From positions 1 to 37,044 of the forward strand of contig JAQQAI010000066.1 of NCBI GenBank assembly GCA_028532915.1: a DNA stretch of 37,044 nt, in the 5' to 3' direction. The DNA comes from Sphaerochaetaceae bacterium. Lineage in GTDB: Bacteria; Spirochaetota; Spirochaetia; Sphaerochaetales; Sphaerochaetaceae. This document shows positions 1 through 37,044 of this stretch, in pieces (the first letter of the stretch is position 1; every line of letters begins with the position of its first letter). The translations under genes and the position numbers were made by a program. The notes below the pieces were generated by a model. The model saw only the letters and a list, made by a program, of their open reading frames with translations, was not told the origin of the DNA and searched no databases.

Positions 1-1
1 C

Positions 2-811
2 TCTGTTCTCCATAAAGCATTCCTTCCCGCCTTCAGTGATTATCAGATTGCAGTCGAGTCGACCGAGAAGAAGATGGTTGAGAGCAACTGTCAAAGAGGG
101 ATCGACTACTCCTGTTCGTTCGGAGCCTTTACCGACTGCGGCGAACTGGCAGGCTTCATCTTCTGCGGCGTGCGGAAGATAGACGATCAACTGTGTTTCT
201 ACGACGGAGCGACAGGTGTCATCCCCTCCTTCAGAGGACAGAGAATCGCCGGGAAACTTCTCGATGCGGCAATAGAGAAAGCACGATCAATCGGTGCGCA
301 TGCTTTCATTCTTGAGGTGCTCAAGAACAATGAAAGAGCGATACCGGTCTACCGGTCAAGAGGGTTCTCAGAAACACGGACCCTTATATGCTATGAGAAA
401 AAGAGGAGGGAAATCACGCACACCTGTTTTAAAAAATTCGATGAGAGGATACCCGACAGACAGTCTTTCATCAAGCTGAGTGAAAAATTGCCTCTTGCAT
501 ATGCTCCTTCATGGCAGAACAGCACATCTGCGGTTACCGCGATATACGACAGACTCACCGTACGCTCGTATTCTCTTAATAACAGGGACATAGGATATTT
601 TGTTCTGGACAGCCGGACAGGAAGCATCCTGCAGGTCGCAGCTGAAGACCATAGCCTATTAAGCTTTCTTTTCGCCTCGGCGGCGAAGCATACAGACCGC
701 TCAAATCTGAGACTGATCAACATCGAACAGGACTCCCCTCTCGATCTCTTTGCGCAAAGACAGGGGTGGAACTTTCTGATCGATCAGTTTGAAATGACGA
801 AACAACTATAA
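2..811 (+). CDS. GNAT family N-acetyltransferase, 5' end cut by window
   Basis: Acetyl-CoA-dependent N-acetyltransferase of unknown substrate. The frame is open to the first bases of the window. The residues before the first internal Met (base 74) look like a GNAT N-terminus (pattern AF..DY.I), so the true start is probably upstream of the window. The acetyl-CoA-binding core is visible as a V-x-P-x-x-R-G-Q-x-I-A-x-x-L segment, followed by a helix and the 'VY.SRGF' strand-turn typical of the family. After the GNAT core come about 125 further residues, with a second alpha/beta pattern near the end ('LFAQRQGWNFL'). This suggests a tandem or decayed second GNAT domain. No operon partner is visible downstream. 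Confidence 0.8.
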   Translation, partial: SVLHKAFLPAFSDYQIAVESTEKKMVESNCQRGIDYSCSFGAFTDCGELAGFIFCGVRKIDDQLCFYDGATGVIPSFRGQRIAGKLLDAAIEKARSIGAHAFILEVLKNNERAIPVYRSRGFSETRTLICYEKKRREITHTCFKKFDERIPDRQSFIKLSEKLPLAYAPSWQNSTSAVTAIYDRLTVRSYSLNNRDIGYFVLDSRTGSILQVAAEDHSLLSFLFASAAKHTDRSNLRLINIEQDSPLDLFAQRQGWNFLIDQFEMTKQL

Positions 812-846
812 ATTAGCACAGATGTAATATATACTGACAGAAGTTA

Positions 847-942
847 TTGAAAAGCTCTAATATTTGAAATTTTAAGAATGATCTGTTTACTTTGTCACCC
901 CGATCATTCGGCATGGAAGCCCTAAAGAGCTTTTTTCAAATA
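847..942 (+). other. nested inverted repeats: candidate structured leader or terminator
   Basis: The spacer between the acetyltransferase and the EAL gene holds three complementary pairs. Outer arms 850-858 and 926-934 pair perfectly over 9 bp and extend to 847 and 939 with a 2-nt bulge; the 3' arm runs into six Ts. Inner arms 876-883 and 902-909 pair over 8 bp with an 18-nt loop. A third pair, 860-867 with 936-943 (ATATTTGA/TCAAATAT), crosses the outer stem, so it would either form a pseudoknot or compete with it. It could be an elaborate terminator for the upstream gene or a regulatory leader. It does not match the c-di-GMP riboswitch cores I know. Function is not established. Confidence 0.35.
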
Positions 943-967
943 TATAGGCAAATCTCGGGAGCATTGA

Positions 968-2890
968 ATGCCGTACATTGAGTCTCTTCTTCTTTCATTC
1001 GTTCTCATGATCTTCATTCTGGTTGATATTCTCAGACTTCCTCTGATAAACAAGGACAGAGGCAGCCGGTTCTTCATCGAACTGGCAGTGAGCTTTTTCA
1101 TCTTTCTCATTCTTTCTGTGCTGGCCACAGTGCTCGAAGAAGGGTATATTCGGCTTCCTCTGATGATCTGCAAGATACTGTGGACTTTGCAGTTTCTTTC
1201 CTTCCCTTTTATTGTGATCATGTGGATGCATTTCAATGCGATGAATGTGATCGACGATCAGAACCTGGTGAGAAAACTGACTGCAGTGCATGTCCTCCCG
1301 TATGTTGTTCTGTCGGTCATCGCCATCGCGGATATCGGATACCAGAGGTTCTATCCCTTCGATCGCAGTTTCGTCCACCTCAGCAGTTCTCCGGGTACGA
1401 CCTATCTGATGATTCTTACTCTCTTTTACTGTGTTTCGATGATCCTGCCTACACTTGGACACCGAAGAGAGCTCCATGGATCATATCTGTTTCTGTCGCT
1501 GCTGATGCCCAGTGCGCTTTCCATAGCGCTGATCACGTTCAGGCTCACCCATTCATATGTGATGTTCATAATGGTAAATTCCTTCATGATGGTCCTGTTT
1601 TATCTGATAGGACAGAGAGATTCGATCAGAGTAGACCCTCTCACCGGTCTCTCATCGAAGGAGCTCTTTGATCGGAAGATCAATAAGATTTTCCGTTCGA
1701 AAAGTAACTACAGTATCGTTTTTATTGAAATAGAGAACTTCCAGTTCTTCAAGACACGCTACGGCAGCATGATCTCGGATGAACTGCTGATTTTGATGTC
1801 GAAGTATCTCATAGACGTAGCAAGTTCCAGCGAGACCTACAGGATCGCTGATGACCGTTTCTGCCTCTGTCTCAATTCGCAGCGGTATCATGATATCGAG
1901 CATATCATCTCACAGATAAAAGAGAGGGGGGACAGGCCGTGGACCTTCGGAGAAAAAGAGCTGTTCATCCAGATGAACATTGCAGCTGTTGCCGTACCGC
2001 AGCAGGTCAGAACTCAACAGGAATTCGACCTGGCGATGAACGAACTGCTGTTGGAGATGAAGACGGTCGGAAAAAATTCCACGTTCATGTACTCCCGGGA
2101 GAATTCGACGACACAACAGAAAAAACTCAATATCATCTCGGCTCTCAGAGAATCGATTCGTAATCCCGATCAGGTGATCGTCCATTATCAGCCGATCTAT
2201 GAGGTAAAGACGGAAAGATTGGTGTCTGCGGAAGCGTTGATGAGAATCGATGATAGGGATCTTGGCTTCCTTCCGCCGTCAGAATTCATCACTCTGGCGG
2301 AACAGTCAGGGCTCATTGTCCCTCTCACGAGGATCCTTCTTGACAAAGTCTGCCGTACCATCAGGACCCTTTCCTCGTTCGATCATTCGCTCGAATACAT
2401 CTCTGTCAATCTTTCGGCAGAGGATTTCGAAGCAAAAGGAGTCGGCAAAGAACTGTTATGCAGGATTGAGAACTGTGGTATCTTACCTCATAATATCGGG
2501 TTCGAGATCACCGAATCGGTTGTTCTCCAATCCTTTGAAACGGTAGCTAAAGTGATGATGGAACTATCAGTGAAGAAGATCACGTTCGCACTCGATGATT
2601 TCGGTACCGGGTATTCGAACTTCAGGGCTCTGATGGATCTTCCCTACGATTTTGTGAAGATTGACAGGTCGGTCATTCAGAAATCCACATCGAATGCCAC
2701 TATGCTCACACTCCTTACCGAGATGCTGCACAAGATGGACAAATGCATCATCGCTGAAGGGGTCGAAACTCTCGAGCAGCTGAACATCATCCGTGATATC
2801 AATATCGAGCGTGTTCAGGGCTTCTTCTATTCAAAGCCGCTCGATGAAGACACCTTTATTTCACTGGTGAAAGATAGTGATGAACGATGA
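968..2890 (+). CDS. membrane-anchored GGDEF(degenerate)-EAL cyclic-di-GMP phosphodiesterase
   Basis: Predicted inner-membrane enzyme that hydrolyses c-di-GMP. The first ~215 residues contain about seven hydrophobic helices, likely a sensory membrane domain. A GGDEF-like domain follows, beginning DPLTGLSS, but its signature loop reads R-I-A-D-D-R-F instead of R-x-G-G-D/E-E-F, so cyclase activity is unlikely; it may bind GTP or be structural. The C-terminal ~255 residues are an EAL domain with the key sites present: AEALMR (EAL Glu), NLSAEDF (Asn), EITES (Glu), DDFGTGYS (metal-binding Asp pair), VKID (Lys) and AEGVET (Glu). Phosphodiesterase activity is therefore expected. A CGGGAG lies upstream of the ATG. 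The stop is 6 nt from the convergent permease stop. Confidence 0.9.
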   Translation: MPYIESLLLSFVLMIFILVDILRLPLINKDRGSRFFIELAVSFFIFLILSVLATVLEEGYIRLPLMICKILWTLQFLSFPFIVIMWMHFNAMNVIDDQNLVRKLTAVHVLPYVVLSVIAIADIGYQRFYPFDRSFVHLSSSPGTTYLMILTLFYCVSMILPTLGHRRELHGSYLFLSLLMPSALSIALITFRLTHSYVMFIMVNSFMMVLFYLIGQRDSIRVDPLTGLSSKELFDRKINKIFRSKSNYSIVFIEIENFQFFKTRYGSMISDELLILMSKYLIDVASSSETYRIADDRFCLCLNSQRYHDIEHIISQIKERGDRPWTFGEKELFIQMNIAAVAVPQQVRTQQEFDLAMNELLLEMKTVGKNSTFMYSRENSTTQQKKLNIISALRESIRNPDQVIVHYQPIYEVKTERLVSAEALMRIDDRDLGFLPPSEFITLAEQSGLIVPLTRILLDKVCRTIRTLSSFDHSLEYISVNLSAEDFEAKGVGKELLCRIENCGILPHNIGFEITESVVLQSFETVAKVMMELSVKKITFALDDFGTGYSNFRALMDLPYDFVKIDRSVIQKSTSNATMLTLLTEMLHKMDKCIIAEGVETLEQLNIIRDINIERVQGFFYSKPLDEDTFISLVKDSDER

Positions 2891-2896
2891 GAATCT

Positions 2897-3634
2897 CTAT
2901 TCATTCTGGTCCTTAAGATGCATCCAGGGACATAGTTTCCTGTCCAGAAAGGAAAAGAGGACAAACAGAGACGTCGCGAGGAGACTCAGTGCCGTTATCC
3001 CGGCATACATATCCAGATAGTCCAGTCTCGCCCAGCTGTCCATGATGTACCATCCCAGTCCTGTCGTTGTGGCAAAGGTCTCTGCAAGGAAAAGAATCGC
3101 AGTCGCAGTACCTGTTGAGACTCTCAGGGCAGTAAACAGGGAAGGCAGGACCGCCGGGATGATTACATGGATCAGCATCTCAGACCGACTCGCGCCGAGA
3201 CTGCGCACAGAATCAATGTAGTGCTGGTCTATCGCATAGGCTGCATCTCTGATGACGAAATAGAGCTGAAAGAATACGACGATGGCGATGAAAAAGAATT
3301 TAGAAAGGTTTCCCAGACCTAAAAACAGCATGATCACCGGAAGAAGCGCGACTTTGGGAATAGGATAGAGTATATAGGCAAAGGGGGTGAGAAACCGGTC
3401 AGCCTTCGGAATTCTTCCGGCTGTGAGTGCAAAGAAAGCCGCCGTCACGGTCGCACCTGCCAGAGCGATGATGATCCTGTATGCCGATATCGCCAGATGA
3501 GTTGCCAGAATACCGTTGAGAAAAGCCTTCAGGGTATGAAGGAGGACAAGGTGTGGATAAGGGAGAAACGGTTTTGAGGTGATGAAAGCGAACAGATACC
3601 ACAGGCTGAGCAGGACGAAAGCGGATTTCTTCAT
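2897..3634 (-). CDS. ABC transporter permease, NitT/TauT (SsuC/TauC) type
   Basis: Inner-membrane subunit of the importer encoded by the two preceding genes. It is about 245 residues with roughly six hydrophobic segments. The cytoplasmic EAA loop is recognisable (SVRSLGASRSEML....IIPAVLPSLF), which docks on the ATPase. I chose the ATG at 3634 because it follows GGAAGGAGGGGG at normal spacing and overlaps the ATPase stop as ATGA. A longer frame to 3676 would bury the start inside the ATPase gene. It is the last gene of the six-gene ubiD-ubiA-ubiX-ABC operon. The substrate cannot be read from the permease. Confidence 0.88.
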   Translation of the reverse strand: MKKSAFVLLSLWYLFAFITSKPFLPYPHLVLLHTLKAFLNGILATHLAISAYRIIIALAGATVTAAFFALTAGRIPKADRFLTPFAYILYPIPKVALLPVIMLFLGLGNLSKFFFIAIVVFFQLYFVIRDAAYAIDQHYIDSVRSLGASRSEMLIHVIIPAVLPSLFTALRVSTGTATAILFLAETFATTTGLGWYIMDSWARLDYLDMYAGITALSLLATSLFVLFSFLDRKLCPWMHLKDQNE

Positions 3635-4392
3635 CGGTGTCCCCCTCCTTCCAGAATATCCCGCAGTCGAACACATTGTTCGAAATAACGCCGGTTCCCT
3701 CTGAGGTGATCGTCGGTCTCATGAGTGTTCGGGATGGGAGAAAGGAAGTGTGCCGGCAGGCCGTCCTGCCGCCGCATCACGTGGATAGTATCACCGAGAT
3801 AGACGGCTTCCTCTATACTGTGAGTCACCATGATACATGTCATTGCATGCTTCATTTTTATGGCAAGCAACAGTTCCTGCATACTCTCTCTGTTCATCGC
3901 ATCGAGTGCTGAAAACGGTTCGTCCATCAGCAGCAGTGCAGGTTCTGTCACGATGGCCCTCGCGATCGCACAGCGCTGTTTCTCCCCTCCCGAAAGCTGG
4001 GAGGGAAAGGAGGATAAGAGATGAGATATCCCGATCTCCTCTACCACAGCATTCACCTTTTCAGCAGTCTGCTTTTCAGACATCTTGCGCAGACGCAGAG
4101 AGAGAGCGATATTATCATAGACACTCTTCCAGGGAAGAAGTCCGAAATCCTGAAGAATGATGGCCCTGTTATGAGAAACAGCATCCAAGTCACTCTCGTT
4201 GAAGCAAATCGACCCGCCATCAGGTGTGATCAGATTCGCCAGAAGGTAGAGAAGCGTGGTCTTACCGCATCCGGAATGACCTATGATGGCATGAATCTTG
4301 TCTCTGGCGAAGTGGTAAGAGCACGAGGAAAAGATCTGTACTGATCTGTGCTTCTGCACATAGGAGTATGAGACCCCTTCGAGTTTCACCAT
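3631..4392 (-). CDS. ABC transporter ATP-binding protein, NitT/TauT type
   Basis: ATPase that powers the adjacent importer. All nucleotide-binding motifs are intact: Walker A GHSGCGKTT, Q-loop LQDFGLLPW, signature LSGGEKQR, Walker B LLLMDEP followed by the D-loop SALD, and H-loop VTHS. The length (253 aa) and the LPW after the Q-loop are typical of the SsuB/TauB/nitrate subgroup. The start codon overlaps the stop of the binding-protein gene (TAATG) and its stop overlaps the permease start (ATGA). The three subunits should therefore be translationally coupled. Confidence 0.93.
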   Translation of the reverse strand: MVKLEGVSYSYVQKHRSVQIFSSCSYHFARDKIHAIIGHSGCGKTTLLYLLANLITPDGGSICFNESDLDAVSHNRAIILQDFGLLPWKSVYDNIALSLRLRKMSEKQTAEKVNAVVEEIGISHLLSSFPSQLSGGEKQRCAIARAIVTEPALLLMDEPFSALDAMNRESMQELLLAIKMKHAMTCIMVTHSIEEAVYLGDTIHVMRRQDGLPAHFLSPIPNTHETDDHLRGNRRYFEQCVRLRDILEGGGHR

Positions 4393-5327
4393 TACAGACT
4401 CTGAAGTACCGAAGTGTCGATCAGATCGTCATACGAGGGAACGGTATCAAGCAGTTCATGTTCGCTCATCCATTGCGCGATATTTTCGATCTGATCTTCG
4501 GTGGGAAGATGAATTTTTGAATAAGTCACGAAGCTGAACACCCCGGCCACCTGTTCAGAGAAACCTGCATGGTCCACAAGAAATGACCGGTAGGCATCAT
4601 TGTCGGCATTGATGAGCTGCCCCGCTCTCTGATACGCTCTGAAGACTTTCGCCAGATCTTCTGTATGATCTGTCACGAACTGCGCATCGAAGAGCATGAC
4701 ACCGGGAGCATCAGATAAAGAAGTACTGTCTCCCAGAGGTTTCGCACCGTTGAGAACGGCCTGAGTGTACAGAGGTTCGGGAAGACAGGCGGCAGGAATC
4801 TGATCGTTAAGAAGCAGTTCCATCCGAACCGGAATCTTGGGAACGGCTACCAGTGATATTTTCTGAGAATCTACTCCCGCACGGCTGACAAGAGTATCAG
4901 CGAGATATTCGATGATGGTATTGCTGCTTATCCCGATATCTTTGCCGGCAAGCTCATCCAATGAGGAGACTTCTCCGTTCGGCGAGGCTGCTATCCCGTA
5001 GCGTCCGTCTGTAACCGAAACGATCGAGATATCGAATCCGGCCTGTTCGAGGAAGAACGCTCCGAGAGTGTCCGCAACGATCCCGTCAACCTGCCGGGCC
5101 TGAAAAGCCGCATCTCTTTCGACCGGACTTTGGAACATGACCAGTTCGACCTCTACCCCTTCTTCATCGAACAGCTGTTCAAAATCAGCGAGCATGAACG
5201 GAAGGGAATCGACATCGGGCAGGATGCCGATCTTAACTTTCTGCATCTCCTGCACTCCCTGTGCAGAAAGGGACACAGACACCGCTATCATCATAATACA
5301 CATCGAAATATATCTACGTATTTTCAT
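4392..5327 (-). CDS. periplasmic substrate-binding protein of NitT/TauT/NMT1-like ABC importer
   Basis: Solute-binding component that would capture the substrate in the periplasm. It has an N-terminal signal peptide (MKIRRY, hydrophobic stretch, SLSA cleavage-like site) without a lipobox Cys. A two-lobed NMT1/TauA-like pattern follows: VKIGILPDVDSLPF at the start of lobe 1 and repeated short-chain motifs such as DELAGKDIGI. I prefer the ATG at 5327: it has a GGAGA at good spacing and overlaps the ubiX-like stop as TAATG. An upstream in-frame ATG (5339) lacks a ribosome site. About 311 residues. Relatives bind small anions, sulfonates, aromatics or thiamine precursors, so the ligand is open. 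Its place behind ubiD/ubiA/ubiX suggests an aromatic quinone precursor (inference). Confidence 0.85.
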   Translation of the reverse strand: MKIRRYISMCIMMIAVSVSLSAQGVQEMQKVKIGILPDVDSLPFMLADFEQLFDEEGVEVELVMFQSPVERDAAFQARQVDGIVADTLGAFFLEQAGFDISIVSVTDGRYGIAASPNGEVSSLDELAGKDIGISSNTIIEYLADTLVSRAGVDSQKISLVAVPKIPVRMELLLNDQIPAACLPEPLYTQAVLNGAKPLGDSTSLSDAPGVMLFDAQFVTDHTEDLAKVFRAYQRAGQLINADNDAYRSFLVDHAGFSEQVAGVFSFVTYSKIHLPTEDQIENIAQWMSEHELLDTVPSYDDLIDTSVLQSL

Positions 5328-5899
5328 TATTTTCTCCATCTTTTAATATGGGTATCAGAAAGCTGCAGTGATAGCAGCACCCTGTCAATTGTCGAATCTA
5401 TGATATCATCCACCGTTTCGGGATGGCAATAGAAAGAAGGTATCGGGGGAAGAATCATCGCCCCGCAGTTGCTCAATGTGAGCATGTTCTGAAGGTGTAT
5501 CGAACTCAACGGAGTCTCTCTGGCGACCAGAATCAGCTGTCTTCTCTCCTTGAGTGTGACACTTGCAGCCCGTTCGATCAGATTTGAAGAAAGGCCGTTC
5601 GCGATGGCCCCGAGTGTTCCCATCGAACAGGGGATGACCACCATGGCATCCACATCGACAGAACCGCTTGAGATCGGTGCGGCAAGGTCCTCATGGGCGT
5701 GCACTTCGATCCGCTCATGTTCAAATCCGCCCAGCCATTCGTTCACACTTTTTCCGGTCTCCTCCATCATGACCTTTTCGGCCCATCCGGAGATGACAAG
5801 ATGGATGTGAACATCTTTCATCCGTCCCAGTCTTTCCATAAGGCGGACAGGATACAGGGAACCGGTGGCTCCCGTGACAGCTACGATAACTGATTTCAT
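5327..5899 (-). CDS. ubiX: UbiX-like flavin prenyltransferase (MqnM/Pad1 family)
   Basis: Makes prenylated FMN, the cofactor of UbiD-type decarboxylases. The 190 residues follow the family throughout: TGATG near the N-terminus for flavin phosphate binding, the AAPISSGS segment, VIPCSMGTL, NLIERAASVTLKERR, ARETPLSSIH and a final ILPPIPSFY. The start at 5899 overlaps the ubiA-like stop (ATGA). A longer frame extends upstream to about 6625, but that part is an out-of-frame reading of the prenyltransferase gene. Its partner decarboxylase lies two genes upstream in the same operon, which supports the functional link. A role in quinone synthesis is inferred from the operon. Confidence 0.92.
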   Translation of the reverse strand: MKSVIVAVTGATGSLYPVRLMERLGRMKDVHIHLVISGWAEKVMMEETGKSVNEWLGGFEHERIEVHAHEDLAAPISSGSVDVDAMVVIPCSMGTLGAIANGLSSNLIERAASVTLKERRQLILVARETPLSSIHLQNMLTLSNCGAMILPPIPSFYCHPETVDDIIDSTIDRVLLSLQLSDTHIKRWRK

Positions 5900-6759
5900 C
5901 CGACATACACCTCCATCACAACGAACAGAAAGAATACGACACTTACTATCTCGTTGATATGATATGCGGCCGTCGTCACGTGTTTCAACCTTCCCGGAGC
6001 AACGAGAGCATTCTCGATAAAAAGGAGAACGGCGACGAATACCGTTCCCGTATAATACCAGTAACCGGCATCGTAGAAACAGCCCCATACTATCAGCAGA
6101 GCAAATGAGACTCCATGTGAAACGGCAGCTATGATCAGTGAGGTTCTGACCCCGAAACGGGCAGGTACGGAATGAAGATGCTGCTGCCGGTCGAAGGCGA
6201 CATCCTGAGTGGCGTAGATGATGTCGAAACCCGCCACCCATAGAGCCACAGCGCCAGAAATGATGAAATAGGAAAGCTTGAAAGCTCCATTGAGTGCAAG
6301 CAAAGTTCCCATGGGAGCTATCGCGACGGTAAGACCGAGAAAATAATGGCACAACCAGGTAAACCGTTTCGTATACGAATAAAGGCCGATCATTACCAGT
6401 GCGGCTGGAAGCAGAGCGGCACACAGCCGGTTGAGCTTGAAGGCTGAAAAAACAAGCAGTGCGATACACAACAGCGTAAAGATCCACAAATCGGCTCTTT
6501 TTAGTTCTCCGGAAGGCAGATGCCGGCCTTTCGTGCGGGGGTTGAGGGCATCGAGCGGGTGGTCGATGAGCCGGTTGAGAGCGTTTGCTCCGTTTCTTGC
6601 TCCCAGGATTGCCAGAAGGATCCACAGAATCTTCTTCTGAGGAAGATGCCCGGATGTCTCGAGAAGAAAAGCTGATCCGGCGAACGGAAGAGAGAAAAGT
6701 GTATGCTGGATCATGACCGACCGTGCGATCTTCTTCGGTCTGAGCAGTAGATCTGTCAC
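5896..6759 (-). CDS. UbiA-family aromatic prenyltransferase (MqnP-like)
   Basis: Integral-membrane enzyme transferring a polyprenyl chain to an aromatic ring. The two Asp-rich Mg-prenyl-diphosphate motifs are present: N-x-L-N-R-L-I-D-x-x-x-D (NALNRLIDHPLDALNPRT) and D-x-x-Y-A-x-Q-D-x-x-x-D (DIIYATQDVAFD). Around these lie eight to nine hydrophobic helices in 287 residues. The start is a GTG at 6759 preceded by GAGGGT, 3 nt after the ubiD-like stop. With adjacent UbiX- and UbiD-type genes it resembles the late part of the futalosine menaquinone route (MqnP/MqnL/MqnM) or ubiquinone UbiA/D/X. The exact acceptor cannot be decided from sequence alone. Confidence 0.9.
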   Translation of the reverse strand: MTDLLLRPKKIARSVMIQHTLFSLPFAGSAFLLETSGHLPQKKILWILLAILGARNGANALNRLIDHPLDALNPRTKGRHLPSGELKRADLWIFTLLCIALLVFSAFKLNRLCAALLPAALVMIGLYSYTKRFTWLCHYFLGLTVAIAPMGTLLALNGAFKLSYFIISGAVALWVAGFDIIYATQDVAFDRQQHLHSVPARFGVRTSLIIAAVSHGVSFALLIVWGCFYDAGYWYYTGTVFVAVLLFIENALVAPGRLKHVTTAAYHINEIVSVVFFLFVVMEVYVG

Positions 6760-6762
6760 TAT

Positions 6763-8214
6763 CTAACCCTCGATGTTCAAATCGGCCCAGATCTCATCGA
6801 TGCGTCTTTTCACACTCTCATCCATCACGATATCATCGGGCCACTCACGTGTGTGGTTATCCATGAGAGTCTTCTTCGTCGCATCGATCCCTATCCTCGT
6901 CCCCTTCAGAGGAAGAGGTGATGCGTGATCGAGCGCATCCAGAGGTCCGTCAGCGAAAAGGATATCACGTCTTGCATCGATGTTATTGAACACCTTCCAC
7001 ATCACAGTCGACAGATCATGGACATCGACGTTCTCATCCACGACGATGATCATCTTCGTATACATCATCTGCCCCAGTCCCCACAGAGAGTACATCACTT
7101 TCTGAACCTGCCCGGGATATCTTTTTCTGATCGAGACGACAGCACAGTTGTGAAAGACACCAGAAAGAGGCAGCTCCATGTCTATTACTTCGGGAACGAC
7201 CAGCTGCAGAAGAGGCAGAAACAGCCTTTCGGTAGCCTTGGCCATGAAGCAGTCTTCCATCGGGGGTTTGCCCACGATCGTTGCAGGGTAGACCGGTTTT
7301 TTCTTCCTGGTGATGCATTTCACATGAAATACGGGGTACTTTCCTTCAAGTGAATAATATCCGGTATGATCTCCGAAAGGACCTTCTGTGTGCAGAGGTT
7401 CTTCCGGGTCCACATACCCTTCCAGAACGAACTCCGCATCGGAAGGGACCTGGAGAGGAACGGTGACACAGTCCACCATCTCGACAGGCTTCCCTCTCAA
7501 AAATCCCGCGAAAAGAATCTCATAGATTCCTTCCGGAAGCGGTGCAGTAGATGCGTAGGTTATCGCCGGGTCCCCGCCGAGAGCCACAGCCACCGGCATC
7601 AGCTCTTTCTTCTCCTTGTATTTCTGGAAAAAATGGGAACCGTCCTTATGGATATGCCAGTGCATCCCTGTGGTATTTTTATCGAACACCTGCATCCGAT
7701 ACATGCCGAGATTCGATACACCGGTATCAGGATCTTTCGTGAACACAAGAGGCAAGGTGAAAAAGGGTCCTCCATCCTGAGGCCAGCAGGTGAGAATTGG
7801 AAGTTTGGTCAGATCGGGGTCATGATCGATCACTTCCTGACATGCACCTTTTCTCACTTTTTTGGGGAAGAAAGAGCGGAAGACGGAGAGTTTGGGAATG
7901 ATCGACGGGATATCTATGCTTTTTGCCTGACTGAATCCCCACCTTATCAGTTCGGCAATCTCATTCTGCTTCTCTTCAAGGCTGTCACAGCTGAGAGCCA
8001 TGGCTATCCGCCTGTAAGAACCCATCGCGTTGATGAGGACAGGAAAATCTGAACCTTTCACGTTCTCGAACAGCAGAGCCTTTCCGCCTGCCTTGCTCAC
8101 CCTGTCGGTGATCTCCGTTATCTCAAGATAAGGATCCACCTCATGTGTGATCCTGCACAATTCCCCGTGTGCTTCAAGTGTGTCGATGAAGCTTTGTAAA
8201 TCCTTATATGCCAT
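6763..8214 (-). CDS. ubiD: UbiD-family prenyl-FMN decarboxylase (MqnL-like)
   Basis: Non-oxidative decarboxylase of prenylated aromatic carboxylates that uses the cofactor made by the UbiX-like enzyme. At 483 residues it is full length. Family landmarks include the N-terminal MAYKDLQSFID..LE..GEL segment, LFENVKG, GMYRMQVFDKNTTGMHWH, FAGFLRGKPVEMV, EGPFGDHTGYYS (acidic active-site region) and the late NDVDVHD-like strand (VDENVDVHDLSTVMW). First gene of the six-gene operon. The ATG at 8214 has no strong Shine-Dalgarno sequence. A 16-bp imperfect palindrome lies 35-50 nt upstream. Substrate specificity (1,4-dihydroxy-6-naphthoate type versus another acid) is inferred from context only. Confidence 0.92.
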   Translation of the reverse strand: MAYKDLQSFIDTLEAHGELCRITHEVDPYLEITEITDRVSKAGGKALLFENVKGSDFPVLINAMGSYRRIAMALSCDSLEEKQNEIAELIRWGFSQAKSIDIPSIIPKLSVFRSFFPKKVRKGACQEVIDHDPDLTKLPILTCWPQDGGPFFTLPLVFTKDPDTGVSNLGMYRMQVFDKNTTGMHWHIHKDGSHFFQKYKEKKELMPVAVALGGDPAITYASTAPLPEGIYEILFAGFLRGKPVEMVDCVTVPLQVPSDAEFVLEGYVDPEEPLHTEGPFGDHTGYYSLEGKYPVFHVKCITRKKKPVYPATIVGKPPMEDCFMAKATERLFLPLLQLVVPEVIDMELPLSGVFHNCAVVSIRKRYPGQVQKVMYSLWGLGQMMYTKMIIVVDENVDVHDLSTVMWKVFNNIDARRDILFADGPLDALDHASPLPLKGTRIGIDATKKTLMDNHTREWPDDIVMDESVKRRIDEIWADLNIEG

Positions 8215-8248
8215 GAATGAGATGGTATCATAATTCGCCTGTTATGTC

Positions 8249-8264
8249 TCGATTTACGAATCAA
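8249..8264. promoter_or_regulatory. imperfect palindrome upstream of the ubiD operon
   Basis: TCGATT-TACG-AATCAA forms a 6+6 bp inverted repeat with one mismatch. It sits 35-50 nt upstream of the ubiD-like start and about 100 nt upstream of the divergent UMP kinase gene. The half-site TTGAT recalls FNR/CRP boxes, but the spacing is 6 instead of 4. A possible operator; no regulator can be named. Confidence 0.25.
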
Positions 8265-8360
8265 GGATTCAGCATGCAATCATTGCCTAATATCATTTTT
8301 TCTTAAAAACATAGTGACAGGCACGGCGATTTCCTCTACCTTTGAATGTGGAGGAACTGT

Positions 8361-9050
8361 ATGGATAATGTTGTCGTATTGTCTCTCGGGGGATCTATCG
8401 TCGCACCCGGTGATATTGATGTTGAATTTATCAGGTCGTTCAAGGATGCTGTGACAGCATATCTTGAAGAAGACGGACGCCGGAAGCTGATCATAGTCAC
8501 AGGCGGGGGAGCCCCTGCAAGGGTCTATCAGAATGCTTATAAGGGAATCTGCGAAGGTGCCGACAACTATCTGCTCGACGAGATCGGCATCGCTGCGACC
8601 CGGCTGAACGCAGCACTTATCAGATCGGTATTCTCAAATTACTGCGATGATCCTGTGGTAACAAACCCCACAGCCGATATAACTTTCACGAACAGGGTAC
8701 TTGTGGCAGCCGGATGGAAACCCGGCTTCAGCAGCGATACCGATGCCGTCTACCTTGCAGAGAAATTCGGTGCACGGAAGGTCGTGAATCTATCCAATAT
8801 CGCGAAGGTGTATACCGCCGATCCTAAATTGGACCCTTCAGCAACCGAGATCGATCACATCAGCTGGGAAGATTTCCGTCTGATGGTGGGTGACACGTGG
8901 ACTCCGGGGAAAAACCTTCCGTTCGATCCGATCGCATCCAAAGAAGCCCAGAGACTGGCACTTAAAGTAATCTGCGCCGACGGCAGAAACATCGCGAACA
9001 CAATGATGATCCTGAAGGACGAACCGTTTTACGGAACTACGATCGGATAA
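8361..9050 (+). CDS. pyrH: UMP kinase, archaeal-type (PyrH_arch subgroup)
   Basis: Phosphorylates UMP to UDP in pyrimidine nucleotide synthesis. It belongs to the amino-acid-kinase fold: N-terminal LSLGGSIVAP, the GGGAPAR loop, SSDTDAVYLAEKFGA, and KVVNLSNIAKVYTADPK. The layout (short N-terminus, no extra basic LK-SGE element) fits the archaeal UMP kinase subgroup better than the usual bacterial PyrH. I start at 8361 because TGGAGG (8349-8354) sits just upstream; an earlier in-frame ATG at 8346 lies before that site. About 229 residues. The 3' end overlaps the convergent radical SAM gene by 14 nt. Confidence 0.88.
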   Translation: MDNVVVLSLGGSIVAPGDIDVEFIRSFKDAVTAYLEEDGRRKLIIVTGGGAPARVYQNAYKGICEGADNYLLDEIGIAATRLNAALIRSVFSNYCDDPVVTNPTADITFTNRVLVAAGWKPGFSSDTDAVYLAEKFGARKVVNLSNIAKVYTADPKLDPSATEIDHISWEDFRLMVGDTWTPGKNLPFDPIASKEAQRLALKVICADGRNIANTMMILKDEPFYGTTIG

Positions 9051-9960
9051 AAGACTTTAAAGGAGTGGCAAAAGATGAAGGAAAAGGATTTCGACGGGTA
9101 AAATCGGGAATCCATTCCAGATTATCTTCCAGTTCCTGAACGAAGCCGTTCTCGATGCCGTAGAAATCAAGAAGCTGCAGCAGCTTCTCATACTGCTGAG
9201 AGCTGATATAATCGATGTTATCTTTCTTCTCAAGATCGATGTACTGGACCATCAGAGACAGATAAGCTCTCTCTTTCAGATGGGAAGCGAAATAGTCCAA
9301 AACTTCATAAGAACTTTCAAGCGACCCCGGAAAGACAAGATGACGGATGAGAAGGCCGTGAAGATACCCTTTGTCGTCGATGAAGGTCTTCTCATACCGC
9401 TGCTGCAGGAACCCGAGAAGAGAGAGGATCACTTCAGGATATTTCCTGCAGGCGCAGAACCGTGAGGCCACCTTCTCATCGAGCGTCTTGATATCGAGCA
9501 GGTATAGGTCAATATAGGGATCGATCAGTTCTATCGCACCGACATCCTCGAATCCCGAGCTGTTGTAGACCACAGGGAGGGTCAGACCCATCTCTTTTGC
9601 TATCACGATCGAATCGATGATCGAAGGGATGAAATGGGTTGCCGTGACCAGATTGATGGAGGCGGCACCCATCTGCTGCAGTTCGATCATATAGTGTGCC
9701 AGTTCATCGACCGTGACCGGATGAACGAATGGAGTATCTCTTGTGCTGATCTGTATATTCTGGCAGGATGGGCATTGGAGAGGACAGCCTGTAAAGAAAA
9801 TCGTTCCTGATCCGCACTCGCCGCTCAAGGGAGGCTCCTCTCCTTTGTGCAGCCCTATCCAGGCGATATTCATCGTATCACCCTGATTGCACACTCCTCT
9901 CTCTTTCGATGTCCTGTCGACACCGCAGCGGTGGGGACACAACCTGCACTCTTTATACAT
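9037..9960 (-). CDS. radical SAM protein, PflA-like (COG1313 type)
   Basis: Probable [4Fe-4S]/SAM enzyme of the family often annotated as pyruvate formate-lyase activating protein-like; its true target is unknown. The cluster motif is CPLQCPSC (C-x3-C-x2-C), preceded by FFTG and followed by a QNIQIS strand. The N-terminus carries an additional Cys set (CRLCPHRCGVDR...GVC) typical of this subgroup. A GTG at 9975 is in frame, but a TATAAT box ends 2 nt before it, so I prefer the ATG at 9960. About 307 residues. Divergent from the patatin gene. Confidence 0.82.
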   Translation of the reverse strand: MYKECRLCPHRCGVDRTSKERGVCNQGDTMNIAWIGLHKGEEPPLSGECGSGTIFFTGCPLQCPSCQNIQISTRDTPFVHPVTVDELAHYMIELQQMGAASINLVTATHFIPSIIDSIVIAKEMGLTLPVVYNSSGFEDVGAIELIDPYIDLYLLDIKTLDEKVASRFCACRKYPEVILSLLGFLQQRYEKTFIDDKGYLHGLLIRHLVFPGSLESSYEVLDYFASHLKERAYLSLMVQYIDLEKKDNIDYISSQQYEKLLQLLDFYGIENGFVQELEDNLEWIPDFTRRNPFPSSFATPLKSFIRS

Positions 9961-9976
9961 ATCGGAATGATCCACA

Positions 9977-10004
9977 ATTATACCTCACTTCTTATGAGCG
10001 GCAA
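9977..10004 (-). promoter_or_regulatory. sigma70-like promoter for the radical SAM gene
   Basis: Minus strand TTGCCG (10004-9999), 16-nt spacer, TATAAT (9982-9977). Transcription would start near 9970, about 10 nt before the chosen ATG. It interleaves with a TATAAT on the plus strand at 10012-10017 that may serve the patatin gene. Confidence 0.45.
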
Positions 10005-10041
10005 CTTGACCTATAATTCAAAATATACCATGTTACTATAT

Positions 10042-11106
10042 ATGCGACTATTTGATTACCTCAAGGGAAGACAGGAGAAAAAACTACAGAAAGAGCGGAT
10101 GATACTCTGTCTTGACGGAGGAGGCATGAGAGGGATCGTCCCTGCGACCGTGCTCGCTCATCTGGAACAGCTCTTTCTCAAACTTGGTGATTCACGACCG
10201 CTCTACTCCCATTTCGACCTGATTGCCGGAACGAGCACAGGAGGACTGATCGCTCTTGCCCTTACCGTACCTACGAACAACGAGCTGCTTGAGCAGGATA
10301 AGAACGGGTCGACGATCTCCCGTCTCGCAGAAATCTATAAAAACTACGGAACAACGATTTTCCCGAAGAACAATTCTATCATCCCGACTCATGTACTCAA
10401 TCAGCTGTTCAGCTATAAATATGAGGACAGATCATTCAACACTCTTCTCTTTGACCTGTTCGGTGAACGCAGATTATCGGAGGCTCTCACTCCCACGATA
10501 GTGACCGCCTACGACTACAAGAAGGATGCACCCTTTATCTTCAGCAGTATTAGGACCCCTCAGATTCCTGCAAGAGCCGCCGCGAGAGCCACCAGTGCAG
10601 CACCTACCTTTTTCTCTCCCGCTGTTATGAAAAATGAAACAGATGGAGACGACTCTCTGCTGATAGACGGAGGGGTCGTGGCAAACAACCCTGTCCTCTA
10701 TGCGTATAAAGAGGCCCGTGCTCTCTATCCCGAAACAGAAAAGTTTCACATTCTCTCGCTCGGGACAGGAAAGAGCTCCAACCGCCAGACAGGAGAGAAT
10801 ACCAACAGCGGTGTTCTAGGATGGTTTGATCCCACAAAAGGCACGCCCCCTCTGTACCGGCTGTACGCATCAGCCCAGATGAACACTGCCGACCAGATAG
10901 CGGCAATCCTTCCGGATGTGGAATATCTGAGAATCCACAAAGATTTTCCCAGGCGGGTAAGAATGGATGAGACAGACCCCCTCATTCTCTCAGAGCTTGT
11001 AGAATATGCCGACCAGGTATTCAAAGAGAACGAAGAGGCTCTCACCGCATTCTGCCGAAAGTGTGTCGGGAAAGAAAGAAGACCTGATAGGCCGCGCGGG
11101 AATTAG
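10042..11106 (+). CDS. patatin-like phospholipase
   Basis: Serine lipid acyl hydrolase with the Ser-Asp dyad. The oxyanion loop is DGGGMRGI, the nucleophile elbow is GTSTGG, and the catalytic Asp lies in LIDGGVVANNP. About 354 residues, no signal peptide, so cytosolic or membrane-peripheral. The start is uncertain: MRLFDYLK at 10042 or MLLY at 10030. Neither has a clear ribosome site, and a TATAAT at 10012-10017 implies a very short leader. The frame upstream of 10030 runs antisense through the radical SAM gene and is not expected to be coding. The next gene begins 4 nt after the stop. Patatins also occur in anti-phage CBASS operons, but no cyclase or effector regulator is nearby, so a housekeeping lipid role is the default. 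Confidence 0.87.
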   Translation: MRLFDYLKGRQEKKLQKERMILCLDGGGMRGIVPATVLAHLEQLFLKLGDSRPLYSHFDLIAGTSTGGLIALALTVPTNNELLEQDKNGSTISRLAEIYKNYGTTIFPKNNSIIPTHVLNQLFSYKYEDRSFNTLLFDLFGERRLSEALTPTIVTAYDYKKDAPFIFSSIRTPQIPARAAARATSAAPTFFSPAVMKNETDGDDSLLIDGGVVANNPVLYAYKEARALYPETEKFHILSLGTGKSSNRQTGENTNSGVLGWFDPTKGTPPLYRLYASAQMNTADQIAAILPDVEYLRIHKDFPRRVRMDETDPLILSELVEYADQVFKENEEALTAFCRKCVGKERRPDRPRGN

Positions 11107-11110
11107 ATAG

Positions 11111-11518
11111 ATGTCAATAAGCAACCCGAAGCAGGAAGAATTCGACCGCTCTATGAGAAACCTGTGCAATGAACTCGATGAATATCTCGAAAACAGGTTC
11201 GGCTCACTCTATGATCTTCACCCCAACCGGCTCAAAAGAGGAAAAGCGGGAAATGTATCATATGACGGTTTGTTTTCAACCGGAACAAAATTCACATTGG
11301 GTTACGGTTCGCCGAGCGGAAAAGGCTATCTGGTGGATATAGAGATCGTTACCCTGGAGAAGGTCTCACACCAGCAAAGAGAGATCATCGAGATGTGCGC
11401 ATCCGATTTTCTGGAGGAGAAACTCCCCCTCTATTTTCCGTCGAGAGAGCTTCATGTCATCCGTGAGGGCAGAGTGTATAAGATCGTAGGAGATTTCTCG
11501 CTGGGTACGATGCACTGA
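11111..11518 (+). CDS. conserved-looking small protein of unknown function
   Basis: 135 residues, soluble, no signal peptide, no motif I recognise. The N-terminal half is charged and probably helical (QEEFDRSMRNLCNELDEYLE). The centre has a beta-rich, glycine-containing part (GTKFTLGYGSPSGKGYLVDIEIVTLE), followed by a helix and a final VIREGRVYKIVGDFSLG. It starts 4 nt after the patatin stop, so the two are probably co-transcribed and it may be a partner or regulator of the phospholipase (inference). It ends 2 nt from the convergent pyridoxal kinase stop. Confidence 0.7.
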   Translation: MSISNPKQEEFDRSMRNLCNELDEYLENRFGSLYDLHPNRLKRGKAGNVSYDGLFSTGTKFTLGYGSPSGKGYLVDIEIVTLEKVSHQQREIIEMCASDFLEEKLPLYFPSRELHVIREGRVYKIVGDFSLGTMH

Positions 11519-11520
11519 CA

Positions 11521-12351
11521 CTAGTGTGAAAGTGACACCAGCTCCCTCACGATTCTTTCGGGTGAGACTCCGTGTGATTGAGCCACATGATCCTCATAAG
11601 ACCTTTTGATTGCCAGTTTGACCAACTTTGCCGAATCGGCAACCGCTGATGTGAAATCTGCCGGAATGATCAGCCGGCCGCACAGAATCGAAGTGAACAG
11701 ATCTCCGCATCCCGGATAGGAGACAGGAAAATGAGTCTGGCTGAAGATGGCTGTTCTGTCATGGTCTTTCTCGTATGAGACGACGACCGAATTCTCTTTC
11801 TCCATCACGCTGGTGATGACGACCTTGGACGGCCCCATCATCGAAAGGCGCTTTGCCCACGACGCACAGGTATCACTGTCAAGGTTCTCATCATACTTCT
11901 CGTCAAGGAGTAATGCCGCCTCGGTCAGGTTGGGAGTCAGGACATCCGAAAAAGAAACAAGCTGTTTCATTCTGGAGACAAAATCATCGGTAATAGGTCC
12001 GTACAATGTTCCGTTGTCTCCCATGACAGGGTCGACAACGATCAGGACATCGTGAGATCTCTGCCACTCTATGATCTTTATCATCATATCGATGCTCTCG
12101 CTGTTTCCCAGAAAACCGCTGTAGACAGCATCGAACGAAAGATCCAGTTCCTTCCAATGGTCGACGATCATTTTTTGTTCAGTATGCAGATTCTTGTAAA
12201 AATAATTGTCGAACCCGTCGGTCTGTGTTGACAGAAGCGCCGTCGGAAGAGGAGAGACTTCTATGCCCATCGCAGAAAGGGCGGGAACGACGACAGTGAG
12301 AGACGATTTTGCATAACAGGATAGATCATGGACAGCTAATACGGTTTTCAT
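11521..12351 (-). CDS. pdxY: pyridoxal/pyridoxamine kinase, PdxK/PdxY family
   Basis: Phosphorylates B6 vitamers in the PLP salvage pathway. A ribokinase-fold protein of 276 residues with the family layout: VLAVHDLSCYAKSSLTVVVPALSAMG at the N-terminus, the PLPTALLSTQT substrate loop, SGFLGNSES, VVDPVMGDNG, LTPNLTEA, and the catalytic Asp in YPGCGDLFTSIL (usual GTGD, here GCGD). The ATG at 12351 follows AAGGAATA. A -10-like TACTAT lies only 8 nt upstream, so the leader is short or absent. Divergent from the phosphohexomutase. Confidence 0.88.
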   Translation of the reverse strand: MKTVLAVHDLSCYAKSSLTVVVPALSAMGIEVSPLPTALLSTQTDGFDNYFYKNLHTEQKMIVDHWKELDLSFDAVYSGFLGNSESIDMMIKIIEWQRSHDVLIVVDPVMGDNGTLYGPITDDFVSRMKQLVSFSDVLTPNLTEAALLLDEKYDENLDSDTCASWAKRLSMMGPSKVVITSVMEKENSVVVSYEKDHDRTAIFSQTHFPVSYPGCGDLFTSILCGRLIIPADFTSAVADSAKLVKLAIKRSYEDHVAQSHGVSPERIVRELVSLSH

Positions 12352-12359
12352 TATTCCTT

Positions 12360-12388
12360 ATAGTATCTCCCTTGCCGTTGAAAGACAA
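12360..12388 (-). promoter_or_regulatory. promoter of the pyridoxal kinase gene, start close to ATG
   Basis: Minus strand TTGTCT (12388-12383), 17-nt spacer, TACTAT (12365-12360). The -10 box ends 8 nt before the start codon, so transcription would begin almost at the ATG. Its elements interleave with the plus-strand promoter at 12372-12400. Confidence 0.4.
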
Positions 12389-12400
12389 GGGGGATATACT
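12372..12400 (+). promoter_or_regulatory. sigma70-like promoter of the phosphohexomutase gene
   Basis: TTGCCG (12372-12377), 17-nt spacer, TATACT (12395-12400). The expected start near 12407 leaves room for GAGG (12412-12415) and the ATG at 12421. This is the best-formed promoter of the window and helps fix the gene start. Confidence 0.55.
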
Positions 12401-12420
12401 TGGTGGAAAGTGAGGTATGT

Positions 12421-14196
12421 ATGGAAAATTCTTACCAATTTCTTGAGGACCAGCTCAAGGGGGATCTTCCTGATTTTGATGAGATCATCGAATCGTATCG
12501 GCAGATGATCATCAGTGTCTCCGGATGGAGAAAAGTCTTCAGCATAAGTGGTGACGAAGAGGATGCCGACGGGAGAATCAGCAGAGCAGATGCCTATCTG
12601 TGTGCTCTGATTGCATACGTATACGGCTCTTCTGTCGATAACGAAACGATCATCGTAGCCAGGGACGGCAGAAATACGGGCTCTATGATCAGCGGCTGTG
12701 CGGTAAGGATCCTTCTGGCGCTCGGTAAAAAAGTGGCTTTTCTTTCCATAGCCAGTGCACCGGAGATCATGGCCTATTCTTCACAGCTGGAAGGTGCCTC
12801 CTTCTTCTACATCAGCGCATCACACAATCCTATCGGCCACAACGGGTTCAAGTTCGGCCGCGACGGAGGTGTCTACTCTTCACAGACCTCTGCCGATCTG
12901 ATCAGACGATTCTCACTTTTTATGAAAGATCCCGCGATTCTGTCAAAGCTGCAGAGACTCAGCAAAGAGGTTACATCTTCACAGATCGATCAGGTACTCA
13001 ATGATAAAGATGCCCATAAGAGAGCCGCTCTTGATGCCTATTATCAGCTTCTGATCAAAACCAACCGCATCGATGAGAAACAGAAAGAAGCTTTGAAAGT
13101 CTCGAAGATAGGAATCATAGGAGAACTCAACGGTTCCGCCCGTGCTGTCTCTATCGACAGGGAACTGTTCGAATCCCTTTCTCTACCTTACAAAAGTTTC
13201 AACACCCTGCCCGGCATCTGTGTTCATCCAATCGTTCCGGAAGGTGAAAATCTTGATCTGTGCAGGAATCTGCTGAGGGAGGAACACCTAAAAGAAGGCT
13301 CTTTCGTTCTGGGATATGTTCCCGACAATGACGGTGACAGAGGAAATATCGTCTACTGGGATGAACTTCAGAAGAAAGTCGTCCCTCTTCAGGCGCAGGA
13401 GCTTTTTGCCCTCATCTCACTGATCGAACTCACACGGGCATCTCAGGAGAATGAGAAGCTGGCGATCGCAGTCAACGGACCGACCTCATTGCTGGTAGAC
13501 AATCTATGCAGCCGGCTGGGAGCCCGTGTAGAGCGCTGTGAGGTGGGAGAAGCCAACGTGGTTCTCCGGGGAGAACAACTGAGGAAAGAAGGCTGGTGTG
13601 TCCCCCTCGTGGGAGAAGGTTCCAACGGAGGCATCATCAGCTATCCGTGCAAGGTAAGAGACCCGATGAACACACTGCTGTCCATAGTGAATCTCCTGTC
13701 AGATGAAAACCTGTTCAGGAAAGTGACAAGACTTCATCAGAGCAAACCTTCTTTGTCGATTGCGGTCAAGGCTCTGGAAAAAAGGACGATCACAGGTTCT
13801 TTCTCTTCAAAGGCGAAACTGAAGATAAAAAGTAATGATTATAAGAGACTGAAAGAAAACTACATAGCTCTGTTCACATCAAGTTTCGAAAAAAGACGCC
13901 GGGAAATGGAAAGCGAGTTCGGAATCCATGATTGGAAACTTGAGCTGACAGTTAAAACAGAATGTTTCCGTTACAGATATGATCAGGAATTTGAAGTGGA
14001 AGCAAAGGGAGGTCTCAAGGTCCTTCTGTATGATTCACAGCAGCGAGTCAGCGATTTTCTCTGGATGAGAGCGAGCGGCACCGAGCCTGTCTTCAGGATA
14101 GCAGTCGATGCCGAAGGTGATGATCAAAAGCGCCATGATGATCTTCTCACATGGCACCGCAATCTCATTCTCAGTGCAGACAAGAAATCACACTAG
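12421..14196 (+). CDS. phosphoglucomutase/phosphomannomutase family enzyme
   Basis: Interconverts hexose-1- and hexose-6-phosphates. All four phosphohexomutase signatures are visible: catalytic Ser loop SASHNPIGHNGFKFG, metal loop DNDGDRGN, sugar loop GEGSNGG, and phosphate-binding loop RASGTEPVFRI. At about 591 residues it is of the longer PGM2-like size. The ATG at 12421 follows GTGAGG; an in-frame TTG at 12400 overlaps the -10 box and is rejected. The gene ends 9 nt inside the convergent hexokinase gene. Together the two would link glucose to glucose-6-P and glucose-1-P. Glucose versus mannose preference cannot be read. Confidence 0.9.
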   Translation: MENSYQFLEDQLKGDLPDFDEIIESYRQMIISVSGWRKVFSISGDEEDADGRISRADAYLCALIAYVYGSSVDNETIIVARDGRNTGSMISGCAVRILLALGKKVAFLSIASAPEIMAYSSQLEGASFFYISASHNPIGHNGFKFGRDGGVYSSQTSADLIRRFSLFMKDPAILSKLQRLSKEVTSSQIDQVLNDKDAHKRAALDAYYQLLIKTNRIDEKQKEALKVSKIGIIGELNGSARAVSIDRELFESLSLPYKSFNTLPGICVHPIVPEGENLDLCRNLLREEHLKEGSFVLGYVPDNDGDRGNIVYWDELQKKVVPLQAQELFALISLIELTRASQENEKLAIAVNGPTSLLVDNLCSRLGARVERCEVGEANVVLRGEQLRKEGWCVPLVGEGSNGGIISYPCKVRDPMNTLLSIVNLLSDENLFRKVTRLHQSKPSLSIAVKALEKRTITGSFSSKAKLKIKSNDYKRLKENYIALFTSSFEKRRREMESEFGIHDWKLELTVKTECFRYRYDQEFEVEAKGGLKVLLYDSQQRVSDFLWMRASGTEPVFRIAVDAEGDDQKRHDDLLTWHRNLILSADKKSH

Positions 14197-15492
14197 AGGA
14201 GCGACGGCAGCTCCAATGATGGGAGAGTTGTCAATCTGGACGATCTTTGCATACCTGCGGTGCTTCTTCTGCAGAAATTCATCAAGATAGAGACGGGTAT
14301 AGAATTCCAGCTTCTCGGTCTTGTAGAAGGTCGTACCGTCGGCATTGATCAGAACAGGCTGCCTCGGGTTCGTTCCCGCCTTGCTTTTGAGCACTGTCGC
14401 ACTCAGATTCAGAGCTGTCAGTTTCGCAGCACGTCTGATGATCGAATCGAGGATCAGATACAGTGCAGTCCCGTCTTCCTCGTTCGTAATACAGGTAACC
14501 AGATCATAGGTGGTGTTCAACGGCATCTCGAGATAATTGCTCATCCGCGTGGTATCGAGTGTTTCCAAAGTTGCAAATCGCTGAGCGAAGGAGGAAGAGA
14601 GTATCCCCTCTTTGATTGCCTTGAGAATCACATGGTGGGAGAATGCTCCAAGATATGCACCGCTGATCATCTTCTCGAAATGATAGACTGAAGGATCTTT
14701 GGTCTTAAGAAGGAACTCTTCATCAAGCGGACCTACGGCAAGATCGTAATTTCCCGATTCGACATTGATGATCTGTGATCCCTTTTCCAGATGTTTCAGG
14801 GAAAGAATATTCTCATTGCATTCGACATATGCTGTATTGGTGCCGGTTCCGAGAATGAATCCGATGAACCCGCTGTAATCTCCCGGATACTGTGTGGCGA
14901 CTCCTGCAAGAAGCGTAGCGACAGTATCGTTGAGAACAGCAACCTTCTTCTTCGATACATCACACCCTCTTCTTTCAAGCTCTGCAAGCAGGGACTTTCC
15001 GACAGGCATTCCTATCACCTCGGGAGCCTTGATCTCCTTGGAGAAGACGATGGGAATCCCGTCCCTCTCTTCGGTTATCTTAGCGGCATAGGAGAAGCAG
15101 AACCCTATGTAGTCGCTTTCATCGATGAGAGGCTGAACACCATCGGCAAGGGTGGAAAAGAATTCCTGTGCGCTGACGGGCCGCTTCACCCCCGGCATCC
15201 CTGTTTTGGAATAGTGGGAGATGATCGGATGCAGATTGGTATCGAAGGTGACCAGAGCAACTCTGAAATTGGTGCCTCCTGCATCGAGCACAATGACTTT
15301 ATCGCCGGCTTTGATATGAGCGTCGGCAGATGTGTATGTGGGAATCATCGCCAGAGAACCGTCCGGTTCTTCCTGAAGCCCCTTCTCCATCTCCTGAAGG
15401 AAAGCCCGGCAATAGGTATCGATATCGATATAGTCAGCGCTTATACAATGATCATTGAGAAATCGCATAGTTCTCTCGTGAATGTCTGCCAT
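14188..15492 (-). CDS. hexokinase, eukaryotic (actin-like) type
   Basis: ATP-dependent glucose/hexose phosphorylation, the first step of glycolysis. It belongs to the hexokinase family known from eukaryotes and some spirochaetes, not the bacterial glucokinase family. Visible sites: phosphate-1 loop DAGGTNFRVAL, substrate region FSYAAK and FSKEIKAP, catalytic NDTVATLLAG, phosphate-2 GTGTNTAY, and NVESGNYD for sugar binding. I start at 15492 (MADIHERT), preceded by GAGAGG; a GTG at 15522 and ATG at 15510 are also in frame. About 434 residues. Its 3' end overlaps the phosphohexomutase stop. Confidence 0.92.
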   Translation of the reverse strand: MADIHERTMRFLNDHCISADYIDIDTYCRAFLQEMEKGLQEEPDGSLAMIPTYTSADAHIKAGDKVIVLDAGGTNFRVALVTFDTNLHPIISHYSKTGMPGVKRPVSAQEFFSTLADGVQPLIDESDYIGFCFSYAAKITEERDGIPIVFSKEIKAPEVIGMPVGKSLLAELERRGCDVSKKKVAVLNDTVATLLAGVATQYPGDYSGFIGFILGTGTNTAYVECNENILSLKHLEKGSQIINVESGNYDLAVGPLDEEFLLKTKDPSVYHFEKMISGAYLGAFSHHVILKAIKEGILSSSFAQRFATLETLDTTRMSNYLEMPLNTTYDLVTCITNEEDGTALYLILDSIIRRAAKLTALNLSATVLKSKAGTNPRQPVLINADGTTFYKTEKLEFYTRLYLDEFLQKKHRRYAKIVQIDNSPIIGAAVAPLV

Positions 15493-15523
15493 CAGTAGCC
15501 TCTCATGCATATGGTATTGCACC

Positions 15524-15552
15524 AGTGTAAAATAGGATCTTTATTATGTCTA
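15524..15552 (-). promoter_or_regulatory. promoter of the hexokinase gene
   Basis: Minus strand TAGACA (15552-15547), 17-nt spacer, TACACT (15529-15524), about 30 nt upstream of the chosen ATG. It supports the start at 15492 over the GTG at 15522. Confidence 0.45.
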
Positions 15553-15560
15553 GATGATCA

Positions 15561-16187
15561 TCAATTCAGATGAAAGATCCCGCGCACACGTTCTGTGTAA
15601 TCGATACCTTCAGCATACAGCGACTGCAGTACAACAGACCCTCCTTGCTCGCCTTCAAGCGGGATCTGAAATGTGAAGCTGAAGCTGACCGGATTTTCAA
15701 CCCTCCTGCCGTGAACCGTAAATTGACCTGAACCCTCATACCTGAACGGATAGGTATCACCTCTTCGCCGGGCGTCCATCTGACCGGTGAGAAACAGTTC
15801 GTTCTCATACAGCTGCTGCCTCTCAAGATAACCGGCCATCATCAGATAATTGGGAAGAAGACTCTGGATGCTCTCGAAAAGCATCTCGAAAAATCCCTTG
15901 GGAGTGATCTGCGGAGGCGGGGCGTCAAGAACTTTCACTCTCATCTTTCCGATATCCGCATCATCAGCCTGATAGCTGAACGAGGAAAGGTCTCCTTCCA
16001 ACTCGAAAGAAGCGTTCTCGAATTCGATCCGAGGAGTGAGCAGTGTCGCAGTGTAACCTGTCGCGACCGCGAGAACAACGGACTTCAGCGAAAGGGAGAG
16101 ATCCGATTCCAGAACCCCGGTCTGTTCGGCATGAAGAGGAAGAACCAGTAATATGAGAAGAAGAATGACGACACTATGTCTGTTCAT
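15561..16187 (-). CDS. exported protein of unknown function
   Basis: 208 residues beginning with a clear signal peptide (MNRHS, a run of Leu/Ile/Val, then LPLHAEQ with a signal-peptidase-I-like site). The mature part is rich in beta-type sequence (IEFENASFELEGDLSSFSY; FRYEGSGQFTVHG; PVSFSFTFQIPLEG) with one helical segment in the middle. This would fit a periplasmic lipid- or ligand-binding beta protein, but no family is recognised. I chose 16187 because the signal peptide begins there and AAAGGA lies upstream; an extension to 16220 adds charged residues. Divergent from sbcB, upstream of hexokinase on the same strand. Confidence 0.75.
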   Translation of the reverse strand: MNRHSVVILLLILLVLPLHAEQTGVLESDLSLSLKSVVLAVATGYTATLLTPRIEFENASFELEGDLSSFSYQADDADIGKMRVKVLDAPPPQITPKGFFEMLFESIQSLLPNYLMMAGYLERQQLYENELFLTGQMDARRRGDTYPFRYEGSGQFTVHGRRVENPVSFSFTFQIPLEGEQGGSVVLQSLYAEGIDYTERVRGIFHLN

Positions 16188-16209
16188 GGCAGATAATTCC
16201 TTTCTTTCA

Positions 16210-16239
16210 ACTTTACCCATTTTCTTCCCCGTCTGTCAA
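16210..16239 (-). promoter_or_regulatory. promoter of the exported-protein gene
   Basis: Minus strand perfect TTGACA (16239-16234), 18-nt spacer, TAAAGT (16215-16210). Start near 16203, leaving a leader of about 15 nt that includes AAAGGA. Confidence 0.4.
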
Positions 16240-16268
16240 ATTTAAAAAGAGTATGGTAACATATCGGT

Positions 16269-17882
16269 ATGGGATATAAAGAGACTTTTTTCTGGTATGA
16301 TCTGGAAACTTTCGGACTTGATGCGCAGCATGACCGGATCGCACAATTCGCGGGAGTGAGAACGGATACCGATCTTAAAGAGATCGGAGAGCCTGTGGTT
16401 CTGTACTGCTCTTTGAGTGACGATTATCTTCCTGATCCTCTGGCAATCAAAGTGACAGGGATCACACCTCAGATAGTACAGCAGCGGGGATTGCCCGAAA
16501 AGGATTTCCTCGGCGAAATCAACAGACTGTTCACCGAAAGCAATACCTGTGTCGTCGGTTTCAACTCTCTTAGGTTCGATGACGAATTCATCCGCAACAG
16601 TTTCTTCAGGAATTTCTTCGATCCGTACGAACGGGAGTACAAGAACGGAAACAGCCGATTCGATATTCTCGACCTGGCCAGAGCGACGCATGATTTCAGA
16701 CCTGAAGGGATTCAGTGGCCTGTAAATAAAGATACCGGCTATCCGAGTTTCAAACTCACATCTCTCACAGAGGCGAATGATATCAGTCATATCGATGCCC
16801 ATGATGCCTTGAGTGATGTATATGCGACATTGAACTTCGCCAGACTCGTCAAGGAAAAACAGCCGAGGCTGTTTTCCTACTTTCTGACGATGAGAAACAA
16901 ACAGACAGTGAAGGAAAAGCTGATAACTCCCTTCGGGCCTATGGTTGCCTATAGTTCCAGCCAGTTCATTTCTGAATACGGTTCGACCAGACTCATCCTT
17001 CCGATAACCGCTTTGACGAACAATTCGAACAGCGTGATCGCTTTCGACCTGTCGCAGGATCCCTCGGAACTTATCGAACGGGTCGCCGCGATCGACAAGA
17101 TCGAACAGTCGCGTGTGAATCAGGACATAGTGCGAAAGTCGCTGCAGAAGGTGAACCATGCTCTGGAGCATAACGTGGACCTTCTCGGAGCTCTGGAAAG
17201 TGCCCAAAGAGCCCTTGAACTGTCGATCTCGATGGTCGAGGACCTTCCCGATATCGCCTCGGAGGCAAAACAGCTGCTCCAGACCAGAGGGATAGTGAAA
17301 ATATCGGTTAACAAAGTTCCCTTCATCAGCCCCCTCAGCACCGTAACAGGCGAGGTGGCCGACCGGCTTCATATCGATATGAGACAATGCGAGAAGAACT
17401 ACCAGAAACTCAGAGAGACCGAGAACCTGGTGCTCAATGTCCTGAAGGCGGGCAACGCTCAGAAATACACAACGGTAGATGATGTCGATTTCAGCCTGTA
17501 CAGCGGATCCTTTCTCTCCTCGTCGGATCAGGAACGCTGCAGGATGATCCGTGAGATGGGACCGGAGGAACTCAAAGATTTCAACCCGTCCTTCGACGAC
17601 CCGCGTCTGCATGAACTTCTGTGGAGGTACAGAGGAAGAAACTATTCAGAATACTTCGACCAGGAGGAAATGAAAAAGTGGAAGAGTTTCTGTGCACAGA
17701 GGATCATGAAGCCCCTGGGTCGAAAGGCGATCGATTTCTCTTTCTTCATCCGGAAGGTCAACGAGAACATACGCTCGAAGGATGTGTCTCCCGCTGAAAA
17801 AGACCTCTATATTACTCTTGAAAAATATGGAAAAGAACTAGCCAAACGTATCGGTATTCCCTATCCTGAATACTACAGTTAA
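16269..17882 (+). CDS. sbcB: exonuclease I (SbcB), 3'-5' single-strand DNA exonuclease
   Basis: Degrades single-stranded DNA 3' to 5' in repair and recombination. DEDDh active-site residues are all present: YDLETFG (Asp, Glu), GFNSLRFDDEF (Asp), and the HDALSDVYAT block with His and Asp. The SH3-like and C-terminal helical parts follow, including DILDLARATHDFRP, WPVNKDTGYPSFKL and the late FDDPRLHELLWRYRGRNY motif. At 537 residues it is somewhat longer than E. coli ExoI (about 475). No strong ribosome site. The symporter gene starts 22 nt downstream and is probably co-transcribed. Confidence 0.93.
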   Translation: MGYKETFFWYDLETFGLDAQHDRIAQFAGVRTDTDLKEIGEPVVLYCSLSDDYLPDPLAIKVTGITPQIVQQRGLPEKDFLGEINRLFTESNTCVVGFNSLRFDDEFIRNSFFRNFFDPYEREYKNGNSRFDILDLARATHDFRPEGIQWPVNKDTGYPSFKLTSLTEANDISHIDAHDALSDVYATLNFARLVKEKQPRLFSYFLTMRNKQTVKEKLITPFGPMVAYSSSQFISEYGSTRLILPITALTNNSNSVIAFDLSQDPSELIERVAAIDKIEQSRVNQDIVRKSLQKVNHALEHNVDLLGALESAQRALELSISMVEDLPDIASEAKQLLQTRGIVKISVNKVPFISPLSTVTGEVADRLHIDMRQCEKNYQKLRETENLVLNVLKAGNAQKYTTVDDVDFSLYSGSFLSSSDQERCRMIREMGPEELKDFNPSFDDPRLHELLWRYRGRNYSEYFDQEEMKKWKSFCAQRIMKPLGRKAIDFSFFIRKVNENIRSKDVSPAEKDLYITLEKYGKELAKRIGIPYPEYYS

Positions 17883-17904
17883 TAATTATTGGAGAAACAA
17901 GCAG

Positions 17905-19293
17905 ATGAGAAGAGAACAACCGAAGATCACTGTATTGACGATGGCTTCATACGGTGTTGGAAAATATCTGGCCGAGTTCCTCACAGGTGCATTCGGAGCT
18001 GTGGTATACAAATTCTATGAGACTGAGATCGGGTTGCCGGCACTCTATGTGGCCTTAGCCACAATTCTCTATTCTTTGTGGAATGCCGTCAATGATCCTC
18101 TTATCGGCTATCTGACCAACAAAGGAGCTCCGTTCTCATCCAGGCTGGGAAGAAGATTCCCGTGGATCATCATCGGACTGCTTCTCACTGCCCTGTCGTT
18201 CATATTGATCTTCAGTGTTCCTTCATCATGGATAGCGAATGCAAAAAGCAATCCCCTGCCCGTATTCATCTGGATGGTTTTGACGATCTGCCTGTTCGAC
18301 GGATCGTATTCTCTGTGGGAGCTCAACTATCAGTCGATCTTCCCCGATAAGTTCAGAGAGCAGGAAGTGAGGAGAAAATCGGCGGGAATCAGCACCGCTG
18401 TAGGCGTTCTCGGAGTGGCTGCAGGATTTGTCGTTCCTCCCCTGTTCTTCTCATACGGTGATATTCCAAGCTACCTCACCAGCGCAATCGTCATCGCGGC
18501 CGTGACAGTTGCAGGTATCATACTGCTCAATCCCGGAATCAGAGAGACGAAGGAGATGATCAGCCGGTTCGTTATTCACAAGGATGAGAAGAAGGATGAG
18601 AATTTTTTGAGTTCGATCACAAAAGCATTCAGGCACCGCGATCTGAAGGCCTTCATTCTCCTTCTTTTTCTTTATCAGTCGGGTGCGATGTGTATGACCA
18701 GCAGCGTTCACTATGTGGGTAACTACATCCTTAATGTCGAAAGCAGCGGGACGACTGTGATCTTTGCAGGTATGCTCATCGGGACTCTCGTATCGATTCC
18801 GTTCTGGATGAAGCTTTCCAAAAGAGGTGTGAACAACCAGAAGATGCTCATCATCACCTCCTTTGTCATGGCCGCTTTCTCCTTCCCGATGACCTTCCTT
18901 TCAACAATCGGATCCTTTGCCGTCAGCATGGGCCTGTGGGGTGTCGGATTCGGAGGCTTCTGGACCTTCATGACTCCGGCTATGGCCGATATCGTCGACG
19001 AGATCGTTGTACAGGAAAAACGCCGGGACGACGGTGTTCTCATGGGGCTGAGAGCTTTTTTCATGAGATTCTCGTATGCCAGTCAGGCGATCGTCTTCTA
19101 CATAGTCCACACGGCAACCCGGTTTGACGCCGATCCGACAAGCGGTGCGGCAAAGCTGGGAATCTCGCTGCATATGGCTGCAATCCCGTCGCTATTCTTT
19201 CTCACAGGAGCCATCCTGTTCATAAAAATGAACACTCTCGATTCAAGCCGGATCGCAAAGAACAAGGAAGCTCTCGAATCTATGGACATCTGA
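17905..19293 (+). CDS. GPH-family sugar:cation symporter (MFS, MelB-like)
   Basis: Membrane transporter of the glycoside-pentoside-hexuronide group, which takes up glycosides with Na+ or H+. It has about 12 hydrophobic helices in 462 residues. The family motif near the second helix is clear: AVNDPLIGYLTNKG followed by SRLGRRFPWI. Other landmarks are the Asp/Tyr-rich helix before position 60 and GFWTFMTPAMADIVDEI in the late part (usual D-x-x-D-y-d-e). GGAGAAACAAGCAG precedes the ATG. The sugar cannot be named; nearby hexokinase and phosphohexomutase suggest a hexose or glycoside. Confidence 0.88.
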   Translation: MRREQPKITVLTMASYGVGKYLAEFLTGAFGAVVYKFYETEIGLPALYVALATILYSLWNAVNDPLIGYLTNKGAPFSSRLGRRFPWIIIGLLLTALSFILIFSVPSSWIANAKSNPLPVFIWMVLTICLFDGSYSLWELNYQSIFPDKFREQEVRRKSAGISTAVGVLGVAAGFVVPPLFFSYGDIPSYLTSAIVIAAVTVAGIILLNPGIRETKEMISRFVIHKDEKKDENFLSSITKAFRHRDLKAFILLLFLYQSGAMCMTSSVHYVGNYILNVESSGTTVIFAGMLIGTLVSIPFWMKLSKRGVNNQKMLIITSFVMAAFSFPMTFLSTIGSFAVSMGLWGVGFGGFWTFMTPAMADIVDEIVVQEKRRDDGVLMGLRAFFMRFSYASQAIVFYIVHTATRFDADPTSGAAKLGISLHMAAIPSLFFLTGAILFIKMNTLDSSRIAKNKEALESMDI

Positions 19294-19312
19294 GAGAAGA
19301 AGTCGCTATACT
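19283..19312 (+). promoter_or_regulatory. promoter of prfA-prmC-rel
   Basis: TGGACA (19283-19288), 18-nt spacer, TATACT (19307-19312). It overlaps the end of the symporter gene, with start expected near 19319. It would give the translation/stringent-response operon its own promoter. Confidence 0.45.
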
Positions 19313-19354
19313 TGTTGCCACGTCAACTGATAATTTCGATATGCAGGAGATCAC

Positions 19355-20422
19355 ATGATAGATATATTGGAGCCCTTCAAAGAGCAGCTGAAGAACATAG
19401 ACGAAAAACTCGCAGACCCTTCTGTGATGAACGATATCAATGTATATAAAGAACTTATGAGAGAGAGGTCCCATCTCGAACCTATCGTCGAGGCTTACAA
19501 CACTCTCAAGGATCTTGAAGGCCAGATTGAAGATGCCGAACTCATGCTGAAAGAGGAGGATGATGCCGATCTTATCGCGATGGCGAAAGAAGAGATTCAG
19601 CAGTTGAGGGAACAGAAGGAATCTCTTGAAGAATCGAGCAAGGTTCTTCTTATTCCGCCAGATCCTCTTGAAGGTAAGAATATCATCATGGAAATCAGAG
19701 CAGGAACCGGAGGCGACGAGGCCGCCCTGTTCGCAGCGGACCTGTTCAGAATGTACACTCATTTCGCTGAAAAGCACCGCTGGAAGGTTGAGATCATCAG
19801 TGCGAACGAAACCGGTATCGGAGGTTTCAAAGAGATCATCTTCTCCGTTTCAGGTAAGGACGTATACGGAAATCTTCGGTATGAAAGCGGTGTTCACCGT
19901 GTACAGAGAGTTCCTGAGACCGAATCAGGGGGAAGGATTCACACCTCGGCTGTCACTGTTGCGGTTCTTCCCGAAGCCGAAGAGACCGATATCGAAATCA
20001 GACAGGAAGACCTCAAAGTCGATGTGATGAGAGCAGGAGGTCCCGGCGGACAGTCGGTCAATACGACCGACAGTGCGGTACGGCTCACCCACCTGCCAAC
20101 AGGACTGGTTGTCATCTGTCAGGATGAGAAATCACAGATCAAAAATAAAGCGAAAGCACTGAGGGTGCTCAGATCACGACTGTTCGATCTGGAAGAGGAA
20201 CGCAAGAATAAGGAACGCTCCGACAACAGAAAGAATCAGGTGGGAACCGGAGACCGTTCCGAACGGATACGAACCTATAATTTCCCCCAGAACAGAATAA
20301 CCGACCACCGGATCAACCTCACTCTCTATAAACTGGAACTTGCTCTTTCAGGTGATATCGAAGAGATCGTCGAAGCGTTGAAGATGGCTTCAGCGGAAGA
20401 GGCTCTGCGGGATCTTCAATAA
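19355..20422 (+). CDS. prfA: peptide chain release factor 1
   Basis: Terminates translation at UAA and UAG. The catalytic GGQ is in [16 protein letters not shown]. The stop-codon reading tripeptide P-x-T is present as PET within [12 protein letters not shown], which distinguishes it from RF2 (SPF). Length (355 aa) and the opening coiled helices are normal. The ATG follows GGAGATCAC. Its stop overlaps the prmC start as TAATG, fitting the usual prfA-prmC coupling, in which PrmC methylates the GGQ glutamine. Confidence 0.97.
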
Positions 20423-21285
20423 TGGTGATAGAACAGGCATTGACCGAAGGCACCCGGATCATCCGTGAATCGGGTGCAGGAGAAACCCCTCTGCTCGATG
20501 CATCCCTCCTGCTGTGCCATACACTCGATATAACCCGCGTTCAGCTGTACACCAGAGGTAAAGAAACCCTTTCACCCGATCAGAAACGACGTTTTCTTTC
20601 TCTGGTCGAAAAGAGAAAGAATCATGTGCCTGTCGCCTACCTTACAAACACCAGAGAATTCTACAACCGGGATTTTTATATCAACGAGGATGTCCTCATT
20701 CCGCGCGGTGATACTGAAATCCTTGTTGAGACCTCACTCGAACTGCTCGATAAAGCAGGAAATCGAGACAGAACGGTATTGGATATGTGTACAGGCAGCG
20801 GCTGTGTAGGAATCACGATAGCTCTTGAAAATTCCGACTCCTGGGTGACTCTTTCAGACATCAGTACGAAGGCGCTGAAGGTGGCGCAGACAAACATTTC
20901 CCGGCTGAAAGCTTCCAATGCGACCTGCATCGAAAGCGACCTGTTCGAATCGATGAAGGAAAGGAGATTCTCCCTCATCTGTACCAATCCGCCGTACATC
21001 GCACCACAGTGGTATGAACAGTGTTCTCTGCAGGTAAAAAGGGAACCGCAGCTCGCTTTGATCGATGATTCACCGGATGGACTCGATATAATCAGAAAAA
21101 TAATTAGACAAAGTCCTTTACATCTACACACAAATGGGTATCTTGTGATTGAATGTGATTATAGACAAATCGGTGAGGCAATGAGATTATTGAGAGAAGA
21201 AGGTTTCTGTGAAATAACAGCGCACAGAGATCTGGGAGATAGACAGAGAGTCGTTTCAGGGAGATATTCATGTACGAGGAATTAA
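20422..21285 (+). CDS. prmC: release-factor glutamine N5-methyltransferase
   Basis: SAM-dependent methylation of the GGQ glutamine of release factors. The methyltransferase fold shows VLDMCTGSGCVGI as the SAM loop and the substrate motif TNPPYI (NPPY). The N-terminal helical domain has the typical LLxHTLDITRxQLY and PVAYLTNTREFYNRDFYI blocks. 287 residues, full length. Overlaps prfA by 1 nt and the following rel gene by 16 nt, so the three are one transcription unit. Confidence 0.96.
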   Translation: MVIEQALTEGTRIIRESGAGETPLLDASLLLCHTLDITRVQLYTRGKETLSPDQKRRFLSLVEKRKNHVPVAYLTNTREFYNRDFYINEDVLIPRGDTEILVETSLELLDKAGNRDRTVLDMCTGSGCVGITIALENSDSWVTLSDISTKALKVAQTNISRLKASNATCIESDLFESMKERRFSLICTNPPYIAPQWYEQCSLQVKREPQLALIDDSPDGLDIIRKIIRQSPLHLHTNGYLVIECDYRQIGEAMRLLREEGFCEITAHRDLGDRQRVVSGRYSCTRN

Positions 21286-23294
21286 CGAACCGTTTCATTC
21301 AGAAATCTTTCAGATACTCGAAGGGAGAGCAGGACAGGATCGCCGAGGCTGCCCGTTTTGCAAGCAATGCTCATATCGATCAGAAACGGCATTCAGGTGA
21401 ACCGTATATCATTCATCCCTTTGCAGTAGCCGAAATCCTCATTTCTATCAACATGGATGTCGATACGGTGATAGCCGGTCTGCTTCATGATACCCTCGAA
21501 GATACCGAGGTTACCTATGATCAATTAAAAGAAAAATTCGGAGAAACAGTCGCAGAACTTGTCGAAGGTGAAACGAAGATCTCGGCATTGAAGGCGAAGA
21601 ACAAAAGCCAGCAGGAGGCAGAGACCATCCGCAAGATGTTCTTTGCGATGAGCAAGGATGTGAGGGTTATCATCATCAAGCTCGCCGATAAACTCCATAA
21701 CATGAGAACTCTGCAGCATCTCACTCCCCAGAGGGCGAAGGAGATCGCTAATGAGACTCTCGATATCTTCGCCCCCCTCGCCGACCGTCTCGGTATGTCG
21801 TGGCTCAAAGGAGAATTAGAAGATCAGTCTCTGAAGATCCTCCGTCCTGATACCTACCAGTACATCGAAGAGTTTCTTCTTTCAAAAAAATCGGAGAGAA
21901 CGGCATACCTCAACAGAATCGAAAAGATTCTCTATCGCACATGCGCAGATCAGGGTCTGGGAAACATTCAGGTCCAGTCAAGGACCAAGCATACCTACGG
22001 TGTCTATCTGAAGATGAAAAAGAGAAAGGTCGAGCTTGACGAAATGGGTGACATCCTAGGGGTCCGTATCATCTGTGATACGGTCAACGAATGCTATACC
22101 CTGCTCGGTATCGTTCACAAGCTGTGGCCTCCGATGGCCGGGCGTTTCAAAGATTATATCGCAATGCCCAAGGCGAACAACTACCAGTCGCTTCATACGA
22201 CTGTCATGGCACTCGACGGGAAAGTCCTTGAAGTTCAGATCCGCACAAGAGAGATGCACGGCACAGCTGAATACGGAGTCGCAGCTCACTGGGTGTATAA
22301 ATCCCAGTCGGGAATCGGAGAGACTCCGTGGATGAACAAGGACAGCGAACAATTCACCAAGATTCTCCACAAACTGAAAAGCTGGAGCAATGAAATAGAA
22401 CAGAGTGAAACCTTTCTTGATGATATCAAAGGGGAGCTGCTGAAAGACACGATCTATGTGTTCACCCCGCAGGGACATATCGTTGAACTTCCCGCGAACG
22501 CTACGGCACTCGATTTTGCCTATCATATCCACACCGAAATCGGCAATCATACCACCGGAGCCAAGGCCGACGGATCGATCATCCCTCTGAGCCAGCCTCT
22601 GAAGAATACCCAGGTGATAGAGATACTCACCAGTCCCAGCGCACATCCTAATGTGAACTGGCTCAGACTTGCCCAGACTACCAATGCCCGCAAGAAGATC
22701 CGCTCCTGGCTGAACAAGAACGATGATACGCTTATCATCGACAAAAACATCATCGCAAAAAAACTCCTCGATGCTGACACAAAAGTGCAGCCTGCAGAGG
22801 AAGAACCTGTCAAAACAGATACGGGAGAGATCGTCCGTTCGGTTCTCGATAACAACAGGCTGACGTTCAAGGTGGGAGATGAGAAGAACATGATGATATC
22901 TCTCGCCTCCTGCTGCAATCCGAGAAGAGGCGATGCGATCATCGGATATGTCTCACGCGGAAGAGGGATCATCGTCCACAGGAAGAACTGTCCCAATCTC
23001 AAGAACATGAGCGAGATCGATCAACGCAGCATAGAGGTGCAGTGGGAAACAGCCTCCCCCAGCCTCACCCGCAGATTCCGTGTGGTGAGCAAGATCACTC
23101 AGGACCTGTTTGCAGAAATCGAAGGTGCGATAAGAAAATACAGCGGCCATCTTATCGAGGGAAGGCTCGATGACGGTGAACAGGACCGGCTTGTCGGTTC
23201 ATTCACGATGGAAGTTGGAAACGAGGATGATTTCAAAAAGGTAGTGAAAAGCATCAAGGCGATTCCTTCCATAGTTTCCATCAACTCCCTCTGA
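21270..23294 (+). CDS. relA: bifunctional (p)ppGpp synthetase/hydrolase, Rel/SpoT family
   Basis: Controls the stringent response. Domains in order: HD hydrolase (residues ~30-180) with H-SGEPYIIHP, LLHDTLEDTE and LADKLHNMRTL intact; synthetase (~230-340) with MGDILGVRII, GRFKDYIAMPKANNYQSLHTTV and VLEVQIRT; TGS (~395-455) with VFTPQGHIVELP; and a C-terminal ACT-like domain. Because all hydrolase residues are kept and no second copy is in the window, a bifunctional Rel is most likely. 674 residues. GGGAGATATTC precedes the ATG inside prmC. The stop lies 2 nt from the convergent pyrophosphatase stop. Confidence 0.95.
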   Translation: MYEELTNRFIQKSFRYSKGEQDRIAEAARFASNAHIDQKRHSGEPYIIHPFAVAEILISINMDVDTVIAGLLHDTLEDTEVTYDQLKEKFGETVAELVEGETKISALKAKNKSQQEAETIRKMFFAMSKDVRVIIIKLADKLHNMRTLQHLTPQRAKEIANETLDIFAPLADRLGMSWLKGELEDQSLKILRPDTYQYIEEFLLSKKSERTAYLNRIEKILYRTCADQGLGNIQVQSRTKHTYGVYLKMKKRKVELDEMGDILGVRIICDTVNECYTLLGIVHKLWPPMAGRFKDYIAMPKANNYQSLHTTVMALDGKVLEVQIRTREMHGTAEYGVAAHWVYKSQSGIGETPWMNKDSEQFTKILHKLKSWSNEIEQSETFLDDIKGELLKDTIYVFTPQGHIVELPANATALDFAYHIHTEIGNHTTGAKADGSIIPLSQPLKNTQVIEILTSPSAHPNVNWLRLAQTTNARKKIRSWLNKNDDTLIIDKNIIAKKLLDADTKVQPAEEEPVKTDTGEIVRSVLDNNRLTFKVGDEKNMMISLASCCNPRRGDAIIGYVSRGRGIIVHRKNCPNLKNMSEIDQRSIEVQWETASPSLTRRFRVVSKITQDLFAEIEGAIRKYSGHLIEGRLDDGEQDRLVGSFTMEVGNEDDFKKVVKSIKAIPSIVSINSL

Positions 23295-23296
23295 TC

Positions 23297-24934
23297 TTAA
23301 TAATACTCTTCGATTACCCTCAATATTTCAGGCAGAAGCTGTTTCTTTCGTGAAAGAACTCCTTCAAGATGATAGGTCTGGGTATCAAGGAGAGGATATG
23401 CAAGGACTTTTTCATCTTTCAGAAAACTCGAACACAGGAGTATGCTGTTTTCCTTTCTCACATCTGTGACCAGCAGCATCGTCCAGTCAAGCCTCTGTTC
23501 CCGTTTCACCGCTTCAAGCCCCTTGATATAGCGATCTCTGACCTCGTCGACCTGCGCAAGATTGTTGACCTCAACCTGACCGATTCCAACCATGATGGTC
23601 TTTTCTCTGTAGGTTTTGAAATCACTTTCGATGACGCTTCTCTCATCTTCATTTTTCAACACCGATGCGACTGCAAACAGATCTTCACAGAATCGGGAGA
23701 AATCTTCGACCTTCCCGATTCTAACGAGTTCTTCAGCCGTCGAACGGTCAACATCGGTTGTAGTAGGACTTTTAAGCATCACAGTATCACTTACGATCCC
23801 CGATAAAAGGAGAAAAGCGGTCTCTCTGTCGATCTCGACATTCCAACGTTTATACTGATGGTAGATGATCGTGCAGGTCGAACCGACCGGTTCGCTCGCG
23901 ATGAAGATCGGCTTTCTCGTTCTTTCAGCATCAAGACGATGGTGGTCGATGATCTCCAGTACATCCGATTCCTCGATGCCTTCAACGCTCTGCTTCAATT
24001 CATTATGGTCCACCATGATGACACCCGAGCGGGGCCTTTCCAGAAAGCATCTGCGGGTGACGAACCCGACGAATTCATCTTCGTCAAAGACCGGAAGACC
24101 TCTGAAATCGGAATCAACAAGAACTCTTTTGGCGTCGTCGAACAGATCATCGACATCGACACTGGGCGGGTTCTCACTGACGATCTGGCTGACAGGAAGG
24201 CTCATTCTCAATAGGCGGATGGTCTCTGCCGTATCGAGAAAACTTCTGTATACGATACCCCTGTAATTCGATAAATCGACACTAAGCTGCTCATCGTCGG
24301 CAACACCTGTGAGTACGATAGCAGGAAACTGTGAATCGATCGCATACTGAAGGTGTCTTTTCCTGTTCCCGACAACCAGAAGAGGGAGGTCCGGAAGCAG
24401 TTTCTGCAGCCGGTTCTGGTAGACATCGTATTCCATCGCACCGGTCATGATATAGGCATCGAAAGATCCTTCGACATCACCCTGAAGGAGTTCCCCCTCG
24501 ATGACTTTGGTGAAATTCTTCGGATAAAAGCGGTATTTCGGCCGCTTCCTGGAGTTCTCTTTGAGAAAATACATCGTAATCTCATCGAGACTAAGAAGTC
24601 CGCGATATTTTTGATCCTCAAGAAGTGGAACAACCGAGGCATGATTCTTACGCAGGTATCTGACTAGAGAATAGACCGGTTCCTGAGGATGAAGCGCCCA
24701 GTAATCTCTGTTCATGACCTGATGAACACGAGCCCTGATATCTTTCACGAATGCCGGAGGGACTACATTGATCGCCTCGAACTGATTCTTTGTCGTCGCA
24801 TTCATATGGCCCAGTCTTATGGGAACATAGGTGTTCTCGTCGTCGATAATATTCTTGAGCCGTGCATAACACCAGGCAGCGCAGACCGAATCAAGGTCGG
24901 GATTTCTGTGACCACAAACATAGATAGTTCTCAT
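23297..24934 (-). CDS. ppaC: Mn-dependent family II inorganic pyrophosphatase with CBS-DRTGG regulatory insert
   Basis: Hydrolyses pyrophosphate in the cytosol. The DHH phosphoesterase domain is split: GHRNPDLDSVCA at the start, a regulatory insert (residues ~70-290) with two CBS-like halves (VYSLVRYLRKNHASVVPLLEDQ; AKRVLVDSDFRGLPVFDEDEFVGFV) flanking a DRTGG-like domain, then EIIDHHRLD (DHH) and the DHHA2 tail with LSRKKQLLP. CBS-DRTGG pyrophosphatases are known to respond to adenine nucleotides and Ap4A. The start is the ATG at 24934 behind GGAGGAGAG; an upstream GTG overlaps that ribosome site. About 545 residues. Confidence 0.92.
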   Translation of the reverse strand: MRTIYVCGHRNPDLDSVCAAWCYARLKNIIDDENTYVPIRLGHMNATTKNQFEAINVVPPAFVKDIRARVHQVMNRDYWALHPQEPVYSLVRYLRKNHASVVPLLEDQKYRGLLSLDEITMYFLKENSRKRPKYRFYPKNFTKVIEGELLQGDVEGSFDAYIMTGAMEYDVYQNRLQKLLPDLPLLVVGNRKRHLQYAIDSQFPAIVLTGVADDEQLSVDLSNYRGIVYRSFLDTAETIRLLRMSLPVSQIVSENPPSVDVDDLFDDAKRVLVDSDFRGLPVFDEDEFVGFVTRRCFLERPRSGVIMVDHNELKQSVEGIEESDVLEIIDHHRLDAERTRKPIFIASEPVGSTCTIIYHQYKRWNVEIDRETAFLLLSGIVSDTVMLKSPTTTDVDRSTAEELVRIGKVEDFSRFCEDLFAVASVLKNEDERSVIESDFKTYREKTIMVGIGQVEVNNLAQVDEVRDRYIKGLEAVKREQRLDWTMLLVTDVRKENSILLCSSFLKDEKVLAYPLLDTQTYHLEGVLSRKKQLLPEILRVIEEYY

Positions 24935-25042
24935 TCTCTCCTCCACCCGCCTATCATAACACAGTTATTTCGTTTGTTAAGAGAATTCGTCCGATTTTAC
25001 ATGTCGATTCAGACGAGAACAACGCATTTTTCCATAGAGCGC

Positions 25043-25070
25043 TTGATTATTTGGGAAATAACCATACAAT
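25043..25070 (+). promoter_or_regulatory. promoter of rpiB
   Basis: TTGATT (25043-25048), 16-nt spacer, TACAAT (25065-25070), with start near 25077 and a leader of about 32 nt before the ATG at 25109. It supports the short RpiB start over any extension into the antisense of the pyrophosphatase gene. Confidence 0.5.
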
Positions 25071-25108
25071 CTATTGAAGATACATTTTCATATGAATGGA
25101 GCAGAAAA

Positions 25109-25558
25109 ATGAGTAAAGTTGTAGTTGCAAATGATCACGGGGCTATCGAATTGACCCTTTCAATCGTCGCACATCTCGAAGAGCGAGGATTCGAAGTGAA
25201 CCACCTTGGAGTGACCTCCCCCGATTCGGTCGATTACCCCGACATGGCGACAAAGGCATGCGGAGAATATCTTGCCGGAGGATATGATTTCGGAATCGTC
25301 TGCTGCGGAACAGGAATAGGGATTTCGATCTCGGCAAACAAAGTCGACGGTATACGCTGTGCACTGCCTCAGAATATCTTTGCAGCCACAATGGCCAAAG
25401 AACATAACAATGCAAACTTCATCGCATTCGGCGGCAGGATAGAGTATTCGGAAAATGTTCTCGATATGGTGGATGCCTTCATCGATAGCTCTTTCCAGGG
25501 CGGAAGACACCAGAAGAGAGTAGACAAGATCATGGCAATCGAAGGCGGAACCTGCTGA
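25109..25558 (+). CDS. rpiB: ribose-5-phosphate isomerase B
   Basis: Interconverts ribose-5-P and ribulose-5-P (LacA/RpiB family). The 149 residues show VVVANDHGAIEL (phosphate/Asp-His region), VDYPDMA, the active-site Cys in CCGTGIGISISANK, and the conserved NFIAFGGR. The first loop reads NDHGA where most members have SDHAG, a mild variation. The frame stays open for 140 codons upstream, but that part lies antisense to ppaC. It abuts the convergent HAD-cytidine deaminase gene with no spacer. Confidence 0.93.
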   Translation: MSKVVVANDHGAIELTLSIVAHLEERGFEVNHLGVTSPDSVDYPDMATKACGEYLAGGYDFGIVCCGTGIGISISANKVDGIRCALPQNIFAATMAKEHNNANFIAFGGRIEYSENVLDMVDAFIDSSFQGGRHQKRVDKIMAIEGGTC

Positions 25559-26620
25559 TCACTCTTTAAGAAGATTGAACGGAAGAGGCAGAAGCTCATC
25601 GAATCTGTAGGTGGTGATGTTATTGTTCATGTCGCACAGATAGATCGCAGCATCGGGTGAGCAGAACTCGCTCAGCACCTGCAGACACATCGCACAGGGA
25701 GGAGCGGGAGGCTGATCATCGGTCACGACGATGACCGATGAGATATCGAGTTTCCCCTCTTCGCTTATCCCTTTCATGACAGCACCGCGCTCTGCGCAGA
25801 TAGTCGCACCGTAGCTTGCATTCTCGACATTACACCCGCTGTATATCTTTCCGCTTTGTCTGCTGATCACAGCTGCACCGACCTTATAACCCGAATATCG
25901 CACATATGCATGGTTTCGCGATTCGATGGCCATCTGTCTTCCTCTGTAGAGCTGCAGCAGCCTGTTAAACTCTTCGACAGTCGCAAAATCGGGAAAATCA
26001 TCGAGGCCGCCGATGATGAAATCAGCTCCCTTATCGAGAAGCTGAGATGATGTAAAACTCGTGGTTATCGCACCGCACAGAGCCCCGGCCCTCTTGGCGG
26101 CTTCAACTCCGTTGGTTGCGTCCTCGAAGACGATACATTCTCCGATCGGAGATTCAAGGTGGTCTGCAGCCTTCTCGTAGATGTCGGGAAAGGGTTTCTT
26201 TCTTTCAATATCCTTCCCGTTGATGAGAACATGGAACCATGACCGGTCGAGTTTCATCACATCGAGATTGATTTCCATCTTCGTCAGATCGGCACTGGTG
26301 GCAACAGCCATCTTCAATCCGGCATTATGGGCATTTGTGATGAAACGGGTCACTCCCGGGAGTGCTTCTTCTTTCCCTTCGATAAGTTCTTTATATATAG
26401 CGTAGGTATCAAGTTTGGCCTGTTCTATATCCAGAGACAATCCGTACTTCTGGGCAACACCGCCGATGTAACGGTCTTCTCCGGCTCCGATGAAGGGTAT
26501 GAAATCCTCTGCCTTCGCATTGACCCCCAAAGTTTTAAAAAACCCGATGGCCGCCTTACTGATGTACTCTTCAGAGTCGATAAGGACACCATCCATATCA
26601 AATAAGATCGATGTAATCAC
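25559..26620 (-). CDS. HAD phosphatase fused to cytidine deaminase
   Basis: One 353-residue polypeptide with two enzymes. Residues ~1-220 are a beta-phosphoglucomutase-like HAD hydrolase: nucleophile motif FDMDGVLIDSEE, motif II ATSAD, motif III Lys in KKPFPDIYEKA, and motif IV VFEDATNGVEAAK. Residues ~225-353 are a homotetramer-type cytidine deaminase: CNVENASYG, catalytic ICAERGAV (Cys275/Glu277) and the zinc pair PCAMC (Cys309/312). All catalytic residues look intact. The start is a GTG at 26620 behind AGGAG; no stop or frameshift separates the domains. A joint role, dephosphorylating a nucleotide and deaminating the nucleoside, is inference. Lies 15 nt downstream of fic. Confidence 0.9.
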   Translation of the reverse strand: MITSILFDMDGVLIDSEEYISKAAIGFFKTLGVNAKAEDFIPFIGAGEDRYIGGVAQKYGLSLDIEQAKLDTYAIYKELIEGKEEALPGVTRFITNAHNAGLKMAVATSADLTKMEINLDVMKLDRSWFHVLINGKDIERKKPFPDIYEKAADHLESPIGECIVFEDATNGVEAAKRAGALCGAITTSFTSSQLLDKGADFIIGGLDDFPDFATVEEFNRLLQLYRGRQMAIESRNHAYVRYSGYKVGAAVISRQSGKIYSGCNVENASYGATICAERGAVMKGISEEGKLDISSVIVVTDDQPPAPPCAMCLQVLSEFCSPDAAIYLCDMNNNITTYRFDELLPLPFNLLKE

Positions 26621-26635
26621 AATGCAGCTCCTCGT

Positions 26636-27400
26636 TTATGAATCTATGGGTTCAACAGCCGTATGCAGCAGTCCGATAAGAGGCTGATAATCACCCTCCA
26701 GCGCTGCGATATCAGCTTCCAGCAGTCGCGTCTCATTGGTATCCGAAGGATTGATCCTCCATCCGGCCCTCTTTGCCAGCTGATGGAAAAAAATTCTCAT
26801 CGTACGGGTATTGCCGTCAAGGAAAGGATGGAGAGCATGGATTTCGGCCATATAATAGGCAAGATTGTCGACAAACTCTTCAAATTCCTGATGTTTCAGG
26901 TAGTTATCCTCCCTGAGTTTCGTGAAGATCTCTTCTGCCATCCTTCCTATATACTGGGGAAGACAGAACATGGCTCTCTGATTTATGGATACGTAGCGCT
27001 GCTCACCTGCGAACGGATACAGGTCGCTGAACAGATGGTGATGTACGACCTTCAGATAATCGAAATCAAAAGGACCTTCGAAGTCTCCTTTGAGCAGTTC
27101 GGCCATCCGTACACTGACTATCTGCGTCTCTATCTCATCAAGCAGCTGCTGATCCCGCAGTCCCAGATAGTTTATGAACACTTCGCTTCCTGCATACAGG
27201 CCATCGGGAGATTCGCTCGTGTCTGAATTGGCAGAAAGACCATATTCATCAATAATCATGGAAACAGCCTCATCTCCTGCAAGGTCATCATCAAGAACAT
27301 CCCTGGCATATGCTTCCGCCTTGGGCGTCATAGGATAATCCTCTGTTTCCTGAACAAAGTATATGTAGTCGAGATGTCGACGTATCTGGCTCTCTTTCAT
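26636..27400 (-). CDS. Fic-domain protein with N-terminal antitoxin-like segment
   Basis: Predicted nucleotidyl- (AMP-) transferase acting on protein hydroxyls. The Fic core motif is HALHPFLDGNTRTMRIF (H-P-F-x-D-G-N-T-R-x-x-R; the GNTR form occurs naturally in one Fic subgroup). A beta-hairpin flap precedes it at FAGEQRYVSIN. The first ~55 residues (helical, MTPKAEAYARDVLDDDLAGDEAVSMIIDEYG) resemble the VbhA-type antitoxin fold that normally sits in a separate protein. The inhibitory S/T-x-x-x-E-G motif is not clear; VQETED is the nearest candidate. GGAGGG precedes the ATG. It lies 12 nt after the outer-membrane protein gene and 15 nt before the HAD-deaminase gene. Confidence 0.83.
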   Translation of the reverse strand: MKESQIRRHLDYIYFVQETEDYPMTPKAEAYARDVLDDDLAGDEAVSMIIDEYGLSANSDTSESPDGLYAGSEVFINYLGLRDQQLLDEIETQIVSVRMAELLKGDFEGPFDFDYLKVVHHHLFSDLYPFAGEQRYVSINQRAMFCLPQYIGRMAEEIFTKLREDNYLKHQEFEEFVDNLAYYMAEIHALHPFLDGNTRTMRIFFHQLAKRAGWRINPSDTNETRLLEADIAALEGDYQPLIGLLHTAVEPIDS

Positions 27401-27412
27401 GTCCCTCCGCCT

Positions 27413-28501
27413 TTAGAATCGATAAGTAAATCCTGCCCGTACGATACCAGTAAGTTCATAAGGTGTAAAGACGTCACTGAAAAGGAATCTCGTCTGGGCA
27501 TTCAGGGTAACAGAGAAGATATCGTTGATATTGTATCTGCCGAGAATCTCAACATAAGGTCCATAGAAGATATTGGCGGTGTTATCCGAGCTGATATCCT
27601 CTCCTGTGAACATGAGAGAGAGTCCTCCTACCGCTCCGATGCTCCATGTGGAGGAAAGAGGATACTCATACTCTACTCCGACATGGAAGTCGGGGCCCAG
27701 TACGGTAGATTGGTCGCTTGCCTTCTGATACCTGTTGTAACCGAGTCCGAAATGGAGATTCAATGAACTGTTGTTGTCGAAGGTCTTCAGGTTTCCGTAA
27801 ATGAAATCGAATGAGATAGATGGGAGTATCATGGTTCTCATATTCGTGAACACATCGTCAGGATCGAACATGGAAGTAAAAGCGAGATTGTCAGCCTTTC
27901 CTCCTGTGCCCAGCAGTACTTCAACGGCCATCCACGGATTGGTATCGAATACCTCTATGAGCTGTTCCTCTTCGGTCGGAGGAGTAAGCTTCTGCAGACC
28001 TTCAGGAAGTTCTTCAACCATTTCCTCTGCAGCAGGTTCTTCTTCTACTATTCCAACCGGTTCTTCTTCAACTAATTCCAACGGTTCTTCTTCAATGATC
28101 TCGACAGGTTCACTGACGACGACAGGTTCACTCATCACCAGAGGCTCGGTCATGACCACAGGCTCCGAGATCGTCTGAATGACGGGTTCTTCGACAACGG
28201 GCACCGGCACCCCTTCATAGGTCATCATCGAACTTTCGCTGTAGTTGATGCCGTCGTATGTCTGCTGAATCTCGAAGGTGTATGATTGAGTATCGTCAAC
28301 GTTCAAAAGGGTGAATGACAGAACTGAAGGGTCAACGACCACCCATGGTTCGTCGTTGAGGCGATAACGGAACGATGTTATCTGCGAATCGGCAGGTTCC
28401 CAATCCCATATAATATCCACCATCGATGCATACAGGGAAAAACTTGCACCGAGCAGGATTAACAGAACTGTCGCAATTGCTTTATTTATATGGTTTTTCA
28501 T
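27413..28501 (-). CDS. outer-membrane-type protein: FN3-like domain, Glu/Pro linker, beta-barrel
   Basis: 362 residues, exported. Signal peptide (MKNHINKAIATVLLILLGASFSLYA), then a ~75-residue beta domain resembling a fibronectin-III fold (WDWEPADSQITSFRYRLND...SYTFEIQQTYDG). A linker of about 75 residues follows, made of irregular E-P-V-V / E-E-E-P units. The C-terminal ~160 residues have alternating aromatic/glycine strands and end in F (AGFTYRF), typical of outer-membrane beta-barrels. GGAGGGGAT precedes the ATG. Similar modular proteins of unknown role occur in spirochaetes; a structural or envelope-spanning role is inference. Confidence 0.75.
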   Translation of the reverse strand: MKNHINKAIATVLLILLGASFSLYASMVDIIWDWEPADSQITSFRYRLNDEPWVVVDPSVLSFTLLNVDDTQSYTFEIQQTYDGINYSESSMMTYEGVPVPVVEEPVIQTISEPVVMTEPLVMSEPVVVSEPVEIIEEEPLELVEEEPVGIVEEEPAAEEMVEELPEGLQKLTPPTEEEQLIEVFDTNPWMAVEVLLGTGGKADNLAFTSMFDPDDVFTNMRTMILPSISFDFIYGNLKTFDNNSSLNLHFGLGYNRYQKASDQSTVLGPDFHVGVEYEYPLSSTWSIGAVGGLSLMFTGEDISSDNTANIFYGPYVEILGRYNINDIFSVTLNAQTRFLFSDVFTPYELTGIVRAGFTYRF

Positions 28502-28525
28502 ATCCCCTCCAACTTTATCGTAAAC

Positions 28526-28554
28526 AGTATATCATAAGGAAAGATCTTTATTAA
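28526..28554 (-). promoter_or_regulatory. promoter of the outer-membrane protein gene
   Basis: Minus strand TTAATA (28554-28549), 17-nt spacer, TATACT (28531-28526), about 25 nt upstream of the start. Probably drives the outer-membrane protein, fic and HAD-deaminase genes together. Confidence 0.4.
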
Positions 28555-28657
28555 GGTACTGCCACCCGATTATAATAATTACATTTTTCACATTCATTTT
28601 TAAAATCAATTGTATCCTACCATGCTTTCTATCAAAAGAACATGCAATAGTAACAAT

Positions 28658-28679
28658 GAAGCCCCGACGAGGGGTTTTC
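28658..28679 (+). terminator. small hairpin with T-rich 3' arm, possible terminator
   Basis: CCCC-GACGA-GGGG core extended by A-T and G-T pairs (658-665 with 671-678), followed by few Ts. It lies in the 210-nt gap between divergent genes with no coding gene directly upstream on this strand. It could end a short unrecognised RNA or be chance. The rest of the gap (28555-28657) is AT-rich with no gene visible. Confidence 0.25.
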
Positions 28680-28695
28680 ACAACGTCCTTTATAG

Positions 28696-28701
28696 TATAA
28701 T
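28696..28701 (+). promoter_or_regulatory. -10 box TATAAT of the YitT-family gene, near-leaderless
   Basis: A perfect TATAAT ends 10 nt before the ATG at 28712, with no ribosome site between. The -35 is poor (GGTTTT at 17-nt spacing). The transcript would carry at most about five leader bases. Confidence 0.4.
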
Positions 28702-28711
28702 CCTATAGAAT

Positions 28712-29587
28712 ATGAAGGTCAAAAAAAGATTTCGGGATTACGTGCTGATCATCCTCGGATCGGCTGTCACTGCACTGGGTATTTCCCTGTTCGTTGCTCC
28801 GGCGAAACTGGCGAGCGGCGGAGTCAGCGGTATCGCAGTCATACTGTTTCACATCTTTGATATCGATGTAGGTCTTTCGATTTTAGCTCTCTCTGTACCT
28901 CTTTTTATCGCAGGGGTAAAGATCTTCGGACGCAGATACGGATTCGCATCGCTGGTAGGAACCCTTCTCCTTTCGGCATTCACCTATCTGTTCGGTATGC
29001 TGTTCGGATATGAGGGGATGCTCGATTACTCCGATTCGATCAACACTCTCCTGTCAGCCATCTACGGAGGTCTGCTCGGAGGTTTCGGCATCGGACTGGT
29101 TCTCAGAGGAGGTGCGAATACGGGAGGCACAGATATCGCTGCTCAGATCATCAGCAGATATACTCCCCTTGCCGTAGGGACTTCATTATTCATCGTCGAC
29201 GGTCTCGTGCTGCTTTCCGGAGGTTTCATCTTCGGTCTTGAAAGCGCCTTGTTCGCGACCCTCTCATTATATGTGACGAGCATCTCCATCAATTATGTCG
29301 TTCTGAATATCGGGACACGGTATGCGAAAACCGCACTGATTATCAGTGACCGCCATGAGATGATCTCAAAGCGCATCACACAGGAACTCGGTCACGGGGC
29401 GACCTACCTTCAGGGTAAAGGCGCCTATACACAAAAAGATAAACCTGTGCTGATGTCGGTCATCCCCAACAGAAAGATAAGCTCTCTCATAGCTATCGTA
29501 CGAGAGAGCGATCCGGGGGCCTTCATGATAATCGAAGAGGCCCATGAGGTTATGGGTGAAGGGTTCAGCACCCTGGATTACCATTAG
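28712..29587 (+). CDS. YitT/DUF2179-family membrane protein
   Basis: Integral-membrane protein of the YitT_membrane + DUF2179 family; function not known. About five to six hydrophobic helices in residues 1-205, with glycine-rich signatures SGGVSGIAVIL and GLVLRGGANTGGTDIAAQI that mark the family. A cytosolic DUF2179 domain (residues ~210-290) follows: ISDRHEMISKRI..ELGHGATYLQGKGAYT, VLMSVIPNRKISSLIAIV and DPGAFMIIEEAHEVMGEGF. 291 residues, complete. It ends 4 nt from the convergent nucleotidyltransferase stop; a GGTCA-TTA-TGACC palindrome spans both stops. Confidence 0.92.
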   Translation: MKVKKRFRDYVLIILGSAVTALGISLFVAPAKLASGGVSGIAVILFHIFDIDVGLSILALSVPLFIAGVKIFGRRYGFASLVGTLLLSAFTYLFGMLFGYEGMLDYSDSINTLLSAIYGGLLGGFGIGLVLRGGANTGGTDIAAQIISRYTPLAVGTSLFIVDGLVLLSGGFIFGLESALFATLSLYVTSISINYVVLNIGTRYAKTALIISDRHEMISKRITQELGHGATYLQGKGAYTQKDKPVLMSVIPNRKISSLIAIVRESDPGAFMIIEEAHEVMGEGFSTLDYH

Positions 29588-29591
29588 GTCA

Positions 29592-30497
29592 TTATGACCA
29601 CAGTTTCTCCTGATAGATCCCTTCTCTGATTTTCTCCATGATCTCTTTTTTGACCTGGTCTCTGTCTTCCTGATAGGTCATTCCGAACCATCGTTCGTTC
29701 GTCGTGTAAAAACGCATCTTAGCATCTGTGGTGTGCACCAGTTCACTGGATGCTTCAGGAAGATAGCACTCCTCTTTCTCGGTTGTGACAGCATCGGCGA
29801 TGAATCTGTCGAAATAGTCGCTGAAAAAATCGAGAGCATAGGGAGTATAGCCGAAGTAGTTCATCGATACCCATTCGTCACCGGTAAGAAGACGTTTCTC
29901 TCCATCGATATCGCTGTAAATAGCATCACCTTCATGATAGATCTTCTTGTTCTCTCTCATCGATTCGAGATAGCCGTCTTTAACCGAACAGATCGCACGT
30001 GAGACCGATCCGCTTCTGCTGGTCGTGTTCTTGAGAACATATCCGACCATGGCCTGCTCGAGTGAATCGTTGGAAACTGAACCGAGATGTTTTCCCATGA
30101 TCTCATACGCTTCTCTGCCGTAATAGTCATCGCTGTTGATGACACAGAAAGGCGCATTGAGTTCCTCTTTCGCACTCAGTACCGCATGGATCGTTCCCCA
30201 CGGTTTCTTTCTGTCTTTCGAAAGAGCGATCTGCTTCTCATCGAGTAAAGTCGTCAGTTCCTGAAATACATAGGTGGCATCGCAATGTTCTGCGATACGG
30301 TCGAAGATTCTTGATCTGAAATCCTTTTCGATATCTTTTCTGATGATGAAAACGACCTTCCCGAATCCGCTTTTCAATGCGTCATAGGTCGAATAGTCGA
30401 GCAAGGCTTCGTTGTCCAGACCTACTCCATCAATCTGTTTCACACCGCCGTATCGGCTTCCCATCCCAGCTGCCATAACTAAAAGTATCGGTTTCAT
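29592..30497 (-). CDS. sugar-phosphate nucleotidyltransferase-like protein
   Basis: GT-A fold NTP transferase. The nucleotide loop is MAAGMGSRYGG (G-x-G-x-R) and the metal-binding Asp is probably in INSDDYYG. A hexose-1-phosphate is the usual acceptor in this family, but the subgroup (301 residues, GGVKQIDGVG, SMNYFGY) is not assigned to a defined substrate. GGAGAG precedes the ATG. A TATACT box at 30529-30534 (minus strand) lies about 32 nt upstream, with a poor -35. It could feed envelope sugar synthesis together with the phosphohexomutase (inference). Confidence 0.82.
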   Translation of the reverse strand: MKPILLVMAAGMGSRYGGVKQIDGVGLDNEALLDYSTYDALKSGFGKVVFIIRKDIEKDFRSRIFDRIAEHCDATYVFQELTTLLDEKQIALSKDRKKPWGTIHAVLSAKEELNAPFCVINSDDYYGREAYEIMGKHLGSVSNDSLEQAMVGYVLKNTTSRSGSVSRAICSVKDGYLESMRENKKIYHEGDAIYSDIDGEKRLLTGDEWVSMNYFGYTPYALDFFSDYFDRFIADAVTTEKEECYLPEASSELVHTTDAKMRFYTTNERWFGMTYQEDRDQVKKEIMEKIREGIYQEKLWS

Positions 30498-30589
30498 ATA
30501 CCTCTCCTTGCCCTTTTATTTTTCATCCAGTATATCAGATAAAAGGGAAAAGCTCTATTGATAGAAAAGCCGGAAAAATGAGTTTTGTG

Positions 30590-31150
30590 TTAATCGGCCA
30601 GTACTTCGACTAAAATGATCGCATCGTAGAGACCGGTAGAGAAATCGTTGATATCGAAGCCTTCGTTCAGCGACGGGAATTGAACATATATGAGACCTTT
30701 TTCCTCATATCTCGATCCGACGAGAACACCGATCTCTTTACGGACCGAGCGGTAATCTTCATTGGTTACTTCCTGACTGTTCTGCTCATTCCTTACGATA
30801 AGTCTGAACGGGATCGGATCGTTTCCCGTGTCGAGACCACCGGCTGTGATGCTTCTGAACGCGAATACATCAGAGCCCAACTGGGTGGAGACTCCAGGGG
30901 AAAGCCTCATATTATAAGCGATCTGAGGGCTGTTGGAGAAAAAATCGTATGAGGCGATCTGAACCTCTCTTCCCGCAATATCCTGACTTAAGACGAGAGG
31001 TATCTGAAAGGTAACCTCAAGGATAAAGGATTCCTGAAGAGGGATTCTTCCGTTGAACGGCAATGTTTCAACGAACAGAGGCTCAAGAGCAGAAAGAGAG
31101 CTTATGGCTGATACAAGTATCAGGATAAACAATGACAATCTTTTTTTCAT
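30590..31150 (-). CDS. exported protein of unknown function
   Basis: 186 residues with a signal peptide (MKKRLSLFILILVSAISSLSA). The mature part is beta-rich (FILEVTFQIPLVLSQDIAGREVQIASYDFF; PIPFRLIVRN), with a conspicuous SLNEGFDINDFSTGLYDAIILVEVL end. No family recognised. I start at 31150, preceded by GGGAGCTGGAAG; a longer frame to 31210 places the ribosome site and promoter inside the protein. It differs in sequence from the other exported unknown at 15561-16187. Confidence 0.72.
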   Translation of the reverse strand: MKKRLSLFILILVSAISSLSALEPLFVETLPFNGRIPLQESFILEVTFQIPLVLSQDIAGREVQIASYDFFSNSPQIAYNMRLSPGVSTQLGSDVFAFRSITAGGLDTGNDPIPFRLIVRNEQNSQEVTNEDYRSVRKEIGVLVGSRYEEKGLIYVQFPSLNEGFDINDFSTGLYDAIILVEVLAD

Positions 31151-31181
31151 CTTCCAGCTCCCTTTCAATATTGATATACAT

Positions 31182-31210
31182 AGAGTAATAAAACTTCCCA
31201 GTGATGTCAA
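31182..31210 (-). promoter_or_regulatory. promoter of the exported-protein gene
   Basis: Minus strand perfect TTGACA (31210-31205), 17-nt spacer, TACTCT (31187-31182). Start near 31175, leader about 25 nt. Very AT-rich DNA lies just upstream (31211-31320), which could act as an UP element. No gene is seen in the 293-nt gap between this gene and the tRNA. Confidence 0.45.
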
Positions 31211-31402
31211 TACTTATCTACTTAGACTAAGTTTTATACATATAAATTTATCTATATTTATTTATTATAACTATTTACTTCTTTCAACATGTGTCATATA
31301 TATTTTATTTATTGAAACTATTCCAGAAAATATCGGACATTCAGGTATATAAACGATGAATGAAAGAGAGAAAATAATCTCGCTCCACCTTTCAATATCC
31401 TC

Positions 31403-31431
31403 TTTACTCATATCAAAGTTTGCTCTACAAT
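31403..31431 (+). promoter_or_regulatory. promoter of tRNA-Arg
   Basis: TTTACT (31403-31408), 17-nt spacer, TACAAT (31426-31431). Start near 31438, six bases before the mature tRNA 5' end. Confidence 0.45.
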
Positions 31432-31443
31432 TTGTCTTCGCAA

Positions 31444-31517
31444 GGATGTGTAGCTCAGCTGGATAGAGCGCTTCCCTCCGGAGGAAGAGGCCGTGGGTTC
31501 GAATCCCGCCACATTCA
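31444..31517 (+). tRNA. tRNA-Arg, anticodon CCG
   Basis: The cloverleaf folds fully: acceptor GGATGTG with CACATTC, D stem GCTC/GAGC, anticodon stem CTTCC/GGAAG with loop CTCCGGA (anticodon CCG, reads CGG), a 5-nt variable loop AGGCC, and T stem GTGGG/CCCGC with loop TTCGAAT. The discriminator base is A and the CCA end is not encoded. A terminator follows 36 nt downstream. Confidence 0.95.
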
Positions 31518-31552
31518 CTAACAATAGCTGAAATAGAAGAGCGATGAATGGT

Positions 31553-31586
31553 AAAGCCCCTAAACAAATCTGTTCAGGGGCTTTTT
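31553..31586 (+). terminator. rho-independent terminator after tRNA-Arg
   Basis: AAGCCCCT pairs with AGGGGCTT, extended by four further base pairs across one mismatch, loop AATC, and followed by a run of five Ts on the plus strand. It ends the tRNA transcript and lies directly against the stop of the convergent NYN gene. Confidence 0.85.
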
Positions 31587-31587
31587 C

Positions 31588-32481
31588 TCATTTTTGATTC
31601 TTTTTTGACGCTGCGCTTTTCAATCCTGTGATGGAGTGTCTGTTCAGAGTGAACAGGCCGAGTTTGTTCAGATGTGAGGAAAAAGACTTCTCATCGTAAT
31701 CGTAGGATGAATAGTACTTGGTGATCTTCTGCTTGAATGTACTTAACGGGATATTCCCGTCGGTATTATTATTCTCCCAGATCCATTTCAGAAATGCCTT
31801 CTCATCGATCTTAGCATACTGTTTGTTCTCACTGAAAAGGAACAATCCCGAACGGGACAGGCTGTTAGAGAAGGTGCCATTGTGTTTATATGACGATCTC
31901 ACCTTATACAGATAGTTCTTCATCGTCCCGACATTCGCATATCCGTCTTCGTTATGAGTGTTATCGTAGCTGATGAGAAAGAGTTCGTTCTCGGACATAT
32001 CGGATATTTTCTTCTCATCGGTGCTGACCTCTTTATCTTTCACCTGAAGGTATTCGAATTTATCGCAGGCGCTGATCAGATATTTCTGTGATGACTTCTC
32101 AAGACCGTACCCGTAGACATATTTTCCTTCCTGCTGAATCCTCTGAATAAGACTGATATAGTCGCTATCGCCGGCCACCAGACAGAGTATGTCGAACTTG
32201 TTGGTGAAAAGAAGCTCCATCGCATCTACGATCAGAGCTGAATCGGTTGAATCCTTCCCGCTCGTATAATTGATGACATTGACCAGCTGGATAGAATACT
32301 CTTTGGCGGTATTGACCCAGGGTTTCACCGTGCTCTTGGTGATATCACCGTACACTCTCTTTATGTAGCATTTCCCATGTATACTTGCTTTCGTAAGTAT
32401 TTCTTCAAAATTACCATGCAGACCGCAGTCTCCATCTATGAGAATCGCTATCCGTTTCTCGTTTTCCACATATTCCCCCAT
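31588..32481 (-). CDS. NYN-domain (PIN-like) predicted RNase with LOTUS-like C-terminus
   Basis: 297 residues. The N-terminal NYN/LabA domain (~1-150) keeps the acidic site of PIN-like nucleases: IAILIDGDCG (Asp), KDSTDSALIVDAMELL (Asp pair) and LVAGDSDYISLI (Asp). The C-terminal part carries two degenerate winged-helix repeats of OST-HTH/LOTUS type (YANVGTMKNYLYKVRSSYKHNGTFSNSLSRSGLF; PLSTFKQKITKYYSSYDYDEKSFSSHLNKLGLF), which may bind RNA. The start at 32481 lacks a ribosome site; a GTG at 32469 behind GGGGGA is an alternative. Base composition is more AT-rich and Lys/Asn/Ser-rich than its neighbours, and it sits next to a tRNA gene, so acquisition by transfer is possible. Confidence 0.8.
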   Translation of the reverse strand: MGEYVENEKRIAILIDGDCGLHGNFEEILTKASIHGKCYIKRVYGDITKSTVKPWVNTAKEYSIQLVNVINYTSGKDSTDSALIVDAMELLFTNKFDILCLVAGDSDYISLIQRIQQEGKYVYGYGLEKSSQKYLISACDKFEYLQVKDKEVSTDEKKISDMSENELFLISYDNTHNEDGYANVGTMKNYLYKVRSSYKHNGTFSNSLSRSGLFLFSENKQYAKIDEKAFLKWIWENNNTDGNIPLSTFKQKITKYYSSYDYDEKSFSSHLNKLGLFTLNRHSITGLKSAASKKNQK

Positions 32482-32507
32482 ATAAAGGTATTTAAAATCA
32501 TTTGAGC

Positions 32508-33539
32508 CTACAGCTCGATAACGGTCTTGATGATCCTTTCGTCCCTGGAATCATAGAGTCCGAACGCTTGTTCGATCTCTTCAAAGCCGAACCGGTGAGT
32601 CAGAAGAGATTGAGCAATGGCAGGATCTTTCTTAAGCAATTCGATTGCATAAGGAAATCCGTAATTGGGAATCGCATGAGATGCGATCAGGCGTTTCTTT
32701 CTGAAATGAAAATCATTGGCTCTGAAGGAGACAGAATCATCGGTGAAGCTTATCCCGTCATATACAATGTAGCCTCCGAAGCCGGCAAGTTCAATACCGT
32801 CTGCTATCGTTTTCGGAGGACTTGTGACAATCACTTTGGAAAAACCGTACGGATAACGTTCACAAGCATCCTGTTTCCATCCACCTTCAGCCGAATCGAA
32901 GACCGTATCGGCGCCGAATCGTACGGCGACCTCTTTGCGGTATGAGCCTCTCACAGAATCGAGATGATGACCGGCGACAGCGACAGATGACGCTCCCGCA
33001 AGAGAGACCAGATACAGCAGTGACAGACCGATGACACCCGGTCCCATGATCAAGACGGTGTCCTCTTTTCTGATATCAGCTTCCCTGAAGAGGTCCATCG
33101 CCACAGTCACAGGCTCGGCGAGCGTAGCTTGAGCATAATCGAGACCGTTATATTCTATCACCATCTTTCTTTTCACCGTGAGGAATGTGGAAAAGCCTGC
33201 CTGATCGTCCATGTAGGTGATAATATTACTGCACAGATCCGGTCGTCTCATCGCACATTGCTCACACAATCCGCATTCGACATGATTCTGCACGACAACA
33301 TCAGCTCCCGTCTTCAGGTCTTTCACATTCTCACCGGTTTCCACCACCGTTGCGGCAACTTCATGACCCAGAGGGATCTTCTGACCTTCTCTGCAGGTGT
33401 TATAGAAATGCATATCAGTACCGCAAATCCCGCAGGCTTTCACCTGAACTCTCACCTCATCGCATTTCAGAGGCGGCAGCTGTGACTCGATACATTCGAT
33501 TTTTCTTCTCCCGGCAGCATATGCCGATCTGTTTTTCAT
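32508..33539 (-). CDS. zinc-dependent medium-chain alcohol/polyol dehydrogenase
   Basis: NAD(P)-dependent oxidoreductase of the MDR family. The catalytic zinc site is CGICGTD and GHE; the structural zinc is bound by the four Cys of CGLCEQCAMRRPDLC; the coenzyme fold shows VLIMGPGVIGLSLLYL. About 343 residues, closest in pattern to sorbitol/threonine/galactitol dehydrogenase-like members, so the substrate is probably a polyol or hydroxy compound. I start at 33539 (MKNRSAYAAG) behind GCGGGGA; the frame runs on to 33650, but that part looks non-coding. The last residues overlap no gene. Confidence 0.88.
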   Translation of the reverse strand: MKNRSAYAAGRRKIECIESQLPPLKCDEVRVQVKACGICGTDMHFYNTCREGQKIPLGHEVAATVVETGENVKDLKTGADVVVQNHVECGLCEQCAMRRPDLCSNIITYMDDQAGFSTFLTVKRKMVIEYNGLDYAQATLAEPVTVAMDLFREADIRKEDTVLIMGPGVIGLSLLYLVSLAGASSVAVAGHHLDSVRGSYRKEVAVRFGADTVFDSAEGGWKQDACERYPYGFSKVIVTSPPKTIADGIELAGFGGYIVYDGISFTDDSVSFRANDFHFRKKRLIASHAIPNYGFPYAIELLKKDPAIAQSLLTHRFGFEEIEQAFGLYDSRDERIIKTVIEL

Positions 33540-33700
33540 AATCATCCCCGCTTTGACATCTGATATTTTACGATCATCGACAGTCAGGATTAATCTTACA
33601 TCACAAAAGAATGATGAGGCAATCGATTTCGACGGCACGTGTACTTTCATTCAACAAGTCTTCCTAGGAATCAAAAACATGAGAAGCATTTTGGGGCATT

Positions 33701-33740
33701 GATGAAAGTCAATGAAATGTTCGCAACTATTGTCTATCAT
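33701..33740 (+). promoter_or_regulatory. FNR/CRP-type box and class II-like promoter before a truncated gene
   Basis: TTGAT-GAAA-GTCAA (33701-33714) matches the FNR consensus TTGAT-N4-ATCAA at 9 of 10 positions. TATCAT at 33735-33740 is a fitting -10 box with start near 33747, placing the box centre about 40 nt upstream, as in class II activated promoters. AAGGAG (33749-33754) and an ATG (33763) follow. All control signals look intact although the gene behind them is not. Confidence 0.4.
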
Positions 33741-33762
33741 GAGTATATAAGGAGATGTATCC

Positions 33763-33804
33763 ATGATGTTAAATAAGGCTATGTTAGATTTTGGTGTTGT
33801 TTAG
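33763..33804 (+). pseudogene. truncated start of an unidentified gene (13 codons)
   Basis: An ATG at optimal distance from AAGGAG opens a frame reading MMLNKAMLDFGVV and then stops. The first nine residues faintly recall the start of bacterial ferritins (M-L-x-x-x-M), but this is too short to name. The sequence becomes AT-rich from about 33780, where the convergent immunity-like gene ends, so the original gene was probably cut by the arrival or rearrangement of the following DNA. A genuine short leader peptide is the alternative. Confidence 0.3.
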
Positions 33805-34282
33805 TAGTCTTATAGTCATTGCTTTTGATTATTTTTTGTAGTTCATGTAGTTGCCACGTTCTTTCTGTAGAAATTGCATCTAAATCATTTTCATATAGCA
33901 AACCTATCAATTTAATTGCATAATCTGAAGCGACCATAGAATGCTCACGCATATGCCCGCTTCCAACGGCTTGTCCAACAACTCTTAATGCTATTTTATG
34001 TATTTCATTCTCCGTTTCTCTTGCGAGTTTATGTACTTTGAAACCCGATTGCCTTACATCGTGCATTCGAGCGTTTCCAGATTGCCACAGTTCGTTTACT
34101 TCAAAACCTTCCATGATTACATCTACGGATTTATAATCTATACCGACAATAAGAAGAATGTGTTTGGCTATAGATAACGACCATTTTGCTAAAAGAACTT
34201 GATTTGTTGTTTCATACAAATTATCAATCTCAACCCTGATAAGAGGATTGTCCACTATCTTTATTTTTGGTTCAGTTGGCAT
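33779..34282 (-). CDS. Imm5-like putative immunity protein
   Basis: 167 residues, soluble, mostly helical. The segment GFKVHKLARETENEIHKIALRVVGQAVGSGHMREHSMVASDYAIKLIGLL follows the alpha-helical repeat pattern (A-H-x-x-A-R ... A-A-G-Q-A-V-x-x-x-H) of proteins annotated as putative immunity protein/Imm5-like; this is recognition by memory, not a search. GGGAGG precedes the ATG. It is distinctly more AT-rich than nearby housekeeping genes. No contact-dependent or polymorphic toxin gene is in the window, so its partner is missing or it acts as an orphan. Confidence 0.6.
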   Translation of the reverse strand: MPTEPKIKIVDNPLIRVEIDNLYETTNQVLLAKWSLSIAKHILLIVGIDYKSVDVIMEGFEVNELWQSGNARMHDVRQSGFKVHKLARETENEIHKIALRVVGQAVGSGHMREHSMVASDYAIKLIGLLYENDLDAISTERTWQLHELQKIIKSNDYKTTKQHQNLT

Positions 34283-34349
34283 TCAAACCTCCCTTTCTAT
34301 CCATAGCGCTTAGATGATCGAAAGTCTTATCCGATATCTGACAGGCTTT

Positions 34350-34532
34350 TTAATACTCCTTCGTACGAACTTTTACAAGTTTGATAATATTCACAGAACA
34401 ATTATCATAACAAATCAAATAAAGCACCCTGTTGAATCTCTTCTTTTCAGCAAGCAAATCTCCGGTTAACTTTTCATGCGTATCAGCCCCTTCATATGAT
34501 CGCAACCCGGATTGAGTACGCCCCTTTCCTTC
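34350..34532 (-). pseudogene. C-terminal remnant of a small protein, identity unknown
   Basis: Between the MATE stop and the immunity-like gene the minus strand has an open frame of 60 codons without a start codon, ending at 34350. Its most protein-like part reads GDLLAEKKRFNRVLYLICYD followed by NCSVNIIKLVKVRTKEY. The R-V-L-Y-x-I then charged tail resembles the last strands of RelE/ParE-type toxins, but this is weak. The 5' half appears replaced by the MATE end. It may also be chance, as the region is short. Confidence 0.25.
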
Positions 34533-34547
34533 TCAAGAATCTCTCTC

Positions 34548-35939
34548 TTACGACTTAACCGGATCGGTCGCCAGCCCGCGCAGAGAGGACCGCTTCGAAC
34601 TGAGACTCTTTTGGGTTTCCCGGCCGACCACGAAATAAGACAAAAGTCCGAAGGCAACGAAACTCGTAACAATAGCAGCGAAAACGCCGTTGACCCCTAT
34701 GAAGCTGGAAAGAATATAGGCCAGCGGGACGGCCACCACCCCTATCTGGAACAGGGAAAGGGCTCCGGCGAGAAAGGGCTTATGGTACACATTCAAAACA
34801 GACGCCCCTATCTGACCGCAGCCGTACAGACCGTAACCGATAGGAACGATCATCAAATAGGTCGCAGCCGTGCTTCTGATGAGGCTATCGTCATTGAAAA
34901 CGCCCGCCAGTTTGCTTCCGGCAAAGAAAAGGACTATCGCCGATACTATCCCGACGATATGGACGTATAGCCGGATCCAGAGGATGCCTGTCCGTACCCT
35001 GTCGGTGTTGCCTGCGCCCAGATTCTGTCCTACGAAAACAGTGGCCGTGACAGCCAGAGCGTTGAACAGTGCCAGTACGACCCCTTCGATTTTTGCCGCC
35101 ACGCCGAAACCCGCTACCATTTCGTGACCGAATCTTGCCAGAATAGAGGTAAAGATAGCTGTTCCAATGGGCAAAATGGCCTTGATGGCCGAGTTTGGAA
35201 GACCTATGTGAAACAGAGCTTTCCACTTGCCCCACAGAGCCTTAAGGCTAAGCCCCCTTATAACAATAAGCTTTTCCCGGAACACCTGTATGAGAATGGA
35301 CACGACCGCCGTTACGGCGCGGGAGAAAATGGTGGCCACTGCCGCTCCGGCCACACCCATTGCCGGAAAGGGACCTATACCGAAAATCAGCAGCGGATCT
35401 AATATTCCGTTCAGAACGGCGGACGTAAGCATAACGAAGGCCGGAGTGAAGGTATCGCCCAATCCCCGCAGGATGGAATCTCCCAGCATGGGGATAACCA
35501 TAAAGGCGGAGCCCAGAAACCATATTCTCATGTAGGTGCGAATGTAGGGCATCAGCTCGTCTTCGGCTCCGAGCAGTCGGAAAACCGGGTCTATCGTAGC
35601 AAAACCGATAACGGCCACGATCACCGACAGAGACACCCCCAGGATAAGGGAAGAAGTGGCCAGCAGTCGTTCCTCTTCCACATTATGATTTCCCACGGCC
35701 TTGGAGAAAAGGGTCATGGAACCCGTGCCGATTCCGAATACGATGCTGTTTATGATCATGACCACAGGAAAGGTAAAGGAGATTGCCGCCAGTTCCAGAG
35801 TACCCAGGCGCCCTACGAAAAATGTATCAACCACATTAAAGATCATCAGTCCCAACATGCCCGCAATAGAAGGCAGGGTGATACGAATGAGAGTCGAGGG
35901 AACAGGTCCCGAAAGTATGGTTTCTCTTTCATTGTTCAC
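34548..35939 (-). CDS. MATE family multidrug efflux protein
   Basis: Inner-membrane Na+ or H+ antiporter, about 463 residues and 12 hydrophobic helices in two related halves. Family signatures: P-S-I-x-G-M-L-x-x-x-x-F-N-V-V-D-T-F-F-V-G in helix 1-2, the LRGLGDTFTP loop, and VGQNLGAGN in the second half. The start is GTG at 35939, overlapping the marR stop by 1 nt, with GGAGA upstream. It is probably controlled by that MarR-type regulator. Codon use (more CTG, GCC, GCG and CGC) looks different from the surrounding genes, which suggests a transferred marR-MATE cassette. Confidence 0.92.
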   Translation of the reverse strand: MNNERETILSGPVPSTLIRITLPSIAGMLGLMIFNVVDTFFVGRLGTLELAAISFTFPVVMIINSIVFGIGTGSMTLFSKAVGNHNVEEERLLATSSLILGVSLSVIVAVIGFATIDPVFRLLGAEDELMPYIRTYMRIWFLGSAFMVIPMLGDSILRGLGDTFTPAFVMLTSAVLNGILDPLLIFGIGPFPAMGVAGAAVATIFSRAVTAVVSILIQVFREKLIVIRGLSLKALWGKWKALFHIGLPNSAIKAILPIGTAIFTSILARFGHEMVAGFGVAAKIEGVVLALFNALAVTATVFVGQNLGAGNTDRVRTGILWIRLYVHIVGIVSAIVLFFAGSKLAGVFNDDSLIRSTAATYLMIVPIGYGLYGCGQIGASVLNVYHKPFLAGALSLFQIGVVAVPLAYILSSFIGVNGVFAAIVTSFVAFGLLSYFVVGRETQKSLSSKRSSLRGLATDPVKS

Positions 35940-36373
35940 TACTGTTTCTCCATATCCTGTTGAACGGCTGACGAGAAAGCGTCCAGCATCATTATTAACT
36001 GTTCCAGATCTTCTTCGGAGAGCTTATCAGAAAGAAGCCCGTCCAATCGATTAAGAATTCTCTTAACCGGGGGGAATATCGTTCGTCCCTTGTCTGTCAG
36101 AAAGACTCCTTTTACCCTATTGTCCTTACGATTCGACTGCCTTTGAACATAACCGGACTCTACCAGATGATTGACGGCTTTTGTCGTTCTTGTCTTATCG
36201 GTCAGCAGCTTGTTCATAAGATCCTTCTGGGAGATGCCTTCCTCGTGAGCTATGGCTAAGTAAAAGGGCAGAGTGCGGGGGCCCAGGTTGAATTGCCTGA
36301 GGTTATCAGCCTCATAACGTCTTTGCCAGCGGGCTGCCTGAGCCAGAGAGTGACCGAGCTTCTGAATGTTCAT
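35939..36373 (-). CDS. MarR-family transcriptional regulator
   Basis: Winged-helix repressor of about 144 residues. The DNA-binding part reads GISQKDLMNKLLTDKTRTTKAVNHLVESGYVQRQSNRKDNRVKGVFLTDKG, with the D-x-R wing typical of MarR. I start at 36373 (MNIQKLGH). The longer frame to 36409 begins with a TTG and coincides with a promoter (TTGACG ... TATAAA), so it is not likely to be translated. The gene is coupled to the MATE gene, the usual regulator-efflux pair, and probably represses its own operon until an inducer binds. Confidence 0.87.
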   Translation of the reverse strand: MNIQKLGHSLAQAARWQRRYEADNLRQFNLGPRTLPFYLAIAHEEGISQKDLMNKLLTDKTRTTKAVNHLVESGYVQRQSNRKDNRVKGVFLTDKGRTIFPPVKRILNRLDGLLSDKLSEEDLEQLIMMLDAFSSAVQQDMEKQ

Positions 36374-36379
36374 GCGGAG

Positions 36380-36410
36380 TTTATAGCACATATTAGTTGC
36401 CATCGTCAAC
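36380..36410 (-). promoter_or_regulatory. marR-MATE promoter with overlapping inverted repeat
   Basis: Minus strand TTGACG (36409-36404), 18-nt spacer, TATAAA (36385-36380), only 6 nt before the ATG, so the mRNA would begin at or next to the start codon. GTTG-N7-CAAC (36410-36396) overlaps the -35 and may be the MarR operator. Confidence 0.4.
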
Positions 36411-36549
36411 CATTTTACGACCAGGCATCCCTCAAGCTTCTTCCTGAACTGAATTCACTTAGTTGGAGTCGGAGTTGTCCAGCTTTTCGGATCCAATTCA
36501 ATTTGCTTTTTCTGCAAGCTATCACCTCTCACTTTCTAACAAAGCAAGC

Positions 36550-36645
36550 ATGGAGGGTAAGCTGACAGTCCGGTATCCGCACTTCCCGCCTGCCGAACGC
36601 TTTTGCCGATCAAAGCAATATGAACTGCTGATAGGTATTGTCTGA
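36550..36645 (+). pseudogene. nth: 5' remnant of endonuclease III (nth)
   Basis: A 31-codon frame ends in YPHFPPAERFCRSKQYELL followed by IGIV and a stop. This aligns well with the start of E. coli Nth (NPHPTTELNFSSPFELLIAVLLSAQ) by pattern: PH, Pro, Glu, then the buried ELLIxxV helix. It stops exactly where Nth would continue with LSAQ, and radC begins 1 nt after the stop. The rest of the gene, with the HhH and Fe-S Cys motifs, is absent. The 5' part upstream of 36550 also looks non-coding. It should be inactive. A chance match in 31 residues cannot be ruled out. Confidence 0.45.
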
Positions 36646-36646
36646 C

Positions 36647-37044
36647 ATGAAACAGTACAGACAGACTTCAGCCAAATTATCTCATATCAAAGAACTTCCT
36701 CCCTCAGAAAGGCCCCGGGAGAAAATGATCTCTCACGGAGCTCTCTCATTGTCCGACGTTGAACTTATCGCGATCATGATAGGTTCGGGGACTGTGAAGA
36801 ACCCGGCGATGAAACTGGCGACACAGATTCTCGATATCCTCGACAGACAGAATGTAGACGATCAGCTTACCGTGAAAGATCTGCTTTCCATTGAAGGATT
36901 GGGAAATGCCAAAGCCACATTGATCTGTGCAGCACTGGAATTAGGCCGAAGACGTCTTCCTTCAAGAAGGAAACAGATCATATTTCCCGGCGACGTCTTT
37001 CCCCTTATCCAGCATATCGGCTCACGTCTTCAGGAACACTTCAT
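36647..37044 (+). CDS. radC: RadC-family protein, 3' end cut by window
   Basis: The first 132 residues of a RadC/UPF0758 protein. The family N-terminus is clear: IKELPPSERPREKMISHGALSLSDVELIAIMIGSG (usual ELPxxxRPREKL..G...LSDxELLAILL..G), then the helix-hairpin-helix LLSIEGLGNAKATLICAALELGRR. The JAB/MPN metalloprotease-like domain lies beyond the window. The biological role of RadC is disputed; a repair role is not firmly shown. The ATG at 36647 lies 1 nt after the nth remnant; no strong ribosome site. Confidence 0.93.
   Translation, partial: MKQYRQTSAKLSHIKELPPSERPREKMISHGALSLSDVELIAIMIGSGTVKNPAMKLATQILDILDRQNVDDQLTVKDLLSIEGLGNAKATLICAALELGRRRLPSRRKQIIFPGDVFPLIQHIGSRLQEHF

Follow-up and report, generated by a model that had tools for sequence, protein, structure and literature searches.

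A conserved operon of UbiD-, UbiA- and UbiX-type enzymes with an ABC importer, a likely quinone-precursor salvage module in a Sphaerochaetaceae bacterium

Gene content of the operon

The window analyzed here is an entire contig (C66) of 37,044 bases from a Sphaerochaetaceae genome bin of 2.64 Mb, which is 97% complete. Six intact genes on the minus strand occupy positions 2897-8214 and encode a UbiD, a UbiA and a UbiX protein together with a complete NitT/TauT-type importer. Read from position 8214 downward, they specify an MqnL-like, UbiD-type prFMN decarboxylase of 483 amino acids (6763-8214; TIGR03701 and motif residues), an MqnP-like, UbiA-type prenyltransferase of 287 amino acids (5896-6759; TIGR01475, MqnP_DT and Asp motifs), an MqnM-like, UbiX-type flavin prenyltransferase (5327-5899; TIGR00421 and NF004685), a substrate-binding protein of the NMT1/SsuA superfamily with an N-terminal signal helix and 311 amino acids (4392-5327; PF13379 and PF09084), the importer ATPase (3631-4392; PF00005 and motifs) and a TauC/SsuC-like permease (2897-3634; PF00528). 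The coordinates of UbiX, the binding protein and the permease follow from the best start codons. The junctions are a 3-nt gap between ubiD and ubiA, ATGA overlaps between ubiA and ubiX and between the ATPase and permease genes, and TAATG both between ubiX and the binding-protein gene and between the latter and the ATPase gene. The ATPase retains Walker A, LSGGEK, Walker B and the H-loop; with a binding protein bearing an export signal, an ATPase and a permease, all intact, the requirements for a NitT/TauT-type ABC importer are met. A GGDEF-EAL membrane protein is encoded at 968-2890, convergent with the end of the operon, and no link between the two was seen.

The UbiD protein scored 657.1 bits against the MqnL equivalog model TIGR03701 (mena_SCO4490; cut-off 495.9), and it is the only protein in its genome to match that model. 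Residues R173, E272 and E277 are present; the role of this R/E/E set is known from Fdc1-type enzymes. The same protein falls far below the cut-offs of the models for E. coli UbiD (422 of 788) and VdcC (247 of 650). The UbiA protein passed TIGR01475, a UbiA-like subfamily (276.7 bits, cut-off 180.8), and carries both Asp motifs (NRLIDHPLD and DVAFD); its best model is MqnP_DT at 291 bits, under the cut-off of 430, so that no MqnP cut-off was reached. The UbiX protein passed TIGR00421 (205.9 bits, cut-off 108.9) and NF004685 (209.9 bits, cut-off 188), and its top-scoring model is VdcB, yet below the VdcB cut-off. The initial annotation, made from sequence alone, had described a tightly spaced, single-strand operon of six genes and typed the three enzymes as UbiD, UbiA and UbiX. 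Both claims held, and the typing can be refined to an MqnL equivalog match for UbiD and a nearest resemblance to MqnP for UbiA. A second UbiA-family protein of this genome, which is MenA-like (170 bits, under cut-off), is encoded on contig C80 (L031, 10830-11786), apart from any quinone gene seen.

Conserved linkage and missing early genes

Among 81 related genomes, the 10 MqnL-positive spirochaetes all have the enzymes adjoining importer genes. When a species-genome collection was scanned with the binding-protein alignment alone, 80 loci were recovered; adding nine spirochaete regions and the window and removing duplicates gave 87 non-redundant loci. A ubiD, ubiA or ubiX gene lies within 43 of these 87 loci, namely 16/16 in spirochaetes, 27/39 in Bacillota not assigned to Negativicutes and 0/30 in Negativicutes, and the linkage was seen in spirochaetes, Clostridia and Halanaerobiales. 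By our own estimate, which places one ubiD per genome at random, fewer than one of the 87 loci would be expected to have ubiD within 10 kb. The linkage of importer and enzymes is not due to chance. Furthermore, gene order differs among the linked loci, with the binding-protein gene first, last or divergent, which favors a functional link over mere co-inheritance. In the binding-protein tree, the window protein falls inside a well-supported Sphaerochaetaceae group of which every member is linked, and the Negativicutes proteins cluster separately. Genomes with the binding protein also tend to carry the decarboxylase: MqnL was above cut-off in 53 of the 57 that were searched. No MqnA, MqnC or MqnD was found in 42 of these 57, and strong matches to MqnA-type PF02621 proteins and to MqnC are confined to the same 15 genomes.

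At least one gene of the FLEET electron-export type adjoins the importer at 20 of the 43 linked loci, and none is shown at the other 23. These neighbors are type II NADH dehydrogenase, polyprenyl synthase, ApbE, NusG_II (EetA), Hpre_diP_synt_I (EetB) and FMN-bind lipoproteins (PplA). The comparison of gene order in relatives that the initial annotation had proposed thus shows the linkage to recur. A tie of the binding protein to thiamine or sulfonate genes, which would have refuted that annotation, was not encountered; the partners are ubiD, ubiA, ubiX and FLEET genes.

Two further neighborhoods were observed. A U32-family protein (TrhP/UbiU-like, under cut-offs) and a class III aminotransferase occur together beside the module at nine of the 87 loci (among them L025 at 3168-6279, L027, L052, L066, L096, L100, L102 and L104), in spirochaetes, Clostridia and one member of the Negativicutes. 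U32 enzymes include O2-independent hydroxylases, thus extra ring chemistry is possible at these loci. In Pelosinus and Aquicultoria (L063, L069, L073, L077, L081 and L098), the operon with the binding-protein gene has a P-type metal ATPase in its vicinity.

The early part of quinone synthesis was sought in the genome of the window with models for MqnA/D, MqnC, MenB and UbiE/MenG; UbiC, MenD, MenF and the other men genes were left out of this search. No MqnA or MqnD (PF02621) was found, the single match of 38 bits being a binding-protein-like gene, and MqnC was likewise not found (best score 40 bits). Neither MenB nor UbiE/MenG was detected at the thresholds used. A complete futalosine pathway, defined by MqnA, MqnC and MqnD in the same genome, is therefore lacking. 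A relative with a closed, single-contig and 100% complete genome (G048) has the same operon at 62-84% identity per protein, and MqnA/D, MqnC, MenB and UbiE/MenG were not found there either; missing contigs thus do not explain the absences. None of the 81 relatives has a strong MqnA/D match (best PF02621 score 53 bits). Judged on the early genes searched, this fermentative spirochaete is apparently unable to build a respiratory quinone from scratch. The initial annotation had reported no early mqn or men gene and no UbiE/MenG in the window, and this absence extends genome-wide for MqnA/D, MqnC, MenB and UbiE/MenG. A full early pathway elsewhere in the genome, which it had named as refuting, did not appear, as MqnA/D, MqnC and MenB were not found.

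Ligand, proposed pathway and alternatives

The structure of the binding protein was modeled with a pLDDT of 94.6. Its nearest folds in structural libraries are SsuA, 3un6, CmpA, TauA and PqqT, with transport proteins at Z 25-29 (PqqT at Z 25.8 and 17-18% identity); THI5-type folds also rank high, and MqnD (2czl) has the same fold but falls behind the transport proteins at Z 19.6. No PF02621 (MqnA/MqnD) match was found in the window protein at E 0.001. A common fold with SsuA, CmpA, TauA and PqqT is insufficient to name a ligand. Two of the 57 genomes lack any TIGR03701 match (L099 and L109), and in both a MenA-type gene adjoins the binding-protein gene (226 bits against the TIGR00751 cut-off of 102 in L099). 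In one relative (G020), whose genome has no MqnL, a single locus holds FLEET together with a MenA-like gene and an importer that has diverged. The presence of MenA beside the importer where MqnL is missing suggests that the ligand is likely a dihydroxynaphthoate, and that the importer follows naphthoate chemistry and not UbiX.

1,4-Dihydroxy-6-naphthoate is the product of MqnD and has its quinol oxygens already in place (also PMC4746308). Prenylation and decarboxylation would thus suffice to yield demethylmenaquinol, with no hydroxylase or methyltransferase needed, a route in keeping with the genes present and with the lack of MenG. For the 2-carboxylate isomer MenA alone would do; UbiA, UbiD and UbiX together imply the 6-carboxylate. 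The MenA-like protein on contig C80, which scores below cut-off, means that the imported precursor could instead be the 2-carboxylate. The earlier inference that the importer brings in an aromatic carboxylate, for example a dihydroxynaphthoate, is supported, while the ligand itself remains inferred in the absence of binding data.

The electron-export system that such a quinone might serve could not be seen by the initial annotation, which had only contig C66 in view. On contig C6 of the same genome (L137, 6440-13499), one stretch encodes polyprenyl synthase, Ndh2, ApbE, EetB, EetA and PplA. A full FLEET locus, for which Ndh2, EetA, EetB, ApbE/FmnB, polyprenyl synthase and PplA must stand together, is thus present, although the PplA match is below its cut-off (68.5 of 325). 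Ndh2 occurs in all 10 MqnL-positive spirochaetes, compared with 31 of the 81 genomes overall (P = 2.4×10−5, hypergeometric, not corrected for kinship). FLEET does not require the operon, as Ndh2 is present and MqnL missing in 21 relatives. Even where the MqnL module is lacking, Sphaerochaetaceae commonly carry FLEET loci (L138, L139 and L141-L147), and G004, G024 and G017 are among the relatives of this kind. According to one paper, EET in Listeria and Enterococcus has demethylmenaquinone as its carrier, and cross-fed quinones sustain EET in L. plantarum (PMC10746273); elsewhere the demethylmenaquinone intermediate is called putative (PMC9094743).

The operon is likely a salvage module in which an imported dihydroxynaphthoate is finished to demethylmenaquinone for FLEET. 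The gene content, its intactness, the conserved linkage, the absence of UbiE/MenG and of the early genes searched and the full FLEET locus are shown; the ligand (binding and transport), the order of reactions, the product and the flow of electrons are inferred. Under this model, the binding protein, ATPase and permease would import a soluble, hydroxylated naphthoate made by neighboring bacteria, most likely 1,4-dihydroxy-6-naphthoate. In the cytosol, the MqnP-like UbiA would add a polyprenyl chain, the source of which would be the polyprenyl diphosphate synthase encoded at the FLEET locus, the MqnM-like UbiX would produce prenyl-FMN for UbiD, and the MqnL-like UbiD with prenyl-FMN would take off the carboxylate to give demethylmenaquinol. 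With UbiE/MenG absent, the product would remain demethylmenaquinone, which would accept electrons from Ndh2 and pass them on to EetA/EetB and, outside the membrane, to the flavinylated lipoprotein PplA. Against this model, release of 1,4-dihydroxy-6-naphthoate by producers is not established in the literature consulted.

The Negativicutes pose a separate puzzle. Of 120 sampled genomes from the class that includes Megamonas (G112), 50 have the binding protein, 64 a strong PF02621 protein and 46 both (odds ratio 33; P = 1.4×10−13, Fisher's exact test, not corrected for kinship). The strong PF02621 proteins are nearly always one per genome; the exceptions are two proteins in G140 that look like fragments and two full-length ones in G095 that were not distinguished. 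In Sporomusa the PF02621 gene stands in the order mqnE-A-C, which identifies its product as MqnA; MqnD itself is apparently lacking. The Negativicutes (e.g., L112) have mqnE-A-C with MqnD apparently missing. It is possible that the binding protein helps these bacteria to complete the futalosine pathway. As an obligate replacement of MqnD it was rejected, as 18 of the 64 MqnA-positive Negativicutes lack it. An identity with MqnZ, the alternative MqnD of PMC4746308, was dropped as well, since the substitute proposed there is a PF01048 protein, unlike the binding protein. As the Negativicutes protein is unlinked to ubiD and accompanies mqnE-A-C, either its role differs there or our account is incomplete.

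Several other explanations can be weighed against the salvage model. The binding protein might be an MqnD-like catalyst, or the importer might take up an earlier futalosine intermediate (e.g., cyclic de-hypoxanthine futalosine) from which 1,4-dihydroxy-6-naphthoate would form on the binding protein. The shared fold of MqnD and the presence of MqnA in 46 of the 50 Negativicutes carriers, where MqnD seems missing, speak for this. However, besides its absence from 18 MqnA-positive Negativicutes, the binding protein has either a signal peptide or a lipobox and is accompanied by an ATPase and permease, the window protein has no PF02621 match, and its fold is nearer to transport proteins than to MqnD. 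MqnD uses a catalytic His, and no invariant or nearly invariant His is found across 48 sequences. Overall, this alternative is very improbable. Import of a flavin or flavin precursor (as by RibXY) for UbiX and FLEET flavinylation has equally little to recommend it. UbiX uses FMN, FLEET is rich in flavin, riboflavin and pyrimidines are ligands of some NMT1-type binding proteins, and THI5-type folds rank high; but an Rfam search of the window returned only a tRNA and no riboswitch, hence no FMN riboswitch, the importer remains beside MenA in genomes without MqnL, and it tracks the prenyltransferase and decarboxylase instead of FLEET, given the 23 of 43 linked loci without a FLEET neighbor.

It could also be argued that the ligand is a benzoate, such as 4-hydroxybenzoate, leading to a prenylphenol or ubiquinone-like product or to Vdc-like detoxification of aromatic acids. 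The top model of UbiX is VdcB, albeit under cut-off, and 4-hydroxybenzoate is also a substrate of the UbiD and UbiA families. On the other hand, UbiD matches the MqnL equivalog and is far under the E. coli UbiD and VdcC cut-offs, prenylated and decarboxylated 4-hydroxybenzoate is merely a phenol with UbiE/MenG absent, a detoxification cluster has no need of a prenyltransferase, and UbiA is replaced by MenA at some loci; this reading too is highly doubtful. Less remote, though still unlikely, is that importer and enzymes are neighbors without a common substrate and that the precursor is synthesized by an unknown route or diffuses into the cell. In its favor, no transporter is known for the exogenous DHNA that L. 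plantarum uses. Opposed to this are the tight operon, a linkage that persists across two phyla and through rearrangements of gene order, and MqnL in 53 of the 57 binding-protein genomes.

Significance and relation to known systems

A bolder version of the salvage reading, toward which we lean only slightly, is that Spirochaetota and Bacillota possess a widespread, dedicated ABC importer family for soluble precursors of quinones, pairing in modular fashion with either MqnP/L/M (6-carboxylate) or MenA (2-carboxylate) and making the flavin-based EET of fermenters depend on cross-feeding. Importers for soluble quinone precursors were expected to exist but were yet to be annotated (Ravcheev and Thiele 2016, PMC4746308), and a paper of the following year stated that transporters of this kind were still undescribed (Fenn et al. 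2017, PMC5738691). No description of a quinone-precursor importer was found in the titles and abstracts of the literature searched, with most subscription papers outside the search. The operon would provide a first candidate transporter for quinone precursors, and points to a concrete, testable candidate family. Quinone cross-feeding is already documented; if the model is true, intermediates of the futalosine pathway, besides DHNA, would be shared goods. It would also predict fermenters that need a precursor for electron export, among them uncultured spirochaetes and a number of named Bacillota, could aid cultivation, and would account for some partial quinone pathways in genomes.

Compared with the late futalosine enzymes MqnP, MqnL and MqnM, whose genes were found in every Mqn-pathway genome and not in others (Ravcheev and Thiele 2016, PMC4746308), the operon has the same three enzyme types, its UbiD passing the MqnL equivalog model, but here MqnA/C/D are absent and an importer is part of the operon. 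With the MenA-based DHNA salvage of menaquinone auxotrophs and L. plantarum (PMC10746273, PMC5738691), it has in common the late enzymes alone and a precursor made by neighbors, and EET use of the quinone is documented for L. plantarum. That salvage relies on MenA-type enzymes acting on the 2-carboxylate and has no known dedicated transporter, whereas the operon described here encodes an ABC importer, and its UbiA, UbiD and UbiX imply the 6-carboxylate. Relative to the FLEET system of Listeria and relatives (Ndh2, EetA, EetB, DmkA, DmkB, FmnB and PplA), homologs of all components are present except an adjoining DmkA, and the PplA of this genome has three repeats; by inference, the operon for the imported precursor, which lies on a different contig, apparently takes the place of the DmkA step. 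PqqT, which binds the quinone cofactor PQQ, shares the fold of the binding protein and has a carboxylated quinone as its ligand, but the two proteins are distant in sequence, and PQQ is a finished soluble cofactor and not a precursor of a lipid quinone. Precursor salvage itself was already known; the new element would be its combination with a dedicated importer, in the futalosine branch and tied to FLEET.
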